Shown in pieces: positions 1 through 64,000 of a DNA stretch of 64,000 bases. Every line of letters starts with the position of its first letter. Position 1 is the stretch's first letter. Origin of the DNA: Chryseobacterium formosum (GTDB taxonomy: Bacteria; Bacteroidota; Bacteroidia; Flavobacteriales; Weeksellaceae); the NCBI RefSeq assembly GCF_026460885.1, contig NZ_JAOVZW010000001.1:496001-560000 (forward strand). The letters run 5' to 3'. The notes beneath the pieces were generated by a model. The model worked only from the letters and a program-made list of their open reading frames with translations, ran no database searches and was not told the origin of the DNA. The position numbers and the translations under genes were made by a program.

Positions 1-1576
1 TTCCTTCTTTATCGGCATCTAAAATCGCAACTAAAGAAACTTCAGGTAAATCTAAACCTTCTCTCAGTAAGTTTACTCCAATTAATACATCAAAAAGTCC
101 GAGACGAAGATCTTGCATAATCTGAATACGTTCAAGCGTTTCAACATCAGAGTGGATATATCTCGTTCTGATCCCGAATTTTGTGAAATATTTGGTCAGT
201 TCTTCCGCCATTTTTTTGGTCAGCGTTGTCACTAAAACTCTTTCGTCAATTTCTGCTCTTTTTCTGATTTCTTCAATCAAATCATCAATCTGATTTAATG
301 AAGGTCTCACTTCAATAATTGGATCTAAAAGTCCGGTCGGTCGGATGATTTGTTCAATATATTCTCCGCCTGTTTTTTCCAATTCATAATCTGCTGGAGT
401 TGCAGAAACATAAATAACCTGATTCTGAACTGCCTCAAATTCTTCAAATTTCAAAGGTCGGTTATCCATTGCAGCGGGAAGTCGGAAACCATATTCCACC
501 AAAGCTTCCTTACGGCTTCTGTCGCCTCCATACATCGCATGAACTTGTGGAACCGTAACATGACTTTCATCGATTACCATTAAATAATCTTTCGGAAAAT
601 AATCTAAAAGACAGAAAGGTCGAGATCCAGGAACTCGTCCATCGAGATAACGAGAATAGTTTTCAATTCCGGAACAGTAACCTAGTTCTTTGATCATTTC
701 AAGATCAAGCTCAGTTCTTTCCTGAAGTCTTTTTGCTTCTAAAGGTTTTTCAATGGATGAGAAAAAATCAACCTGTTTTACCAAATCATCCTGAATATCT
801 CTGATTGCTCCGTTCAGTGTTTCTTTTGTTGTTACAAAAAGATTGGCAGGATAAATTTGAATCGATTCAAAATTTGAAGTTACATTTCCTGAAACGGAAT
901 CAAAACTCTGGATTTTTTCAATTTCATCTCCGAAAAACTGAATTCTAATTCCATTATCAGCATAAGCAGGATAAACATCAATCACATCCCCTTTTACACG
1001 AAACGTTCCTCTTTGAAACTCCCCCAAAGTTCTGGAATATAAAGCATTCACTAAAGAATGGAGTAGTGCTGTTCGTGTAGTTTTTTCTCCGATTTCAAGT
1101 GAGATTAAGGATTTATGAAATTCAGAAGGGTTTCCGACACCATAAATACATGAAACTGAGGCAACAATCAAAATATCTCTTCTTCCCGAAAGCAAACTTG
1201 CAATGGCGGAAAGTCGAAGTTTTTCAACCTCTTCGTTTATGCTTAAATCTTTCTCAATATAAGTTCCGGAACTTGCAATATAGGCTTCGGGTTGATAGTA
1301 ATCATAGTAACTGACAAAATATTCAATCGCATTTTCGGGGTAAAATTCTTTAAACTCCATGAAAAGCTGGGCTGCCAAAGTTTTGTTGTGTGCTAAAACT
1401 AAAGTCGGCTTTTGTACATTATTCACGACATTGGCAATGGTAAAAGTTTTCCCTGAACCTGTAACCCCAAGCAAAGTCTGGTATTTTTCACCGATTTCTA
1501 TTCCGGCAGTTAATTTTTCGATTGCTTTAGGCTGATCTCCCGTTGGTTGATATTCTGATTGAAGTTTGAATTGCAT
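1..1576 (-). CDS. uvrB: Excinuclease ABC subunit B, 3' end cut by window edge
   Basis: UvrB is the damage-verifying helicase of nucleotide excision repair and works with UvrA and UvrC in the cytoplasm. The gene starts at 1576 with [19 protein letters not shown], the classic UvrB amino end, and runs left off the window after about 525 codons of the usual 660 or so. Visible motifs are Walker A GVTGSGKT near residue 40, the beta-hairpin region with [10 protein letters not shown], the Walker B-like VIDESH, and the C-terminal helicase motifs including the [18 protein letters not shown] stretch close to the cut. The C-terminal UVR motif that binds UvrC lies outside the window. It is transcribed away from the BlaR1-like gene and appears monocistronic at its 5' end. 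Confidence 0.97.
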
Positions 1577-1677
1577 ATAACAAATTTAGGAAATTAAAAA
1601 TGTAGGGAAGTAGAGTAAGATCATAAATATTATTTCTGATTTTAATAAGTTTATCAAAATATATGATTAAAAAATAA

Positions 1678-1706
1678 AAAACCGCAAAGCATTCACTTTA
1701 CGGTAG
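1678..1706 (-). terminator. Rho-independent terminator of the blaR1-like gene
   Basis: Read on the minus strand, an ACCG-AAAG stem with one mismatch closes a short loop and is followed directly by a T-rich run. It sits about 30 bases past the stop of the BlaR1-like gene, so it most likely ends the BlaI-BlaR1 transcript before uvrB. Confidence 0.65.
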
Positions 1707-1736
1707 TTGTAATATCACTTGGTGAAATTATTATAT

Positions 1737-3524
1737 TTATTGTGTTTTTTTGTAAGCCTCAAAATTCATTGTTAAAGGAATCTGATATCTGTATTTTATA
1801 GCTTTGCCATCTTTTTGTGCTGGTTTCCATACTGCATCTTGGTTTGCAAGTTTTACTACTCGTATTGCTTCGGTGTTGAATTTTTCATTTTCTCCTGTTG
1901 CATTAAAGTTATTTACTTTTCCATTTTCATCGACATTAAAATATATTACTGATTTTAAAGTGCCTTCATCTCCTTTCATTATCGAGCCATCAAAATTTGA
2001 AGCAACAAGACTTCTTAATTTATTTGCTCCACCAGGATATTCTGCAGGTGTAAGGTCTGTTGCTTCACTGGCATCTATGTTTTGTATTTTTTTGTCAACA
2101 GCTTTTGCTTCAATATTTTTTTTGATAGGAATGGTATCTTTTCCTTTTACAAAATTTTTAGCTTTGAAACCCATTAAAACTCTAGGTTCTTCTTTGCTGT
2201 ATTTTTCATAGTATGCATTAGTCATCAAGTTTATCTGAAAAGGCTGTGGGTTTTTTAGACTGATTGCATTTTTATATCTTTTACTAACAGATTTTTGAGA
2301 GAAATCCGATGCCTTATAATTTTTTAGAAGAGAATTTCCAATTTTATTTTCATCAATCCAAACACCATATTTTGATGCATTTGAAAATTCCTTGAGATCA
2401 TTTTCGCTTACAGGATTCTTATTTGATTTTTTAGTCTTTGTGAAAATAAATGGTAGCTCATCTTTTTGATGTTCAGAAAGTTGTGGATAAAGTTTCATCA
2501 ATGTCTCTCTGTCTTCCTGACTGATTTTTCTGTCAAATTCTGCATACTTTTTATCCTTTAATAAAGCTTGATATTTGTTTAGGATTTTTTGAACTTCCCC
2601 GAAAGGATCGTTTGATAAAACTTTAGAAATAATATTATCTTTTTCAATGCTTAAAATTTCTGAACTTTCTTTCGCATAAGTCTTTTCAGCAAATACAATT
2701 GCCAATACCGCAAATGCAGGAATTGCAAGATATTTCTTAGCCTTCGCAAATTTTGAATTTTTACTTGTCATCATAATAAATCTTTTTTTAGTGTTATTAA
2801 AGTTAAATTGATGTATAAGAGCTAAATTTTGCTGCTTTAAAATCTCTTGTAAAATCAGTTCTTGATAATTTTTCACATTTTTACCCTCGAGAATTACGCT
2901 TTCATCGGCAATAAATTCATGATTATTGATCATCGCTTTTTTATAGAAATACATAAATGGATTGAACCAAAAGACAGCTTTTAAAATCTCTACAAAAAGA
3001 ATATCAGCAGAATGTTTTTGCTTCACATGAATTTCTTCGTGAAGAAAAATGGCATTATCAATTTTTGAATCTTTAAAGTAATTTTCTGAGAGATAAATCG
3101 TATTCCAAAAGCTGAAAGGTGCAAGATTCTGCTTTAAAAGAAATATATTTCTGTTCTGATAAATGATTTTTCGTCCTTTTAATCTCTTAATTTTAAAAAC
3201 TGAATAAACTATTTTTAAAAGTAGAATTGCTGTGATGATAAAGGATGCGATGATAAGAATTTCAGTAAAATCAAAACTTTCCTGCTGAACAATTGGAGCT
3301 TGTAAAATGGGCTGTTCAATTTCTCCTACAAAAACAGTTTCAGGAATTTCTTTTTCCACTTGTTTTGTTTCTATAGTAGCAAATGGAATTGAAAATGAAA
3401 AGATTAAAGCCGAAATCAGATAAAAACGATTGAATATAAAGGTTCTTTCTTTTGCCAGAAATAAATGATACAATCCCAACAAAACTCCTGAACAAAGGAT
3501 TGTTTTTAGAATTATAGTTTCCAT
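1737..3524 (-). CDS. BlaR1/MecR1-like M56 metallopeptidase with C-terminal TonB-C-like domain
   Basis: This is a membrane-anchored zinc protease of the M56 (BlaR1/MecR1) family, 595 residues. The amino third has several hydrophobic segments (about residues 1-20, 32-50, 88-110). The zinc-binding HEEIH lies at residues 162-166, with the downstream NHEFIADE supplying the third ligand. A further hydrophobic segment near 265-285 precedes a long extracytoplasmic part. The last 90 residues look like a TonB C-terminal fold (GGANKLRS ... VWKPAQKDGKAIKYRYQIP) instead of the penicillin-binding sensor of true BlaR1, so the signal sensed is unknown. The gene follows the BlaI-type repressor gene with a 2-base gap and is surely co-transcribed. 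By analogy with the family it should cleave or inactivate that repressor; the target regulon is not visible here. Confidence 0.85.
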   Translation of the reverse strand: METIILKTILCSGVLLGLYHLFLAKERTFIFNRFYLISALIFSFSIPFATIETKQVEKEIPETVFVGEIEQPILQAPIVQQESFDFTEILIIASFIITAILLLKIVYSVFKIKRLKGRKIIYQNRNIFLLKQNLAPFSFWNTIYLSENYFKDSKIDNAIFLHEEIHVKQKHSADILFVEILKAVFWFNPFMYFYKKAMINNHEFIADESVILEGKNVKNYQELILQEILKQQNLALIHQFNFNNTKKRFIMMTSKNSKFAKAKKYLAIPAFAVLAIVFAEKTYAKESSEILSIEKDNIISKVLSNDPFGEVQKILNKYQALLKDKKYAEFDRKISQEDRETLMKLYPQLSEHQKDELPFIFTKTKKSNKNPVSENDLKEFSNASKYGVWIDENKIGNSLLKNYKASDFSQKSVSKRYKNAISLKNPQPFQINLMTNAYYEKYSKEEPRVLMGFKAKNFVKGKDTIPIKKNIEAKAVDKKIQNIDASEATDLTPAEYPGGANKLRSLVASNFDGSIMKGDEGTLKSVIYFNVDENGKVNNFNATGENEKFNTEAIRVVKLANQDAVWKPAQKDGKAIKYRYQIPLTMNFEAYKKTQ

Positions 3525-3526
3525 GA

Positions 3527-3898
3527 TTACTTTTCTATTTCTTTATCAATAATATCACGAAGCTCTTTCAATTGTTTCTGCGAAAGCTTTGAATTAGAAG
3601 TAAAAAACGATGCAAACTGCGTCACAGAACTGTTAAAAAAACGGTCAATCATCGAAGTCATTTCTTCTTTGAAATATTCACCTTTGGCTACTTTCGGAAA
3701 GTATTCGCGTGAATTTCCATACAATGTAAAGCCTACCAAATCTTTATTCTGCATTCTTTTTAATAAAGTTGCAACGGTCGTTGCTGCAGGTTTGGGTTCG
3801 GCATAAGCTTCCAGAATATCTTTCATGAATGCTTTATCTTTTTCCCAAAGAATATCCATCAAAGTTTTTTCAGAATTGGTTAATTTTATCTCATTCAT
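3527..3898 (-). CDS. BlaI/MecI/CopY-family transcriptional repressor
   Basis: A 123-residue winged-helix protein of the BlaI/MecI/CopY family. The amino half (TNSEKTLMDILWEKDKAFMKDIL ... TTVATLLKRMQNKDLV) is the DNA-binding domain and the carboxyl half is the dimerisation domain that family proteases cut. It is the first gene of a two-gene unit with the BlaR1-like protease. A perfect dyad of the type these repressors bind (TACA-N2-TGTA) lies 22 bases before its start codon, which implies autorepression. No beta-lactamase gene lies nearby, so the regulated function is probably not penicillin resistance. Confidence 0.9.
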   Translation of the reverse strand: MNEIKLTNSEKTLMDILWEKDKAFMKDILEAYAEPKPAATTVATLLKRMQNKDLVGFTLYGNSREYFPKVAKGEYFKEEMTSMIDRFFNSSVTQFASFFTSNSKLSQKQLKELRDIIDKEIEK

Positions 3899-3919
3899 AT
3901 TCTACAATGTTTAAATTTG

Positions 3920-3935
3920 TTCTACAAATGTAGAA
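3920..3935. promoter_or_regulatory. BlaI/MecI-type operator
   Basis: The 16-base sequence TTCTACAAATGTAGAA is a perfect dyad around two central bases and contains the TACA-N2-TGTA core typical of BlaI/MecI operators. A weaker half-site (TTCTACAATGT) sits at 3900-3910, beside the repressor start codon. Both lie between the repressor gene and the divergent dehydrogenase gene at 4007, so the repressor could control either or both. Function is inferred from sequence and context. Confidence 0.7.
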
Positions 3936-4006
3936 TAAAAATTTAACTGCACAAATTTTATGGCATTATTTTTCCACTTAAAAAGTAAACCAACTTTAAA
4001 TATATT

Positions 4007-5206
4007 ATGAATAAATTACTCTTACCCATTTTATTAGCTTCTGCAACGACGATTGTTTCGTGTCAGGGAAAAGGACAACCGAGTGAGCCATCTGCAAAAG
4101 AAGAAAAAGCAAATACCGATTACAAACCTGCTTTCGCTGGTCAAACCAGAGTTAAAGCTGTAAAAACAGAAACGCCTTATCATGTTGAAGTTTTAACTAA
4201 AGATTTAGGCAAACCTTGGGGAATTATCAATTTGCCCGATGGAAAGTTTTTAATTACTGAAAAATCAGGTTTTATGAATGTTGTTTCAGCCGACGGAAAA
4301 CAAATTTCTAAAATTGGAGGTTTCCCAAAAGTAGATTCAAAAGGACAAGGAGGAATGCTTGATGTAGCGCTCGATCCTGACTTTAAAACAAACAATATCA
4401 TCTATTTCTGCTATTCTGAACCTTATGAAGGCGGAAATCATACTGCTGTTGCAAAAGGAAAACTTTCTGCAGATATGAAGAGTATTTCTGAGGTAAAAGT
4501 GATTTTCCGTGCAACGCCAACCTATGACGGCGACAAGCATTATGGAAGCCGATTGGTTTTCGATAAAGATGGAAATCTTTTTGTGAGCACAGGTGAAAGA
4601 TCAGATAAGGAAACCCGAGTTTATGCTCAGAAAACAGATAATTATTTAGGGAAAATTTTAAAAATCACTAAAGACGGAAAACCGGCAGCAGGAAATCCGT
4701 TTATTGGAAAAGATGGTTACAAACCTGAAATTTATGCTTTTGGAATTCGTAGTCCGCAAGGTCTGGCTTTAGATGAAAAAGGGCAGCTTTGGGATATTGA
4801 AATGGGACCTAGAGGAGGAGATGAAATTAATCTTATTCAACCTGGAAAAAATTATGGATGGGGCGATGTGACCTACGGAATTGAATATTCAGGAGAAAAA
4901 ATCAATAACGGAACAACGCAAAAAGCAGGAACCGAACAACCTGTTTATTATTGGGATCCTGTAGTTTCTCCGAGTGGAGTAACATTTTACACCGGAAATA
5001 TTGAAGAATGGAAAAATAATTTATTCATTGCTTGTTTGAGCGGGCAACATATCAACAGAATTGTGATGAAAGACAATAAAGTTGTAGGAGAAGAGCGCTT
5101 GCTTTTAGATCAAAAAGAAAGATTTCGTGATGTTTTAAGTGGAATGGATGGAAATCTTTATGGAATTACCGATAGCGGAAAATTATATAAAATTTCTAAA
5201 AAATAG
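4007..5206 (+). CDS. PQQ-dependent sugar dehydrogenase-like lipoprotein
   Basis: A 399-residue secreted lipoprotein of the soluble glucose/sorbosone dehydrogenase family, a six-bladed propeller that in characterised members uses PQQ to oxidise aldose sugars. The start is followed by a short signal peptide ending in the lipobox TIVSC at residue 19. The mature part opens with the family's GKPWGIINLPDGKFLITEKSG strand, and carries the blade motifs GGMLDVALDPDF, YGSRLVFDKDGNLFVSTGER and AFGIRSPQGLALD. The gene diverges from the BlaI-like gene and could share its operator region. Downstream is a series of hairpins that probably ends the transcript. Substrate and PQQ dependence are family inferences; no PQQ synthesis genes are in the window. 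Confidence 0.88.
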   Translation: MNKLLLPILLASATTIVSCQGKGQPSEPSAKEEKANTDYKPAFAGQTRVKAVKTETPYHVEVLTKDLGKPWGIINLPDGKFLITEKSGFMNVVSADGKQISKIGGFPKVDSKGQGGMLDVALDPDFKTNNIIYFCYSEPYEGGNHTAVAKGKLSADMKSISEVKVIFRATPTYDGDKHYGSRLVFDKDGNLFVSTGERSDKETRVYAQKTDNYLGKILKITKDGKPAAGNPFIGKDGYKPEIYAFGIRSPQGLALDEKGQLWDIEMGPRGGDEINLIQPGKNYGWGDVTYGIEYSGEKINNGTTQKAGTEQPVYYWDPVVSPSGVTFYTGNIEEWKNNLFIACLSGQHINRIVMKDNKVVGEERLLLDQKERFRDVLSGMDGNLYGITDSGKLYKISKK

Positions 5207-5215
5207 TTTCAAAGG

Positions 5216-5320
5216 AGTCACGAAGTGACTAATTTCTAAAGGATAGGACTTAATCCTATCAATAAAAATAATCAAATCCTAAGAAATTCGGGAGCAAAAT
5301 TTCAATTTTGCTCCCGAATT
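5216..5320. repeat. Cluster of three palindromes, including a 17-bp perfect inverted repeat
   Basis: Three hairpins follow the dehydrogenase gene: AGTCAC-GAA-GTGACT (5216-5230), GATAGGA-CTTAA-TCCTATC (5242-5260), and a 17-bp perfect stem with only two bases between the arms (AATTCGGGAGCAAAATT and its complement, 5285-5301 and 5304-5320). The last could act as a terminator, but there is no long T run. The arrangement resembles REP-like intergenic palindromes and recurs in style at 37263-37335. Confidence 0.6.
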
Positions 5321-5374
5321 ATAATTTCAACTAAATTTTCAATATCAGTAAAAATTTTCTATTCTTCTAAAATA

Positions 5375-5390
5375 TTGTAATTTTGGAAAT
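5375..5390 (+). promoter_or_regulatory. Probable promoter -7 region of the PLP decarboxylase gene
   Basis: TAATTTTG, a match to the Bacteroidota -7 consensus TAnnTTTG, lies about 55 bases before the start codon at 5441. A TTTC that could serve as the -33 element lies about 18 bases further upstream. No experimental support; inferred from consensus and position. Confidence 0.4.
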
Positions 5391-5440
5391 CTTGTCATGA
5401 ACAGATAATTGCTAACGTTTAATTAAAAAAAGAAAAAGAA

Positions 5441-6694
5441 ATGCATTGGCCAAAACTATCACCGGAAACCTTAAGGCAAACCGTATTTGATGCATTAGAT
5501 AAGAATCTCAACTATTCTTCAGAGTCTATTCTTGGGCTTCCAGGAACTTTTTTAGACAGAAAGCAATTTCATGACTCAGATTTTTTGAAAGAAGCTGCTT
5601 TTCTTTCGGTTTTAGTAAATAATCCCAATCATATTGGTTGCCATACTTATACCGAAGGAGAAAACTATTTTTCCGGAACGCAAAAACTGGAAATTGATGT
5701 ATTGAGAATTTGTGCTGAGGAAATTTTCGGAGCTGAAAAATCGGGATATGACGGTTATGTTGCGCCTGGAGGAACGGAAGCAAATATTCAGGCTCAATGG
5801 GTTTACCGAAATTATTTTGCTAAAAATCATAATGCGAAGCCCTCCGAAATAGCAGTTATATTTTCCGAAGATGCTCACTATTCGGTATATAAGGGAGCTA
5901 ATCTACTTGGAATTACTCCGGTTTCAGTTAAAGTGAATTTTGATGACAGAAAGATTTTGCTTGAAGACCTTGAGCAAAAACTTAAAGAACTCTATGATAA
6001 TGGCATTCGATATTTGATTATTCATTTGTCAATGGGAACAACGATGTTTGGAAGTGCAGATAATTCAAAGGCTGTTTTGGATGTTGTGAAAAAACATTTT
6101 ACTCATTATTTTGTACACGTAGACGCTGCATTTGGAGGTTTTATTTATCCTTTTTCGTCTGATAAAAGAGATCTTACTTTTGAAAATCCTGAAATTAGTT
6201 CTGTTACAATAGATGGCCATAAAATGCTGCAGTCTCCTTATGGAACAGGTGTTTTCCTTTGCAGAAAAGGACTTATAGAATACACGCAGACTGAAGAGGC
6301 TTCTTACGTTTACGGATCAGACTTTACGCTTTGTGGAAGTCGTTCAGGAGCAAATGCAATTGCAATGTGGATGATTTTAATGATTCACGGATCTGAAGGT
6401 TGGTCTAAATTAATTCAAGGTCTTTTAGATATTACCAATCATTTATGTAATGATCTTGATGAGATGGGAGTGAAATATTACAGAAATCCGTCCATGAATA
6501 TTGTTACGATTGTCTCAGAAGATATTTCAGAAAATCTTGCTAAAAAATATCATCTTGTAGCCGACAATTATCAAGACCCAAAATGGTGGAAAATTGTGAC
6601 GATGGCACATGTAAATCAGGAAATGATAGATAACTTTTTGTCGGATTTGAAAAACGAAAGACAGTCGAAAATTGTAAATCCTGAATTAGTTTAA
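5441..6694 (+). CDS. PLP-dependent group II decarboxylase/aminotransferase-fold enzyme
   Basis: A 417-residue cytoplasmic fold-type I PLP enzyme of the group II decarboxylase family. The pyridoxal-phosphate lysine is K261 in SVTIDGHKMLQSPYG, and the cofactor-ring aspartate is D228 in HVDAAFGGF. The family's GGTEANIQA phosphate-binding loop is near residue 110. Close relatives in databases are labelled either aspartate aminotransferase family or pyridoxal-dependent decarboxylase; the HK motif and VDAA motif favour an amino-acid decarboxylase, but the substrate cannot be read from sequence. The A-rich stretch AAAAAGAAAAAGAA before the ATG is a typical Bacteroidota translation start. Its stop overlaps the stop of the convergent DUF502 gene by four bases. 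Confidence 0.85.
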   Translation: MHWPKLSPETLRQTVFDALDKNLNYSSESILGLPGTFLDRKQFHDSDFLKEAAFLSVLVNNPNHIGCHTYTEGENYFSGTQKLEIDVLRICAEEIFGAEKSGYDGYVAPGGTEANIQAQWVYRNYFAKNHNAKPSEIAVIFSEDAHYSVYKGANLLGITPVSVKVNFDDRKILLEDLEQKLKELYDNGIRYLIIHLSMGTTMFGSADNSKAVLDVVKKHFTHYFVHVDAAFGGFIYPFSSDKRDLTFENPEISSVTIDGHKMLQSPYGTGVFLCRKGLIEYTQTEEASYVYGSDFTLCGSRSGANAIAMWMILMIHGSEGWSKLIQGLLDITNHLCNDLDEMGVKYYRNPSMNIVTIVSEDISENLAKKYHLVADNYQDPKWWKIVTMAHVNQEMIDNFLSDLKNERQSKIVNPELV

Positions 6695-7317
6695 TTTTCT
6701 GGATCAGGATTAAATAATCCGTTTTCATCAGAATGAAAACCGGCAACACCGCCGCTTACCGCAAACTTCATTGCTGTAGCTGCTGTCATTCCTACAACAG
6801 GTTTGATGTTTTTTTCTTCGGTAACAATCACCCAGCCAGAAATTGCGTAAGAATGCGGTAAATAAACTGCAACATAATTGTGTTTATCAACGGCTGCCAT
6901 TTCTTTTTGGGTTAAAAATCCTATTCTCCAGATTTCTGGGTTTTCGTTGGTTTTTACCCAAACAGGATCGCTAAATTTTTTCTTATCACCAACAAACGAA
7001 GACATTACGTCTTTTGTAGGCGAATAAATATGCTTGATTCCCGGCGTTTTTTCTAAAAGTCTGTCAACTGCATCAACAAAGAATCTTCCGACAACAAATT
7101 TATTTCCTAAATAACCTAATAAAGCAGTTACAAATAGAGTTGAAATAAATACCAATCCCGGAATTTCTTTCGCAACCGACGGAATAATGTTATCTATAGA
7201 AGTGATTACAAACCAAATTACATAGATTGTTAACCCAATTGGACCAATAATAATCAACCCCTGAAAAAAGTTTTTCAAGAAGAAGTTGGTTATGTTTTCG
7301 AATGTTGGTTTCTTCAA
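6691..7317 (-). CDS. DUF502 family membrane protein
   Basis: A 208-residue protein of the DUF502 family, conserved in many bacteria and plants and of unknown molecular role. Two membrane segments near the amino end (about residues 18-40 and 54-76) are followed by a soluble part with the family motifs LLEKTPGIKHIYSPTKDV and GMTAATAMKFAVSGGVA. The last four bases overlap the convergent PLP enzyme gene. It starts 10 bases after the stop of miaE, which is transcribed first, so the two are probably one transcript. Nothing in the sequence indicates substrate or partner. Confidence 0.88.
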   Translation of the reverse strand: MKKPTFENITNFFLKNFFQGLIIIGPIGLTIYVIWFVITSIDNIIPSVAKEIPGLVFISTLFVTALLGYLGNKFVVGRFFVDAVDRLLEKTPGIKHIYSPTKDVMSSFVGDKKKFSDPVWVKTNENPEIWRIGFLTQKEMAAVDKHNYVAVYLPHSYAISGWVIVTEEKNIKPVVGMTAATAMKFAVSGGVAGFHSDENGLFNPDPEN

Positions 7318-7327
7318 TTGACGCTAA

Positions 7328-7909
7328 TTATCCGTGTATAGTTTCTTTATTTCCGTAAGATTTTATGATTTTTGCTTCATATTCCAGCCATTCTTCCCAT
7401 CTCTTATTTACTTGTTCAGGATCGCCAAGTTCTCTTGCGAACCCAATAAAAGTGGTGTAATGATTAGCTTCAGAAATCATTAATTCTCTATAGAAATCTC
7501 TTAATTCTTCGTCTTTAATATTTTCGGTTAAAACTTTAAATCGCTCACAGCTTCTCGCTTCGATCATTGCTGCAAAAAGCATTTTGTCAACAATTAATGT
7601 GTCTCGATGACCACCTTTTTGGATGAAATTCACCAATTCATTCACGTAATCGTCTTTTCTGGTGCGACCAAATTTATAACCACGCTTTTTGATGATTTCA
7701 AGAACCTGTCCGAAATGTTCTAATTCTTCCTGAGCAATTGCCAAAAGTTCTGTTACAATATCGGGACGCTCCGGAAGCATGGTGATAAGACCAATCGCAT
7801 TGGTTGCTGCTTTTTGTTCGCACCAAGCATGATCGGTTAAAATTTCCTGAATGTTGTCCTCTGCAATATTTGCCCACCTTGGATCGGTTGGGAGTTTCAA
7901 CTTAAACAT
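7328..7909 (-). CDS. miaE: tRNA-(ms2io6A)-hydroxylase MiaE
   Basis: MiaE is a non-heme diiron monooxygenase that hydroxylates the isopentenyl group of ms2i6A at position 37 of tRNAs reading U-starting codons. The 193-residue protein is a four-helix bundle with the expected ligands: E in DHAWCEQKAA, the EELEHF motif near residue 63, E in IEARSCERF and EANHY near residue 148. Length matches the family. It is upstream of and probably co-transcribed with the DUF502 gene. Its substrate is made by MiaB, which is encoded at 29731-31167 in the same window. Oxygen dependence of this modification fits an aerobic flavobacterium. Confidence 0.93.
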   Translation of the reverse strand: MFKLKLPTDPRWANIAEDNIQEILTDHAWCEQKAATNAIGLITMLPERPDIVTELLAIAQEELEHFGQVLEIIKKRGYKFGRTRKDDYVNELVNFIQKGGHRDTLIVDKMLFAAMIEARSCERFKVLTENIKDEELRDFYRELMISEANHYTTFIGFARELGDPEQVNKRWEEWLEYEAKIIKSYGNKETIHG

Positions 7910-7971
7910 ATGCTAAAAATTTCTGTAAATTTAGAATAATTTGGATTAAGATGGAAAAATTATTTGAACCG

Positions 7972-8014
7972 CTTCATGTTTCAAATTTGAAATAATTAAA
8001 TTTGAAACATGAAG
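7972..8014 (-). terminator. Perfect 17-bp hairpin downstream of the acyltransferase gene
   Basis: CTTCATGTTTCAAATTT and its exact complement are separated by nine bases. On the minus strand the hairpin lies about 120 bases past the stop of the acyltransferase gene and before miaE, so it can end that transcript; the following bases are T-rich but not a clean run. The rest of 7910-8137 holds no gene that I can see. Confidence 0.45.
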
Positions 8015-8137
8015 ATAATTAATTGTTTAAGACTGATTAAGGTTTAGATCAATCTAAATTAAGCAATATGCTTTGATAATATCTTTAGATTTTTGCTTAA
8101 TCCGCCTTTCAACTTTAAAATTCTTAACGAATTCAAG

Positions 8138-9229
8138 CTATCTTGAAGCAGTTTTCAATTTTAAAAATTCAAGAATTTTCCAGCCAAATGCATCAAATCT
8201 TTTCAAACCTGTAGCGATGATGAAGGCTAAGACAACATTAATAACATAAATTAAAATCATCAAAATCCACCAAGGCATTAACTCTTTCATTGGAACGACC
8301 AAGAAATAAACGAGTGACGAACTGATTCCTTGCCCAAAATAAAAGAAAATGGCGTTTTTTCCGATATGCGTGACGAAGCTTTCTTTGGTGATCTTTAATC
8401 GGTTATAAAAAACAAATAAAGTTGTCAACGAAAAAAGTGTCCAAATAATATAAGGGATTTTTGGAGGGAATTTTTGTTTGTTGATTTTAAAGAAAATTTC
8501 GTTTCCAAAATACCAAAACATCCACAGTAATGCAGCTGCAACCAACCCGTAAAGTACAGGAATCATTTTTGTCGGAATTGTTTTTCCTTTCAATCTGTTG
8601 GCAACCAGAAAAACGGTCATGTAAAAAGCGACGTAACCTACTTGTCCGTTAGGATAGATTTCCGGGAAAATATTAAATATTAAAGTTAAAGCGATACAAA
8701 TTCCGATAAACCAATTGACGTGTTTCGGGAAAAATCTTAAAATTAAAACTCCGAAAACGGTTAAAATAAAATAGACTTTCAAATACCAAAAACTTCCCAT
8801 GACAACCGGAAAAGTATCTGCATTTGAATACTCATGAAGATACCAATTCCCTAAATTCTGCCATTGCGGAACCGTTGAAATGCTTGTTGCAGCATATTTC
8901 GAACCGAAAGTAGAGTAGATTTTCTGTAACCATTCGAGTGAGAAAAAAGTAAGTCCGAAAATTTTAAAGAAATAATCTAAAAAGAAAAGCAACGTAACGA
9001 AGATCATATACGTTATTTGCAGTTTCAGTAATCTGTAAAATGTTTTTTCGATGTTTGAGCCTGAAGTAATTCCGCTTAAAGCGTAGAAAAGAGCAACATC
9101 AAATACCAATGAAAATACTCTGAGTTCCGGAATAATATAAAACTGTCCCGACCAAAATGCAGTATGGATAAATATAATGGAAAGCGTTGCCAATCCTTTC
9201 GCAAAATCAATGTAAAGATCTCTGTTCAT
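8138..9229 (-). CDS. Acyltransferase 3 family integral membrane protein
   Basis: A 363-residue polytopic membrane protein with about ten hydrophobic segments. The opening RDLYIDFAKGLATLSIIFIHT matches the acyltransferase 3 family, where the early arginine and the histidine in the first helix (IIFIHT) are part of the active site. Members O-acylate sugars of polysaccharides, lipids or antibiotics using acyl-CoA. Some related families with the same opening are opgC or DUF5009-like, so the substrate is open. It lies one base past the stop of no gene on its own strand but follows the small lipoprotein gene by a single base, suggesting one transcript from the promoter at 9787. Confidence 0.8.
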   Translation of the reverse strand: MNRDLYIDFAKGLATLSIIFIHTAFWSGQFYIIPELRVFSLVFDVALFYALSGITSGSNIEKTFYRLLKLQITYMIFVTLLFFLDYFFKIFGLTFFSLEWLQKIYSTFGSKYAATSISTVPQWQNLGNWYLHEYSNADTFPVVMGSFWYLKVYFILTVFGVLILRFFPKHVNWFIGICIALTLIFNIFPEIYPNGQVGYVAFYMTVFLVANRLKGKTIPTKMIPVLYGLVAAALLWMFWYFGNEIFFKINKQKFPPKIPYIIWTLFSLTTLFVFYNRLKITKESFVTHIGKNAIFFYFGQGISSSLVYFLVVPMKELMPWWILMILIYVINVVLAFIIATGLKRFDAFGWKILEFLKLKTASR

Positions 9230-9230
9230 G

Positions 9231-9773
9231 CTATTGAGGTAAATCTCTGGTTATTTTTTCTAATTTGTCATAATTAAAAAAATATAAACTTCCTTCCCAT
9301 TCCGGTTTTGCTTTTTTTTCTATGCCCCGTAATTCGTTTGCAAAAAGTCTGTGATATCTTACTGAATACCAAGAATTGTACGAATCGTTATCAATGGAAT
9401 ATAGAGGTTGTTTAAAAACTTCTGAACGTTGTTCTATGGTTTTATTTAGGTGTGAATAGCCTTCCATCACAAGAAAAAGTTTGTAATTGTTTTCTTCTGC
9501 AAACCTTTCATAATTCGACATAGGAAGACAATATTGTGAAGTACATCCGTTTGTGAAAATATAAACTAATGATTTTGGATGTTTTGCTAATTCTGATTTA
9601 AGCTGTTGACCGTTTATTTTGTAAACGTGCTGAGTATCAGTTTTGTCAAAACTTTCTAAAGCAACAACTGTTGTTTTTTCTTTTTCTGAAAGTTTTTTAT
9701 AGTCGTTGGTCACACCGTAGACAGTACATGATGTAAGCGATAAACAAAGTAAAATGCTTAAAATTATCTTCAT
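9231..9773 (-). CDS. Small lipoprotein, possibly thioredoxin-like fold
   Basis: A 180-residue lipoprotein that I do not recognise by name. I place the start at 9773 (MKIILSILLCLSLTSC), which gives a proper lipoprotein signal with the lipid-anchored cysteine at residue 16; the longer open frame up to 9857 would put 28 charged and hydrophobic residues in front of the signal and would begin upstream of the likely promoter. A segment LVYIFTNGCTSQYCLPMSNYERFA followed by YKLFLVMEG resembles a thioredoxin-like beta-alpha-beta unit with a CxxxxC pair in place of CxxC. It is followed after one base by the acyltransferase gene. Confidence 0.7.
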   Translation of the reverse strand: MKIILSILLCLSLTSCTVYGVTNDYKKLSEKEKTTVVALESFDKTDTQHVYKINGQQLKSELAKHPKSLVYIFTNGCTSQYCLPMSNYERFAEENNYKLFLVMEGYSHLNKTIEQRSEVFKQPLYSIDNDSYNSWYSVRYHRLFANELRGIEKKAKPEWEGSLYFFNYDKLEKITRDLPQ

Positions 9774-9786
9774 TGTAAGTTTTTTC

Positions 9787-9794
9787 CAAAAGTA
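9787..9794 (-). promoter_or_regulatory. -7 element for the small lipoprotein gene
   Basis: Minus-strand TACTTTTG matches TAnnTTTG and sits 13 bases before the chosen start codon at 9773. Transcription would begin inside the longer open frame, which supports the internal start. Confidence 0.5.
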
Positions 9795-9821
9795 CAAATA
9801 ATACGGAACTAATTTAATTTC

Positions 9822-9829
9822 TATATTTG
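9822..9829 (+). promoter_or_regulatory. -7 element for the GLPGLI gene
   Basis: TATATTTG matches the Bacteroidota -7 consensus, 19 bases before the ATG at 9849. It is back to back with the divergent element at 9787. Confidence 0.5.
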
Positions 9830-9848
9830 GAGAATTAATCACAAAATT

Positions 9849-10742
9849 ATGAAGCATATTTTTAGCCTTGTTTTGACTGTTTTATTTTGTTTAAACTTTT
9901 CAGCGCAGGGAAATCGTTTCACTTACGAATATCAATTCAGGATTGATTCTACAAAAACTGACAGCCTGAAAAAAGAATTTGTAAATCTGGATATTTTCCC
10001 GACGAAATCTTATTTCTATGGTCAGGCGAGTTTTGCTAATGATTCTATAGTTAATAATTCGATTATTGAACAGAGAAAATCTACACCCAATCACATCAGT
10101 TTTTCTTCACACGCAGAAGATTGGAATATTTCTTATTTAATTGAAAAAGCATATCCAAGTTTTAAAACAACATGGTTTACCAATATTGAGCAAACCAATA
10201 TGATTGTTGAAGAAACTCCGGTTTTTAAGTGGAATATTCTTCCTGAAACTCAGAAAATTGAAAATTACAATTGCCAGAAAGCAACTACAAATTTCGGTGG
10301 AAGAGTTTGGGAAGCATGGTTTTCAAAAGATTTGCCTTTTCCGGATGGCCCGTATAAATTTAATGGTTTGCCGGGATTAATTGTAAAACTAGAGGATAAA
10401 ACAAAATCCCATCAATTTTTATTAAAAGGTAATAAGAAATTGAAAGCTGAAGATCATTCCTGGGACTATATTTTAGCATTACAAAAAGAGGCGGATCATG
10501 AATTTAAGGGTGTGAAAGTAAACCCTGCTCAATACAAAAAGCAATATATGTCTTATAAAAATGATCCTGCAAAAGATGTGAAATTAGATTTGGCAGATCC
10601 TCATACAACGATGACTGTAACTACAGAATCTGGAGCAAAACTGACAAGCAATGCAGAGGTTATTAAATACATGGAAGAATCGATGGGAAAAAAATATAAA
10701 ACTAATAATAATCAACTTGAATTAAATTTACACAAAAAATAG
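9849..10742 (+). CDS. GLPGLI family secreted protein
   Basis: A 297-residue exported protein of the GLPGLI family, which is found almost only in Bacteroidota and has no known activity. A signal peptide (MKHIFSLVLTVLFCLNFSAQ) is followed by a beta-rich body. The family signature appears as KFNGLPGLIVKLEDK near residue 178, preceded by the usual GRVWEAWFSKDLPFPDGPYKF. The gene stands alone, divergent from the small lipoprotein gene and upstream of the rplU promoter. The carboxyl end is asparagine- and lysine-rich. Confidence 0.9.
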   Translation: MKHIFSLVLTVLFCLNFSAQGNRFTYEYQFRIDSTKTDSLKKEFVNLDIFPTKSYFYGQASFANDSIVNNSIIEQRKSTPNHISFSSHAEDWNISYLIEKAYPSFKTTWFTNIEQTNMIVEETPVFKWNILPETQKIENYNCQKATTNFGGRVWEAWFSKDLPFPDGPYKFNGLPGLIVKLEDKTKSHQFLLKGNKKLKAEDHSWDYILALQKEADHEFKGVKVNPAQYKKQYMSYKNDPAKDVKLDLADPHTTMTVTTESGAKLTSNAEVIKYMEESMGKKYKTNNNQLELNLHKK

Positions 10743-10761
10743 AAAAATTCTCAAAATCATA

Positions 10762-10791
10762 TTGTTACTATCAAAATAATCAGTACATTTG
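10762..10791 (+). promoter_or_regulatory. Strong Bacteroidota promoter of rplU-rpmA
   Basis: TTG, a 19-base spacer and TACATTTG form an ideal Bacteroidota promoter 31 bases before the rplU start. This is the best consensus match in the window and fits a highly expressed ribosomal protein operon. Confidence 0.8.
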
Positions 10792-10821
10792 CACCTCGAA
10801 TTAACTAAAAATTTATAGACA

Positions 10822-11202
10822 ATGTTTGCAATTGTAGAAATAGCAGGGCTTCAATATAAAGTTGAGCAAGACCAGAAGTTGTTTGTGAACCGTTTGAAAG
10901 GAGATAAAGGAGGAAAAGTATCTTTCGATAAAATCTTACTTACTGTAAACGGAGCAATCACTGTAGGCGCCCCAGCTGTAAGCGGTATCACTGTAGAGGC
11001 AGAGATCCTTGACCACGTAAAAGCTGATAAAGTAATCATCTTCAAAAAGAAAAGAAGAAAAGGTTATGAAGTTAAAAATGGTCACAGACAATCTTTATCT
11101 CAAATCAAAATCACTGGTATTACAGGATTTGAAGGAAAAAAAGCAGAGAAGCCTGCTAAAAAAACAACTAAAAAAGCTGACGCTGCTGAAAGCGCAGAAT
11201 AA
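10822..11202 (+). CDS. rplU: 50S ribosomal protein L21
   Basis: L21 is a 23S rRNA-binding protein of the large ribosomal subunit. The protein begins MFAIVEIAGLQYKVEQDQKLFV and has the family motif FKKKRRKGYEVKNGHRQSLSQIKI near residues 74-95. At 126 residues it is about 20 longer than the E. coli protein because of a lysine- and alanine-rich tail (KKAEKPAKKTTKKADAAE), a common addition in Bacteroidota. It is co-transcribed with rpmA 28 bases downstream. Confidence 0.97.
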   Translation: MFAIVEIAGLQYKVEQDQKLFVNRLKGDKGGKVSFDKILLTVNGAITVGAPAVSGITVEAEILDHVKADKVIIFKKKRRKGYEVKNGHRQSLSQIKITGITGFEGKKAEKPAKKTTKKADAAESAE

Positions 11203-11230
11203 TTGTTAAACCAAAAAACCTTAGAATAAA

Positions 11231-11488
11231 ATGGCACACAAGAAAGGAGTTGGTAGTTCCAAAAACGGTAGAGAATCTCATTCTAAAAGATTAGGTGTGA
11301 AGATTTTCGGTGGACAAGACGCTATTGCTGGTAACATTATTATCAGACAAAGAGGTACTCAACATCACCCAGGTGAAAATGTTGGTATGGGTAAAGATCA
11401 CACTTTGCACGCTCTTGTTGACGGTAAAGTAGTTTTCAGAAAGAAAGCAAACAACAGATCTTACGTATCTATTGAGCCGAACGCATAA
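11231..11488 (+). CDS. rpmA: 50S ribosomal protein L27
   Basis: L27 reaches towards the peptidyl-transferase centre of the large subunit. The 85-residue protein begins [16 protein letters not shown] and keeps the family's core ([27 protein letters not shown]). The amino end starts directly with the mature AHKKG sequence, with no Firmicutes-type cleavable extension. It is the second gene of the rplU operon and is followed by a terminator. Confidence 0.98.
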
Positions 11489-11510
11489 TTAAAAAGCGTT
11501 CTATAAAAAT

Positions 11511-11542
11511 AAAATCCTCAGCATTATTGTTGAGGATTTTTT
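11511..11542 (+). terminator. Terminator of the rplU-rpmA operon
   Basis: AAAATCCTCA pairs with TGAGGATTTT across a ten-base loop and is followed by further T residues. It also covers the last codons of the convergent hypothetical gene at 11524. Confidence 0.8.
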
Positions 11543-11892
11543 GTGTTCTTATGAATCTGTAATAGATTTTTTTCTTGCAATTTGGATAAAAATAATATTT
11601 CTATAATTCCTATTGACCACCAAACAGGATATTTAAAGAGAAGATACCAAAGATTAAAGCTATCAACAATTGTAAATTTTTTATAAATGTTTTTAGTTTC
11701 GATTATGTTTGATGTATAAGGAATTAATATAAAGAAAAGTAAAAATATAGATATTTTCGTAAAACGATTTAGCTTAATTTTTTTTCTATTTCGAAATATA
11801 TAAATATTGATTGCTAAGACTAAAATAAAGAATACAATGTCATAATATGTAAACGACATAAAAGGTTCCGCTGGTTCATTAAAGAAATACAT
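11524..11892 (-). CDS. Hypothetical membrane protein
   Basis: A 122-residue protein I do not recognise. It has three hydrophobic segments (about residues 15-35, 47-62 and 80-104) with basic loops between them, so it is probably an inner-membrane protein. A second methionine at residue 12 (MSFTYYD) could be the true start. It begins 12 bases after the stop of the large DUF5686 gene on the same strand and may be expressed with it. The end runs into the terminator shared with rpmA. Asparagine-, lysine- and isoleucine-rich composition is ordinary for this AT-rich genome. Confidence 0.55.
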   Translation of the reverse strand: MYFFNEPAEPFMSFTYYDIVFFILVLAINIYIFRNRKKIKLNRFTKISIFLLFFILIPYTSNIIETKNIYKKFTIVDSFNLWYLLFKYPVWWSIGIIEILFLSKLQEKNLLQIHKNTKNPQQ

Positions 11893-11904
11893 TGTTGAGA
11901 AATC

Positions 11905-14433
11905 TTAAAATCCAAACTGGAAACCTGCTTTAATTCCAAACTTAGAAACATCTTGTCTGTCTAGATAATTTCCTCTCCAGTTGAAATCTACACGGAAAAT
12001 TCTGATATTTCCAAAACCAATATTTTCAATACCAAAACCATATTCGTAATAAATTTGCTGATCCGGAGCTGAATATTTTAAATTGTCGACGTTAATATTT
12101 TTAGAATCATCACTCAAAGAACCATAAGCTCCTCTGATAAAGGCAACCTCTCTTAATTTCAACTTTTTAATTAAAGGAATAAAAGAAAGAATCTTACCAT
12201 TAAAATGATGCTCAATATGCATTGTTGAATAGGTATCTGCTACAAATTCATAATAATTTAATTGAGCAAAAGTGTTCGGAACCAAACCATACGACTGGTT
12301 TCCGGGAATAATGTTCTGTAAAGCTAATGGAACTGTATCAAAGTTTTTCCCTGCTTCAAAGCTGAATAAAGTTCTACCCCAGCTTCCCAAAAGAATCGGT
12401 TTGTAGAACATAAACTGCAGCTTGTTATAATTAAAATCAGCATTGAATAAGCCTTCAATTCCTCTCGTGTATTTTAAAACAATTGTTGGAGCTAAAGTTC
12501 CATGTTCATATCGGTCAACTCCGGTTTGAGAGAATTTTGCGCCCGGTCTTGCAATTAAACTGAATGTTACGTGAGAATCATTCGTTGTTTTTCTCAAATT
12601 TCCATTTTGATAATACATCAAATTAAAGCCATCAGGATTAGCGGATTTAATACTTTGCATCGTTCCGTCAACTCTTATTTGAAAGTTTTTCCAGGGCTCG
12701 ATTGATGTAAAAACACTGGTTTGGTTAACTGAACTTAAAGATGCATTTTCTCCTCTCGCAAAAACCGTTGAAGAGGCAAATGAACGTGATAAAATTCCGT
12801 CTTCAGTTGTTAATTGTACTCCAAGCTGCGTGATGTCTCTTTTTGTTCCGGCTCCAACCATAAAACGGTTCACTCGGTTAAACATATAACGTCCTTCAAC
12901 TCCATATTTGAATTGATGGTCTTTAAAGCCGTAAGCGTTGTAAAATTCAACTCTCCAAGGGTCATTTTGGGTAAAATAAGTTCTGGCTCCCAATCTGATT
13001 CTATCGCCTTCTACTTCGTTTTTGCCGTAGATTGAAGTAATTGGTCCTAAATCGATTCCTTTTGTAACGTTGTAATATCTTGAAGCTAGTGTTTCGGTAA
13101 GCTTTATAATTCTGTTGAATTTCGGAGTATGTTGAAGTTTATCGAGCATTTCGTAAACTCCTTGTTCTTGTTTTGAAAGAGAATCTGGTCTTGCTGTTGC
13201 CCAAAAAGCTTCATCTTTTTCTACAAAACTGTCGTCATATTCCTCTTTTTTCCTTGTGAAAATAGAGTCTGCTAAAGGTCTGTTGAAATCATATTCCGAG
13301 TAATCTACAGATCGTTTGGCGATAATACTTTTTGCACTTTTCTTTTTTGCAAAAGGAGTCATTTCAATTTCTGTAACGAATTTTTTTGGGAGAAAAGTTT
13401 CATTATCCGGATTATCGTATTCCAATTCGGTAGAAATTGCATTGATGAAATTGACGTTGATCTTATTTGTAGACTTTAATGTAGCACCTAAAACTGCATA
13501 AGAATCGGTGTCAATGTAAAGATACCCCTGAAAAGCTAAAACTTCTGTTCTTCGTGGTTGATATCTTATTTTGTAAGCATTTTCTCCATTTACAGCAATT
13601 GTATCTACTAAATTATAATCATACGTACTAAAACCATCAGTTCCGACTGGACTTGGAAATCCAATGTCGAAATAGTTTAAAGTATTGTCGTAAATATTAA
13701 TATCTCGGTATAAATTCTTTGCCGTAAGCGTAATGACTTGGTTATCCTGAAAACCTGACGTTTTCTGAGCAACTAACAGTTTTTTACTTTTTTTGTTGGG
13801 TTTGTTTTCTCCGAAGTTTTTATAAATTGATTCATTTAAGAAAATTGGGAGAGCCATTTTACCACTTGCAGTAGAATCAGCATAATCAAAGATAAAATCA
13901 AGTTTATTGAAGATTTTACGATTCATAAATGCGCTGTCGAGATTATTGGCATCAAACTGAATCTTTTCGTATTCTTTGAAAGTATAAGTATCAAATTTTT
14001 CTAAACCGTTATTTCTTTTACGCTTCCAGACTTCCTGCATAATTCGGTAAGCAGGGTTTTCTTTTTTGCTTTTGTATTTGGTTTTTTCGTTGTGAATCAC
14101 AACTTCTTCAATGCTGCTTACTTTTTCCTGAGAAAGTTTTATAACTAAATTATTTGCGTTGTCAACTGAAATATCAACGGTTTCAAAAGCGTAGTTTTTT
14201 CGTGTAAATTTTAACTTGTAAATAATCGAATCAGATTGTACGCTGAAATTCCCTGTAGTGGTTGTTAATGCAGCTTTATTGCTGTCATTAATGAAAACTT
14301 CAACGCCTGAAATTTCTTTATTGGTTTTTTCGTCTATAATTTTACCGTTTGCTGCGTTTTGTGCATAAGATAATCCTGAAAATAGGAGACAAATATATAG
14401 GAAACAGTATTTTAATTGGTTGGTTGACATCAT
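11905..14433 (-). CDS. DUF5686 outer-membrane protein with carboxypeptidase-like regulatory domain
   Basis: An 842-residue exported protein typical of Bacteroidota. After a signal peptide ending near SYAQ (residue 25) comes a carboxypeptidase D regulatory-like beta-sandwich (NGKIIDEKTNKEISGVEVFI ... TTTGNFSV, about 28-105), as found at the front of many TonB-dependent receptors. The middle contains the DUF5686 start ENPAYRIMQEVWKRKRNNGLEKFDTYTF. The carboxyl half is rich in alternating aromatic strands and ends in ...GIKAGFQFGF, as expected of an outer-membrane beta-barrel. There is no TonB-box plug domain, so it is not a standard SusC receptor. Cargo is unknown. A -7 element (TACCTTTG) lies upstream at 14529-14536. 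Confidence 0.85.
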   Translation of the reverse strand: MMSTNQLKYCFLYICLLFSGLSYAQNAANGKIIDEKTNKEISGVEVFINDSNKAALTTTTGNFSVQSDSIIYKLKFTRKNYAFETVDISVDNANNLVIKLSQEKVSSIEEVVIHNEKTKYKSKKENPAYRIMQEVWKRKRNNGLEKFDTYTFKEYEKIQFDANNLDSAFMNRKIFNKLDFIFDYADSTASGKMALPIFLNESIYKNFGENKPNKKSKKLLVAQKTSGFQDNQVITLTAKNLYRDINIYDNTLNYFDIGFPSPVGTDGFSTYDYNLVDTIAVNGENAYKIRYQPRRTEVLAFQGYLYIDTDSYAVLGATLKSTNKINVNFINAISTELEYDNPDNETFLPKKFVTEIEMTPFAKKKSAKSIIAKRSVDYSEYDFNRPLADSIFTRKKEEYDDSFVEKDEAFWATARPDSLSKQEQGVYEMLDKLQHTPKFNRIIKLTETLASRYYNVTKGIDLGPITSIYGKNEVEGDRIRLGARTYFTQNDPWRVEFYNAYGFKDHQFKYGVEGRYMFNRVNRFMVGAGTKRDITQLGVQLTTEDGILSRSFASSTVFARGENASLSSVNQTSVFTSIEPWKNFQIRVDGTMQSIKSANPDGFNLMYYQNGNLRKTTNDSHVTFSLIARPGAKFSQTGVDRYEHGTLAPTIVLKYTRGIEGLFNADFNYNKLQFMFYKPILLGSWGRTLFSFEAGKNFDTVPLALQNIIPGNQSYGLVPNTFAQLNYYEFVADTYSTMHIEHHFNGKILSFIPLIKKLKLREVAFIRGAYGSLSDDSKNINVDNLKYSAPDQQIYYEYGFGIENIGFGNIRIFRVDFNWRGNYLDRQDVSKFGIKAGFQFGF

Positions 14434-14528
14434 TCGTTTCTTCGAGCATTTAGCTTAAACAAAAAGTGTGCTGATTATTTCAAATTATGAAATGTTTTCA
14501 TAGATTTTTACCATCGGTCACAAAACTG

Positions 14529-14536
14529 CAAAGGTA
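14529..14536 (-). promoter_or_regulatory. -7 element for the DUF5686 gene
   Basis: Minus-strand TACCTTTG fits TAnnTTTG and lies about 95 bases before the start codon at 14433. I see no clear -33 element. The rest of 14434-14620 shows nothing recognisable. Confidence 0.4.
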
Positions 14537-14630
14537 ACGAAAATAAACCTACGAATATTGCGCTGAGATAGCACTTGGTTTAGAAAAATGATAATTGTGA
14601 GATTATTGAAAAATAAAACATATTAAAATC

Positions 14631-14661
14631 AAAAAAGACTTACAATAATGTAAGTTTTTTT
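14631..14661 (-). terminator. Hairpin terminator of the degenerate tRNA-Asn copy
   Basis: An imperfect copy of the hairpin that ends the two intact tRNA-Asn genes (AAAAAAGAC-TACA ... TGTA-GTC-TTTTTT), preceded by the same ATTAAAATC flank. It shows that the third tRNA copy arose by duplication of the whole tRNA-plus-terminator unit. Confidence 0.6.
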
Positions 14662-14740
14662 CTCCTCCTCTTGGATCCCGCAAGTGCGGGGGACCCTCTG
14701 ATTAATCCCGAAAGTTCGGGACTCTAACCAACTGAGCTAA
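14662..14740 (-). pseudogene. Degenerate tRNA-Asn with palindromes in place of anticodon and T arms
   Basis: Minus-strand sequence matches the intact tRNA-Asn copies over the D arm (TTAGCTCAGTTGGTTAGAG), the 3' anticodon stem and variable loop (TAATCAGAGGGTCC), and the 3' acceptor (AAGAGGAGGA). The anticodon (CATCTGACTGT) is replaced by a segment holding TCCCGAACTTTCGGGA, and the T stem-loop by one holding CCCGCACTTGCGGG. The 5' acceptor strand is missing. It cannot be a working tRNA. The D arm and first palindrome are also coding sequence for the carboxyl end of the GIY-YIG gene. Confidence 0.8.
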
Positions 14741-15011
14741 TATTCCTGATAATTGAAAGTTTGTATCGCACAGCGTCTCAAGTAATTTTCTTGATTTTTG
14801 CTTTTTAATAAACCGTTCAATTATAATGGCAATTGTTTTATCTTCTGAAACCTCAAAAAGTGCAACCATTTTCCAGGGTCTGAATTTACGTGTAAAAGTA
14901 TTAAAGTTTTCTTGCTCGTTATGTTTCAAAAGTCTTTCTTTCGGAGATTGGGTATATCCGATGTAAAATTTATCTGCTGCTTCTGAAAATAAGAATATAA
15001 ATGTAATGCAT
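14702..15011 (-). pseudogene. GIY-YIG nuclease family gene, probably frameshifted, ending inside a tRNA remnant
   Basis: A small single-domain GIY-YIG nuclease of the UPF0213/YhbQ-like type, of unknown cellular target. The open frame extends to 15037, but its first residues do not look like the family. From the ATG at 15011 another frame reads MHYIYIL, the expected GIY strand, and one extra base in ATTCTTATTTTC shifts it out of the frame that continues FSEAADKFYIGYTQSPKERLLKHN. Removing that base restores a standard protein of about 102 residues, with the YIG motif, the R of KERLLKHN, and the E of IIERFIKKQKSRKL. The last residues, LAQLVRVPNFRD, are encoded by the D arm of a tRNA-Asn remnant and a palindrome. 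It may be inactive, a sequencing artefact, or start at 15028 with an altered amino end. Confidence 0.7.
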
Positions 15012-15035
15012 GCGAAAACCAGGATCATTAAAATC

Positions 15036-15067
15036 AAAAAAGACCTACAATAATGTAAGTCTTTTTT
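15036..15067 (-). terminator. Terminator of tRNA-Asn copy 2
   Basis: AAAAAAGAC-TTACA pairs with TGTA-GGTCTTTTTT on the minus strand right after the tRNA 3' end. The same hairpin follows copy 1 at 15291. Confidence 0.75.
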
Positions 15068-15068
15068 G

Positions 15069-15142
15069 CTCCTCCTCTTGGGCTCGAACCAAGGACCCTC
15101 TGATTAACAGTCAGATGCTCTAACCAACTGAGCTAAGGAGGA
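15069..15142 (-). tRNA. tRNA-Asn (GTT), copy 2
   Basis: A 74-base cloverleaf on the minus strand: acceptor TCCTCCT/AGGAGGA, D arm GCTC-AGTTGGTTA-GAGC, anticodon stem TCTGA/TCAGA with loop CTGTTAA (anticodon GTT), and T arm CTTGG-TTCGAGC-CCAAG. The discriminator base is G and CCA is not encoded. It has its own promoter and terminator. Confidence 0.97.
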
Positions 15143-15164
15143 ATGTTCCTCTTTTAAGGTGCTG

Positions 15165-15172
15165 CAAAGATA
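15165..15172 (-). promoter_or_regulatory. -7 element of tRNA-Asn copy 2
   Basis: Minus-strand TATCTTTG lies 22 bases before the tRNA 5' end, in the same position as the element of copy 1. Confidence 0.65.
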
Positions 15173-15290
15173 ATATGAAAAATAATATCAAGCAAATATT
15201 TTTTTATCAAAATTACCCGAAAAGTGCTATCGGATTATATTTCAGGAATTTAAATTTTAAAATAATTTGAAACAGGAAGGTATTAAAATC

Positions 15291-15322
15291 AAAAAAGACC
15301 TACAATAATGTAAGTCTTTTTT
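15291..15322 (-). terminator. Terminator of tRNA-Asn copy 1
   Basis: The same hairpin and T run as after copy 2, including the ATTAAAATC flank, so the duplicated unit includes tRNA and terminator. Confidence 0.75.
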
Positions 15323-15323
15323 G

Positions 15324-15397
15324 CTCCTCCTCTTGGGCTCGAACCAAGGACCCTCTGATTAACAGTCAGATGCTCTAACCAACTGAGCTAAGGAGGA
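15324..15397 (-). tRNA. tRNA-Asn (GTT), copy 1
   Basis: Identical over the 74-base cloverleaf to the copy at 15069-15142, with anticodon GTT, G discriminator and no encoded CCA. It lies just downstream of rseP on the same strand but has its own promoter at 15420, so it need not depend on rseP transcription. Confidence 0.97.
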
Positions 15398-15419
15398 ATG
15401 TTCCTCTTTTAGAGTGGTG

Positions 15420-15427
15420 CAAATATA
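15420..15427 (-). promoter_or_regulatory. -7 element of tRNA-Asn copy 1
   Basis: Minus-strand TATATTTG sits 22 bases before the tRNA 5' end. The GAACATTCC segment next to the tRNA is shared with copy 2, so the promoter region was duplicated too. Confidence 0.65.
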
Positions 15428-15477
15428 ATACTGATATTTAAACCACGCAAGTTTTTTATTTATTTTTTTAAATAAAA

Positions 15478-16824
15478 TTAAAATTTATTGGTAATAATTT
15501 TAAATATGTCTGCTCCAAAAATCAGTAACATTAAGCCTAACAGGAAGATAACTCCAACCATTTGTGCGTTTTCTAAAACTTTTTGCGGGACAGGTTTTCC
15601 TACGATCATTTCATATAATGTGAAAATAACGTGACCTCCATCTAATCCGGGAATAGGAATTAAGTTTAAGAATGCTAACCAAACCGAAAACATTGCCGTA
15701 AAACTCCAGAAAGCAGTCCAGTCTATAGATACACTTCCGTCTTGAGCTTTGTCAACTGGCATGTTTTTAATGATAGCTAAAGGACCGCCAACTTTTTTAT
15801 ACCCCTGAACTTTTGAGTTGAAGATGAGTTTAAATTGCTTAATCTGGTAAGTTAAACTTTCAATTGTCAAAGTGAATCCTCTTTTTATAGATCCTCCAAA
15901 ATTATAGTCAATATGATTATTAAACTTATCAAGTTGTTTAGTAGCATTAATTCCGATAGCTCCTTCTTTAGAGACAGGCATTTTTAAATCTAAAATTTCA
16001 GCATTTCTGGAAACTTTCAGATCAATTGTTTTCCCGGCAAAAGGAACTACAATGGGTCTTACCTCATCAAAAAAAGTGATTGGTTTATTATTAACAGCAA
16101 GAATTTTGTCTCCAACTTTTAAACCTGCGTCAGATGCTTCTTTGAAAGCTATAGTGTCAATTACAGGAATTAGTCTCGGTGTTAAAAATGATTTTGGTTC
16201 AGGATCGTTGAATGCCAAAGCTTTTCCGTCGTCATTTGTGTGGAAAGTAACTTCCTTTCCGCCTCTTTCAACCGTGATTTCGTCACTTAATAAGATATCG
16301 AGAGCAAGTTTTTTAAAGTCTTTCTGAGTTTTTCCGTCAACTTTTAAAATTTTATCACCATCCTGGAAGCCCATTTTCTTTGCTGCTTCTGTATAATGAA
16401 GTGGAGTAGTCATTCTTTCAGCCTCAAAAATGTTTTCGCCATTGTTTCCAATAAGGCATGAGTAAATTAACCAAGCCAAAAAGAAGTTCACAGTAACACC
16501 ACCCAACATGATAATCAATCTTTGCCAAGCCGGTTTAGCTCTAAATTCCCAAGGTTGTGCAGGTTGTTTTAATTGTTCGGTATCCATGCTTTCGTCAACC
16601 ATTCCGGCAATTTTCACATAACCTCCGAAAGGAAGCCATCCGATACCATATTCGGTTTCGCCAATCTTCTTTTTAACTAAAGAAAAATAAGGGTCGAAAA
16701 AGAGATAAAATTTTTCTACTTTGGTTTTGAAATATTTTGCGGGTAAGAAATGCCCAAGCTCGTGAAGAATTACTAAGATAGAGATGCTCAATATAAATTG
16801 AAAGATCTTGATTGCTAATTCCAT
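15478..16824 (-). CDS. rseP: RseP site-2 zinc protease
   Basis: RseP is an intramembrane zinc protease that cuts anti-sigma factors and cleared signal peptides in the inner membrane. The 448-residue protein has the catalytic HELGH at residues 21-25 in the first membrane helix, a PDZ-containing middle part (GLKVGDKILAVNNKPIT), and the distal NLIPIPGLDGGH motif that supplies the third metal ligand, followed by the last membrane helices. Length and topology match the family. It appears monocistronic. The anti-sigma substrate is not in the window. Confidence 0.95.
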   Translation of the reverse strand: MELAIKIFQFILSISILVILHELGHFLPAKYFKTKVEKFYLFFDPYFSLVKKKIGETEYGIGWLPFGGYVKIAGMVDESMDTEQLKQPAQPWEFRAKPAWQRLIIMLGGVTVNFFLAWLIYSCLIGNNGENIFEAERMTTPLHYTEAAKKMGFQDGDKILKVDGKTQKDFKKLALDILLSDEITVERGGKEVTFHTNDDGKALAFNDPEPKSFLTPRLIPVIDTIAFKEASDAGLKVGDKILAVNNKPITFFDEVRPIVVPFAGKTIDLKVSRNAEILDLKMPVSKEGAIGINATKQLDKFNNHIDYNFGGSIKRGFTLTIESLTYQIKQFKLIFNSKVQGYKKVGGPLAIIKNMPVDKAQDGSVSIDWTAFWSFTAMFSVWLAFLNLIPIPGLDGGHVIFTLYEMIVGKPVPQKVLENAQMVGVIFLLGLMLLIFGADIFKIITNKF

Positions 16825-16879
16825 TAATTGTTTTTAGATTATAATTTGCAAAGGTAACAATTATCAAAAGGATGCCAAA

Positions 16880-16908
16880 TAAAAAAGCTCCTCTAAATGA
16901 GAAGCTTT
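16880..16908 (-). terminator. Terminator of the small barrel protein gene
   Basis: Minus-strand AAAGCTTCTC pairs with GAGGAGCTTT (one G-U pair) across a short loop and is followed by a T run. It lies 22 bases past the stop at 16930. Confidence 0.7.
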
Positions 16909-16929
16909 GTCATATATTGTGACAGGTTT

Positions 16930-17367
16930 TTAGAAATTGAAAGAAACGCCTAAACTTCCGTTGTTCCCAACTTCTGCGAAAACTCCGAATTTATCGGTAA
17001 AGAAATATCTTGCGCCAATGTGAGCTCCAATTCCGAAATCTCTTCCTAAAACTCCCAAATCAACACCCGGATAAATATCTAATTGCTCAGGTAATTCTAA
17101 GGCTTCTCTTAAATGAAAATTCACTCGACCGAAAATAAAAACTCTGTTGTCTTTATTGTTGTCTTTATAATTTTCAAAATAAGCATTTCCTCCGGCTCCA
17201 ACTGAGATTAGTTGATTTAAACCGTAATCATAAGTTGCAGAAATTCCTGTTCCGTATCCCCATGCATTAAGTCCCAAGTTGACTTTTTGATCTCCTTTTC
17301 CGGTGTAGGCTTGTGCACTGACTGTCGCTCCGATGAAAATCATCAACATAAAAACCAATTTCTTCAT
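16930..17367 (-). CDS. Small outer-membrane beta-barrel protein
   Basis: A 145-residue exported protein, probably a small outer-membrane barrel. I set the start at 17367 (MKKLVFMLMIFIGATVSAQ), which yields a clean signal peptide; the longer frame to 17427 would cover the promoter. The mature part alternates glycine and aromatic residues (NLGLNAWGYGTGISATYDYG ... ISVGAGGNAYF ... FGVFAEVGNNGSLGVSFNF) and ends in phenylalanine, the usual signal for barrel assembly. It resembles the DUF6646 group of Flavobacteriia, though I am unsure of that label. Function unknown. Confidence 0.75.
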   Translation of the reverse strand: MKKLVFMLMIFIGATVSAQAYTGKGDQKVNLGLNAWGYGTGISATYDYGLNQLISVGAGGNAYFENYKDNNKDNRVFIFGRVNFHLREALELPEQLDIYPGVDLGVLGRDFGIGAHIGARYFFTDKFGVFAEVGNNGSLGVSFNF

Positions 17368-17406
17368 AGATTTTATTTTTAAATTATTACTAATGACAAT
17401 TTGCAG

Positions 17407-17414
17407 CAAATATA
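17407..17414 (-). promoter_or_regulatory. -7 element for the small barrel gene
   Basis: Minus-strand TATATTTG lies 39 bases before the start at 17367 and inside the longer open frame, which argues for the internal start. Confidence 0.5.
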
Positions 17415-17553
17415 AAACCGAAACCATTTAAAAACTGTAATTTTATACAAGTTATGAAATAGAAATGTGAAATCGCCATGTTTGTTTTTAAATCACTGAT
17501 GTAATTTTAAAAAGGCGATTCCATACAGCAATTAAAAAAATAGAAATCAGCGT

Positions 17554-18306
17554 ATGAAAATTATAGGATTAAATCAGGATATTGTCTGGAAAGATAAAGC
17601 AAAAAACTTCGAACTGATTACGCAACAATTGGAAAATGAAAGCGCAGATCTTTTTCTTCTGCCCGAAATGTTTTCTACAGGATTTTGCATGGGTGCTGCT
17701 GAAGTTTCAGATAAAAATGAAGAATCTCTGGAGTTTTTAAAGCAAATATCAAAAGAAAAAAATGCGGCTTTTTGTGGAAGTGCTTCAGTTGAAGTTGATG
17801 GTCAATTTTTCAACAGAATGTATTTTGTAAAGCCAGATTCTGAAGTTGTTTATTATGATAAAAGGCATTTATTTTCTTTTTCGGGGGAAGATAAAGTTTA
17901 CATTCCCGGAAAACACAGAGTAATTGTTGAGTATAACGGAATTCGTTTTATGTTACAGGTTTGCTATGATTTAAGATTTCCTGTTTTTGCAAGAAATAAT
18001 GATGATTATGATGCAATTTTGTATGTTGCCAATTGGCCTGAAAAAAGAGTGGGAGCGTGGGAACATTTGCTGAAAGCGAGAGCTATTGAAAATCTTTCTT
18101 TTGTTTTTGGTTTAAACCGAATCGGAACTGATGGGAATGATTTGTTATATAAAGAAAGTTCGCATTGTTTTTTTGCTGACGGAAAAGAAATTTCAGAAAA
18201 AAATGAAAATCTTATTTCTGCGGAATTAGATATCAATGAGCTGAAAGATTTCAGGGAACATTTTCAGTTTTTGAATGACAGAGATAATTTTGAGATTAAA
18301 ATTTGA
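17554..18306 (+). CDS. Nitrilase-superfamily amidohydrolase (omega-amidase-like)
   Basis: A 250-residue cytoplasmic carbon-nitrogen hydrolase. The catalytic triad of the superfamily is visible: E38 in LLPEMFSTGF, K103 in YYDKRHLF, and the nucleophile C137 in LQVCYDLRFP. Sequence style (NQDIVWKDKAKN at the front, NWPEKRVGAWEHLLKARAIEN after the nucleophile) is closest to YafV/omega-amidase proteins, which hydrolyse alpha-ketoglutaramate or related metabolites. The substrate remains inferred. The gene is alone and converges on the thioredoxin gene, with a repeat hairpin between them. Confidence 0.88.
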   Translation: MKIIGLNQDIVWKDKAKNFELITQQLENESADLFLLPEMFSTGFCMGAAEVSDKNEESLEFLKQISKEKNAAFCGSASVEVDGQFFNRMYFVKPDSEVVYYDKRHLFSFSGEDKVYIPGKHRVIVEYNGIRFMLQVCYDLRFPVFARNNDDYDAILYVANWPEKRVGAWEHLLKARAIENLSFVFGLNRIGTDGNDLLYKESSHCFFADGKEISEKNENLISAELDINELKDFREHFQFLNDRDNFEIKI

Positions 18307-18336
18307 AGCTGAGATTGAGTTTTAGTAAAAAAAAAT

Positions 18337-18406
18337 CCCACAGATTTAACAGATTAATACAGATATTTATTCTCATTCATCTGTGGAAATCCGTGAAATC
18401 TGTGGG
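18337..18406. repeat. Dispersed-type intergenic inverted repeat (ACAGATT/AATCTGT family)
   Basis: CCCACAGATTT at 18337-18347 pairs with AAATCTGTGGG at 18396-18406; inside, further ACAGAT and ATCTGTGGAAATC pieces continue the dyad. I recall very similar ACAGATT-type repeats between genes in many flavobacterial genomes. Here it lies between two convergent genes and could serve as a terminator for both. Confidence 0.6.
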
Positions 18407-18436
18407 TGTAATTTATCTATTTTTTTTAATCTAAAT

Positions 18437-18736
18437 TTAAATGTACTGTTCCAAAAGTTGAGTCAAACGATTAACGTCATGAACTCCGCTTTCTTTGTAC
18501 AACAATTCTCCTCTTTTGAAAACTGCTAAAGTGGGAACTCCACGAACTCCATACTGAGAAGCAATCGCGGGATATTGGTCGATATCTATTTTTACAATTC
18601 TTGCACCTTCGCCAATTTTTTCTTTTACTGTCGTTAAAACCGATGACTGTACTTTGCAAGGTTGACACCATGTAGCGAAAAAGTCGATGAGTACAGGTCT
18701 TTCAGATTCTATTAATTCTTGAAATTTTTGTGACAT
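18437..18736 (-). CDS. Thioredoxin
   Basis: A 99-residue thioredoxin with the redox motif as FFATWCQPCK at residues 19-28 (a Q replaces the usual G of WCGPC) and the cis-proline loop GVRGVPTLAVF near 70. There is no signal peptide, so it is cytoplasmic. It starts 32 bases past the stop of the persulfide dioxygenase-rhodanese gene and is probably its partner, reducing rhodanese or polysulfide products. The WCQPC motif would shift the redox potential; this is known for other thioredoxin variants but not tested here. Confidence 0.92.
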   Translation of the reverse strand: MSQKFQELIESERPVLIDFFATWCQPCKVQSSVLTTVKEKIGEGARIVKIDIDQYPAIASQYGVRGVPTLAVFKRGELLYKESGVHDVNRLTQLLEQYI

Positions 18737-18768
18737 TGTTTTAATTTTTAATTGAAATGAGTGATTTC

Positions 18769-20178
18769 TTACAACGTTTTAGATTGGCAAACAAAATCCG
18801 AAACCGGAAGTTTTTCTGTTTTTTTTATTCCGTTAAAACCACCTTCGATTTCGGTGAAATTTCTGATTCCGTGTGAGTTAAGGATGCTTGCGGCAATCAT
18901 GCTTCTGTAACCTCCTGCGCAATGCAAAAAGAAATGTTCAGAATCATCAACTGTTGAAACCCAATCACTAATCGTGTCTAAAGGTCTGCTGTAAGCGTTG
19001 TCGATATGTTCGGCAGAATATTCTCCGAGTTTTCTTACGTCAATCACTTTAGAATTTTCATTAAACTGTTCAGCAAATTCAACTGGCGAAATCCTTTTCA
19101 CTTCATCGATTTCTTTTGTAGAATTTTTCCATGAATTAAATCCTCCTTTCAAATATCCCAAAACATTATCAAAACCAACTCTGCTTAATCTTGTGATTAC
19201 CTCCTCTTCAGTTCCTTCGTCAGAAACCAATAACAATGGGTGTTTTACGTCAACAATAAGACTTCCAACCCACGGTGCAAAATCTCCTTTCAAACCAATA
19301 TTAATAGAATTTGGAATAAAACCTTTGTGAAAATCTACAGGACCACGAGTGTCTAAAATCAAAGCTCCGGTTTCTTCTGCAAAACTTTCAAAATCTTCTA
19401 CGGAAACTGGGTTTAGACCTTTATCCATCACATCATCAAGGCTATCGTAACCGCCTTTGTTCATGGCAACGTTCATCCCGAAATATTTTGGTGGAGCTGT
19501 TAAACCATCCAAAACTTCTCTAATGAAAGATTCTTTATCTGGTTGATTGAGAGCGTAATTGGTCTTTCTTTGATTTCCAAGAATATCAACTGTTTCTTTC
19601 TGCATGTTTTTTCCGCAAGCCGAACCAGCTCCATGAGCCGGATAAACAGTAATGCTATCATCCAAAGGTAAAATTTTCGAATGAAGACTGTCATATAAAA
19701 TTCCGGCAAGATCTTCCTGAGTTACACTTCCTGCTTTTTGAGCTAAATCTGGTCTTCCAACATCTCCTAAAAATAAAGTGTCTCCCGTAAAAATAGCAGT
19801 TTCCACACCATTTTCGTCAATCAAAAGGTAAGTTGTGCTTTCCATAGTGTGACCTGGAGTGTGAAGTGCTTTTATTTTTACATTTCCGATTTCGAAAATC
19901 TGATTGTCTTCAGCAATAATTGCTTCAAATTCCGGTTGAGCGGTTGGTCCGTAAACAATCGGAGCATCGGTTTTTTTACTTAAATCCAAGTGTCCCGATA
20001 CAAAATCTGCGTGGAAGTGAGTTTCAAATATATATTTTAAGGTAACGTTGTCTTTTTCAAGGCGGTCCAGATAAGGTTTTACTTCTCTTAGCGGATCTAT
20101 AATTGCGGCTTCATTTTCCGATACGATATAATATGCGCCTTGTGCTAAACAGCCTGTATATATTTGCTCGACTTTCAT
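18769..20178 (-). CDS. Persulfide dioxygenase-rhodanese fusion (MBL fold)
   Basis: A 469-residue fusion of an ETHE1-like metallo-beta-lactamase domain (residues about 1-240) and two rhodanese domains (about 255-345 and 365-460). The metal site reads THFHADF (H54, H56, D58), then LHTPGHT and FTGDTLF, which keeps the mono-iron ligands of persulfide dioxygenases although the second HxD-H histidine is F59. The first rhodanese repeat lacks a catalytic cysteine (LLLVSDEGTEEE); the second has it in FLHCAGGYRSMIA. The enzyme should oxidise glutathione or other low-molecular-weight persulfides to sulfite and shuttle sulfane sulfur. It heads a unit with a thioredoxin. Cytoplasmic. Confidence 0.88.
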   Translation of the reverse strand: MKVEQIYTGCLAQGAYYIVSENEAAIIDPLREVKPYLDRLEKDNVTLKYIFETHFHADFVSGHLDLSKKTDAPIVYGPTAQPEFEAIIAEDNQIFEIGNVKIKALHTPGHTMESTTYLLIDENGVETAIFTGDTLFLGDVGRPDLAQKAGSVTQEDLAGILYDSLHSKILPLDDSITVYPAHGAGSACGKNMQKETVDILGNQRKTNYALNQPDKESFIREVLDGLTAPPKYFGMNVAMNKGGYDSLDDVMDKGLNPVSVEDFESFAEETGALILDTRGPVDFHKGFIPNSINIGLKGDFAPWVGSLIVDVKHPLLLVSDEGTEEEVITRLSRVGFDNVLGYLKGGFNSWKNSTKEIDEVKRISPVEFAEQFNENSKVIDVRKLGEYSAEHIDNAYSRPLDTISDWVSTVDDSEHFFLHCAGGYRSMIAASILNSHGIRNFTEIEGGFNGIKKTEKLPVSDFVCQSKTL

Positions 20179-20290
20179 CTTTGGGGTGAGAATTTTTTTG
20201 TTCTTTAATCTACAAAAATCGTATTTTATTTTTTAAAATCTGCTAAAATAAAATATCTGTTATGATAGAATAAATCTATAAAGTTTTTGT

Positions 20291-21346
20291 TTATTCTAAT
20301 TTATAAAAAATCTTATAAAAAATCTCGTTGGTATTTTCGGATATATCTTTATCAATTTTAAATTGAATGTAGCTTTCTTTTTGTGATTCACCTTCCGGAT
20401 AATCAATGACTGAATGGAATTTTTCGTAGATATGATTTTTCGTTCTTTTGTTATCGACAATATTGGTCATTTCAGTAAAATACTTTTCTGTTTCGGGAGA
20501 CATTTTCCAGTCGTTTTTATGAAGTTTATAAAACTCAATCATTTTTTCAATAGCATACACTTCAGAATCAATTTTCATATCACTGAAACCTGTAGAAACT
20601 TCTTTGGCATCTAAATTTTTCTTCAGCCATTCTATTTTAGATTGTGCAGCAACTATGGTTGCATTTGCCATCATTGAATCTCTTTTAACAACGGGAGAAA
20701 GCACAATGTCTGGAGCATTGTCAATTGGTAAAGGCTTTACTTTAGCAATATTGAGTACTTTAAAGTAGGTTTCCACTTTTTGTTTTAATTCTTGTAATTG
20801 CTCTTTTGTGATATCATCACTCGTGACTCTTATTTTAAATCTCCATCCACCACATTCATAAATGGCAAGTAGTGACTGTTTGTCTACATATTTTACACCT
20901 TTAAAGAAATCTGCTTGACCTAAAGAGTTGCTGAATATAGAATAAACGTAATTGACCTTTAGTTTTTCATTAGAAAGCTCTCCAAATGAAGGTTTAAGAT
21001 CAACTCCTGGTGAAGAGTTTTGGTTTAGGGCATATTCGTATGACAAAAATTCATCTCTCAGAAGATGGTTGTCAATTTCATTTTGCGGATAAATATATAT
21101 GGAAAGTACAGTTTTATTCTTTTTTGATTTTTGCTGAATATAGCTGATTCCCATGTTCTGATTTTTAGAATCGTAAGAACGCACTGTTTCTCTTGTAAAT
21201 CCTGCCCATAATACTGGGAAATTAGTTTTTGTCCATTGGTGTTTGTAATCATCTGTAACTTTCAGATCAACTGCCTTTTGTGTTTTTTGTGAAAAGAGAA
21301 TTGCTGACAAAAAACAAAAGAAAAAAAGTAGATTTTTTCTAAACAT
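20291..21346 (-). CDS. Hypothetical secreted protein
   Basis: A 351-residue protein that I do not recognise. A signal peptide (MFRKNLLFFFCFLSAILFSQ) sends it out of the cytoplasm. The mature part has no membrane segment and no cysteine-rich or catalytic motif that I can name; a stretch of predicted alternating strands (about 40-190) precedes a helical lysine-rich carboxyl half. It is a single gene, divergent from the HerA-like ATPase gene with 165 bases between the starts. Confidence 0.65.
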   Translation of the reverse strand: MFRKNLLFFFCFLSAILFSQKTQKAVDLKVTDDYKHQWTKTNFPVLWAGFTRETVRSYDSKNQNMGISYIQQKSKKNKTVLSIYIYPQNEIDNHLLRDEFLSYEYALNQNSSPGVDLKPSFGELSNEKLKVNYVYSIFSNSLGQADFFKGVKYVDKQSLLAIYECGGWRFKIRVTSDDITKEQLQELKQKVETYFKVLNIAKVKPLPIDNAPDIVLSPVVKRDSMMANATIVAAQSKIEWLKKNLDAKEVSTGFSDMKIDSEVYAIEKMIEFYKLHKNDWKMSPETEKYFTEMTNIVDNKRTKNHIYEKFHSVIDYPEGESQKESYIQFKIDKDISENTNEIFYKIFYKLE

Positions 21347-21511
21347 AATTAATATTTTTCTTGATGCTATATTTAGGATTTACTAAAAAACGCTATTTCT
21401 ATGCTAAATTAATCCATTTTAAGAAAGAAGCGCAAAAATTAATGCTACAAAATAATGAGACAACTAAAAACTTTTGTAAAAAACTTTATCTTTAGATGTT
21501 AAAAAAATCAA

Positions 21512-23038
21512 ATGGCAGACAAATCAAAATTTATTGAAGAACTTAGTACAAGATATACTCCAAAAGGAGAACATATTATATTAGGAAAAGGAATGTTGGA
21601 TGGTGAAGTTGTGACCGAGGTCAACGTTACGATTCCCTTAAAAACAATCAACCGCCACGGATTGATTGCCGGAGCCACCGGAACAGGAAAGACAAAAACA
21701 CTTCAGGTTTTTGCAGAACAACTTTCTCATAAAGGAATTCCATCTTTGGTTTTAGATATTAAAGGGGATTTTTCTGGAATTGCGGCGGAAGGGGAAATGA
21801 ATTCGATTATAGAAGAACGCTATGCTAAAACGCAGCTTCCTTACAATCCTCAAGCTTTTCCGGTTGAATTAATGAGTATTTCCGGTGGAAAAGGGGTGAA
21901 ATTACGTGCTACAGTTACAGAATTTGGACCTGTTTTATTAAGTAAAATTTTAGAATTAAATGATACTCAACAAAGTATCATGTCCATCGTTTTTAAATAT
22001 TGCGACGACAAAGGTTTGCCTTTAATTGATTTAAATGATTTAAAAAAAGTTTTACAATACGTAACAGATAATCCACAAGGTAAAGCTGAATTGTCAGCTA
22101 ATTACGGCTCAATCGCTCCAGCTTCGTTGGGTGCAATTTTAAGGTCGATTGTTGCTTTGGAACAGCAAGGAGCTGCTGATTTTTTCGGAGAATTTAGTTT
22201 TGATGTTCACGATTTGCTCGAAACGAGAGATGGAAAAGGCGTTGTCAATATTTTAAGAGTTTCAGATATTCAAAATAAACCGCAGCTTTTTTCAACATTT
22301 ATGCTTTCGCTTTTTGCTGAAATTTATATGACTTTCCCTGAAGAAGGCGACAGCGGAAAACCCAAATTGGTTCTATTCATTGATGAAGCCCATTTGATTT
22401 TTGATGAATCTTCAAAAGCGTTGATTTCACAAATTGAAACGATGGTAAAATTAATTCGTTCAAAAGAAGTAGGAATTTATTTTATCACTCAAATTCCTGG
22501 TGATGTTCCTGAAAATGTACTTTCGCAATTAGGTTTAAAAATTCAGCATGCGTTAAGAGGATTTACTGCAAAAGATAAAAAAGAGATTTCTAAAGCTGTT
22601 GAAAATTATCCGACTACGGAATTTTACAACGCTTCAGAATTAATTCAGAATTTGGGAATTGGTGAAGCTTTTGTAACGGCTTTGGATGAAAAAGGAATTC
22701 CGACTCCGCTTGTTCACACATATTTAATTTCTCCTGAATCCAGAATGGATGTTTTGAATGATGCTGAAGTTTCAGATTTAACTTCAAGATCTGCAATGGT
22801 TTCAAAATATGAAAAACCAATCGACAATGAATCTGCTTACGAAATTTTAGTAAAAAGAATGGAGCAAGCTGTCGAAAATTCTGCGCCAACGCAAAAAACA
22901 AAACCGGTAAAAGAGGAGCCGGGAATGTTTGAACAGGTTTTAAACAGCCGACAGGGAAGAACTTTTACCAATACTTTGTTGCGTGAAGGAGCTAAAGCAA
23001 TTTTAGGAATGCTAGGTTTGGGAGGAAGAAGAAGATAA
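21512..23038 (+). CDS. HerA-like ATPase, DUF853 family
   Basis: A 508-residue P-loop ATPase of the HerA/FtsK superfamily, family DUF853. Walker A is GATGTGKT near residue 53 and Walker B is LVLFIDEAHLIF near residue 289; the arginine-finger region follows in LGLKIQHALRGFTAKDKKEI. The family is widespread in Proteobacteria and Bacteroidota and is called helicase HerA-like, but a physiological role is not established. The carboxyl end (RQGRTFTNTLLREGAKAILGMLGLGGRRR) is basic and glycine-rich, as usual for the family. It is not next to a NurA nuclease, unlike archaeal HerA. The downstream gene encodes an exonuclease-like protein on the same strand 123 bases away. Confidence 0.88.
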   Translation: MADKSKFIEELSTRYTPKGEHIILGKGMLDGEVVTEVNVTIPLKTINRHGLIAGATGTGKTKTLQVFAEQLSHKGIPSLVLDIKGDFSGIAAEGEMNSIIEERYAKTQLPYNPQAFPVELMSISGGKGVKLRATVTEFGPVLLSKILELNDTQQSIMSIVFKYCDDKGLPLIDLNDLKKVLQYVTDNPQGKAELSANYGSIAPASLGAILRSIVALEQQGAADFFGEFSFDVHDLLETRDGKGVVNILRVSDIQNKPQLFSTFMLSLFAEIYMTFPEEGDSGKPKLVLFIDEAHLIFDESSKALISQIETMVKLIRSKEVGIYFITQIPGDVPENVLSQLGLKIQHALRGFTAKDKKEISKAVENYPTTEFYNASELIQNLGIGEAFVTALDEKGIPTPLVHTYLISPESRMDVLNDAEVSDLTSRSAMVSKYEKPIDNESAYEILVKRMEQAVENSAPTQKTKPVKEEPGMFEQVLNSRQGRTFTNTLLREGAKAILGMLGLGGRRR

Positions 23039-23161
23039 ATGTAAATGGATAGTTTTTGGATTCTTTAATGTAATTTCATTATTTTAGCAGAATTGCCTTT
23101 TCGCAAAATCATTTTATTGAAAGGTTTGGTTTTTGATTATAGAAGTTTAAGTTAGCATATA

Positions 23162-24385
23162 ATGTATTCAATTATAGATATAGAAAGCAATGGTGCAGGT
23201 TTTAGGAAAGAATGCATTATAGATATAGCCATTTTTAAATATGATGGTCATAAAATTGTAGACCAGTTTATTTCGCTTGTCAATCCGGAAAGTGATATTA
23301 CCCCTTTTGTTCAGAAATTAACGAATATTAGTCCGAAAATGGTGAAAACTGCTCCGAAATTTCATGAATTGGCAAAAAGAGTTGTTGAAATTACTGAAGG
23401 TACAACTTTGGTTGGTCACAATATCGATTTTGATTACAGAATGCTTCGCCAATCGTTTCAAAGGCTTGGTTATGATTTTAAAATCAATACTTTAGATACA
23501 ATTCCTTTAGCTAAAAAACTGATTCCGGATGAAGTAAGTTATTCTTTACAAAAATTGGTAAAATCTTTAGGAATTCCTATCATTAATGCGCACCGTGCAG
23601 AAGGTGATGCGAGAGCGACTTTAGAATTGTTTAAGCTTTTGGTTTCAAAAGACACTGAAAACGAGATTATTCAGAAGCAGCACGACGAAACGAATGCCAA
23701 GACTTACATTAATAAAATCAAGCTCTTAACTCAGGATTTGCCGAGCGACAGAGGGTTTGTTTATTTCCAGGACGGAAACGGAAAAATTATTTTTTCTGAC
23801 CACGCTCAGGATATCAATAAATTTTCAAAAAAGATTTTCAATTCCAAGACAAAAAAATGGGAACAGATTCAGAAGGATGTCGAGCAGATTCATTTTGAAC
23901 TGACCGGAAATGATATTATCGCAAAACTGATCCAAAATTCTAAGAACATCAGGAAAAAAGATATTTTGGCTTACGGACTGTATTTTAGAAATAATCATTA
24001 TTTAGTTGAAAAAACAAAGCTGAATAAGGTTGAAAAACCAATCCTCAAATTCAAATCTTACACTCAAGGAGCAAAAGCGATTACTTTTTTAGCTTCACAA
24101 CCTGAATTTGAGTTTGCAGAAGTTCTTCAAAGTAAAATTGATTTTAAAAAGAGAAACGAACTTTGGTTGGGTTCAGGCAGGAAATTAGGTGAAAAAATGT
24201 TTATCATCATTGAAAACGGAAAGGTAATTTCTTATGGTTTCTATGAACTTTTCACCCAAATTCAGACTTTAAGCAAATTATCAAAGCTAAAGGTCGACAC
24301 TTGTTATCAATCTGCGGATTTGATCAATGACCTTCAGATAGCTTTACTCAGAGGTGATTTTGAGACTTTGCCTTTGCCGAAATAA
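23162..24385 (+). CDS. DEDDh exonuclease with C-terminal degenerate GIY-YIG (UvrC-like) region
   Basis: A 407-residue protein with two parts. Residues 1-165 form a DnaQ-like 3'-5' exonuclease with all acidic ligands: D6/E8 in IIDIESNG, D in HNIDFDYRML, and H/D in HRAEGDARAT. Residues about 195-275 follow the layout of a UvrC/Cho GIY-YIG domain (LPSDRGFVYFQDGNGKIIFSDHAQDINKF ... IHFELTGNDIIAKLIQN), but the tyrosines and the arginine of a working nuclease are replaced. Fusions of an epsilon-like exonuclease with a UvrC-like domain are known in bacteria; here the second part looks like a binding or scaffold relic. It probably acts in DNA repair in the cytoplasm. Confidence 0.82.
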   Translation: MYSIIDIESNGAGFRKECIIDIAIFKYDGHKIVDQFISLVNPESDITPFVQKLTNISPKMVKTAPKFHELAKRVVEITEGTTLVGHNIDFDYRMLRQSFQRLGYDFKINTLDTIPLAKKLIPDEVSYSLQKLVKSLGIPIINAHRAEGDARATLELFKLLVSKDTENEIIQKQHDETNAKTYINKIKLLTQDLPSDRGFVYFQDGNGKIIFSDHAQDINKFSKKIFNSKTKKWEQIQKDVEQIHFELTGNDIIAKLIQNSKNIRKKDILAYGLYFRNNHYLVEKTKLNKVEKPILKFKSYTQGAKAITFLASQPEFEFAEVLQSKIDFKKRNELWLGSGRKLGEKMFIIIENGKVISYGFYELFTQIQTLSKLSKLKVDTCYQSADLINDLQIALLRGDFETLPLPK

Positions 24386-24460
24386 TTTATAATTTAGTAC
24401 ATCGGTTATATTTAATGAAAAGGGAAATGATTTTCGATTTCAAATTCTCAAAATAAATAG

Positions 24461-24468
24461 TACTTTTG
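24461..24468 (+). promoter_or_regulatory. -7 element of the lysA leader transcript
   Basis: TACTTTTG is a consensus -7 element, with TTTC 19 bases further up as a possible -33. Transcription from here would cover the mini-ORF at 24489 and the terminator at 24593 before lysA. Confidence 0.55.
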
Positions 24469-24488
24469 CAAAAGAATAAAAAATAGCA

Positions 24489-24560
24489 ATGCAGAATTTT
24501 AAACATAAACAAACCGGAAAGAAGGGAGCTGTAAAGTTTTCAAAGGTTTGGAATACCTAA
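24489..24560 (+). CDS. Lysine-rich 23-residue mini-ORF, candidate leader peptide of lysA
   Basis: The ATG at 24489 opens a 23-codon frame with six lysines (residues 5, 7, 11, 12, 16 and 19) that stops 32 bases before a strong hairpin terminator. It lies between a consensus promoter and lysA, which makes the last enzyme of lysine synthesis, so a lysine-sensing leader peptide is possible. Lysine is common in AT-rich genomes, so the count alone is weak. The alternative is a small conserved protein or an untranslated RNA. Confidence 0.4.
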   Translation: MQNFKHKQTGKKGAVKFSKVWNT

Positions 24561-24592
24561 AAGAGTTGTGTTGCATAAAAAATAATTGTAAT

Positions 24593-24627
24593 GGCAGACT
24601 CTTTTCACGAAGGTTCTGCCTTTTTTT
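24593..24627 (+). terminator. Terminator (candidate attenuator) directly upstream of lysA
   Basis: GGCAGA pairs with TCTGCC, with an inner CTTTT/GAAGG stem, and is followed by seven T residues, 18 bases before the lysA start. An AAAAGAGT at 24558-24565 is an exact complement of the ACTCTTTT overlapping the 5' arm, and GCAGAA at the mini-ORF start is complementary to TTCTGC of the 3' arm; either could form an alternative structure. Confidence 0.7.
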
Positions 24628-24644
24628 ATGTTAAATTTAAAAAT

Positions 24645-25844
24645 ATGAATTCAAAAGAATTACTAAAGATCGCCAATGAATTTGGCACACCGGTGTACGT
24701 TTACGATGCAGAATCGATCAAAATTCAATACGAAAAACTTACATCTTCTTTTTTAAAACACACTAAGTTTTTTTATGCTGCAAAGGCATTGACCAACATT
24801 AATATTCTAAAATATGTCAAGAACTTGGGTGCATCTTTGGATTGTGTATCAATAAATGAAGTAAAATTAGGTCTTAAAGCAGGTTTTCCTAAAGAAAAAA
24901 TCCTGTTCACACCAAACTGCGTTGATTTGGCTGAAATTGAGGAGGCGATGTCTTTTGGAGTTCATATCAATATAGACAATATCTCGATTTTAGAGCAGTT
25001 CGGAAACAAATACGGAAGTTCTTATCCTATTTTAGTTAGAATTAATCCACATATTTTTGCAGGCGGAAATTATAAAATTTCTACAGGCCACATCGATTCA
25101 AAATTCGGTATTTCTATTCATCAGGTTCGTCATATTGAAAGAGTGATGAAGTCGACCAATCTTAATGTAGAAGGACTGCACATGCACACCGGAAGTGAGA
25201 TTAAAGACCCGGATGTTTTCCTTCAGGCTTTAGATATTATGCTTGAATTATCTGAACATTTCCCGAATTTAAAATATCTGGATATGGGAAGCGGTTTCAA
25301 AATCCCTTATCAAGACAGCGAGGAAGAAACTGATGTGAAAACTTTAGGAAAAAAAGTTGAAAAAGTGATTGCCGAGTTTTCAAAATCAACTGGAAAGAAA
25401 TTTGAGCTTTGGTTTGAACCGGGGAAATTCTTAGTTGGAAAAAGTGGTTATTTAATTGTAAAAGCAAACGTAATTAAACAAACAACAGCGACAGTTTTTG
25501 TAGGAGTAAATTCAGGATTTAATCATTTAATTCGTCCGATGTTTTATGACTCTTACCATCAGATTGAAAATTTATCAAACCCAAAAGGCGCTGAAAGAAT
25601 TTATACAGTCGTTGGAAACATTTGCGAAACAGACACTTTCGCTTGGGACAGAAAATTGAATGAAGTGAGAGAGGGTGATATTTTGGCATTTCATAATGCA
25701 GGAGCTTACGGTTTTGAGATGAGTTCAAATTTCAATTCAAGATTAAAACCTGCTGAAGTTCTATATTTAGATGGAAAAGCGCATCTAATCAGAAAAAGAG
25801 ACGAGTTTGAAGATTTGCTGAGAAATCAGATTGAAGTAATTTAA
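24645..25844 (+). CDS. lysA: Diaminopimelate decarboxylase
   Basis: LysA is a PLP enzyme (alanine racemase fold) that decarboxylates meso-diaminopimelate to L-lysine. I use the ATG at 24645; the open frame continues up to 24591, but those 18 codons are made of terminator sequence. The resulting 399 residues begin MNSKELLKIANEFGTPVYVYD. The cofactor lysine is K47 in FFYAAKALTN, the phosphate-binding motif appears as LDMGSGF, and the substrate-binding cysteine lies in GNICETDTF near residue 325. A promoter, mini-ORF and terminator precede it and suggest attenuation. A separate terminator follows. Confidence 0.93.
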   Translation: MNSKELLKIANEFGTPVYVYDAESIKIQYEKLTSSFLKHTKFFYAAKALTNINILKYVKNLGASLDCVSINEVKLGLKAGFPKEKILFTPNCVDLAEIEEAMSFGVHINIDNISILEQFGNKYGSSYPILVRINPHIFAGGNYKISTGHIDSKFGISIHQVRHIERVMKSTNLNVEGLHMHTGSEIKDPDVFLQALDIMLELSEHFPNLKYLDMGSGFKIPYQDSEEETDVKTLGKKVEKVIAEFSKSTGKKFELWFEPGKFLVGKSGYLIVKANVIKQTTATVFVGVNSGFNHLIRPMFYDSYHQIENLSNPKGAERIYTVVGNICETDTFAWDRKLNEVREGDILAFHNAGAYGFEMSSNFNSRLKPAEVLYLDGKAHLIRKRDEFEDLLRNQIEVI

Positions 25845-25854
25845 TACGATATAG

Positions 25855-25880
25855 CTCCACAGAAATTGTGGAGTTTTTTT
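25855..25880 (+). terminator. Terminator of lysA
   Basis: CTCCACA and TGTGGAG form a seven-base-pair stem around a five-base loop, followed by seven T residues, 11 bases after the lysA stop. Confidence 0.85.
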
Positions 25881-25997
25881 ATATTTAAAATTTAATGCTT
25901 CATTTTGAATCTTTAATTATTCAGTATCTTTGAAGATTAAATATTTTGCATCAGAGAATCTGTTCGATATGATTTAATATTCAATTTTCTTTTCGTG

Positions 25998-27236
25998 ATG
26001 AGTGATTCTTTGAAGAAGTTTTATGTGATTGCCTGGATTTTTGGGCTGGTTTTTTATTTTCTTGATTACGTTATCAGATCTGCTCCAGCAGTGATGTTAC
26101 CACAACTTTCAAATCATTTTAATACCAATAATTTAGATTTGATTTGGATGATTGGGACCTATTATTACACCTATTCCACCTGTAGTTTGCTTGCGGGTAT
26201 CGCCTTAGATAAATTTGGAGGAAAAAAATCGCTTTTTGTAGGAACGTTTATTTTAGGAATCGGAGCGTTATTGTTTCTAATTTCCAGTCAGTTTGCAGGA
26301 ATTTCGGGAAGGCTTTTACAAGGAGCTGGCTGTGCTTTTGCATTTCCAGGGTGTGTTTATCTTGCTAGCAAAGGTTTTTCCTCTAAATCTTTGGCAACAG
26401 CAATCGGTTTTACTCAATGTATCGGAATGTTGGGCGGAGCTTCCGGACAATTTTTAGTGGGTCCATGGGTAGATTCTGGTATGGATATCAATACTTTTTG
26501 GCTTTGGTCAGGTATTTTTACGGTGATTACTGCGTTTGCACTTTATTTTATAACTCCAAAAGAAAATTCTGAAAAAGGAACTGATGAGAATTCTAAAAAA
26601 GTCGGTTATTTTGAAACCTATAAAGTTGTTTTTAAAAATCCTCAATCTTGGCTTTGTGGCTTAATCTCAGGATTATTATTCGCACCGACAACTATTTTTG
26701 CTATGACTTGGGCGGTTGCTTTTTTCGAAAAAGACAAACAGTTTGCGTTTCATGATGCGGCAGTAACAAGCGGAATGGTAGCGTTCGGTTGGGTTTTTGG
26801 CTGTCCGTTGTTAGGGTTTATTACGGATAAATTAGGTCGAAGAAAACCTGTTTTAATTGGTGGAGCAGTTTTAATGATCTTAAGTTTGCTACAATTGATT
26901 TTCCTGCCGGAATTATTGCCTGCAAAAACCAGTATGTTTATTTTAGGTGTTGGTTCTGGAGCGGCGATGATTCCGTATTCGGTTATTAAAGAAACCAATC
27001 CGGATTATGTGAAAGGAAGTTCGACGGGAGCGATAAATTTCATCACTTTTGGAGTAACCACTTTATTGAGCCCGATTTTTAGTAATGTTTTTGGTGAAAA
27101 TTTAGGAAATGTATCTTCAGGAGATTTGCACTTTCAAAATTCAATTTTATTTTGGATTGGCGGAATTGTTTTGGCAATTTTAATTTCATTCATGCTAAAA
27201 GAAACTGGAAGAAAAGTTTCAAATGTTGTGAATTAA
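25998..27236 (+). CDS. Major facilitator superfamily transporter
   Basis: A 412-residue inner-membrane transporter with about twelve hydrophobic helices. The MFS signature between helices 2 and 3 is ALDKFGGKKSLF, and its second-half counterpart is FITDKLGRRKPVL. A GTG at 25995 stands just before the ATG at 25998; I prefer the ATG. The family includes organic-anion and nucleoside permeases, but the substrate cannot be inferred. It is a single gene between lysA and the TonB-C-like cluster. Confidence 0.88.
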   Translation: MSDSLKKFYVIAWIFGLVFYFLDYVIRSAPAVMLPQLSNHFNTNNLDLIWMIGTYYYTYSTCSLLAGIALDKFGGKKSLFVGTFILGIGALLFLISSQFAGISGRLLQGAGCAFAFPGCVYLASKGFSSKSLATAIGFTQCIGMLGGASGQFLVGPWVDSGMDINTFWLWSGIFTVITAFALYFITPKENSEKGTDENSKKVGYFETYKVVFKNPQSWLCGLISGLLFAPTTIFAMTWAVAFFEKDKQFAFHDAAVTSGMVAFGWVFGCPLLGFITDKLGRRKPVLIGGAVLMILSLLQLIFLPELLPAKTSMFILGVGSGAAMIPYSVIKETNPDYVKGSSTGAINFITFGVTTLLSPIFSNVFGENLGNVSSGDLHFQNSILFWIGGIVLAILISFMLKETGRKVSNVVN

Positions 27237-27341
27237 GTTAGAGTTAGTAATTATTTGGTTTTAAATCAATCTTTATTGAAAAATTAATATTGATGTTCGA
27301 AAATTAAAAAGTAACTTTATAAAATTAAAGATTAACAGATT

Positions 27342-27761
27342 ATGAAAAAAATATTTTCCCTTTTAGCTATTGTAATGTTTGCGTTTTCTTTTTCTCAGCA
27401 AAATAAAACAAGTATAGAAATTAAAACCGATAAAGATAAAATTGAAAAAGTGTATTCTAAAGGTTTTGAAAAATTTAAAAATGATTTAGCCAATAATTTA
27501 CAATATACGGCAAACTCATTTCAGGTTTTGGGTGATTTTAAAGTAAATTTTACGATTAACGAAAATGGAAAAATTTCGGATGTTAAGGTTTTTCCTGAAC
27601 TTTTTGATAAATCTTTTGAGAATGAAGTGAAAAGAGATGTTTCAAGAATGCAAAAACATTTTACTTCAAATCAAAAAGAAAATATTTCTATTAATTTGAG
27701 TTTTTCAAGAGGGTACAGAGATTTTAATGAAAGAGTACAATTTGCATATTACAGCAGATAA
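27342..27761 (+). CDS. Secreted TonB-C-like protein 1
   Basis: A 139-residue exported protein (signal MKKIFSLLAIVMFAFSFSQ) with a single domain like the C-terminal domain of TonB (VNFTINENGKISDVKVFPELFDKSFENEVKRDV). The usual WKPA signature is lost (MQKHFTSNQKENISINLSF). There is no membrane anchor apart from the signal and no proline-rich linker, so it is not an energy transducer. It is the first of four related genes in a row. Function unknown. Confidence 0.75.
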   Translation: MKKIFSLLAIVMFAFSFSQQNKTSIEIKTDKDKIEKVYSKGFEKFKNDLANNLQYTANSFQVLGDFKVNFTINENGKISDVKVFPELFDKSFENEVKRDVSRMQKHFTSNQKENISINLSFSRGYRDFNERVQFAYYSR

Positions 27762-27783
27762 TCTTATTTAAAATATAGTAAAG

Positions 27784-27813
27784 AAACTTCGTTATAATGC
27801 GAGGTTTTTTTCT
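27784..27813 (+). terminator. Terminator after TonB-C-like gene 1
   Basis: AAACTTCG pairs with CGAGGTTT (one G-U pair) around eight bases and is followed by a T run, separating this gene from the next. Confidence 0.7.
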
Positions 27814-27822
27814 TTTTTGGCA

Positions 27823-27830
27823 TAATTTTG
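27823..27830 (+). promoter_or_regulatory. -7 element for TonB-C-like genes 2 and 3
   Basis: TAATTTTG matches TAnnTTTG, 28 bases before the start at 27859 and just after a terminator. Confidence 0.5.
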
Positions 27831-27858
27831 CCTTCTATTTTTCAGTAAAAATAAATTT

Positions 27859-28341
27859 ATGAAAACACTCGCTTTATTTATAGGACTTTTTGCGGCAAAT
27901 TTTGCATTTGCTCAAGATCTTGAAGACAGAGATGACTCTTTCATCGTTGAAAACAATAAAAATCTTATAAAAATTGATATCAAAGAACCTTTTATGCAGG
28001 TTGCAATTAAAGGTTGTAATGATTTTCAGGCAGCAAGTTTCGAAGGTGGCGCTACTGCATATAGAGAGATTTTGAGAAAATATATGTACACCTACCTAAA
28101 TTCTGATTTTTATACTTTAACAGGTGATTTTACGTTTACTTTGACGATCGATGCAATGGGAAAAGTTGTAGATGTAACGGGAGATCCAAAAGTTTTGAAT
28201 AGTGAAGTTTTCTTTGACGATATGCAATATGTGGTGAGAAGAATTAAAAAAAATTGGAAACCTGCAATGTGCAACGGAGAACCTGTAAAATCTGAGATGA
28301 AATTGAAAATGAATTTCTCATCTTTGTCAGCAGATATGTAA
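27859..28341 (+). CDS. Secreted TonB-C-like protein 2
   Basis: A 160-residue exported protein with signal peptide MKTLALFIGLFAANFAFAQ and one TonB-C-like domain. The domain shows GGATAYREILRKYMYTYL, then FTFTLTIDAMGKVVDVTGDPKVL and the signature NWKPAMCNGEPVKSEMKLKMNFS. It shares the FxDDMxxxVRRIKKxWKPA pattern with the next gene, so the two are recent paralogs; they lie three bases apart in one unit. It lacks a TonB membrane anchor. Role unknown. Confidence 0.78.
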   Translation: MKTLALFIGLFAANFAFAQDLEDRDDSFIVENNKNLIKIDIKEPFMQVAIKGCNDFQAASFEGGATAYREILRKYMYTYLNSDFYTLTGDFTFTLTIDAMGKVVDVTGDPKVLNSEVFFDDMQYVVRRIKKNWKPAMCNGEPVKSEMKLKMNFSSLSADM

Positions 28342-28344
28342 TTT

Positions 28345-28758
28345 ATGAATAAATATTTTTTTGTACTCCTTTTATTAATAGGATTTAAAAGTTTTGCACA
28401 GGAAACAAAAGTTAGCTCTGAAAACTTGACGGTAAATAAAACTGCTGAATTTCCAGGTGGAGATGCTGCTTTTAGTAAAGAATTTCTAAGAATGATTCAC
28501 GGATATATTGACATGAGCAAATATGCGGTGAACGGACAATTTACCTTTCTTTTTGATATTTCTGCAGAAGGAAAAGTAGAAAATCTAAATGTTTTACCAA
28601 AAGTGAAAAACAGCGAATTGTTTATAGAAGACATGGATTTTGCCATCAAAAAAGTCAAAAAGAAATGGAAACCTGCAATGCAAGATGGAAACTCTGTTAG
28701 TTCGAAAAAAGTAATTAAAATAAATTTCACATCAGATCATTTCGATCACGGAGATTAG
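28345..28758 (+). CDS. Secreted TonB-C-like protein 3
   Basis: A 137-residue exported protein, paralog of the preceding one: signal MNKYFFVLLLLIGFKSFAQ, then FPGGDAAFSKEFLRMIHGYIDMSKYAVNGQFTFLF and KKKWKPAMQDGNSVSSKKVIKINF. The FPGGDAAF start is the usual opening of TonB-C domains in Bacteroidota. It is translated from an ATG four bases after the stop of gene 2. No function is known. Confidence 0.78.
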   Translation: MNKYFFVLLLLIGFKSFAQETKVSSENLTVNKTAEFPGGDAAFSKEFLRMIHGYIDMSKYAVNGQFTFLFDISAEGKVENLNVLPKVKNSELFIEDMDFAIKKVKKKWKPAMQDGNSVSSKKVIKINFTSDHFDHGD

Positions 28759-28853
28759 ACTAAATTAATTATCATTAAAATACACTAATAAATGATTTAA
28801 TTCGTTTATTTTCGCCGTTACATTTAGTAATGGCTTTTTTTAATATTTTTATC

Positions 28854-29576
28854 ATGAAAATTAAAATTTTAATTCTTATTAGTTCATTTATTTTTTGCTG
28901 TATAAATGCACAGGTTTTATATAACTATCCTACTGGTCAGGACTTTTATGAAGGAGGGAGACAAGGCTACACTAAGGAAATTCAGGAAGCTGTTGTAAAA
29001 AATAATCTAAAACCATGTGAAAAAACTGAAGCTTTATTTATGAGATTCATTGTTTATCCGGATAATAAGGTAAAATATGTTGCAGATACTGATTTAAATG
29101 CTGTTGAGAATAATAAATGCATGAAAGATAAGGTATTGGAAGTTATGAAGCATATGAAAAACTGGAAAGCAGCAGAAGTTAATGGAAATAAAACTGCCGC
29201 AATGTTTTGTACTCTTTTTACTGATGATTTGCTATTTGAAGGTAAATTCAGTGAAGACGAATTTTCAAAGCCTGTTTATATGCATAAAGACAAAGAAAGC
29301 AATATTATGAAGTTCAGAGAAAATTTTGTTAAATGTTTTGATGCAAATGGTTATAAATCTAATATTGACTATTCTTTCACAATTAATTTTGATGTAGATA
29401 CAAAAGGAGAAGCTGGTTTTTTCTATATTGATAATGAATCAAATTTAGAAAAGTTTAATAAAATGGTTGTAGATTGTGCTTCAAATACGAAAAAATCTTA
29501 TTGGAAACCAAGTTATTATAAAGGTGTTCCTATAAAACAGGTTTTTAGAATGCCAATAAGATTTAATGCAAATTAA
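28854..29576 (+). CDS. Secreted protein with two TonB-C-like repeats
   Basis: A 240-residue exported protein whose start I place at 28854 (MKIKILILISSFIFCCINAQ); eight more residues are open upstream but would only dilute the signal peptide. Two TonB-C-like units follow: one ending NWKAAEVNGNKTAAMFCTLF and a second ending YWKPSYYKGVPIKQVFRMPIRF. Cysteines are placed symmetrically in both repeats (KCMKDK, VDCASN), so disulfides are likely. It closes the run of four related genes. Function unknown. Confidence 0.7.
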   Translation: MKIKILILISSFIFCCINAQVLYNYPTGQDFYEGGRQGYTKEIQEAVVKNNLKPCEKTEALFMRFIVYPDNKVKYVADTDLNAVENNKCMKDKVLEVMKHMKNWKAAEVNGNKTAAMFCTLFTDDLLFEGKFSEDEFSKPVYMHKDKESNIMKFRENFVKCFDANGYKSNIDYSFTINFDVDTKGEAGFFYIDNESNLEKFNKMVVDCASNTKKSYWKPSYYKGVPIKQVFRMPIRFNAN

Positions 29577-29645
29577 TCTTTAGTGTGTTTAAGAAAGTCT
29601 TTTAACTTCAATCATTTGGCTCTGACAATCTGTCACAATATTTTG

Positions 29646-29653
29646 TATCTTTG
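29646..29653 (+). promoter_or_regulatory. -7 element of miaB
   Basis: TATCTTTG matches the Bacteroidota consensus and lies 78 bases before the chosen miaB start at 29731. No clear -33 element. Confidence 0.4.
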
Positions 29654-29730
29654 CAAATCCAATTCCTTCAAAATTAAAATTCATTATTGCATAATCTTGG
29701 GTTTTAAATTTGAACTTTAAATCGATTACT

Positions 29731-31167
29731 GTGCAGGAAAAATATATAGACGAAACAAAACAGGGCGAAGCATTTGCCATTGCAGAAAAGACTGGAAATT
29801 CTAAAAAACTATTTTTAGAAAGTTATGGCTGTCAAATGAACTTCTCAGATTCTGAAATTGTTGCGTCGATTCTTAACGAACAAGGTTATAATACCACTTT
29901 AAAAGTAGAAGAAGCAGATTTAATTCTCCTTAATACTTGTTCGATTCGTGAAAAAGCTGAGCAAACCGTGAGAATGCGACTTGCGCAATTCAAAAATCTA
30001 AAAAAAGAACGTCCAAACATGACAGTTGGTGTTCTTGGTTGTATGGCTGAAAGACTGAAAACCAAATTCTTGGAAGAGGAACAATTGGTTGATCTTGTGG
30101 TTGGTCCCGATGCGTACAGAGATTTACCCAATCTTTTAAAAGAAACTGAAGACGGAAGAGACGCAATTAATGTAATTCTTTCAAAAGAAGAAACATACGC
30201 AGATATAAACCCGGTTCGTTTAGGAGGAAATGGCGTTACTGCTTTCGTTACCATTACGAGAGGTTGCGATAATATGTGTACTTTTTGTGTTGTTCCATTT
30301 ACGAGAGGTCGTGAGAGAAGTCGTGATCCGCATTCTATTTTGGATGAATGTAAAAGTCTTTGGGAAAGCGGTTACAAAGAAATTACCTTGTTAGGTCAAA
30401 ACGTAGATTCTTACCTTTGGTACGGAGGCGGTCCTAAGAAAGATTTCGCCAAAGCATCCGAAATGCAGAAAGCAACGGCTGTAAATTTTGCGCAATTGCT
30501 TGATTCTGTTGCAAAAGCAGTTCCTCAAATGAGAATCAGATTCTCAACTTCGAATCCTCAGGATATGGATCTGGAGGTTTTCAGAATGATTGCAAAACAC
30601 GATAATATTTGTAATTATGTGCATTTGCCGGTTCAAAGCGGAAGCAATAAAATGTTGGAAGCGATGAACAGACAGCATACCCGTGAAGAATATTTAGATT
30701 TAATCAGAAAAGCGAAAGAAATTGTTCCGGATATTTCTTTTTCACAAGATATGATTATTGGTTTCTGCAACGAAACGGAAGAAGATCACCAAGATACTTT
30801 AAGTTTGATGAGGGAAGTAGAGTTCGATTACGGCTATATGTTTTCGTATTCTGAGAGACCGGGAACTCCGGCTCACAAAAAGATGGAAGACAATATTCCG
30901 GCTGATGTTAAACAAAGACGTTTGGCAGAAGTTATTGCTTTACAGGGCGAACTGTCAAGAAAAAGAATGCAAAGTTACGTTGGAAGAGTACACGAGGTTT
31001 TGATTGAAGGAATTTCAAAGAAAAATAAAAACCAATGGAAGGGAAGAAATTCTCAAAATGCAGTTTGTGTCTTTGATATGCAGGAAGGTCAGAAATTGGG
31101 AGACATTGTGAACGTTTTTGTGTTTGACAATACTCAAGGCACACTTTTAGGGGAAACGGTGAAATAG
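29731..31167 (+). CDS. miaB: tRNA-2-methylthio-N6-dimethylallyladenosine synthase MiaB
   Basis: MiaB is a radical-SAM methylthiotransferase that converts i6A37 to ms2i6A37 in tRNA. No ATG fits the front of the protein, so I choose the GTG at 29731 (478 residues, [12 protein letters not shown]), where family alignments from memory begin; a TTG at 29710 is the alternative. The UPF0004 domain has its three cluster cysteines (SYGCQMN, NTCSIR, LGCMAE), the radical-SAM domain has CDNMCTFC, and a TRAM domain ends the protein. Its product is the substrate of MiaE, also in this window. Confidence 0.95.
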
Positions 31168-31231
31168 TAAGTTGGCCTAAAACTTAGAATTAAATAAAAT
31201 TATTATCAACATTAACTCAATAAACTAGACA

Positions 31232-31663
31232 ATGGAAAAGTTTCAAAAATATTGCCTCAGTGTTTTATTGGTAATGATTTGCAGTAATATCTCGGCACAG
31301 GTAAGCAATGGATCTATCAAAAATGAAGATTGCAAGCAGCTGTTCGAGATTTATAACCGAATTTTAGGGCATGAATGTGAAATTTCAAAAGAGTATTGTT
31401 TAAAGAATGGAGCAATTCGCAATTTTGCAATCGGTCATAAACAAAACGCCATTGATCTTATTGAGAAATTCTTCTCGGGAAAACAAAAAGATAATTCTTA
31501 TAAAAATAAATCGGAAGCAGATTTTTCTGAAAAAGAAAAACATAATCAACTTCTGAAAAGCTTTGAGAAAAATAGTAAAGAAAATCTCTTTACTGATATT
31601 TTATATTTTAAAACTAAAGTTTCAAAAATCAGAAATAAAGATTATTTAAATGTAATTAGTTAA
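31232..31663 (+). CDS. Hypothetical secreted protein
   Basis: A 143-residue exported protein that I do not recognise. The signal peptide runs to SNISAQ (residue 23). The mature part is short, lysine-rich and probably helical, with three cysteines in the first half (EDCKQLF, HECEI, KEYCLKN). It lies between miaB and the sigma-54 activator gene on the same strand with gaps of 64 and 95 bases. No catalytic motif is visible. Confidence 0.6.
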   Translation: MEKFQKYCLSVLLVMICSNISAQVSNGSIKNEDCKQLFEIYNRILGHECEISKEYCLKNGAIRNFAIGHKQNAIDLIEKFFSGKQKDNSYKNKSEADFSEKEKHNQLLKSFEKNSKENLFTDILYFKTKVSKIRNKDYLNVIS

Positions 31664-31758
31664 TTGCTAAAGAGATATAAATACATTCATTCTTAACAAA
31701 TTAACTAAACTTCTACAGATAAAAAATTGAACTGTAGAAAAATAATCTAAAATTGACT

Positions 31759-33063
31759 ATGAGCAGCGAGCTACAAAATATAAAAAACCGTTTCGGTATT
31801 ATTGGAAATTTTCCGGCATTAAACCGTGCTTTAGAAAAATCAATTCAAGTTGCACCTACAGATATTTCAGTTCTTGTAATTGGAGAAAGTGGTGTTGGTA
31901 AAGAATTTATTCCAAAAATTATTCATTCAGAATCTAAAAGAAAACATCAACCATATATTGTTGTAAACTGTGGAGCTATTCCGGAAGGAACCATTGATTC
32001 AGAACTTTTCGGACACGAAAAAGGAGCTTTTACCGGAGCAACGGCAACAAGAAAAGGATATTTTGAAGTTGCCGATGGCGGAACAATCTTCCTCGACGAG
32101 GTAGGTGAATTGCCTTTGCAGACGCAGGTTCGTTTGTTGAGAGTTCTGGAAAGTGGTGAATTTATGAAAGTAGGTTCTTCGCAGGTTCAAAAAACCAATG
32201 TGAGAATTGTTGCGGCAACCAATGTGAATATGATGAAGGCAATCCATGACGGAAGATTCCGTGAAGATTTGTTTTATCGTTTAAATACAGTGCAAATCGA
32301 CATGCCCGCTTTGAGAGAAAGAAAAGGGGATATTCATTTGTTATTCAGAAAGTTTGCGATTGATTTTGCCGAAAAATACAGAATGCCGGAGTTGGAACTT
32401 GACTCAAGCGCAATACAGTATATTGAAAGTTATGCTTTTCCGGGGAATGTTCGTCAGTTGAGAAATTTGGTTGAACAAATGACAGTTGTAGAGCGTGAGC
32501 GAAATGTTACGGTTGCGAAATTGGCAGAGTATATTCCGATGGATGCGCATTTGCCGATGGTGGTGAATAATGTTCAAAACCATCAGAAACAGACAGATTT
32601 TGGCAATGAAAGAGAAATTATGTATAAAATTCTCTTCGATATGCGTAATGATTTAAATGATTTAAAATCCTTAACTTCGGAACTGATTAAAAATAGAGGA
32701 ACTGCAGATCTGAGCAATCAGGAGAAAAATTTAATCAACAGAATTTATACTCCCGAAACACAGCAAACTGCAAACGCGAATTCTTTGTTGTATTTTGAAA
32801 ATAATAACAACAATAATCAGAATCATCAAAATATTCAGAATCCAACGATTATATCAAATTCGGATGACTCGTACGAAGATTTTGAAGACATTGAAGTAGA
32901 AGAAAATACTCCCGAATCATTGTCTCTTCAGAATAATGAAAAAGATTTAATTATCAAAGCATTAGAGAAACACAATGGCAGAAGAAACAGAGCGGCAGAT
33001 GAATTGGGAATTTCACAAAGAACTTTGTACAGGAAAATAAAACAATACAACTTAGAAGAATAA
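31759..33063 (+). CDS. Sigma-54-dependent transcriptional activator without receiver domain
   Basis: A 434-residue bacterial enhancer-binding protein. The AAA+ domain starts almost at the amino end (FGIIGNFPALNRALEKSIQVAPTDISVLVIGESGVGKE), with the sigma-54 contact loop GAFTGA near residue 92 and Walker B GTIFLDEVGELP. There is no receiver or GAF domain in front, so it is not a two-component regulator and may be regulated by level or partner. A low-complexity asparagine tract (NNNNNQNHQN) links to a Fis-type helix-turn-helix (ALEKHNGRRNRAADELGISQRTLYRKIKQY). I use the ATG at 31759 rather than the TTG at 31753. It heads a unit with a membrane protein, lptE and a TPR protein. Confidence 0.93.
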   Translation: MSSELQNIKNRFGIIGNFPALNRALEKSIQVAPTDISVLVIGESGVGKEFIPKIIHSESKRKHQPYIVVNCGAIPEGTIDSELFGHEKGAFTGATATRKGYFEVADGGTIFLDEVGELPLQTQVRLLRVLESGEFMKVGSSQVQKTNVRIVAATNVNMMKAIHDGRFREDLFYRLNTVQIDMPALRERKGDIHLLFRKFAIDFAEKYRMPELELDSSAIQYIESYAFPGNVRQLRNLVEQMTVVERERNVTVAKLAEYIPMDAHLPMVVNNVQNHQKQTDFGNEREIMYKILFDMRNDLNDLKSLTSELIKNRGTADLSNQEKNLINRIYTPETQQTANANSLLYFENNNNNNQNHQNIQNPTIISNSDDSYEDFEDIEVEENTPESLSLQNNEKDLIIKALEKHNGRRNRAADELGISQRTLYRKIKQYNLEE

Positions 33064-33079
33064 AATAATACACTAAATT

Positions 33080-33787
33080 ATGAATGTAAATTTAACACCT
33101 AAACTAATTAATTTTAAATTTGGCGAGTACATCAACAAAGGCTTTGAGCTTTTAAAGAAAGATTTCGGAAGCGTTTTCGTAGGCTTTTTGGTAACTTTTC
33201 TGATGTCGATTATCCCGTTCTGCGGACTTCTAGCAATGGGGAATTTCTACAAATATTTACGTAAACTAAACAAAAATCAAAATCCAAGTGCGGGAGAAAT
33301 TTTCGATTTTAAAGACTTTATGCCTTATTTTATTTTACAGTTGATTATAATTGGAGGTGTGTTTGTTTTGTACATTCCGTTTATTATTTTCGGAGGATTA
33401 GCTGCAATAACTTCTGATGGAAATGGAGAAGCAAACCCGATGTTTGCGGTACTAATATTCCCATATATGTTCGTCATGTTTTTTGCTATTTACTATTTCT
33501 TATTGAAAGGGTTTTACATCTCACCATTAATTAGTTTTAAAGGTGTGACAGATATCAAAACAGCTTGGAATATTTCTAAAGTAATGACTAAAGGAAATCT
33601 TTTAAACATTTTCTTATTCTCATTGGTTGCAAGTCTTTTGTCTCAAATTGGTATTCTTGCATGTGGAATCGGGCTTTTTTTAACCATGCCTTTTCTCTAT
33701 TCTGCAAATTATTTTGCATTCGAAGACGCTATTCAACAAATTGAATACGACGAAATTACCGAAATCGGTATCAAAGAAAAATATTAA
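33080..33787 (+). CDS. Hypothetical integral membrane protein
   Basis: A 235-residue protein with five or six hydrophobic segments, beginning FGEYINKGFELLKKDFGSVFVGFLVTFLM. It is similar in layout to DUF975/beta-carotene 15,15'-monooxygenase-like membrane proteins of Bacteroidota, which are not enzymes as far as known. It starts 16 bases after the sigma-54 activator stop and is followed after 19 bases by lptE, so it is in the same transcript. No function can be assigned. Confidence 0.7.
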   Translation: MNVNLTPKLINFKFGEYINKGFELLKKDFGSVFVGFLVTFLMSIIPFCGLLAMGNFYKYLRKLNKNQNPSAGEIFDFKDFMPYFILQLIIIGGVFVLYIPFIIFGGLAAITSDGNGEANPMFAVLIFPYMFVMFFAIYYFLLKGFYISPLISFKGVTDIKTAWNISKVMTKGNLLNIFLFSLVASLLSQIGILACGIGLFLTMPFLYSANYFAFEDAIQQIEYDEITEIGIKEKY

Positions 33788-33806
33788 GATTAAAATATAA
33801 TTTAAA

Positions 33807-34328
33807 ATGAATCAGCTTAAAAATCTTTTACTTTTAATTGTATCTGTAGGATTGCTCAATTCTTGTTACAGCTTTACCGGATCGTCTCTTACCGACGAAA
33901 AAACTGTGCAGATTAATGAGTTTCCTAATAATTCTGCGTTGGTAAATCCTACTTTATCACAGCAGTTTTCTACAGATATTCAAAACAGATTTTTACAGCG
34001 TACCACCCTGAAAGGAACAAAATCAAATCCCGATATTCTGATTGAAGGAGAAATCACAGATTATACAATTTCTCCAACGACGATTACTTCCACAACCCAG
34101 CAAACTTCTGCGGGAACGATTCAGGAATCTCAGAATAAACTGACAATCACGGTGAAAGTTCGTTATGAAAATAAATTACATCCAGACCTGAATTTTGATA
34201 AAAATTTCTCTGATGAGGCAGTTTTCAATTCAAGTCTTTCGCAAGATCAGATTGAAACTTCCCAGGTGAAAATTGCAACAGACAGAATTATCAACAAAAT
34301 ATTTAACGACATCGTAGCGAACTGGTAA
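33807..34328 (+). CDS. lptE: LptE-like lipopolysaccharide-assembly lipoprotein
   Basis: LptE plugs the LptD barrel and helps deliver lipopolysaccharide to the outer leaflet. The 173-residue lipoprotein has a lipobox LLNSC (cysteine 20) followed by YSFTGSSL, the Bacteroidota LptE opening, and the family's IQNRFLQRTTLK and ILIEGEITDYTISP motifs. It sits in the sigma-54 activator unit, with the TPR gene starting one base after its stop. The match is to the Bacteroidota LptE family and is weak to E. coli LptE. Confidence 0.85.
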   Translation: MNQLKNLLLLIVSVGLLNSCYSFTGSSLTDEKTVQINEFPNNSALVNPTLSQQFSTDIQNRFLQRTTLKGTKSNPDILIEGEITDYTISPTTITSTTQQTSAGTIQESQNKLTITVKVRYENKLHPDLNFDKNFSDEAVFNSSLSQDQIETSQVKIATDRIINKIFNDIVANW

Positions 34329-34329
34329 T

Positions 34330-36522
34330 ATGATGAATACTAGAGTTTTAGAATTATTAAAAAATCCGAAAAATATACAGTCAGAAGATCTTCATCTTTT
34401 GAAGGAGGAAATTAGTTCTTTCCCTTATATTCAAAACATTCGTGCCCTGCATTTATATGGAGTTCATCTTTTCGATAAAGAAAATTATCAGAAAGAATTG
34501 TCAACTACGGCAGCTTATACAACAGACAAGAAAATTCTTTATCATTTAATTAATGGTAAAATTCAGCAGATAAAAACAGAAAAAGTTGTAGAAGAAACTC
34601 CTGTTATTGAAGTAAAGGGAGAAGAAACTTCAATCCAAAAAACAGAAGATTCTGAAGTTTTAGTTGTTGAAAATGTCGCTCCAAAACACGATTATGAAGC
34701 TGTTTCTGAGTCTTTATTAACTCCAAAACCGGAAATAAAACACGTTTTTGTTGATGGAGAGCGCAACCGAATTTTATTTGAAGGCGAAGAAAATTTCCTT
34801 GAAGAAGTAAATAACGAAACCATTGATCTTGAATCTACTTTAGAATCAGGTGTAATTGTTACTCAAAAGCCAATTTCATCGCAAGAAGAAAATGTTTCGG
34901 ATAAAGAGGAAATTAAATTTGAAAATGAAGCTGATTTTGTCGCTGCACCTTCAGAAACTATCATCAATGCAGATAAAATTGATTCTGAAAAAGTAGAAGA
35001 AAAGGTAAATGATGAATCTGAAATAAGCTTTCAAAAAGTCGAAACTTTTACGCCTGAAACAGAGGTTGTAGAAGATGAGAAGCCGGTTGAAAATGAAACC
35101 GTTTTAGATTCTAACCCAACCGAAGAAATTTCTGAAGATTTAAATATTGAAACGGTTATCAATGAAGATAAGATTGATTCAGAAAAAGTTGAAGAAAAAA
35201 TTAATGATGATTCTGAATTAAGTTTTGTAAAAATAGAATCTTTTAAACCTGAAACTGAAATTTTAGAAGAAAGTATTCAAGCAGATAATCGTATTGAATC
35301 TTTAGAATCAAAAGTGATTTCAGAAGTTTTGAATCCTGAAACGATTATCGAAGAAGATAAAATTGATTCTGAAAATGTTGCCGAAAAATTAAACGATGAT
35401 GCGGAATTGAGTTTCCACGGAACCGATTCTTTCCTTCCTGAAATAAAAATTGAAGCCAATAAATCTGAGCAAGAAGCTGTTGCTGAAATTCCAAAATCTA
35501 ATATCAACAAACATGAAGACGAAATGCGTCGCCTGATTGAAGAAGTTGAAAAAAAGATGAAGACTCAGAAAAAAGAGGTTCAAGAAAAACCTGAAATTCA
35601 GGAAGAACTAAGTGGAGAAATCAGTTTTGCTGAAACCCAGGAGTTTCATGTTGGTGAAGAGCAAAAAGCGGCAGAAGAAACGGTAGTGAAAATCGCTGAA
35701 TCAATTGTTGAAGAGAGATTAGAAGAAGGAAATTCTGACGAAAAAACGGTAAATGTAATTGAAGAAGTAGTTTCAGCTTGGAAACCAATGAGTTTTGAAT
35801 CTCATACTCCGGATTCTTTTAGCAGAAAAGTTGATGTTAAATCTGAAGACGTTTTAAAAACAGAAGATATTAAAGAGATTTCTGAAGAAATTGTTTCAGA
35901 GGAAAAGAACTCAGAAGTTGTAGCAGAAAATAATTCAGAAGAAATTGTCGATGAAGTTGAAAATGTTGAAGAAAATCCAGAAACTGAACAAATCTTAATA
36001 GAAAAAGATGACGTTCCTGTGATGAATGTTTCATTTTTCGGAACTGATATTTCAAGCTTGCCGATTAAAAAAGAAGAAGAAGAAGAAGAAGAAGAAGAAG
36101 AAGAAGAAGATCAACCAGTTGAGGGAAAAATTCAAAAACCGATTTTAAGTACGGAATCTAAAATTCTTGACGATAGTAATGTTCCCGGATTCATCAACAC
36201 TTGGCAAAGCTGGCTGAAAATTGACAGAACCGAAGAAGTTGAAAAGGTTAAAATTGAAAACAAGAATAAAGTCATTGAATCATTCATTGAAAACAACCCA
36301 AAAATCAGTCAGCTGAAAGATGAGGTAAGCTTTGTTGTAAAAGAAAAAACAGACGATATTTCGCACTTAATGACCGAAACTTTGGCAAATCTTTACATTG
36401 AGCAGAAATTGTATACAAAAGCGATTAATGCTTTTCAAGTATTGATTAATAAACATCCTGACCGAAAAGAATATTTTGAAAATAAAATTCAGGAGATTAA
36501 AGATAATCGAGGGAAAAACTAA
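34330..36522 (+). CDS. Acidic, repeat-rich protein with C-terminal TPR
   Basis: A 730-residue cytoplasmic protein with no known function. The amino 80 residues are helical (LELLKNPKNIQSEDLHLLKEEI). The middle 500 residues are highly acidic and contain at least three imperfect repeats of about 55 residues, each built around DKIDSEKVEEK-xNDxSELSF and ETF-PETE. A run of about twelve glutamates is encoded by a GAA trinucleotide tract at 36071-36110. The last 60 residues (ETLANLYIEQKLYTKAINAFQVLINKHPDRKEYFENKIQEI) are a TPR. The second in-frame ATG at 34333 is an equally good start. It is the last gene of the lptE unit, ending in a strong terminator. Confidence 0.75.
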   Translation: MMNTRVLELLKNPKNIQSEDLHLLKEEISSFPYIQNIRALHLYGVHLFDKENYQKELSTTAAYTTDKKILYHLINGKIQQIKTEKVVEETPVIEVKGEETSIQKTEDSEVLVVENVAPKHDYEAVSESLLTPKPEIKHVFVDGERNRILFEGEENFLEEVNNETIDLESTLESGVIVTQKPISSQEENVSDKEEIKFENEADFVAAPSETIINADKIDSEKVEEKVNDESEISFQKVETFTPETEVVEDEKPVENETVLDSNPTEEISEDLNIETVINEDKIDSEKVEEKINDDSELSFVKIESFKPETEILEESIQADNRIESLESKVISEVLNPETIIEEDKIDSENVAEKLNDDAELSFHGTDSFLPEIKIEANKSEQEAVAEIPKSNINKHEDEMRRLIEEVEKKMKTQKKEVQEKPEIQEELSGEISFAETQEFHVGEEQKAAEETVVKIAESIVEERLEEGNSDEKTVNVIEEVVSAWKPMSFESHTPDSFSRKVDVKSEDVLKTEDIKEISEEIVSEEKNSEVVAENNSEEIVDEVENVEENPETEQILIEKDDVPVMNVSFFGTDISSLPIKKEEEEEEEEEEEEDQPVEGKIQKPILSTESKILDDSNVPGFINTWQSWLKIDRTEEVEKVKIENKNKVIESFIENNPKISQLKDEVSFVVKEKTDDISHLMTETLANLYIEQKLYTKAINAFQVLINKHPDRKEYFENKIQEIKDNRGKN
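36071..36110 (+). repeat. GAA trinucleotide tract
   Basis: About twelve GAA units in frame encode a polyglutamate run. Slippage would change the number of glutamates without shifting the frame. Confidence 0.85.
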
Positions 36523-36533
36523 ATTAAAATACA

Positions 36534-36567
36534 AACGGCAGAATTTCAAAGTTCTGCCGTTTTTTTA
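36534..36567 (+). terminator. Terminator of the sigma-54 activator/lptE unit
   Basis: AACGGCAGAA pairs with TTCTGCCGTT across eight bases and is followed by a T run, 12 bases after the stop. It stands against the convergent DUF4126 gene. Confidence 0.88.
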
Positions 36568-37173
36568 TAAATAATTAGAAGTTTCTTTTCGTTTTCGTAA
36601 TTTTTTTAAAGCTTTTCTTCCTAAGATTACTACTATAATTACCGTTGCGATTGCCAAAAATGCTGCAATTACCGGAGCGATCATTGCTAATATTGCCATA
36701 ATTCCAGCTCCTGCGGTTTCTGTAGTTCCAACTATGGAATTTCCCAATCCGCCCGTTGTTGCTGTTGATGCCGCTCGAATTCCTGCAAATCCCGAACTGA
36801 TTGTAGCTGCGGTTCCTCCTCCCGCAATTAAGGCCAATCCCCATTGTGAAAATGTTCCCAGATCTGCAAACTGACTCGCAAAAAGTAACGAACCGGCAAT
36901 TGTTGCCATTGGAACAGAAAGTGTGTCTAAAAAATTATCAATAACAGGAATATAATACGCTAAAATTTCTGCAATCGTCGCAATTCCCGTTGTAATCAAG
37001 GCAGGAAGACCAGAAAGCCAATCAAAACTTTCATGAGTAGGAATCCATTGAAAATACGATGCTAAACTCACCGCAAACAATGGCAGAAAAACTCTGAAAC
37101 CTGCAGATGCAGCAAGTCCGATACCAATAAATGCACTCAGAACATACGGAAGATAAGGAATTTGGTCAAGCAT
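36565..37173 (-). CDS. DUF4126 family membrane protein
   Basis: A 202-residue integral membrane protein of DUF4126, unknown role. The opening YVLSAFIGIGLAASAGFRVFLPLFAVSLASYF and the glycine- and alanine-rich middle (AGGGTAATISSGFAGIRAASTATTGGLGNSIV) are characteristic. A last helix (IAAFLAIATVIIVVILGRKALKKLRKRK) has a basic cytoplasmic tail. It is a single gene, convergent with the lptE unit. Confidence 0.85.
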   Translation of the reverse strand: MLDQIPYLPYVLSAFIGIGLAASAGFRVFLPLFAVSLASYFQWIPTHESFDWLSGLPALITTGIATIAEILAYYIPVIDNFLDTLSVPMATIAGSLLFASQFADLGTFSQWGLALIAGGGTAATISSGFAGIRAASTATTGGLGNSIVGTTETAGAGIMAILAMIAPVIAAFLAIATVIIVVILGRKALKKLRKRKETSNYL

Positions 37174-37262
37174 TTTAATTCGTCAATTGTTTTCTTAAAG
37201 CTACAAAAAATATTCAAATAGAATTTAGAAACAATTTTTATGAAGTTGCAGTATTGAAAATC

Positions 37263-37335
37263 GTTTTGCTCCTATGGAGCAAAACCTTTGTAGAAAAATG
37301 ATAACCAAAGAAAATTGCGCTCCGTAGGAGCGCAA
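37263..37335. repeat. Two REP-like palindromes with shared CTCC-N3-GGAG core
   Basis: GTTTTGCTCC-TAT-GGAGCAAAAC (37263-37285) and TTGCGCTCC-GTA-GGAGCGCAA (37315-37335) are perfect short-loop hairpins 29 bases apart, in the gap between the DUF4126 and rnpA genes. They could act as terminators for rnpA on the minus strand but lack T runs. Confidence 0.65.
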
Positions 37336-37364
37336 CAATTATATATAAATCGAAATTGTTTAAT

Positions 37365-37754
37365 TTAAACAGATTGTGATTTTTTTTGAGATTGAGACTG
37401 ACATAGTTTTATGAATTCCGTCTCCACATCCTGAAACTTTTCGGGAAGTTCATTAGAAACCCAAAACAACATTGCAATCGTCTTGTCTCCAAAGCTTTCT
37501 CTAAAAAGGTCTTTATTTAAACGATAGCATTCTCGCAAAAGTCTTTTGACACGGTTTCTATAAACAGCTTTTTTAAAATACCTCTTTGAAACCGAAACTC
37601 CTAGTTTTACATTTTCAGTTTGTAAATCAGCATGATTTTTAAGAATAATAATTCGCAAATTCCCACAACTTCTCCATTTACCTTTTGCGAAAAGTAAAGT
37701 AATCTCAGTGTCTTTTTTGAGTTTTTCTTGTTTTGGATATTTAAAATCAGACAT
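37365..37754 (-). CDS. rnpA: Ribonuclease P protein component
   Basis: RnpA binds the catalytic RNA of RNase P, which cleaves the 5' leader from pre-tRNAs. The 129-residue protein has the family core SVSKRYFKKAVYRNRVKRLLRECYR near residues 54-78. It overlaps the last base of the tcdA gene upstream, so the two are translationally linked. Unlike many bacteria there is no rpmH next to it, as usual in Flavobacteriia. The carboxyl end is a serine/glutamine/lysine tail. Confidence 0.93.
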   Translation of the reverse strand: MSDFKYPKQEKLKKDTEITLLFAKGKWRSCGNLRIIILKNHADLQTENVKLGVSVSKRYFKKAVYRNRVKRLLRECYRLNKDLFRESFGDKTIAMLFWVSNELPEKFQDVETEFIKLCQSQSQKKSQSV

Positions 37755-38479
37755 TAATCTTTATTCACTAAATAATTGATGACTTCTGCAGCGGCATACA
37801 AACCGAAAATTGCAGGAATAAAACTTATAGTTCCATAAAAAGATCTTTTGTAATTGCTTCCGTCGGTCATTTTTAAGCTGTCTTCATCTTGAATTTCATC
37901 AGAAAATACACAACGAATTCCTTTATCGATTTTCACTTTTTTTAATCTCTTTCTCACTTCACGGGCAAGATGACAATGCTGAGTTTTACTCAAATCACGT
38001 ACTGCAACTTTAGAAGGATCAGATTTCCCACCTGCACCCATCGAGCTTACAACCTTTATTTTTCTTCGTTTTGCGGCAATTAATAAAGTGACTTTTGGAG
38101 TGACACTATCGATACAATCTAAAACGTAATCGAAATTTCCGGCATCCAAAACTTCCTCCATCCTTTCCGGATTCAAAAATTCATTAATTTTTAAAAGTTC
38201 AAGATTTGGATTAATGTCCATCAATCTTTCTGCGACAACGTCTACTTTGTGTTTTCCGATGGTAGAATGCAAAGCGGGAAGTTGTCTGTTGATGTTGGTA
38301 ATATCTACTGTGTCGCCATCAACAATAGTCATTTTTCCTATCCCGGCTCTGGCTAAAAACTCAGCTGCAAAAGAGCCAACTCCTCCCAAACCGACAACTA
38401 AAACAGCTGCTTTGCTTAGTTTTTCTACACCTTCTTCTTTTATCAATAACTCTGTTCTTTCAAGCCAAAATTTATCCAT
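37754..38479 (-). CDS. tcdA: tRNA threonylcarbamoyladenosine dehydratase
   Basis: TcdA (CsdL) is an E1-like enzyme that uses ATP to cyclise t6A37 to ct6A37 in tRNAs that read A-starting codons. The 241-residue protein has the adenylate-binding VLVVGLGGVGSFAAEFLARAGIG, the NINRQL motif, the DCIDS motif, and a basic CHLAREVRKRLKKVKI segment. It overlaps rnpA by one base and the TatD hydrolase by eight bases, forming a three-gene tRNA and nucleic-acid unit. Confidence 0.93.
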   Translation of the reverse strand: MDKFWLERTELLIKEEGVEKLSKAAVLVVGLGGVGSFAAEFLARAGIGKMTIVDGDTVDITNINRQLPALHSTIGKHKVDVVAERLMDINPNLELLKINEFLNPERMEEVLDAGNFDYVLDCIDSVTPKVTLLIAAKRRKIKVVSSMGAGGKSDPSKVAVRDLSKTQHCHLAREVRKRLKKVKIDKGIRCVFSDEIQDEDSLKMTDGSNYKRSFYGTISFIPAIFGLYAAAEVINYLVNKD

Positions 38480-39098
38480 TTTGTATCTTTTCTAAATTTT
38501 CTACAATTTGTTTGTTGAGCTTTTCTAAAGAAATTTCTTTTAATTCTGAAACTTTCAGGTATAATTCTTCGATATTAAAATCTTCATTATCAGTTTCTAA
38601 AAATATTTTATCTAAAGGAATTGTCTTTAAAACGTTCTGCAAAGATAGATTATACAAAACAGGTTTTCCAAAACTCAAATAAAAATTATTTTTCAGCAAA
38701 TCGTCGGCAATGCTTTGTTTTTTATTAAAACCATGAATAATCATCGCTTGATGAGCATGTTTTTTAAATGAAATCACTTCATAAAACTTTCTTACGCAAT
38801 GAATAATCAAAGGTTTTTTTAACTCATTTGATAGTTCAATTTGCTTTTTAAAAACTTCTCCCTGAGTTTTTTGATCAACTGAAATCAATCCATCCAATCC
38901 GCATTCTCCAATAGCAAAACAGTTTTCTGTAATATTGGAATTTAACCAAATAAATTGATTTTCAATATTTTCTTCTTGAATGTCCTGCGGATGAATTCCA
39001 ATTGAATACAAATGTTGAGGCGGAGTTTTACCATAATCCAGATTGTAAATTCCAAGCTCTTTATTTTCTTTATGATGATGAAAATCAAAAAAATCCAT
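38472..39098 (-). CDS. TatD family hydrolase
   Basis: A metal-dependent hydrolase of the TatD family, whose members are DNases or deacylases. I use the start at 39098 (MDFFDFHHHK), where the metal-binding HxH opens the protein as in the family; the longer frame to 39143 adds a hydrophobic leader that does not fit. Other ligands are E in GECGLDG, H in LIIHCVR, H in IIHGFN, and D in LETDNED. At 208 residues it is shorter than the typical 255, as are other Bacteroidota members. First gene of the tatD-tcdA-rnpA unit. Confidence 0.87.
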   Translation of the reverse strand: MDFFDFHHHKENKELGIYNLDYGKTPPQHLYSIGIHPQDIQEENIENQFIWLNSNITENCFAIGECGLDGLISVDQKTQGEVFKKQIELSNELKKPLIIHCVRKFYEVISFKKHAHQAMIIHGFNKKQSIADDLLKNNFYLSFGKPVLYNLSLQNVLKTIPLDKIFLETDNEDFNIEELYLKVSELKEISLEKLNKQIVENLEKIQNG

Positions 39099-39192
39099 AT
39101 TCAAAAATACTACAATTAAGCAAGATTTAAAATAATTAAACATCCGTTTATAGATATGTTAAAAATTTGCTAACTTTACTAAAAACGTAACT

Positions 39193-39822
39193 ATGGGAAA
39201 AAAATTCTCTGAGAAGCAAATTCATATTCTTGATATTGCCGAAGAACTCATCGCAAGAAAAGGCTATGAAGGCACATCTGTAAGAGATATTTGTACAAAA
39301 GCCAACATTAATGTGGCTATGATTTCTTATTATTTCGGTTCTAAAGAAAAAATGATGTCTTATCTTTATCAGTATCGTGTTTTGAAAACGAGAGAAAATT
39401 TTTCAGAATTTGCAGATACAATCAAAGATGGCAGGCCGGAAATGCAGATGAAAGAAATGATTAAATATATTGTCAGTCAGCTTTTCAGATATAATTATTT
39501 TCACGGTTTTGTTACTCAGGAACTTCGTCATACTGAGAATTTGAAAGATGAACTTTTAGATTTTTACCAGCTTTTCGTTAGAAAATTGGATGAAGTTATT
39601 AAAAAAGGTGTTACTACAGGAGTTTTTACTTTCACTCCAAAACCTGAAGATATTTTGACTACCATTATTGGTTCTACTTTATTCGTCATAAGAAATAAAA
39701 ATTTCTACGAATTGTATGTTCCTCACAAAGATGATGAAACGTACACCAAAGAAGCCGAAAAAAAGGTGAGAATGAATCTTTTAATGAACATTTTTGCTGT
39801 TTTGGGATACGCAGCTGACTAA
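39193..39822 (+). CDS. TetR family transcriptional regulator
   Basis: A 209-residue TetR-type repressor with its helix-turn-helix in the amino 50 residues (ILDIAEELIARKGYEGTSVRDICTKANINVAMISYYFGSKEKMMSYLY). The ligand-binding part is uncharacterised. The gene is divergent from the TatD unit with about 95 bases between starts, and the bamD gene lies 97 bases downstream with its own -7 element. Its targets may include neighbours, but no operator dyad stands out. Confidence 0.9.
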   Translation: MGKKFSEKQIHILDIAEELIARKGYEGTSVRDICTKANINVAMISYYFGSKEKMMSYLYQYRVLKTRENFSEFADTIKDGRPEMQMKEMIKYIVSQLFRYNYFHGFVTQELRHTENLKDELLDFYQLFVRKLDEVIKKGVTTGVFTFTPKPEDILTTIIGSTLFVIRNKNFYELYVPHKDDETYTKEAEKKVRMNLLMNIFAVLGYAAD

Positions 39823-39869
39823 ATTTACGTTAAATAATCATAAAAAAAAAACTTTTAGCAAAAAAGTTA

Positions 39870-39877
39870 TATTTTTG
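39870..39877 (+). promoter_or_regulatory. -7 element of the bamD operon
   Basis: TATTTTTG fits the consensus and lies 43 bases before the bamD start at 39920. It falls inside the longer open frame, which supports the internal start. Confidence 0.5.
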
Positions 39878-39919
39878 CAAATTAATAGGTCGGTAAACCC
39901 GAGAACTGTTACATTTTAT

Positions 39920-40915
39920 ATGAAAAAGTATATTTTAGGTATTTTCGCTATTGCTGTTTTAGCAGCGTGCAAGAGTCAACAGGAAAAAGCATTGAGAAGT
40001 GCAGACAAAACCTTTATTCTTAAAGCTGCAAACGAAAATTTTGCTAAAAAGAAGTGGAAAAATGCATTGGCGCTTTACGACAGACTTCCCAATTTGGTTG
40101 CGGGTACAGATGATGCTCCGAACGTAGTTTTCAATTCTGCGTACGCCAATTATTATGATAAAAATTACAGATTAGCCGGAAATCAGTTTAAGAATTTTGC
40201 TGTAAGTTTCCCTCAGGATAACAGAAAAGAAGAAGCGGCTTATATGTCTGCATTGTGTTACTACAACGGTTCTATGGATTATAACTTAGATCAGTCGAGT
40301 ACAGAATTGGCAATCAATGAGCTTCAGGAATTTTTGAATAATTACCCAAATTCTGAAAGATCAAAAAACATCAATACTTTAATTGATGAGCTTTCTTATA
40401 AATTAGAATTTAAAGCATACGAAAATGCTAAGCAATACTACAAAATGGCAGATTACAAAGCTACATCTACCGCTTTTGAAAATGTTTTAGACGATTTCCC
40501 AAGTACAAAGCTTCGTCCGAAAATCTATGATTATATGATGAAAGCTCGATATGCATTAGCTGTAGGGTCTACTTATGAATTGAAAGATGAGCGTATTACA
40601 AGTGCTTTAGCATTTACAAGACAGGTTGAAAAAGAACTTCCGAATACAGAATATGCTAAGACAGCTTTAGATTTAAGAGAAAAACTTGAAAAAGAAAAGA
40701 AAGATTTTGTTGTAGTTAAGAAACAAAACGAAGAAAGAATTGCACTGTTTACTGCAAAACAGAAAAAGATCGCAGATAAGCTTGCAGAGCAGAATAAGAC
40801 ACAGCAGCAAGTGAAAGATCAGATTTCAAATGAGAAGAGTGCGATGCAAATGCAAAGAGATAGTGCAGCGTTGCAAACTCCTCCTCCTGCGGCGACTTTC
40901 AAAATCCAAAGATAA
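39920..40915 (+). CDS. bamD: BamD, outer-membrane protein assembly lipoprotein
   Basis: BamD is the TPR lipoprotein partner of BamA that folds outer-membrane beta-barrels. I place the start at 39920, giving MKKYILGIFAIAVLAACKSQ with a lipobox LAAC (cysteine 18); the open frame to 39794 overlaps the TetR gene and the promoter. The 331-residue protein has several TPR units (NAYYDKNYRLAGNQFKNFAVSFPQ, ELAINELQEFLNNYPNS, YKATSTAFENVLDDFPST) and a charged coiled-coil carboxyl end. It opens the unit bamD-rpoZ-coaBC-porD-recN, a conserved Bacteroidota order. Confidence 0.93.
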   Translation: MKKYILGIFAIAVLAACKSQQEKALRSADKTFILKAANENFAKKKWKNALALYDRLPNLVAGTDDAPNVVFNSAYANYYDKNYRLAGNQFKNFAVSFPQDNRKEEAAYMSALCYYNGSMDYNLDQSSTELAINELQEFLNNYPNSERSKNINTLIDELSYKLEFKAYENAKQYYKMADYKATSTAFENVLDDFPSTKLRPKIYDYMMKARYALAVGSTYELKDERITSALAFTRQVEKELPNTEYAKTALDLREKLEKEKKDFVVVKKQNEERIALFTAKQKKIADKLAEQNKTQQQVKDQISNEKSAMQMQRDSAALQTPPPAATFKIQR

Positions 40916-40956
40916 TTCGTAAATTTGCCAACTTATAAATAATTAATTTTCTCAAA

Positions 40957-41280
40957 ATGAGCGTAAAAGATACAAAAGCAGAAGTAAATACTATTACTTA
41001 CGATAAAGACAAGATTGAAGAGAAAGTAGGTTCAATCTATGAAGCTATTGTAATCATGGGGAAAAGAGCAGAGCAGATCAATGCAGAAATCCGTACTGAA
41101 TTACACAATAAATTAGACGAATTTGCTGTTCACAACTCTACTTTGGAAGAAGTTTTTGAAAACAGAGAACAAATCGAAATCTCAAAACATTACGAAAAAC
41201 TTCCGAAACCAACATCTATCGCTATCCAAGAATGGTTAGATGGTGATGTTTACTTCAGAAAAACTGAAGAAAGAAAATAA
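40957..41280 (+). CDS. rpoZ: DNA-directed RNA polymerase omega subunit
   Basis: Omega helps assemble beta' into RNA polymerase. This 107-residue Rpb6-like protein is the Bacteroidota version, beginning MSVKDTKAEVNTITYDKDKIEEKVGSIYEAIVIMGKRAEQIN. The IYEAIVIMGKRAEQI helix matches the conserved region of omega. Its place between bamD and coaBC supports the call. It is 41 bases downstream of bamD and followed by a hairpin. Confidence 0.9.
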   Translation: MSVKDTKAEVNTITYDKDKIEEKVGSIYEAIVIMGKRAEQINAEIRTELHNKLDEFAVHNSTLEEVFENREQIEISKHYEKLPKPTSIAIQEWLDGDVYFRKTEERK

Positions 41281-41303
41281 AATAATTTTATTTTTATAAA
41301 TCT

Positions 41304-41338
41304 AAGGTCATAGAAGATTCGGTTCTTTTATGACCTTT
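41304..41338 (+). terminator. Possible hairpin after rpoZ
   Basis: AAGGTCATA and TATGACCTT form a stem with inner GAAGA/TTCTT pairs, 24 bases after the rpoZ stop. There is no long T run, so it may slow or partly end transcription ahead of coaBC. Confidence 0.4.
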
Positions 41339-41405
41339 GCTGTTTTGATATATACAGATTGATTTAAGAAAAAAATAAGTAAATTAGTGCTTTAAAAAAA
41401 TCTAC

Positions 41406-42608
41406 ATGAGTATTTCCGGGAAAAAGATTCTCATTGCCGTTTCTGGCGGAATAGCTGCGTACAAAATTCATTTTCTTATCAGAGATTTGGTAAAAAAAGG
41501 TGCCGAGGTTCAGATCATTATGTCTCCTGATGCGGAACATTTTGTAACGAAACTGAGTCTTTCCACACTTTCAAAAAATCCTGTTTATACTGAATTTTAC
41601 AGCGACAACGGAACTTGGAACAGTCACGTAGAAATGGCTCTTTGGGCAGATGTGATGATTGTTGCACCTTGCACGGCAAATACTTTGGCGAAGGTGATTC
41701 ATGGGATTTGTGATAATCTTTTGATTGCAACGTATATGTCTGCAAAATGCCCCATTTTTATTGCTCCCGCAATGGATTTGGATATGTATCAACATCCATC
41801 AACCAAAAACAATCTGAAACTTGCCGAAGAATTTGGTAACACTGTAATTCCTGCAGAAAGTGGTGAACTAGCAAGTGGTTTGATTGGTCAAGGAAGAATG
41901 GCAGAACCAGAAACGATTGTTAAAACGATTGAAGAGTTTTTTAATTCAGATCAAAAAAAATCATTAGAAGGAAAAACGGTTTTAATTACAGCGGGACCAA
42001 CTTATGAAGCAATTGATCCTGTGCGTTTTATTGGAAATCATTCTTCTGGGAAAATGGGGTTTTCATTAGCTGAAGAAGCTGCAAAAAGAGGAGCGAAAGT
42101 GATTCTTATTTCAGGACCAAGTTCTTTAAAATCGACTCATCAAAATATAGATTTGCACAGAGTTACATCTGCAAGAGAAATGCTTAACAAAGTTTTTGAA
42201 TATTACGACACTATCGATATCGGAATTGCAAGTGCGGCTGTAGCGGATTATGCTCCAAAAGTAGTAGCCTCAGAAAAGATTAAAAAAAATGAAGATACTT
42301 TTTCGATAGAATTAATCAAAAACCCGGATATTCTGAAAACGATGGGTGAGAAAAAAACGAATCAGTTTTTAGTCGGTTTTGCTCTTGAAACGCAGAATGA
42401 AGAAGAAAATGCAAAAGGAAAACTTGCGAAGAAAAATTTAGATATGATCGTTCTGAATTCACTTCGTGATGAAGGTGCAGGTTTTAAAAATGATACCAAC
42501 AAAATCAAGATATTTACCAAAACAGAAAAGCTGGAATTTGATCTAAAATCAAAAGAAAATGTGGCAAAAGACATTCTCGATTGTATTGAAACTCAACTTT
42601 TAAAATAA
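41406..42608 (+). CDS. coaBC: Bifunctional phosphopantothenoylcysteine synthetase/decarboxylase
   Basis: CoaBC makes 4'-phosphopantetheine in coenzyme A synthesis. The first half is an FMN-binding decarboxylase (ISGKKILIAVSGGIAAYK, the active-site H in WNSHVEMALWADVMIVAPCTANTLAKV, and the PAMDLDMY motif); the second half is a CTP-dependent ligase (TVLITAGPTYEAIDPVRFIGNHSSGKMGFSLA, and KIKKNEDTFSIELIKNPDILK). Length of 400 residues is normal for the fused enzyme. Third gene of the bamD-recN unit. Confidence 0.96.
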   Translation: MSISGKKILIAVSGGIAAYKIHFLIRDLVKKGAEVQIIMSPDAEHFVTKLSLSTLSKNPVYTEFYSDNGTWNSHVEMALWADVMIVAPCTANTLAKVIHGICDNLLIATYMSAKCPIFIAPAMDLDMYQHPSTKNNLKLAEEFGNTVIPAESGELASGLIGQGRMAEPETIVKTIEEFFNSDQKKSLEGKTVLITAGPTYEAIDPVRFIGNHSSGKMGFSLAEEAAKRGAKVILISGPSSLKSTHQNIDLHRVTSAREMLNKVFEYYDTIDIGIASAAVADYAPKVVASEKIKKNEDTFSIELIKNPDILKTMGEKKTNQFLVGFALETQNEEENAKGKLAKKNLDMIVLNSLRDEGAGFKNDTNKIKIFTKTEKLEFDLKSKENVAKDILDCIETQLLK

Positions 42609-42645
42609 ATGTTATAAATTTCCGTTTTCAATTTTTAATTAGATA

Positions 42646-43545
42646 ATGAAAAAAATAATTATACTCTTTTTTCTGATAGTATTCAATTTCGGGTTTTCTC
42701 AGGAAATTCTCGCAACGGTACAAATCAACAATCAGCAAGTACAGGGAAGTAACCAAAGTGCTTTTAAAGCTTTAGAAAAAAGTCTTAGAGATTTTATCAA
42801 TAATACAAGCTGGACAGGAAAAAAACTTCAGAATTTTGAGAAAATCAAATCAAATTTCGCCATTGTTATAAGCAATCGGGATGGCAATAAATTTACGGCA
42901 CAGATTGTCGTTCAGGCGGTTCGTCCTGTTTTTAGCAGTTCTTATGAATCCCCTTTATTAAATTTAAAAGATAACAGATTTACTTTTGAATATGCTGAAA
43001 ATGAGAATCTTATTTTTAATGAAAGACAGTTTTCAGGTAAGAATTTGATTGATGTTATTAGTTTTTATGTGTATGTAATTTTGGGTTACGATGCAGATAG
43101 TTTTCAGTCAATGGGCGGAACTCAATGGTTTTCAAAAGCACAGCAGATTGCTCAGAATTCTCAAAACAGAGGTTATGAAGGATGGAATCAAATTAACGAA
43201 CCAAGGAGCCGTTCAATTTTAATCGGAGAAATTCTTAACCCGAATATGAGTCAGTTGCGTTCTACGATTTACACGTATCACAGAGCAGGTTTAGACGGTT
43301 TATTTAATCAAGATCAGACACAGTCAAAGAAAATTATTTTTGATGCTTTAATGCAGTTGAAAACATACGAGAACTCTTTCCAGCAGAATTATTTCTTCAA
43401 TCTTTTTATGGATACAAAAGCGGATGAGATATTTAATATTTTCAATTCCGGAAATAACGGTTCGGTAAACATCGGCACGCTGAAACAGCAAATGATTATT
43501 TTTTCGCCTAAAAATGCAGAATCTAAGTGGAATAAATGGAAGTAA
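42646..43545 (+). CDS. porD: DUF4835/PorD-like secreted protein
   Basis: A 299-residue exported protein of DUF4835, which databases also name PorD after a Porphyromonas gliding/secretion-linked gene. A signal peptide (MKKIIILFFLIVFNFGFSQ) leads into EILATVQINNQQVQGSNQSAFKALEKSLRDFINNTSWTGKKL, the family opening. The middle YYVYVILGYDADSFQSMGGTQWFSKAQQIAQ pattern and the RSTIYTYHRAGLDGLF motif also fit. It lies between coaBC and recN in the conserved order. Its role in type IX secretion is by family name only. Confidence 0.88.
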   Translation: MKKIIILFFLIVFNFGFSQEILATVQINNQQVQGSNQSAFKALEKSLRDFINNTSWTGKKLQNFEKIKSNFAIVISNRDGNKFTAQIVVQAVRPVFSSSYESPLLNLKDNRFTFEYAENENLIFNERQFSGKNLIDVISFYVYVILGYDADSFQSMGGTQWFSKAQQIAQNSQNRGYEGWNQINEPRSRSILIGEILNPNMSQLRSTIYTYHRAGLDGLFNQDQTQSKKIIFDALMQLKTYENSFQQNYFFNLFMDTKADEIFNIFNSGNNGSVNIGTLKQQMIIFSPKNAESKWNKWK

Positions 43546-43615
43546 TTATAATTCCTAACTTTTGATTTCTAAATTTTATATTTGCAGTACCAAAACGTAA
43601 TCTGCATCAGAATCT

Positions 43616-45265
43616 ATGCTTTCAAGAATTTACATTAAAAATTTTGCCCTCATTGATGCCCTCGAAGTATCTTTAAAAAATGGTTTACAGGTCATTACCG
43701 GTGAAACAGGAGCGGGTAAATCTATCATTTTGGGTGCGTTACGATTGATTTTAGGCGAAAGAGCAGATATAAAATCGATTTCTAAAGCGGAAGAAAAAAG
43801 TATTGTCGAGACAGAATTTGACCTAAATAATCAGTTTAAAAAATTCTTTATCGAAAATGATCTCGACTACGAACATCAAACGATTATCAGACGCGAAATT
43901 TTGCCTTCGGGTAAATCCAGAGCCTTTATCAATGATGTTCCTGTGACGTTGGATATTTTGAAAGAACTTACTTCACAGCTTATCGATATTCATTCACAGT
44001 TTGAAACATCTAATCTTTTTACTTCTGAGTATCAGTTTAAAATAATCGACGGACTTTCAGATAATAAAAAACTGATTGAAGATTACCAACATGACTTTTA
44101 CGAATATCAGACTTTAAAAACTCAGCTTAAAAAATATCAGACTCAACTTTATGAAAGTACTAAAGAAGGGGATTATAAGGAATTTCTTCTAAGTGAACTT
44201 GAAGATTTGAAAATGGATGATGTAAATTATGAAGATTTACAAAATCAGCTTTCTGTACAGGAAAACGCTGGAATGATCTCTGAAAATTTAGCTCAGCTTT
44301 TATCAAGATTTCATCAGGAAGAAATCGGAATTTTTTCATTTTTTAATGAAGCAAAATCTAAACTTTCTAAAATAGCCGAAGTTTCAACCAATTTTTCTGA
44401 GCTTAATACGAGATTGGAAGGTTCTTTTGTCGAATTGAAAGACATCATTTCTGAATTGGAAGATGAGTCTGAGAAAATTGAAATGAATCCTGAAACGTTA
44501 GCCCAGCTTTCGGAGTTTAACAATAAAATAAATATGCTTTTCCTTAAACATAATGTTTCAGACATTGAAGCTTTAAGAGAAATCAGAGATCAGCTTTCGG
44601 GTGAACAAAAAGGGACAGCAGAAATTGAAGTTTATATAGCAGAAATTCTTGAAAATATTTCTAAAAAAGAAAAATCTCTTGAATCTTTAAGCCAGAAACT
44701 TTCAAAAAACAGAAAGAAAAGTATTCCTGTTTTCATTAAAAAAGCAGAAGATTTGCTTAAAAAACTTGGTCTTGAAAAAGCAAAAGTTGATATTGAAATC
44801 AAGAATTCTTCAGAATATAATCAGTTTGGAAAAGAAAATATTCAGCTATTATTTCAGGCAAATTCAGGATTTCCTTTAAAACCTATTCAAACTGCAATTT
44901 CAGGTGGTGAAAGATCTCGAGTAATGCTTGCTGTTAAAAAAATTATTGCGGAAAGTGATGAACTTCCAACATTAATTTTAGACGAAATCGATACCGGTGT
45001 TTCAGGAAAAGTTGCCGAAGAAATCGGAAATCTGATGCGTGAAATGTCTGAAGATATGCAGTTAATTGTTATTTCTCATTTAGCACAGGTTGCCGCAAAA
45101 GGAAATGACAACTATAAAGTCGTGAAACAAGATGTAAATGGGAAAACACAGTCTACAATTATTCCTCTTAGTGACGAAGAAAAACTAAACGAAATTGCAC
45201 AGCTTCTTTCTGGAAGTAAAATTACTGAAGCTGCTTTAACGCAGGCTAAAGAATTGATAGGGTAA
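43616..45265 (+). CDS. recN: DNA repair protein RecN
   Basis: RecN is an SMC-like ATPase that tethers DNA ends during double-strand-break repair. The 549-residue protein has Walker A ITGETGAGKSIILGALRLILGERA near residues 30-50, a central coiled coil, the ABC signature AISGGERSRVMLAVKK, and Walker B TLILDEIDTGVSGKVAEEIG. It closes the bamD-rpoZ-coaBC-porD-recN unit and is followed by a terminator. Confidence 0.96.
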   Translation: MLSRIYIKNFALIDALEVSLKNGLQVITGETGAGKSIILGALRLILGERADIKSISKAEEKSIVETEFDLNNQFKKFFIENDLDYEHQTIIRREILPSGKSRAFINDVPVTLDILKELTSQLIDIHSQFETSNLFTSEYQFKIIDGLSDNKKLIEDYQHDFYEYQTLKTQLKKYQTQLYESTKEGDYKEFLLSELEDLKMDDVNYEDLQNQLSVQENAGMISENLAQLLSRFHQEEIGIFSFFNEAKSKLSKIAEVSTNFSELNTRLEGSFVELKDIISELEDESEKIEMNPETLAQLSEFNNKINMLFLKHNVSDIEALREIRDQLSGEQKGTAEIEVYIAEILENISKKEKSLESLSQKLSKNRKKSIPVFIKKAEDLLKKLGLEKAKVDIEIKNSSEYNQFGKENIQLLFQANSGFPLKPIQTAISGGERSRVMLAVKKIIAESDELPTLILDEIDTGVSGKVAEEIGNLMREMSEDMQLIVISHLAQVAAKGNDNYKVVKQDVNGKTQSTIIPLSDEEKLNEIAQLLSGSKITEAALTQAKELIG

Positions 45266-45322
45266 TTTTAATAAAAGTCTAATGGCTTCTTTTTTTTCTT
45301 TGCTCAATTTAAATAAACTTAC

Positions 45323-45351
45323 AAAAGCTTCTCTCCACAGAAGCTTTTTTT
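45323..45351 (+). terminator. Terminator of the bamD-recN unit
   Basis: AAAAGCTTCT pairs with AGAAGCTTTT around six bases and is followed by T residues, about 58 bases after recN. Confidence 0.8.
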
Positions 45352-45368
45352 ATTCCCACAACTTTACG

Positions 45369-45376
45369 TATTTTTG
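45369..45376 (+). promoter_or_regulatory. -7 element of the prolyl oligopeptidase gene
   Basis: TATTTTTG matches TAnnTTTG and ends 15 bases before the ATG at 45392. An upstream TTG that could be read as a start lies inside this element, so that longer frame is not used. Confidence 0.55.
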
Positions 45377-45391
45377 AGAAAATCCTTCACA

Positions 45392-47500
45392 ATGAATTTT
45401 AGACCAATCTTATTAACTGCTGGAGTTTTGTTTTCAGCAACTATTTATGCTCAGAAAATGACGTATCCTAAAGCTACAAAAGGTAATCAAACCGATACTT
45501 ACTTCGGAACTGCTGTTGCAGATCCATATAGAGATTTAGAAAATGATTCAGAACCAACAAAAAAATGGGTTGACGAAGAAGTAGCTTTTAGCCAGAGATA
45601 TTTGTCACAAATTCCTTACAGACAGGAAATTGTAAAGCAATTAACCGACATCTGGAATTACGAAAAGATTGGTGCTCCTTTCAAAGAAGGTGATTATACA
45701 TATTATTATAAAAACAATGGGTTACAGGCGCAATCAGTTTTGTACAGAACAAATAATAAAACAAAAGCGACAGAAGTATTTTTAGATCCGAATAAATTTT
45801 CTGAAAAAGGAACAACTTCTCTTGCCAATTTATCATTTAACAAAAAAGGAAATTTAGCAGCCTATTCAATCTCAGAAGGTGGTAGCGACTGGAATAAAAT
45901 TATTATTCTTGATGCTATTACTAAAAAACAAATCGATGAAACCATCGTTGATGTAAAATTCAGCGGAGTTGCATGGCAAGGTGATGAAGGTTTCTATTAT
46001 TCAAGCTATGATAAACCGAAAGAAGGTACAGTGCTTTCTGGAATGACCGATAAACACAAGGTATATTATCATAAATTAGGAACAAAACAGTCTGCGGATA
46101 AATTAATTTTCGGTGGAGAAAAAACTCCTAGAAGATATTTGGGAGCTTATCTTTCTGAAGATGAAAGATACTTAATTATTTCTGCGGCGAATGCAACCAA
46201 CGGAAATGAAGTTTATATTAAAGATTTGAAGAAAGGTGGTGATTTCATTCAGATCAATAATGGCTTTGATATTAACGCAAGTATTGTTGATACAGATGGT
46301 GATAATCTTTACATTTTTACAGATAAAGATGCTCCAAATATGCGTTTGGTAAAAACTACCATCCAAAATCCATCTCCTGAAACGTGGAAAGATGTTATTC
46401 CTGAAACAGAAAACGTATTAGGAATTTCCGGTGGTGGTGGTTATTTCTTCGCAACATATATGGTTGATGCGATTGATAAAATAAAGCAGTTTGACAAAGA
46501 TGGGAAGCTGATTAGAGAAATTTCTCTTCCTGGAAAAGGTAATGTTGGAGGTTTTGGGGGTAAAAAAACGGAGAAAGAGCTGTACTATTCTTTCAGTAAT
46601 TATATTACTCCGGGAACAACATATAAATTTAATGCAGATACAGGAAAATCTGAAATTTATCAAAAGCCCAAAGTAAAATTTAATCCTGAAGATTATGTTT
46701 CGGAACAGGTATTTTACACATCAAAAGACGGAACAAAAGTTCCGATGATGATTAATTATAAAAAAGGAATTAAACTCGACGGAAAAAATCCAACGATGCT
46801 TTATTCTTACGGAGGTTTCAACATCAGTTTACAGCCTTCTTTTTCTGTAGTCAACGCAATCTGGATGGAAAATGGAGGAATTTACGCCGTTCCAAACATT
46901 CGTGGAGGTGGAGAATACGGGAAGAAATGGCACGATGCAGGAACGAAGATGCAGAAGAAAAATGTATTTGAAGATTTCATCGCAGCTGGAGAATATTTAC
47001 AATCTAAAGGATATACTTCTAAAGAATATATGGCACTTTCAGGTAGATCAAATGGAGGATTATTAGTGGGTGCAACGATGACGATGCGTCCGGATTTGGC
47101 AAAAGTTGCCTTTCCGGGGGTTGGAGTTTTAGATATGTTGAGATATAACAAATTTACAGCTGGAGCAGGTTGGTCTTACGATTACGGAACCGCAGAAGAC
47201 AATAAAGAAATGTTTGATTATTTGAAATCATATTCTCCGGTTCATAATGTTAGAGCAGGAACTTGTTATCCATCAACGATGATTATTACGAGTGATCATG
47301 ATGACAGAGTTGTTCCGGCGCATTCATTTAAGTTTGGTGCAGAATTGCAGGAAAAACAGAAATGTGCAAACCCTATTTTAGTAAGAATCGAGAAAAATGC
47401 AGGTCACGGAGCAGGAAGAGCCACCGATCAGGTAATCAGCGAAAATGCAGACTTGATTTCTTTTGCGTTGTATGAGATGGGAATTAAAAAATTAAAATAA
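45392..47500 (+). CDS. Prolyl oligopeptidase family serine peptidase (S9A)
   Basis: A 702-residue exported peptidase that cleaves short peptides after proline. From the ATG at 45392 a signal peptide (NFRPILLTAGVLFSATIYAQ) leads into the propeller domain (DPYRDLENDSEPTKKWVDEE). The catalytic triad is Ser in ALSGRSNGGLLVGA, Asp in ITSDHDDRVVP and His in NAGHGAGR. The RGGGEYGKKWHDAG motif is typical of S9A. It probably acts in the periplasm on peptides taken up as food. Single gene. Confidence 0.93.
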   Translation: MNFRPILLTAGVLFSATIYAQKMTYPKATKGNQTDTYFGTAVADPYRDLENDSEPTKKWVDEEVAFSQRYLSQIPYRQEIVKQLTDIWNYEKIGAPFKEGDYTYYYKNNGLQAQSVLYRTNNKTKATEVFLDPNKFSEKGTTSLANLSFNKKGNLAAYSISEGGSDWNKIIILDAITKKQIDETIVDVKFSGVAWQGDEGFYYSSYDKPKEGTVLSGMTDKHKVYYHKLGTKQSADKLIFGGEKTPRRYLGAYLSEDERYLIISAANATNGNEVYIKDLKKGGDFIQINNGFDINASIVDTDGDNLYIFTDKDAPNMRLVKTTIQNPSPETWKDVIPETENVLGISGGGGYFFATYMVDAIDKIKQFDKDGKLIREISLPGKGNVGGFGGKKTEKELYYSFSNYITPGTTYKFNADTGKSEIYQKPKVKFNPEDYVSEQVFYTSKDGTKVPMMINYKKGIKLDGKNPTMLYSYGGFNISLQPSFSVVNAIWMENGGIYAVPNIRGGGEYGKKWHDAGTKMQKKNVFEDFIAAGEYLQSKGYTSKEYMALSGRSNGGLLVGATMTMRPDLAKVAFPGVGVLDMLRYNKFTAGAGWSYDYGTAEDNKEMFDYLKSYSPVHNVRAGTCYPSTMIITSDHDDRVVPAHSFKFGAELQEKQKCANPILVRIEKNAGHGAGRATDQVISENADLISFALYEMGIKKLK

Positions 47501-47511
47501 ATAATCGCCAT

Positions 47512-47557
47512 CGTCATTTCGAGTAACGAAACGAAGTGTAGTGTATCGAGAAATTTT
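47512..47557. repeat. Dispersed-type repeat (GTCATTTCGAG family)
   Basis: CGTCATTTCGAGTAACGAAA continues to TATCGAGAAATT. I recall near-identical GTCATTTCGAG...CGAGAAAT sequences between genes across Bacteroidota, hence this call from memory. The rest of 47501-47837 (337 bases without a gene) holds the terminator below and then AT-rich DNA leading to the mutase; I see no ORF or RNA. Confidence 0.4.
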
Positions 47558-47561
47558 TAAT

Positions 47562-47597
47562 AAAAGCGAGATTGTAGAGGACAGTCTCGCTTTTTGT
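47562..47597 (+). terminator. Terminator of the prolyl oligopeptidase gene
   Basis: AAAAGCGAGA and TCTCGCTTTT pair perfectly over ten bases around a 13-base loop, followed by further T. Confidence 0.8.
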
Positions 47598-47837
47598 TTT
47601 AATTAAAAAGCTCTTGTCATGTGTAAGTCACATAAACTTTATAGAAATGAGTGAAAAAATTAGAGCAGATAAGAAAGAAAATCAAAAATTTTCAAAAAAT
47701 TAATATGTTCTTTTCTGCGGATTGATTTTAAAAACTATCTGTGACTAATGTGTTTAAAATTCTTCTTTTTATATTGAAAATCAAACACAAAACATTATTC
47801 CAAAAATGCTTACTTTTAAAATCTTAAATCAGAACTC

Positions 47838-49955
47838 ATGAGAAGGGAAATTCAAAACAAAAATCCCCAGTTTAGCATATCAGAAAAGCATCTTGAAATT
47901 TATCAATTTGAGAAAGACGGATTAGAATTAAAGTCAAAATATACGGCTGAAGATATTAAAGATAAAAGTATTGCAGATAGTTCTCCCGGAATTGCACCTT
48001 ATTTAAGAGGTCCCTACTCAACGATGTATGTTCAAAAACCTTGGACAGTTCGTCAGTATGCTGGTTTTTCCACTGCAGAAGAGTCCAACGCTTTTTACAG
48101 AAGAAATTTAGCAGCAGGACAAAAAGGGCTTTCGGTAGCTTTTGATTTGGCGACGCACAGAGGTTATGATTCAGACCATGCAAGAGTTGTAGGAGATGTA
48201 GGTAAAGCGGGGGTTGCAATTGATTCTGTGGAGGATATGAAAATTTTATTCAATGAAATTCCTTTGGATGAAATCTCGGTTTCCATGACAATGAATGGTG
48301 CAGTTTTGCCGATTCTTTCGTTTTATATAGTTGCTGCAGAAGAACAGGGCGTTTCTCAGGATAAGCTTTCAGGAACCATTCAGAATGATATTTTGAAAGA
48401 ATTTATGGTGCGTAATACTTACATTTATCCACCAACTCCTTCTATGAAAATTATTGCGGATATTTTTGAATATACCTCGAGAAATATTCCGAAATTCAAC
48501 TCTATATCTATTTCGGGTTATCATATGCAGGAAGCGGGAGCAACTCCGGTTTTGGAAATGGCATATACTTTAGCAGACGGTTTAGAATATGTAAGAACAG
48601 GAATTAAAGCAGGAATGAATGTCGATGATTTTGCCCCAAGATTATCGTTTTTCTGGGCAATCGGAATGAACCACTTCATGGAAATTGCAAAAATGCGTGC
48701 TGCAAGATATATTTGGGCAACGTTGTTGAAACAATTTAACCCTCAAAATCCAAAATCTTTAGCTTTAAGAACGCACTCTCAAACTTCGGGTTGGTCTTTA
48801 ACGGAGCAGGAACCCTTCAATAATATTACAAGAACTGCCATAGAAGCGTTGTCTTCAGCTTTAGGCGGGACTCAATCTTTGCATACAAATGCTTTAGATG
48901 AAGCAATTGCTCTTCCTACAGATTATTCAGCGAAAATTGCAAGAAATACACAAATTATCCTTCAACAGGAAAGTGGAATCTGTGATGTTGTGGATCCGAT
49001 GGGAGGAAGTAATTTGGTTGAATCTTTGACTCAGCAAATGATCGAAGAAGCCATGAAGTACATTGATGAGGTCGAAAAAGAAGGTGGAATGACAAAAGCC
49101 ATCGAAGCAGGAATTCCAAAGATGAGAATTGAGGAAGCAGCTGCAAGAAAACAGGCAAAAATAGACAGCAGTGAAGAATTTATTATTGGGGTAAATTCTT
49201 TTAAATCAGCTTTAAAACAGACTCCAATCGAGATTTTAGATATTGATAATACAGAAGTTCGTAGAAAACAAATCGAAAGATTAGATTCCATAAAATCTAG
49301 CAGAAATTCTGAATCTGTTGAAGATGTTTTAAATCAAATCCGAGAATCTGCAAAAACAGGAAACGGAAATCTTTTGGCATTGTGCATTGAAGCAGCTCGC
49401 AGAAGAGTAACTTTAGGCGAAATGAGCGATGCGATGGAAGAAACTTTCGGTCGTTATAAAGCCAATATCAGAACAATTCAAGGGGTTTATGCTATGAATG
49501 CAGGAAAAAACGAATACTTTGGAAAAGCTTTGGAGCTGACTCAAAAATTTGAAGAAGAAGAAGGTCGTCGTCCAAGAATTATGGTGGCAAAAATGGGGCA
49601 GGATGGTCATGATCGCGGAGCAAAAGTAGTTGCTACTGCATTTGCAGATATGGGATTTGACGTTGATGTCGCACCTTTATTTCAAACTCCGGAAGAGGTT
49701 GCAAAACAGGCAGTTGAGAATGATATTCATATTTTAGGAGTTTCAAGTTTGGCGGCTGGTCACAAAACTTTGGTTCCACAAGTTGTTGAAGAACTGAAAA
49801 AACTTGGAGCAGAAGATATTACAATTGTTGTTGGTGGAGTAATCCCGCAACAGGATTATGAGTTTTTATATGCGAACGGAGCCGACTTTATTTTCGGTCC
49901 AGGAACTAATCTTCCGAAATGTGCGGTTGATATTTTGAACCGTTTTTTAGATTAA
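47838..49955 (+). CDS. Methylmalonyl-CoA mutase (large-subunit type with B12 domain)
   Basis: A 705-residue adenosylcobalamin enzyme that interconverts methylmalonyl-CoA and succinyl-CoA. The CoA-binding barrel (residues about 60-560) has [28 protein letters not shown] and [27 protein letters not shown]. The cobalamin domain at the end has the DxHxxG motif ([11 protein letters not shown]), the [10 protein letters not shown] motif and [19 protein letters not shown]. No small subunit gene is next to it, so it is either the large subunit with a partner elsewhere or a homodimer. The GTPase MeaB at 59147 protects this enzyme. Confidence 0.93.
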
Positions 49956-50023
49956 AATGTGATTAGAATCCAATAAGTTGCACGACGTTTGTATTGTAGA
50001 CCATAACCAAAAAATAAAATGTT

Positions 50024-50524
50024 ATGGCTTATACAGTAATTTCAGTATTTCCGGAGACTGTGGATACAGCGGAAATCAAAACACAACTCATCAACAACGG
50101 ATTTCAGGAAGAAGATATCGTTGTTTCTACGTCAAAATTTGATAATAATTCCACTTTAGAAGATTATCAGGAAGATGAAAAAACAAAAAGTTTCTGGGAT
50201 CATGTTTTTGTTAACGATAACGAGATTTTAGCAGCTTACAGTAAGCAAAGTGTTGGGAAAATTAATTTGGTGGTTTATGCATCCACGCTTATAGAAGCGC
50301 AAAATGCTAAGAAAATTTTAGATCAGCACGGAGCTCTGAAAATTTATAATAAACCTTCTTTCAACGAAGCAAATTCTGAAACAGCAGGTTTACCGGAAGA
50401 TGTTTACAACGGTATCATTGCAAAAGCTAAGCATGATGTTTACTTTTTGGATCAGGAAAGAGTATATTCTCCAAACAGCAAAGGAATGGGCGATACAATG
50501 GACGGATTAGGTTCTAAAGATTAA
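50024..50524 (+). CDS. Hypothetical protein
   Basis: A 166-residue soluble protein I do not recognise with confidence. The amino part (MAYTVISVFPETVDTAEIKTQLINNGFQEEDIVVSTSKFD) looks like the strand-helix start of general-stress proteins of the YflT/heat-shock-induced type, whose members share a V-x-A-F-x-N-R pattern that is only loosely matched here. The middle has INLVVYASTLIEAQNAKKILDQHGA; the end is Gly- and Asp-rich. It follows the mutase gene by 68 bases and ends in a bidirectional terminator. Confidence 0.65.
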   Translation: MAYTVISVFPETVDTAEIKTQLINNGFQEEDIVVSTSKFDNNSTLEDYQEDEKTKSFWDHVFVNDNEILAAYSKQSVGKINLVVYASTLIEAQNAKKILDQHGALKIYNKPSFNEANSETAGLPEDVYNGIIAKAKHDVYFLDQERVYSPNSKGMGDTMDGLGSKD

Positions 50525-50546
50525 AAAAACATCCACTTTATAAAAC

Positions 50547-50579
50547 AAAAGTGACCATCAATTTGATGGTCACTTTTTA
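50547..50579. terminator. Bidirectional terminator
   Basis: AAAAGTGACCATCAA and its perfect complement (15 bp) flank one base and are followed by T residues on both strands. It ends the hypothetical gene and the convergent ABC permease gene. Confidence 0.85.
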
Positions 50580-51737
50580 TATTTTCCAGGATTTTATCAG
50601 CCATCGATAAATAAGAATATTCACAAAGAAATAAACTAAAATTGGAATGATGATAATTGCTGTCAAAAGCAAAGGATTGATATACATCGAGAGTAAACCA
50701 TTAGAAACATCAGATTTTGCAATAAAGTATTGACCTGCCGCAATCATTCCTAAACTTAAAATTAGTACAAACATCAAATTCAAACTGAATTTTCTGCTGA
50801 TATCACTCACCATTTTCTTTGGAGAATATCCTAAACTGTTTTTAATAGAAACTTCTTCCTGCTTTTCTAAAAACTGAATCTTTATAAAACTTACGATAAT
50901 ATAAAGACACAAAGCAAAGATAAAAACTCCCAAAACAGCAATTATTTTTAAAACTAAAAACAGTTTTGACTTTATTTTTGCTGAACGAAGACTTTCCTGA
51001 TTCGATTCGTAGCCGTTTTCTTTCATTTTAGAAATCAAGCCTTCATCACCGGAATCTTTTACCTGAACCAAAACCCGGTTGTAAATTTTGGGTTGTGTAG
51101 CAAGTTGAGGTTTCGCTGCGATGTTCAGAGAATCAAGGAATTTTTTTGGAATTAAAACAGAATGAATCCTGTCTGAAAGTCCAACCATTTTTCCTTTATA
51201 AGTCTTATTTTCATTGTTAACGGTGATATTGATGTTCACAACGATTTTCTTGGCAAAATCTTCAGAAATCTGCGGTAAGCCTTGGTTTAAAGCAAATCCG
51301 TAATTGTAAAGATTCAAATATTCTCTTGAAATAATAATCGGAATTTCATCTCCTTTTGCCTGAAATTCTTCCTCAGTCAAATCAGTATCAATCGCTTTTA
51401 AATCTAAACCTTCAAAATACAAATCAGTATAAAAAGGAATAAAATCCCCACCATTTGCCGAAGCTTTAAACTCATTCGCAGAAAAAGGATAAATACTTTT
51501 TACTTCAGCCCAGTTTTTAATTTTTGAAACGTCATTTTCATTAAAGCCAAGAAGTTCTTTCCTTCCGATATTATCAGGCGTAATTTTCTTGCTGAAAGTC
51601 AGCCAGTAATTGCTGTCACTGCTTTTACTTCCGAAAAGACGGTTTGCATTTTCGTACAGTTGCAGACAAGACAAAACCAAAATAAAGGCAATGAATAATC
51701 CTGCGTATAAAATAATTGAATTAAAAATTTTCTTCAT
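50577..51737 (-). CDS. ABC transporter permease, FtsX/MacB-like
   Basis: A 386-residue inner-membrane protein with one helix at the amino end (about 5-28), a large periplasmic domain, and three helices in the carboxyl third (about 265-290, 318-340, 352-380). This 1+3 layout and the KIQFLEKQEEVSIKNSLGYSPKKMV segment match FtsX/MacB-type permeases, which work with cytoplasmic ATPases to extrude or pull on envelope molecules. It lies 6 bases after the ATPase gene. Substrate unknown; the partner lipoprotein upstream may be the periplasmic component. Confidence 0.8.
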   Translation of the reverse strand: MKKIFNSIILYAGLFIAFILVLSCLQLYENANRLFGSKSSDSNYWLTFSKKITPDNIGRKELLGFNENDVSKIKNWAEVKSIYPFSANEFKASANGGDFIPFYTDLYFEGLDLKAIDTDLTEEEFQAKGDEIPIIISREYLNLYNYGFALNQGLPQISEDFAKKIVVNINITVNNENKTYKGKMVGLSDRIHSVLIPKKFLDSLNIAAKPQLATQPKIYNRVLVQVKDSGDEGLISKMKENGYESNQESLRSAKIKSKLFLVLKIIAVLGVFIFALCLYIIVSFIKIQFLEKQEEVSIKNSLGYSPKKMVSDISRKFSLNLMFVLILSLGMIAAGQYFIAKSDVSNGLLSMYINPLLLTAIIIIPILVYFFVNILIYRWLIKSWKI

Positions 51738-51743
51738 AAGCTT

Positions 51744-52391
51744 TTATAAATGAAGAATTTGATAATCATGCTCGAAAGAAAACTTATTCAGCTCAAAAAA
51801 AATAACTGAACTTCCGCTTTCCGTCGATACTTCATCAATCAATGAGAAAGCAATCTGCTTATTATTCATATCCAAATGACTGAAACATTCATCGTAAATC
51901 AGAAAATCTGTAGGATTGATAAGGCTTCTCACAATCGCACTTCTTTGGCGTTCTCCGTACGAACAGTTTTCTGCTTTTTTATTCAGAAGATTTTCTATTC
52001 CCAGTCTTTTAGCATATTCTTCCATTTTAGGAATAAATTGTTTTCGGTCTTTATTAAAAACACGAAGCAGAATATTTTCCGAAATCGTAAGGTTTTTAAT
52101 TAATCTTACATCCTGAAAAAGCAGACTTACTCCATCTTTTCTGTTTTTTACAATCTCTTCCAGATGAAGATTTTTCACAGTTTGCTGGTCATATTTTATA
52201 TTTCCTTCATACTGAAAATGAGCACCCAAAATTGCGATTGCCAAAGTAGATTTTCCACTCCCGGAAGGTGCGACAATCAGAAACTTTTTTCCTTTTGAGA
52301 AAGAAATGTTTTTATTCCAGATTTCAGATTGTTCGATATTTCTGGGAGTGAAATATTTTGGGGAAATGTTTTCTAATATTAAATTAGTCAT
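51744..52391 (-). CDS. ABC transporter ATP-binding protein
   Basis: A 215-residue ATPase of ABC type with Walker A VAPSGSGKSTLA near residue 43, a Q-loop, signature NCSYGERQRSAIVRSL and Walker B DFLIYDECFSHLD. The motif is CSYGE rather than LSGGQ, and the first amino residues (ENISPKYFTPRN) lack the normal opening strand pattern, so it is a divergent member. It overlaps the lipoprotein gene by eight bases and is followed by the permease. It should energise that transporter. Confidence 0.87.
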   Translation of the reverse strand: MTNLILENISPKYFTPRNIEQSEIWNKNISFSKGKKFLIVAPSGSGKSTLAIAILGAHFQYEGNIKYDQQTVKNLHLEEIVKNRKDGVSLLFQDVRLIKNLTISENILLRVFNKDRKQFIPKMEEYAKRLGIENLLNKKAENCSYGERQRSAIVRSLINPTDFLIYDECFSHLDMNNKQIAFSLIDEVSTESGSSVIFFELNKFSFEHDYQILHL

Positions 52392-53817
52392 TCATTATAA
52401 AATAATACAGTGCATTTTCGTCTTTCTTGTCTAAAGTAATTACCGATTTAGAAACTAAATTGCCCGCATTTTCTTTAGATTCGTTTGAGATTTCGACAAC
52501 TTTTGCCGGAGCGGCTTCTTTTCTGTTGTAATCACTTCCGTCAGACCAAGAGTAAGAAGTAATTCCTGATTTTTTGTTAAGTTTAGAATTTTTTGCTGCT
52601 TTTTTCGCCTGAAATTGTGCATTTATACTTTGATCATCAGAGAAAATGATCTGATTATCTACAATAGTGTATTTTTTACTTTCACCTAAAGGACCTTGAA
52701 GCAACGAAGTAAGAACACCTTTTTTCTTAGGATTAAAACCTAAAACCATTGCTTTTTTGTTATTATAATATCCGTATCCAGAAGAGTCTGCAGGATTTGG
52801 TTTCGACTCCAAATAAGCATAATCTCCTGTGAAAGTTGTCGTAATATCTTCTAATGTTGTATTGGTTGATGCTAAATAATGATTAACAGTTGCTTCAAAC
52901 CCAGCCTCTTTAATCAAATATTTCATGAAATCTAAGCTGAAATATCCAATTGAGAAAGATTTTGCGTTGTCAAGTTCTACATTTTTTACAAGATCGTAAT
53001 TCACATTGTTTTTGTTGTAATATTTCTCCACAACCTTTTTCATATCGCTGTTGAAGAACGTTTTCATATCAACTTCTACTTTTCCTTTGTCGAAACTGAA
53101 ATCAAAGCCAAGCCCTGAATCTTTTATCAATTTATTTACAGCAAGTGTTTCGATGTAGCCTTTAGAAACATAGCTTGCAACAGCTCCAAGATTCATCCAT
53201 CCGCTAATGTCTTTTTCGCTTACCAAAGATTCGTTTATTTGGTCGATAATTACCTTGTTTGAAGTTCCTTTTCTTGCCCAGAAATCTGTAAAGTATTTTT
53301 CTGTAAACTGAGACGGGTTATATTTTGTGTAACCTCTCATTGAGTTTTCATTTGCCATTACAGCGATGTCACCCTTGATGCTTCCGGTAAGTTTACCATC
53401 TGCAAAAATAAAATCTTTTTTATCAATGGTAATTTTAGATTTAGTAAGATCAGACATGCTTTTCTGGAACTTTGCTTTGTCGCTTATCCAAAAGACAGCC
53501 TTTACATCAGGCTCAGAATTTGTCGATTTTCCAGCTTCTACCATTAGATAAAAAGGTTTGTCTACATCAATACCTGATTCTTTTGGTTTACTTACAAGCT
53601 GTAAAAATAGTTTTCCCTCATTTTCGAGATTTTTCTTTTCCTTAAGAATTTTTTCCACCGGAATTTTATCTGAAATAGAGTTCAGATTTATTCTTGTTAA
53701 ACCTAGAGTAGTGTCTGTAGTGTACTTTAAAACATCGTCATTCTTGTTCGAATTACAAGAAAATAGAATTGCAAATGCAAATACATAAAACAGAGATTTC
53801 ATTAATGTGTTTTTCAT
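52384..53817 (-). CDS. DUF4836 family lipoprotein
   Basis: A 477-residue exported lipoprotein of the Bacteroidota-specific DUF4836. The signal ends in the lipobox LFSC at residue 21 (NSNKNDD follows). The body begins NLNSISDKIPVEKIL and carries the family's LVEAGKSTNSEPDVKAVFWISDKAKF and GDIAVMANENSM motifs. It has no enzyme motif. It overlaps the ABC ATPase gene by eight bases, so the three genes are one unit and the lipoprotein may give the transporter its substrate specificity or an outer-membrane anchor. This is inference from context. Confidence 0.87.
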   Translation of the reverse strand: MKNTLMKSLFYVFAFAILFSCNSNKNDDVLKYTTDTTLGLTRINLNSISDKIPVEKILKEKKNLENEGKLFLQLVSKPKESGIDVDKPFYLMVEAGKSTNSEPDVKAVFWISDKAKFQKSMSDLTKSKITIDKKDFIFADGKLTGSIKGDIAVMANENSMRGYTKYNPSQFTEKYFTDFWARKGTSNKVIIDQINESLVSEKDISGWMNLGAVASYVSKGYIETLAVNKLIKDSGLGFDFSFDKGKVEVDMKTFFNSDMKKVVEKYYNKNNVNYDLVKNVELDNAKSFSIGYFSLDFMKYLIKEAGFEATVNHYLASTNTTLEDITTTFTGDYAYLESKPNPADSSGYGYYNNKKAMVLGFNPKKKGVLTSLLQGPLGESKKYTIVDNQIIFSDDQSINAQFQAKKAAKNSKLNKKSGITSYSWSDGSDYNRKEAAPAKVVEISNESKENAGNLVSKSVITLDKKDENALYYFIMND

Positions 53818-53923
53818 ATATTTTTTTAGTTAAGAAAACAAATATAACATTTTGAATCTAATAGAACTCATTAATAAGTGATAAATAATTTTGAAATTTT
53901 ATTTTGTTTTTCAGAAAATTGTA

Positions 53924-53931
53924 TATCTTTG
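53924..53931 (+). promoter_or_regulatory. -7 element of the short structured transcript
   Basis: TATCTTTG, with a TTG 17 bases further up. It starts a short transcript that ends at the terminator at 54065. Confidence 0.6.
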
Positions 53932-53937
53932 CATCTG

Positions 53938-54097
53938 AAAATCAAGTTTAACCAATTAAAAACAACGAAGCAATGTTCAAATATAATCTACATTCAACAG
54001 TAGGATTGCCTTTTGCAAAGGCGAGGCTTCGTGGTTTGGTACACTCATAGAATAACAGTATATCAAAACCCGAAGTCGTAAGATTTTCGGGTTTTTT
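53938..54097 (+). ncRNA. Short structured transcript, candidate small RNA with 25-codon ORF
   Basis: A promoter at 53924 and a terminator at 54065-54097 bound a transcript of about 160 bases with no known gene. ACGAAGC at 53965-53971 pairs with GCTTCGT at 54026-54032, enclosing a second hairpin GCCTTT-TGC-AAAGGC (54008-54022), so the RNA looks structured. The ATG at 53973 opens a 25-codon frame that ends at 54050 (MFKYNLHSTVGLPFAKARLR, then GLVHS), which could be a small protein or leader peptide. I do not recognise the RNA. It precedes the RtcB/PrfH genes but at a distance of 300 bases. Confidence 0.4.
54065..54097 (+). terminator. Terminator of the short structured transcript
   Basis: AAAACCCGAA pairs with TTCGGGTTTT around an 11-base loop and continues into T residues. 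Confidence 0.8.
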
Positions 54098-54148
54098 ATT
54101 GCGCAATATTTCAAACTAAAAAAGTTTCCCCGAAATCAATTTTTATTA

Positions 54149-54248
54149 GGAGCTTAATCCCGCTTTCCGCTATATCTTTTTTTGCCAACGCTTTTTTCAA
54201 GCCAACGCAAAAAAAGGATGTCGCTGCAATCGGGGCTAAGAAAACTCC
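54149..54248. repeat. Long imperfect inverted repeat of dispersed type
   Basis: The left arm GGAGCTTAATCCCGCTTTCC pairs imperfectly with the right arm that ends CGGGGCTAAGAAAACTCC; the centre is T7-GC and GC-A7 with the direct repeat GCCAACGC. I recall related AGCCCCGAT...ATCGGGG-type elements in Chryseobacterium and Flavobacterium intergenic DNA. The region 54098-54406 has no gene; a 67-codon frame over this repeat on the minus strand is an artefact. Confidence 0.55.
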
Positions 54249-54250
54249 TC

Positions 54251-54276
54251 TGTCATTCTGACGAAGGAAGAATCTC
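54251..54276. repeat. Dispersed-type TGTCATTCTGACGAAGG repeat
   Basis: The sequence TGTCATTCTGACGAAGGAAG continues as AATCTC and is followed 24 bases on by AATGACA, closing a weak dyad. It matches, from memory, a repeat seen between genes of many Bacteroidota. Confidence 0.4.
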
Positions 54277-54406
54277 TTTTTTTTGTTGACAAAAATGACA
54301 TAATTTAAAATCAACTAATCTTTTAGTTGATAAAAGATTTGATGCAAAAACGCAGCTTTAGAAAGTATGAAATCTGACGTCTTGCATCTAATAATCTAAT
54401 TGATAA

Positions 54407-55156
54407 ATGGAAAAATACAATCTTCTGTTTTACCGACTGCGAAGTCTGAGAAGCAGAAAAAGAATTATAAGAAAAGATGTAGAAAAACAGATCAGAAAAA
54501 AGTATAAACGTAGTAATGAACTTTGGGAATTGAGAAGAAATATTCCGTTAATTCTCCTTGAACAGCCTTACCAAAAGGGATTTGTAAGATTCTTCGTGGT
54601 GAGAGATGATGTAAAACGTTCCAAAGACGTCGATTTTTTCGAAGGAATTCTGAACAAAATCAATACAAAAATGTATTCCCCAACTCGAAAATTCTTAAAG
54701 AAAAAAAGAAAATTCGGACGAAGAGTTTATGTCGACAGAGAGCAAAAATTAGTTCAGCTTTCAACCTATCAATGGAATGATCCAAAGCTGGGTTTAACAA
54801 CAAGAGAAAGGCAATATTTTCTGAAAAGAGAAGAATATAATCTGTTCAGAAAAAGATATAATATTTACTACGAATTTATCGAACCTTGGAGATTTGTATT
54901 AAGAGTAAAACCAAATATGATTACTCATTACAAACCTTTAGATTCAGATTTAGAGAAAGAAATAGATGAACTCGATTCTTATTTAGATCAGCATAAAATA
55001 AAGGCGATTATTCATAAAACAATTTATGGAAGACCCAATCCATGGAAAGAGAAATACAAACGTGATCAGTTGAAAAGCAGAAAATGTTTTCACTACAAAA
55101 TGTCTGCAATAACTATTGCAGAGAGTTTAGAGGACAATTATGTCCGAAAATTTTAA
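54407..55156 (+). CDS. Uncharacterised basic protein linked to RtcB
   Basis: A 249-residue highly basic soluble protein that I cannot assign. Lysine and arginine clusters (RLRSLRSRKRIIRKDVEKQIRKKYKR; KKKRKFGRRVYVDREQK) suggest nucleic-acid binding. The segment PYQKGFVRFFVVRDDVKRSKDVDFFEGILNKINT and the carboxyl YGRPNPWKEKYKRDQLKSRKCFHYKMSA are conserved-looking but match no domain I know. It overlaps the rtcB gene by 17 bases, which points to a shared transcript and to a role next to RNA ligation. Confidence 0.7.
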   Translation: MEKYNLLFYRLRSLRSRKRIIRKDVEKQIRKKYKRSNELWELRRNIPLILLEQPYQKGFVRFFVVRDDVKRSKDVDFFEGILNKINTKMYSPTRKFLKKKRKFGRRVYVDREQKLVQLSTYQWNDPKLGLTTRERQYFLKREEYNLFRKRYNIYYEFIEPWRFVLRVKPNMITHYKPLDSDLEKEIDELDSYLDQHKIKAIIHKTIYGRPNPWKEKYKRDQLKSRKCFHYKMSAITIAESLEDNYVRKF

Positions 55157-56558
55157 AACAAAAACAATGGGAAATTTAAAACTTAAAGGAAAAGATATAT
55201 TAAAATTAGGCTATCCAAATAATCAAAGCGTGAACATCGCTTTGGAAGTCATGAAGAGAAATTTTGCAACCAAAAATATTCATTATGTGAAATCTCTTTT
55301 AAAAGAAATTCAACAAAATCCGGAGAATTTCGAGAAAGATTTAACCTTCGGACAAATTGCAGAAGCCTTGCTTTCATCCAAGAAGACAGAGAAAAGAATG
55401 CTCAATACAAACCGTGCATCTTTCCAGATTTTCGGAAACAACATTTCAGATGAAGCAAAAAACCAATTGTACACGGCTTTGAAACTTCCAATTTCAATGC
55501 AGGGAGCGTTAATGCCCGATGCACACAGCGGTTACGGACTTCCAATCGGAGGCGTTCTCGCAGTAGAAAATGCCGTGATTCCGTACGGAGTTGGGATGGA
55601 TATTGGCTGCAGAATGAGCCTCAGTATTTTGGATACGCCCATTTCATATCTTGACGGCGCAAGAGACAAATATGAAAAAGCTCTTGCGGAACATACCAAA
55701 TTCGGAATGTATGAAACGCATAAATCTCACGTCGAACACGAAATTTTCGACAGAGACACGTTCGATTTGATTCCGATTTTGAGAAGATTAAAAGGAAAAG
55801 CCATCAAACAAATGGGAAGCTCCGGCGGTGGAAATCATTTTGTAGAATTCGGAGAAGTTGAAATCACGGAAGAAGACGAACAAATCGGACTTCCAAAAGG
55901 AAAATACCTCGGAATCCTTTCTCACAGCGGTTCGCGTGGGTTGGGAGCCGAAATCGCCCAGTATTATTCCAGAGTGGCGACAGAGCAATGTCCGTTACCC
56001 AAAGAAGCGCAAAACTTCGCCTGGTTGGATTTGAACACGCATCTCGGTTTAGAATACTGGACAGCGATGAATCTCGCAGGAGATTACGCATCCGCTTGTC
56101 ACGACGATATTCACAGAAGATTGGTGAAAGCTGTCGGAGGAAGAGTAAAAGCTAGAATTGAAAACCATCACAACTTTGCGTGGAAAGAGATCCATAACGG
56201 AAAAGAAGTGATCGTTCACAGAAAAGGTGCAACTCCGGCGAATGAAAATGAATTGGGAATGATTCCCGGTTCGATGACTGCAAAAGGTTTCATCGTTCGT
56301 GGAAAAGGAAATCCAGATTCGCTGAACTCAGCTTCGCACGGAGCAGGACGCGCTTTTTCAAGAGGCGAATGCAGAAACCGTTTCACGCAAAATGACATTA
56401 AGAAAGAATTAAAACTCAAAAATGTCACCTTGATGGGAGGAAATGCAGAAGAAGCACCAATGGCGTACAAAGACATCAACGAAGTGATGAATGCACAAAG
56501 TGAATTGGTCGATATTCTTGGAACTTTCCAACCTCGAATTGTGAGAATGGATAAGTAA
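55140..56558 (+). CDS. rtcB: RNA 3'-phosphate/5'-OH ligase RtcB
   Basis: RtcB joins a 2',3'-cyclic phosphate or 3'-phosphate RNA end to a 5'-OH end using GTP and manganese. The 472-residue protein has the metal motif PYGVGMDIGCRMSL, QMGSSGGGNHFVEFGEV, SHSGSRGLGAE, and the guanylylated histidine in SASHGAGRAFSR. The open frame starts at 55140; the ATG at 55167 (MGNLKLKGKDIL) is another plausible start, 27 bases in. It overlaps the basic protein gene and is followed by the nucleotidyltransferase-like gene, prfH and a TPR gene. Together they point to repair of cut tRNA or rRNA. Confidence 0.95.
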   Translation: MSENFKTKTMGNLKLKGKDILKLGYPNNQSVNIALEVMKRNFATKNIHYVKSLLKEIQQNPENFEKDLTFGQIAEALLSSKKTEKRMLNTNRASFQIFGNNISDEAKNQLYTALKLPISMQGALMPDAHSGYGLPIGGVLAVENAVIPYGVGMDIGCRMSLSILDTPISYLDGARDKYEKALAEHTKFGMYETHKSHVEHEIFDRDTFDLIPILRRLKGKAIKQMGSSGGGNHFVEFGEVEITEEDEQIGLPKGKYLGILSHSGSRGLGAEIAQYYSRVATEQCPLPKEAQNFAWLDLNTHLGLEYWTAMNLAGDYASACHDDIHRRLVKAVGGRVKARIENHHNFAWKEIHNGKEVIVHRKGATPANENELGMIPGSMTAKGFIVRGKGNPDSLNSASHGAGRAFSRGECRNRFTQNDIKKELKLKNVTLMGGNAEEAPMAYKDINEVMNAQSELVDILGTFQPRIVRMDK

Positions 56559-56576
56559 AATGGTTGTTAGTTTTTA

Positions 56577-56624
56577 GTTGATGGTTGTTAGGATTTTTAA
56601 CGCCATCAACTGACAACCATCAAC
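56577..56624. repeat. 12-bp inverted repeat between rtcB and the next gene
   Basis: GTTGATGGTTGT at 56577-56588 pairs with ACAACCATCAAC at 56613-56624 around 24 bases. It sits in the 86-base gap after rtcB, followed by no T run; it may tune expression of the following genes or be a dispersed repeat. Confidence 0.5.
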
Positions 56625-56644
56625 CGACAATAAAAATTAGTAAA

Positions 56645-57190
56645 ATGGGAGCACCACATAACATAAAAAGATACGGTGAAGTCTGGCCGGAATTTAGAAT
56701 TAAAAGCGGACTGGAAATTTTAGAAAAATTAAAAAATAAAGTCATTTTATCAGGAGGTTGGGCATGGCATTTTATGTCTGAAATTGGGCATACGGAATAC
56801 AAACACGCTCACGACCATAAGGATATTGATGTTTTTGTAAATAAAGAAAATGTGGCTGAAGTGGTTATGATTCTTCAGCAGGAAGGTTTTCAGAAAGTCT
56901 GGACAAGATATGATCATCTTACAAGCGAAGAAAATTTTCGCAGATATGAGAAAACAATCGAAATGGAAAACGGAAAATTTCACAGAATTACAATTGATTT
57001 CTTTGAAAGAAGCGACTTGGAAACTGTCGAAACCAATGGATTTACGGTTGTAAAACCTGAAGTTTTACTTTCATTTTACAAAAATATTCATTCCAGTGAT
57101 AAATGTTGGGCAGTCATGGCTGCAAAAGATTTATTGGAAAAAGGAATTGATCCTGTTGGTCATCCAAGATTAAGTGAAATGCCAAAATAA
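56645..57190 (+). CDS. Nucleotidyltransferase-like protein in the rtcB-prfH cluster
   Basis: A 181-residue protein whose start I place at 56645 (MGAPHNIKRYGEVWPEF); the open frame reaching 56585 crosses an inverted repeat. Residues 30-60 (KVILSGGWAWHFMSEIGHTEYKHAHDHKDIDVFV) have the GG ... DxD-like layout of minimal nucleotidyltransferases, with HKDIDVF supplying the two acidic metal ligands. The rest has RITIDFFERSD, which could hold the third acidic residue. Such proteins transfer a nucleotide to RNA, protein or small molecules. Here, three bases before prfH, an RNA-end or CCA-like role is possible but unproven. Confidence 0.6.
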   Translation: MGAPHNIKRYGEVWPEFRIKSGLEILEKLKNKVILSGGWAWHFMSEIGHTEYKHAHDHKDIDVFVNKENVAEVVMILQQEGFQKVWTRYDHLTSEENFRRYEKTIEMENGKFHRITIDFFERSDLETVETNGFTVVKPEVLLSFYKNIHSSDKCWAVMAAKDLLEKGIDPVGHPRLSEMPK

Positions 57191-57192
57191 CA

Positions 57193-57891
57193 ATGGACAA
57201 AATAATACAAATCACCTCGGGAAGAGGACCTTTGGAATGTCAATGGGTAGTTGCCAAAGTTCTGAAGGTCTTCCTTGAGGAAGCAAAACAAAATAAAATC
57301 GATTACGAAATCATCCATCGTGAAAATGGCGATGAAAACCTGACTTTGAAATCTACGACCTTGCTTTTAAAAGGAAAAGAGGTCAATGAATTTCTAAAAA
57401 GCTGGCTCGGAAGCGTTCTCTGGATTGGGAAAAGTACTTTCAGAAAATTTCATAAACGAAGCAATTGGTTTATCGGGATTTTTGAACTGGAAGGTTTGGA
57501 GAAAATGGAATTTAATGAAAAGGACATTCAGTTTCAGACGGCGAGAAGTCAGGGAAGCGGCGGACAAAACGTGAATAAAGTGGAAACCGCTGTTCGTGCA
57601 ACTTACTTGAGAACTGGGCAAAGTGTTTTTGTGCAGGATTCACGCTCGCAATTGGAGAATAAAAAACTTTCCATCATCAGATTAAAAGAAAAAGTGATGG
57701 AATTTCATATTCAACAATTGGAAAAACAAATGCAGGAAACGTGGAATAATCATTTGAATGTTCAGAGAGGAAATCCAGTCAGAACATTTTCGGGGACCGA
57801 TTTTAAAAAGAATCATCAGGATAAATCTTTCAAAAAAGAAAGAAACAAACTGAAAAATGAATTAAAAAACTACAGAAATGACATTAACTAA
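57193..57891 (+). CDS. prfH: Peptide chain release factor homolog PrfH
   Basis: PrfH is a release-factor-like protein with the GGQ peptidyl-tRNA hydrolysis motif but without the stop-codon-reading domain. The GGQ loop is in ARSQGSGGQNVNKVETAVRATYL near residues 125-140, and the QLENKKLSIIRLKEKV segment follows. At 232 residues it is much shorter than RF1 or RF2. In E. coli it is encoded with an RtcB and releases peptides from ribosomes with damaged 16S rRNA decoding centres so that RtcB can repair the rRNA. The genes here suggest the same job. Confidence 0.92.
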   Translation: MDKIIQITSGRGPLECQWVVAKVLKVFLEEAKQNKIDYEIIHRENGDENLTLKSTTLLLKGKEVNEFLKSWLGSVLWIGKSTFRKFHKRSNWFIGIFELEGLEKMEFNEKDIQFQTARSQGSGGQNVNKVETAVRATYLRTGQSVFVQDSRSQLENKKLSIIRLKEKVMEFHIQQLEKQMQETWNNHLNVQRGNPVRTFSGTDFKKNHQDKSFKKERNKLKNELKNYRNDIN

Positions 57892-58393
57892 AAGTAAATA
57901 TTATTTCGAAGCTTTGGATAACTATCCTTACAATTTGCCAGAATGTATGGAAGCTTTGAATTACGCTCTTTCTTACGATTCTGAAGATGCAGACAGTTTG
58001 TGTCTGATGGGAAGAATCTATTCCGAGCAACTAAAAAATTATGATTTGGCTAAACAATATTTCGAAGAAGCAATGCAGTGTGATATTACCAATTTAAATG
58101 TTCCGCAATATTATATCAGTTGCCTTCTGAATAACGAAGATTTCCATGAAGCTGAAAAGCTGATTAGATATTCCTTAAAAATAAAAGGAATCGACAAATC
58201 TACAATTTGGTTCTGCAGATCTTTGCTTTCTGAAAAAAGAGGAAGCTTTGTCAATGCTTTGATGTTTTTAAAGCAGGCTGAAAAATATTGTTTCAATTCG
58301 TACAGTTTAGACGTTGTAAAAAATCGTAAGAAATTTATTAAATCTAAAATGCCAAAACAAAAGAAAGTAAAAAAGAAAAAGGAGACCAATTGA
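57878..58393 (+). CDS. TPR-repeat protein in the rtcB-prfH cluster
   Basis: A 171-residue soluble protein with at least three TPR-like helical pairs: PECMEALNYALSYDSEDADSLCLMGRIYSEQLKNYDLAKQYFEEAMQCD, then YYISCLLNNEDFHEAEKLIRYSL, then WFCRSLLSEKRGSFVNALMFLKQAEKYC. The carboxyl end is very basic (KSKMPKQKKVKKKKE). It overlaps prfH by 14 bases and is the last gene of the cluster before a terminator. A protein-binding or ribosome-binding helper role is inferred. Confidence 0.75.
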   Translation: MTLTKSKYYFEALDNYPYNLPECMEALNYALSYDSEDADSLCLMGRIYSEQLKNYDLAKQYFEEAMQCDITNLNVPQYYISCLLNNEDFHEAEKLIRYSLKIKGIDKSTIWFCRSLLSEKRGSFVNALMFLKQAEKYCFNSYSLDVVKNRKKFIKSKMPKQKKVKKKKETN

Positions 58394-58405
58394 GTCTCCT
58401 TTTAT
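58377..58405. terminator. Bidirectional terminator between rtcB cluster and cytochrome genes
   Basis: AAAAGGAGAC pairs with GTCTCCTTTT around seven bases. It includes the last codons of the TPR gene and also ends the convergent cytochrome gene. Confidence 0.8.
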
Positions 58406-58406
58406 G

Positions 58407-58694
58407 TTATTTTTTATTTACAGAAACCAAATAATCATAAACCATTTGATGCTGTTCATCACTCAATTTCGCTTTTGGAGCCATTCTGCTTAATGTTTTT
58501 ATCCATCCCTGATCGTCATGCTTTGCGGGATCAGGTAATTTATGACATCTGTTGCAGGAATTTTCAAAAACCGTTTTTCCTTGTGCTAAATGTTCAGCTG
58601 AAGAAAATTTCGGTCCTGTTACGGCTGTACTTTTCGGTCCGCATGAAACCATAAAAGCTGACCCTAAAATTATGCTCAAAACTACTTTTTTCAT
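58407..58694 (-). CDS. Small c-type cytochrome lipoprotein 1
   Basis: A 95-residue exported haem protein. A lipoprotein signal ends in MVSC (cysteine 18). A single CxxCH haem site (ENSCNRCHKL) is at about residues 47-51, and the distal methionine is probably in LSRMAPKAKLSDEQ. It is a paralog of the gene upstream; both share the AQGKTxxExxCxRCHKL and MAPKAKLxxEQHQxVYDYxVSV motifs. It probably carries electrons at the membrane surface. The two lie 26 bases apart in one unit. Confidence 0.87.
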   Translation of the reverse strand: MKKVVLSIILGSAFMVSCGPKSTAVTGPKFSSAEHLAQGKTVFENSCNRCHKLPDPAKHDDQGWIKTLSRMAPKAKLSDEQHQMVYDYLVSVNKK

Positions 58695-58720
58695 AATGAT
58701 ATTTTTTGTTGGTTGAACAC

Positions 58721-59014
58721 TTATTTCTTCACAGAAACTACATAATCATAAACCCACTGATGTTGTTCTTCAGTTAGTTTTGCTTTTGGAGCCATTGCAT
58801 TCATAATTCCTACCCATTCTACAGACGTAAATTGTGTAGGTTCGTATAGTTTATGGCACCTTTTACAAGATGCTTCGTAGATTGTTTTCCCTTGGGCAAT
58901 TTGTTCGGCTGTGCTTGTTGCGGATTTTGGAGCTTCTGTTACAGTGGTTGCTTTTGGAGTACAAGAAGCTAATAAAATGAGGATAAATGTTGCAGAAGCA
59001 AATAAACTTTTCAT
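58721..59014 (-). CDS. Small c-type cytochrome lipoprotein 2
   Basis: A 97-residue exported haem lipoprotein, first of the pair. The lipobox is LLASC (cysteine 18), the haem site EASCKRCHKL near residues 49-54, and the axial methionine lies in NAMAPKAKLTEEQ. A -7 element (TATTTTTG, minus strand, 59034-59041) lies 20 bases upstream. The electron partner is unknown; no oxidase gene is nearby. Confidence 0.87.
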   Translation of the reverse strand: MKSLFASATFILILLASCTPKATTVTEAPKSATSTAEQIAQGKTIYEASCKRCHKLYEPTQFTSVEWVGIMNAMAPKAKLTEEQHQWVYDYVVSVKK

Positions 59015-59033
59015 GAATTTTTATTGTTTAAAA

Positions 59034-59041
59034 CAAAAATA
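59034..59041 (-). promoter_or_regulatory. -7 element of the cytochrome pair
   Basis: Minus-strand TATTTTTG, 20 bases before the start at 59014; no clear -33. Confidence 0.45.
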
Positions 59042-59131
59042 ATCAATTTTGCAGGCGATTGTTACTAAGAAGTTTAATTTAGAAGCATTAAAATTAACGA
59101 AGTTTTACTCGGATTTTGAAGCTTATTTTTA

Positions 59132-59139
59132 TATTTTTG
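59132..59139 (+). promoter_or_regulatory. -7 element of meaB
   Basis: TATTTTTG, 8 bases before the ATG at 59147, so the leader would be very short. Confidence 0.45.
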
Positions 59140-59146
59140 AATTCAC

Positions 59147-60126
<980 letters not shown>

Positions 60127-60130
<4 letters not shown>

Positions 60131-60672
60131 AGTTTCTCTTTTTCTTTTGTTTCTTCGTTTTTAGAAATATATCCGTCATAAGAAATCGGCTGTCTGTCAT
60201 TACTTCTGATTGAGGTGGAAGCTCTACCATTTTTGAAAATTTCAATATTGATGTCAGAAACATTTTTCACATCATTTGGTTTAATTTTATACACCCAATT
60301 TCCTTTTTTACTTTGAGATTTAGTTACTGCATAATCTTTTGATGTAAATCGATAACTTGTATCTGAACTGCCATATCCGGCGTTAAATGATCTTCCAAAA
60401 TAAGGAAGCGTTACTTCCATCACGCCTTTTTTAATTTCTATTCCATAGTTTTCGCCAGAAATTTGAAATGTTCTAAGTTGCTGAGCATTCGGCATTGAAT
60501 TGACAACATTGATAACATCGAAATTCGTGGGATTTGCTTTTTCAGCATGAAATGTAAATTCATCAATGCTTACCAAATTATTTACTATTTGTGGATCAGT
60601 CTTTTGCGCTGTACAATTTTGAAAAAATAAAATTAAAATAAAAGCTGATATGATTTTTATATAATTCTTCAT
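60127..60672 (-). CDS. DUF4251 family lipoprotein-like secreted protein
   Basis: A 181-residue exported protein of DUF4251, found in Bacteroidota and of unknown role. I place the start at 60672 (MKNYIKIISAFILILFFQNC), giving a lipoprotein-type signal with TAQ after the cysteine; ten more residues are open upstream. The motifs VNVVNSMPNAQQLR, GVMEVTLPYFGRSFNAGYG and RPISYDGYI are the family's. Its stop overlaps meaB's stop by four bases. Confidence 0.82.
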
Positions 60673-60776
60673 GATAATAAAATTAGTAAATTTATACATC
60701 AAAATACGTGCAAAAATAAATTTTAAGATTTTTTTTGGAATGGAAATTGTTAAGGTTCAGATATAATAAGCAAATT

Positions 60777-61583
60777 ATGAAAATTACTCATCTTTTAGGA
60801 CTAGGTGCAATTGCTTTGACAGTTGCTGCGTGTACTACAAACCCGATGACGGGAAGACAATCATTGCAAATAGGAACATTAAATCCTCAAATAACATCAT
60901 CTGCTGTTCAGCAATATCAACAGACCTTAAAAGAGTCAAAAGTTGTAACTGGAGCTCAGGCTACAATGGTAAAAAAAGTTGGTAACAATATTAAAACTGC
61001 TGCTGAAAAATATTACGCAAGTATTGGTAGAAGCTCAGATTTGTCGGGTTATCAGTGGGAATTTAACCTTCTTCAGGATAATCAAATCAACGCTTGGTGT
61101 ATGCCGGGTGGAAAAGTGGCTGTTTACACGGGAATTCTTCCCATTACTAAAGATGAAACTGGATTAGCCGTTGTAATGGGACATGAAGTTTCTCACGCTT
61201 TGGCCGGTCATGGAAATGAAAGAATTTCACAGGCAATGGTAGCTCAATATGGTGGACAGATTCTTGGAGGATCAATCTCCAATGCACAATTAGCGAAAGT
61301 GTTTGAAGCAGCCTATCCGATAGGTTCTCAGGTTGCACTTTTAAAATATGGCAGAACTCAGGAATCAGAAGCTGATGAAATGGGTCTGAATTTAATGGCA
61401 ATTGCAGGATATGATCCAAAGCAGGCAATTCCTTTCTGGAGCAGAATGGAATCTGCATCTTCGGGAGCGAGACAACCTGAGTTTTTATCAACTCACCCAA
61501 GTCCGCAAACGAGAATAAGTGACATACAAAAAGATTTACCAAAAGCTTTAGAATATTACAGAGCTGCAGGTGGAAAAGGATAA
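60777..61583 (+). CDS. M48 family metallopeptidase lipoprotein
   Basis: A 268-residue exported zinc protease of the LoiP/YcaL/BepA type. From the ATG at 60777 a lipobox ends in TVAAC (cysteine 18). The catalytic HEVSH lies in VVMGHEVSHALAGHGNE near residue 130, and the third zinc ligand is E in RTQESEADEMG near residue 200. A helix with FWSRMESASSGARQPEFLSTHPSPQTR, the usual end of the domain, completes it. It probably degrades misfolded outer-membrane proteins in the periplasm. Confidence 0.9.
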   Translation: MKITHLLGLGAIALTVAACTTNPMTGRQSLQIGTLNPQITSSAVQQYQQTLKESKVVTGAQATMVKKVGNNIKTAAEKYYASIGRSSDLSGYQWEFNLLQDNQINAWCMPGGKVAVYTGILPITKDETGLAVVMGHEVSHALAGHGNERISQAMVAQYGGQILGGSISNAQLAKVFEAAYPIGSQVALLKYGRTQESEADEMGLNLMAIAGYDPKQAIPFWSRMESASSGARQPEFLSTHPSPQTRISDIQKDLPKALEYYRAAGGKG

Positions 61584-61597
61584 TTATCTTGAAAACT

Positions 61598-61628
61598 TAA
61601 ACCCTTTCTTGAATTTAGTAAGGGTTTT
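61598..61628 (+). terminator. Terminator of the M48 protease gene
   Basis: AAACCCTT pairs with AAGGGTTT around 13 bases and continues into T residues, 15 bases after the stop. Confidence 0.75.
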
Positions 61629-61648
61629 TAATTCTAAAAAATATAGAT

Positions 61649-61966
61649 ATGAAAAGTCTCTCAGTAATCGGAATGATACTTCTTGCAGTATCGGCTTTAT
61701 TATTTTATCTCACGACAGATTTTACCGTTGAAAAAATAACCATCTCTCACGTTATGGGAGTAATGGCAGGAATCGGAATCGGTTTGATTTTTGGCGGAAT
61801 GGTTGGCTACGTAAGCAAAGGTAGTGCTATAAAGGCTGAAGCGAAAAGAAAAGAATTTTTACAGCTTCAAAAAGATAAAGTTGAGCTTGAAAAACAGGCT
61901 TTAGAAATTGAGAAACGTCAAGCTGAACTTGAACGGGAAAATACAAATAAAAATCCTCAAATTTAA
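61649..61966 (+). CDS. Hypothetical membrane protein with coiled coil
   Basis: A 105-residue protein with two hydrophobic segments (residues 4-22 and 35-56) and a charged carboxyl helix (AKRKEFLQLQKDKVELEKQALEIEKRQAELE) that should form a coiled coil in the cytoplasm. I do not recognise it. It is a single gene between two terminators. Confidence 0.65.
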   Translation: MKSLSVIGMILLAVSALLFYLTTDFTVEKITISHVMGVMAGIGIGLIFGGMVGYVSKGSAIKAEAKRKEFLQLQKDKVELEKQALEIEKRQAELERENTNKNPQI

Positions 61967-61980
61967 TTTGAGGATTTTTT
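61949..61980. terminator. Terminator between the coiled-coil gene and the barrel gene
   Basis: AAAATCCTCAAAT pairs with ATTTGAGGATTTT and is followed by T residues; it overlaps the last codons of the upstream gene. Confidence 0.8.
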
Positions 61981-61996
61981 ATGTTTTAAATCGAAA

Positions 61997-62635
61997 TTAG
62001 AATTTATATCCTAAACCTAATAAAAATAAGCTTGATCTGTTATCATAATCAATCTCTTGGCTTGATCCTGCAACATTATTGATGAATTTTCTCTGATCTT
62101 TAGAAAATGCTCCTTCGTATCTTGCAGAAAGAATAATCTTCTTAATTTCACTTTGTACACCTAATTGGTATCCTACTCTGAATTCTTTAGCATCAACTTT
62201 CTGAACGAAATTATCAAAATTATCGCTTTTAGCTAAGTTAAAACTTCCAACAGGTCCTGCGTAAGCGCTTAATAAGTTCCCCAAAACATTTACACCAACC
62301 AAAACAGGAATATCTACTCTGCTGTTTTTAGCTTTAATGGTTGTTTGAGCTGCATTTACGTCATTTTGAACCGTAACTTCATTGCTGAAATTAGTGTAAT
62401 AAATTTCGGGCATTAAATATAATGCAGTTGGCAAATCGATTTTCAAAGATAGACCAACATTGAAACCTGTTATATTTTTTCCATTTTGTTCTACAGTATT
62501 CAATGCTGCAGTTTTAAAATTCTTCCAAGAAGCTGAGCTTGTAGGTATTGCGACATTTGCCTTTGCTGCCAAAGAAATCTGCGCCGAAGCAAAAACCGAA
62601 AAACCGATGAGTGCTGCACTAATTATTTTTTTCAT
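61997..62635 (-). CDS. PorT-like outer-membrane beta-barrel protein
   Basis: A 212-residue exported protein with signal MKKIISAALIGFSVFASAQ starting at 62635; the open frame ten residues longer is not needed. The mature part resembles the outer-membrane beta-barrel domain of the PorT/OmpA-like family (LPTALYLMPEIYYTN, VDIPVLVGVNVLGNLLSAYAGPVGSFNLAKS, FLLGLGYKF) and ends in phenylalanine. It starts 17 bases inside the end of the MlaF gene, so it is part of that transcript. Function unknown. Confidence 0.8.
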   Translation of the reverse strand: MKKIISAALIGFSVFASAQISLAAKANVAIPTSSASWKNFKTAALNTVEQNGKNITGFNVGLSLKIDLPTALYLMPEIYYTNFSNEVTVQNDVNAAQTTIKAKNSRVDIPVLVGVNVLGNLLSAYAGPVGSFNLAKSDNFDNFVQKVDAKEFRVGYQLGVQSEIKKIILSARYEGAFSKDQRKFINNVAGSSQEIDYDNRSSLFLLGLGYKF

Positions 62636-63434
62636 TATCGTCAATTTTTGTAATTGTATTTTCAATAGTTTTATTATTCTCTAATAAATACTCTCTCAAT
62701 TCTTTAAATAGTTCTGATGAATAAACGAAATCGATCAGATTTTTATTACCTGCAGTAATAAGAACATCTTTATTACCTTCCCATTCTTTGATTCCCAACC
62801 TCAGATATACAATCTTTTCACCAATAGTCATCACCGAGTTCATATCGTGCGTGTTGATAATCGTTGTGGTGTTGTATTCTTTGGTAATTTCAAGCAATAA
62901 ATCATCAATTACATTGGAAGTATAAGGATCTAATCCTGAGTTTGGCTCATCGCAGAAAAGATATTTTGGGTGATTTACAATTGCTCTTGCAATTGCGACA
63001 CGTTTTTGCATTCCTCCTGAAATCTCTGATGGAAATTTTCTGTTTGCTTTATCTAAATGTACTCTTCCGATTACCTCAAAAACTCTTCTCTTCTTTTCTC
63101 TAAAAGTAAGATTGGTAAACATATCGAGTGGAAACATGATGTTTTCTTCAACAGTTAAAGAGTCAAACAAAGCACTTCCCTGAAATAGTGTACCGATTTC
63201 AGAGCGTAAATGTTGCTTTTCTTCACGGTTCATGACATTGATATCTCTTCCATCAAACAAAATTTCTCCTGAGGAAGGTTGATAAACATTCAATAAACTT
63301 TTTAGGAAAACTGTTTTTCCGGATCCACTTTGCCCGATAATAAGGTTTGTTTTTCCTTTTTCGAAAGTGGTTGAAATTCCTTTAAGCACTTCAACATCAC
63401 CAAAACTCTTTTTAAGATTTTTTACCTCAATCAT
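62619..63434 (-). CDS. MlaF-like ABC transporter ATPase
   Basis: A 271-residue ATPase of the MlaFEDB lipid-transport type. Walker A is IIGQSGSGKTVFLKSLLNVYQP, the signature SEISGGMQKRVAIARAIVNHP, and Walker B YLFCDEPNSGLDPYTSNVID; the D-loop H is in NTHDMNSVM. It overlaps the permease gene by one base and the barrel gene by 17 bases. In the Mla system it powers phospholipid movement between the two membranes, keeping lipid asymmetry. The MCE substrate protein is outside the window. Confidence 0.92.
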   Translation of the reverse strand: MIEVKNLKKSFGDVEVLKGISTTFEKGKTNLIIGQSGSGKTVFLKSLLNVYQPSSGEILFDGRDINVMNREEKQHLRSEIGTLFQGSALFDSLTVEENIMFPLDMFTNLTFREKKRRVFEVIGRVHLDKANRKFPSEISGGMQKRVAIARAIVNHPKYLFCDEPNSGLDPYTSNVIDDLLLEITKEYNTTTIINTHDMNSVMTIGEKIVYLRLGIKEWEGNKDVLITAGNKNLIDFVYSSELFKELREYLLENNKTIENTITKIDDNEKNN

Positions 63435-64000
63435 CAGCTTAATATTAATTGTGTTAAAAGTAATTCAGAAATAATAATGAAAACCATCGTCCAAACTACA
63501 GCTTGTGTACTTGCTCTACCAACTTCCAACGAACCTCCTTTCACAAAATATCCAAAATAAGAAGGAACAGTGGCAATTACGAATGCAAAAACAATAGTTT
63601 TGGCAAAGGCGTAATAAATGAAAAGATTTGGCATATACATCTGAACTCCGGTGATATAATCTGCAGTCGTCCAACTTCCTGTAATCATCCCTGCAAGATA
63701 ACCTCCCCCGATACCAAAAACGATACTGATGGCAATCAAAATTGGATTAAAAATTAAACATGCTATAATTTTAGGTAAAATCAAGAAATTCGGAGAATTT
63801 ACTCCCATAATGTCTAAAGCGTCAATTTGCTCAGAAACCCGCATTGTACCGATTGTAGATGCGATATATGATCCTACTTTTCCTGCTAAAATCAAACTGA
63901 TAATTGTTGGTGCAAATTCCAAAATTAGAACTGCTTTTGTAGCATATCCTACAAAAGCTGGTGGAATTGGGAATGATGATGCGTCAAAGTTATTAAACAT
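63434..64000 (-). CDS. MlaE-like ABC transporter permease, 5' end cut by window edge
   Basis: An MlaE-family permease, inner-membrane part of a phospholipid transporter. The 189 codons seen end at a one-base overlap with the MlaF gene. Family motifs include FVGYATKAVLILEFAPTIISLILAGKVGSYIASTIGTMRVSEQIDALDIMG and, near the end, VVWTMVFIIISELLLTQLILS. The family is about 250 residues long, so about 60 amino-terminal residues lie past the window end; the apparent ATG at 64000 is internal. Confidence 0.9.
   Translation of the reverse strand: MFNNFDASSFPIPPAFVGYATKAVLILEFAPTIISLILAGKVGSYIASTIGTMRVSEQIDALDIMGVNSPNFLILPKIIACLIFNPILIAISIVFGIGGGYLAGMITGSWTTADYITGVQMYMPNLFIYYAFAKTIVFAFVIATVPSYFGYFVKGGSLEVGRASTQAVVWTMVFIIISELLLTQLILS

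Follow-up and report, generated by a model that had tools for sequence, protein, structure and literature searches.

How does a small GIY-YIG nuclease gene come to lie between intact tRNA-Asn genes and the ruins of a further copy of the same tRNA? The question is raised by a locus of Chryseobacterium formosum on the minus strand of the window (that is, the whole 64,000-nucleotide stretch of DNA that was analysed). On balance, we favour the answer that the gene belongs to a minimal chromosomal mobile element that works in a homing-like manner and is aimed at tRNA genes, with cleavage and transfer being inferred. The unit consists of a terminator-like hairpin, one small GIY-YIG gene and a partial tRNA copy (hereafter T') that has GC-rich palindromes in place of one or two of its arms. 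It sits between an intact tRNA gene and that tRNA's native downstream sequence, and duplicates the 3' part of the tRNA in the 3'-type and the 5' part in a mirror-image form. At tRNA-Asn, the unit is approximately 375 nt long, as given by the spacing in genome G055. The features of the window locus are as follows.

15397-15323, minus strand: tRNA-Asn(GTT) copy 1, intact (ARAGORN; Rfam RF00005, 69 bits).
15290..15323, minus strand: terminator-like hairpin 3' of copy 1 (inverted repeat I8 with a T run).
15142-15068, minus strand: tRNA-Asn(GTT) copy 2, intact, adjoining the element (ARAGORN; Rfam, 69 bits).
15035..15068, minus strand: terminator-like hairpin in the interval between copy 2 and the ORF (inverted repeat I7).
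15037-14702, minus strand: the listed 111-aa ORF of the GIY-YIG nuclease, read from a TTG start (PF01541, E 1.8e-12).
14722-14740, minus strand: D-arm piece of T', which doubles as the C-terminal codons LAQLVR (repeat D4, 19/19 nt, 100%).
14706-14721, minus strand: palindrome 1, TCCCGAACTTTCGGGA, taking the place of the anticodon 5' strand and some of the loop (covariation in 33 rows from relatives).
14691-14705, minus strand: anticodon 3' strand and variable region of T' (repeat D5, 15/15 nt, 100%).
14677-14690, minus strand: palindrome 2, CCCGCACTTGCGGG, replacing the 5' strand and loop of the T arm.
About 14662-14674, minus strand: T-stem 3' and acceptor 3' strand of T' (repeat D3, 14655-14674, 95%).
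14630-14661, minus strand: native tRNA terminator, the copy 3' of T' (inverted-repeat pairs I2/I3 with the other two terminators).

The layout of two intact tRNA-Asn genes, then the GIY-YIG gene and then T' was confirmed in the window. Both intact genes are held in a 179-nt direct repeat (91% identical, 255 nt start to start), and the final 12 codons of the ORF, LAQLVRVPNFRD, are the tRNA D arm plus the palindrome TCCCGAACTTTCGGGA. T' is identical to the intact copies along the D arm (19/19 nt) and the anticodon 3' strand (15/15), and received no tRNA call from ARAGORN and none from Rfam at E up to 1. The preliminary description, made from sequence alone, had claimed two intact tRNA-Asn(GTT) genes and a ruined third copy with the nuclease gene between them, final codons formed by a D arm and a palindrome, and the loss of both the anticodon and T arms from the third copy. 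All three claims held, the first by ARAGORN, Rfam and the repeats, the second by the D-arm identity and the third with palindromes found to replace the 5' strands of both arms, part of the anticodon loop and the T loop. The pattern CCCGNANNTNCGGG has two matches in the window versus 0.01 expected and occurs at three places genome-wide; as two of these are at the window element, we rejected the chance capture of dispersed palindromic repeats. The wider form TCCCGN3-9CGGGA has 14 places in the genome, including one in the window element and one in a tRNA-Arg element. Several of the other TCCCG...CGGGA palindromes of the genome resemble ordinary terminators or fall in long open frames.

The window ORF carries a GIY-YIG domain, as identified by its match to PF01541 (E 1.8e-12). 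When sequences were compared by eye, its N terminus was out of frame relative to its relatives, with an extra base located within approximately the first ten codons after the ATG expected near 15011, and the listed TTG start falls at the margin of copy 2's terminator hairpin. The proteins of intact relatives begin with MYYIYIL. Because the extra base shifts the N-terminal frame, the window copy is probably a pseudogene (that is, a decayed and inactive member of the family). Residues Y5, Y16, R26, H30 and E65 are invariant among 11 aligned relatives, the window copy itself being frameshifted N-terminally; these are catalytic residues in GIY-YIG nucleases. Intact ORFs evolve under purifying selection, with dN/dS of 0.09-0.29 in 10 of the 12 pairs compared (dS was saturated in the remaining two). 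By sequence, the nearest solved structures are GIY-YIG proteins of the UPF0213 type (PDB 1zg2 and 1ywl) and SLX1 (7cq2), with E values of 1.5e-6 to 2.8e-6. The UPF0213-type chains are similar in size to the element nucleases, the likeness resting on sequence match and name only, whereas the SLX1 chains, at approximately 300 residues, are unlike these small proteins. The proteins of 5 of 11 members match TIGR01453, but weakly (the best E is 2e-4). As a terminator-like hairpin separates the tRNA from the ORF in 86 of the 102 relatives examined, we infer that the ORF may rely on read-through from the tRNA promoter.

Within the genus, a single-sequence query against 173 genomes (cut-off E 1e-8 or better) identified relatives of the window nuclease in 15 genomes, the window genome included; an islet unique to the window genome was rejected given the 14 further carriers. 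Nine of the 15 lie at tRNA-Asn and six are of the tRNA-Arg(TCT) kind and share the same design, although one of these six (locus L019) is truncated by the contig end and its tRNA was not seen. The Arg kind is underestimated by this count because ORFs at tRNA-Arg were found in further genomes. The genus tRNA-Asn loci share the order ORF, D arm, palindrome, 3' half and terminator, the T arm of T' being intact in G133, G118 and G055 and replaced in G000, G106 and G018. The tRNA-Arg part-copy is built alike, with the anticodon arm replaced by TCCCGATT..AATCGGGA.

Alleles with and without the element exist, and the element lies beside its presumed target. Among 30 tRNA-Asn loci of the genus, each extending only 1.5 kb to both sides of a single tRNA copy, 28 had neither ORF nor remnant; the other two were a known carrier (G018) and a scar without ORF (L030, in G001). 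Most of the loci that lack the gene lack the remnant too, an outcome in favour of the preliminary description. Of 30 tRNA-Arg loci, 22 were without either ORF or palindrome, six had an ORF (at one of these, L256, no palindrome was found) and two had ORF-less units. Alignment of the empty allele of G010 with the carriers G141, G118 and G055 revealed a single insertion between the intact tRNA and its native flank, the exact joint of which is ambiguous because the tRNA 3' part and the terminator are repeated. For the window locus itself, the corresponding alignment came out scattered, and nothing could be read from it.

Across Bacteroidota, we compiled 170 loci: 80 from named genomes (the best 80 of 118, a set biased to close relatives), the 30 best phylum hits and 60 further loci picked by hand from a best-first, incomplete list of hits. 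Four pairs of loci share the ORF core, which leaves 166 distinct loci. A same-strand tRNA adjoins the ORF in 147 of the 170, upstream in 139 (within 620 nt) and downstream in eight (within 100 nt), and the upstream distance is nearly constant (median 51 nt over the 139 loci; 104 within 70 nt). For 132 of the 147 tRNA-linked loci, the far side of the ORF holds a fragment of the matching tRNA that outscored each of 200 shuffles; in the other 15, no T' rose above the shuffles. Counted over distinct loci, a tRNA adjoins in 145 of 166 and T' is supported in 130. The preliminary description would have treated the link as chance had most relatives lacked the remnant; with the remnant in 132 of 147 loci, this test spoke in its favour. 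In 16 of the 23 tRNA-less loci, a contig end is no more than 500 nt away, which is not the case for the remaining seven. By eye, three of those seven (L184, L190 and L202) have a T'-like remnant. As a control, no tRNA was found in the 3.2-kb pieces around the other five of the seven PF01541 genes of the window genome. The association of nuclease, tRNA and remnant is not due to chance. At E 1e-6, a relative of the nuclease is present in 178 of 296 sampled Bacteroidota genomes, with tRNA linkage checked for only part of them. Only one relative was found on viral contigs and only two weak matches on plasmids, a phage collection not being included, and on this coverage a phage or plasmid element has no support.

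The palindromes recur across these loci. One with ends of the CCCG/CGGG or TCCG/CGGA type is present in 96 of 125 T' regions versus 14 of 334 control windows further downstream, and, as the former count takes the last unit of each array, decayed last units were scored as misses. The motif TCC[CG][CG]N2-9[CG][CG]GGA is found in 80 of 125 T' versus 1 of 125 intact tRNAs, which is an undercount as the stretch was cut short at tRNA-Arg loci. The form TCCCG...CGGGA recurs in T' regions across isotypes and does not belong to the tRNA sequence; some units (for example, most of those at tRNA-Met) carry TCCGCC...GGCGGA instead. Judged by eye, the units at Asn, Arg, Val and Ala have the palindrome in the anticodon arm and those at Asp mostly have it in the T arm, with the anticodon arm used in L091 and L172. 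In 33 rows of tRNA-Asn T', the TCCCG/CGGGA arms are nearly constant and the next pair inward is A-T in 15, C-G in 13, T-A in five and unpaired in none. The covariation score of these rows was 0.228 versus 0.054 when shuffled and at most 0.092 when slid, although two of five measures (pairs with change on both sides, and further pair types) were not above the shuffles and the structure was derived from the same sequences that were scored, which favours it. The analysis used 33 of 38 rows, omitting three 18-nt rows of L084 and two 14-nt rereadings of included places. On this evidence, the palindromes belong to the unit and covary within it, and are not merely a trace left behind.

About eleven tRNA isotypes are affected across the sample. 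The isotype labels supported by T' (128 rows) comprise Asn 30, Arg 24, Val 16, Asp 13, Gly 13, Ala 11, Met 10, Ser 5, Pro 3, Leu 1, Phe 1 and Cys 1. ARAGORN calls a tRNA-Cys at the expected position of T' in L096 and L104, and the one in L104, which is counted among the 128 labels, is probably a T' misread as a tRNA. When these labels were placed on a tree of the nuclease proteins, 29 isotype changes were required versus 85.9 in shuffles, with none of 200 shuffles as low; nuclease lineages therefore tend to keep their target isotype and sometimes switch it. The tree was built by a quick method from 83 columns and leaves 83 of 161 inner branches open, its labels omit loci without T' support, and near-copies inflate the contrast with the shuffles. 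The LAQLVRVPxxRD tail, which the preliminary description gave for many Bacteroidota GIY-YIG proteins of this type and took as a possible family-wide trace of association with tRNA genes, was borne out in part: the RVPxxRD tail is real and closes 20 of 39 ORFs at tRNA-Asn, but is confined to the main tRNA-Asn clade, and other isotypes differ (for example, IEHPDL at tRNA-Arg).

Units occur in tandem, lose the ORF and decay. Two or more ORFs (pieces of broken ORFs merged) are present in 51 of the 170 loci, the largest arrays hold up to seven, and G055 has four tandem units at tRNA-Asn. L273 is an ORF-less array with units of approximately 127 nt, L277 has one ORF unit followed by ORF-less units of approximately 144 nt, and the tRNA-Asn scar of L030 lacks the ORF altogether. 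In the mirror form, observed at tRNA-Ser (GCT and TGA), tRNA-Arg(CCT) and one tRNA-Val, the broken copy is upstream and the intact tRNA lies 3' of the ORF. By our count, six cases are clear (L203, L211, L215, L216, L226 and L227), and the broken copy clearly carries palindromes in the Ser cases and the Val case. The arrangement (3'-type versus mirror) changes four times on the poorly resolved tree, the doubtful label of L104 included.

The mechanism that we envision for these units is inferred. The nuclease would cut the matching tRNA gene of a unit-free DNA molecule; the unit would then be installed by recombination across the short tRNA homology, with one intact tRNA re-formed and the spare half displaced. 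A single crossover inside the tRNA, 3' of the palindrome, would yield an intact tRNA and a displaced T', which fits the anatomy. The palindromes may keep the displaced T' from folding as a tRNA and break its homology to the intact gene (13-19 nt per piece in the window copy), and, as they interrupt this homology, loss by recombination should be slowed. Tandem growth may proceed through unequal recombination between the intact tRNA and T'. Given that carriers retain an intact tRNA, a cutting nuclease would hit its own host, and self-cutting must be limited somehow. The preliminary description had proposed a tRNA-targeting, homing-like mobile unit that duplicates its target and leaves palindromes behind, and had suggested that it would be a new element type. 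The homing-like unit is supported on its main points, cleavage and transfer being inferred only; the view of the palindromes is adjusted, in that these also covary as a component of the unit. With regard to novelty, we found no description of such an element in the open-access literature searched (most subscription journals were outside this coverage), and so the family is apparently undescribed.

Whether the 3' half of the intact tRNA is brought in with the unit can be approached through the T-stems. In G055, tRNA-Asn copy 1 (T1) and the last T' have GCTGG and copy 2 (T2) has CTTGG; by eye, among at least ~70 genomes, the two tRNA-Asn copies agree in all but G055 and G009. The nearest relatives of G055 carry both stem types at about equal distance. 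In G312, the stem of T' equals that of five other matching genomes (30 were searched beside G312). In two of the five, G469 and G470, the tRNA in question is itself accompanied by a GIY-YIG relative, and the intact tRNA has the supposed native stem. A foreign 3' half is possible and both G055 and G312 would fit it, yet the relatives leave the direction undecided. A bolder reading, which we hold to be slightly more likely wrong than right, is that the units form an undescribed, phylum-wide class of autonomous elements that home to a given tRNA isotype, re-form one intact tRNA, disarm the spare with palindromes, spread as arrays with non-autonomous derivatives and have probably turned into the mirror-image (5'-duplicating) form more than once. 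If so, they would be among the smallest autonomous mobile elements in bacteria (a gene of approximately 300 nt plus part of a tRNA).

Among the alternatives, the one that survives best, although we consider it unlikely, is that the palindrome rather than the tRNA is the target, the nuclease being an Ssn-like site-specific and perhaps single-strand-specific enzyme and the unit carrying its own site. Cutting would then drive tandem amplification or loss beside tRNA genes, or limit DNA uptake. In favour of this, TCCCG...CGGGA crosses isotypes and is not tRNA sequence (the motif being in 80/125 T' versus 1/125 intact tRNAs), the inner pairs covary, and a Neisseria GIY-YIG nuclease reportedly targets a palindrome with TCCC/GGGA arms. 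However, it leaves unexplained why nuclease lineages mostly stay with one isotype and why T' copies the adjacent tRNA; several genomic TCCCG...CGGGA sites look like terminators or sit in long open frames, and some units, such as most at tRNA-Met, use TCCGCC...GGCGGA.

We judge it very unlikely that the units are satellites or leftovers of tyrosine-integrase islands, which insert in tRNA genes and restore the 3' half, with the nuclease as cargo. The 3' halves of tRNA genes are the usual attachment sites of integrase islands, and G009 has an extra tRNA-Asn 3' half approximately 9 kb beyond copy 2 that resembles an island end. Against this, the unit fits a single ORF, the sole shared gene is a nuclease whose phylogeny tracks isotype, and neither the mirror (5') form nor arrays, whether tandem or ORF-less, are typical of islands. 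No integrase gene was found in the unit, the ORFs of at least 40 aa in the T2-T' interval of the window being the GIY-YIG gene and a 46-aa antisense frame inside it.

Little also speaks for a device that benefits the host, in which the nuclease would shift the copy number of the tRNA locus in the manner of SegB of T6 and transcripts of T' would act as decoys for tRNA-cutting toxins, and we regard this too as very unlikely. SegB drives tandem amplification of the tRNA-segB unit (PMC13096335), arrays are common (51/170 loci with two or more ORFs) and the tRNA-Cys calls of ARAGORN at the T' position in L096 and L104 can be read as a tRNA-like T'. Yet the arrays multiply T' and not the intact tRNA, Asn-type T' lacks the 5' acceptor strand, the units are patchy in the genus and several copies are decayed. 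That small GIY-YIG genes land anywhere and that tRNA loci, being insertion hotspots, merely gather debris is all but excluded: the decay of the window copy fits, but the shared strand, near-constant distance (median 51 nt, 139 loci), matching tRNA fragment, isotype tracking and unlinked GIY-YIG genes in the same genome do not. A group I intron was rejected because ARAGORN finds the neighbouring tRNA uninterrupted; Rfam, up to E 1, gave five matches and no intron family save an irrelevant Drosophila one (E 0.48).

The closest known systems are SegB of T-even phages and the mORFs of fungal mitochondria. SegB (T6) is a free-standing GIY-YIG homing endonuclease that cuts inside tRNA genes (PMC13096335, which cites Brok-Volchanskaya 2008 on SegB). 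The motif RAWTSGAAC is found at 23 of 83 SegB cleavage sites (PMC13096335) and, on our own reading, is the reverse complement of the T-loop region; segB also shares microhomology, at its 3' end, with the tRNA 5' end (PMC13096335). The elements resemble this system in having a GIY-YIG gene beside tRNA genes and tandem amplification of a nuclease-tRNA unit. SegB, however, is phage-borne, lies near a wide range of isotypes and shows no isotype preference (PMC13096335), whereas the elements are chromosomal and track isotype, and the palindrome-filled partial tRNA that they carry is not mentioned in the relevant sections of PMC13096335.

At fungal mitochondrial mORFs, an endonuclease gene is inserted together with a replacement gene end and the native end is displaced downstream; the mORF at atp9 is of the GIY-YIG type and mORFs form hybrid genes (PMC3630166). 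The architecture is matched, in that the endonuclease ORF of the element has a complete gene on one side and a displaced gene end on the other. In contrast, mORFs involve mitochondrial protein genes, and the relevant sections of PMC3630166 describe neither palindromes within the displaced end nor tandem arrays or a mirror form. Furthermore, the replaced end was argued to be foreign from phylogeny (PMC3630166), whereas the T-stem comparison leaves the direction open for the elements.

Other systems are more distant. The Ssn family comprises GIY-YIG single-strand nucleases with NTS/dRS3 palindromes in Neisseria; it shares a small GIY-YIG protein and nearby palindromes with TCCC/GGGA arms and, as a difference, is not known to involve tRNA halves. 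Integrase islands use and restore tRNA halves, but the ~375-nt unit has no integrase, and the elements show a mirror form and arrays. Palindromic elements of the REP/RAYT type have a Y1 (RAYT) transposase, whereas the element unit codes only for GIY-YIG. The elements bring the SegB and mORF designs together and add palindromes, isotype tracking and a mirror form. Because cleavage is untested, we file the proteins as GIY-YIG proteins that would work in a homing-like manner and do not claim membership of the homing endonucleases.

That integrase islands dock at tRNA genes is well known; a nuclease-only element that exploits the tRNA genes of bacterial chromosomes is, in the literature searched, apparently undescribed. 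Compact nucleases with sharp specificity for tRNA genes or palindromes could serve as tools. If our reading is correct, such units would provide a natural system in which to study how nucleases switch targets between tRNA isotypes, how gene ends are replaced outside mitochondria and how copy number changes at tRNA loci. Bacteroidota would then hold a hidden load of these units, which could lie behind many of the short GIY-YIG genes that annotation lists and behind some of its odd tRNA calls.

Near-identical terminator hairpins follow all three tRNA copies (window positions 14630-14661, 15035-15068 and 15290-15323). By contrast, in four other genomes (G106, G055, G141 and G130) the hairpin that precedes the nuclease ORF is unlike the one that follows T' (that is, the partial tRNA copy in which one or two arms are replaced by palindromes).

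In genome G009, an additional tRNA-Asn 3' half lies approximately 9 kb past copy 2, the second intact tRNA-Asn gene (G009:C1:3092082 and 3101331), and the T-stem types read GCTGG, CTTGG and GCTGG in order along the row. This extra half resembles the terminus of an integrase island that had exchanged the 3' half of the tRNA. Comparable extra tRNA-Asn 3' halves were counted in G050, G060, G063 and other genomes.

At two GIY-YIG loci (L015 and L008), runs of N (masked or unread sequence) were observed where tandem units occur, and a large number of loci run up to the edge of a contig. Assemblies may therefore be broken by the arrays, and unit copy numbers are perhaps underestimated as a result. 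Three relatives of the nuclease (L093, L098 and L102) carry the record titles Cloacimonadota, Patescibacteria and Neomarinimicrobiota, which could reflect either transfer outside Bacteroidota or mis-binned contigs. A further GIY-YIG gene without a tRNA neighbour (L003, on G000:C10) is flanked on both sides, within a few hundred nucleotides, by repeated stretches such as GTCATTCTGAGCGAAG...GAAGAATCTC.

At three loci (L096, L104 and L131), ARAGORN called a tRNA-Cys(GCA) directly at the end of the ORF, that is, at the position expected for T' in a tRNA-Val-type unit. Annotation of Bacteroidota tRNAs may contain false genes of this kind.
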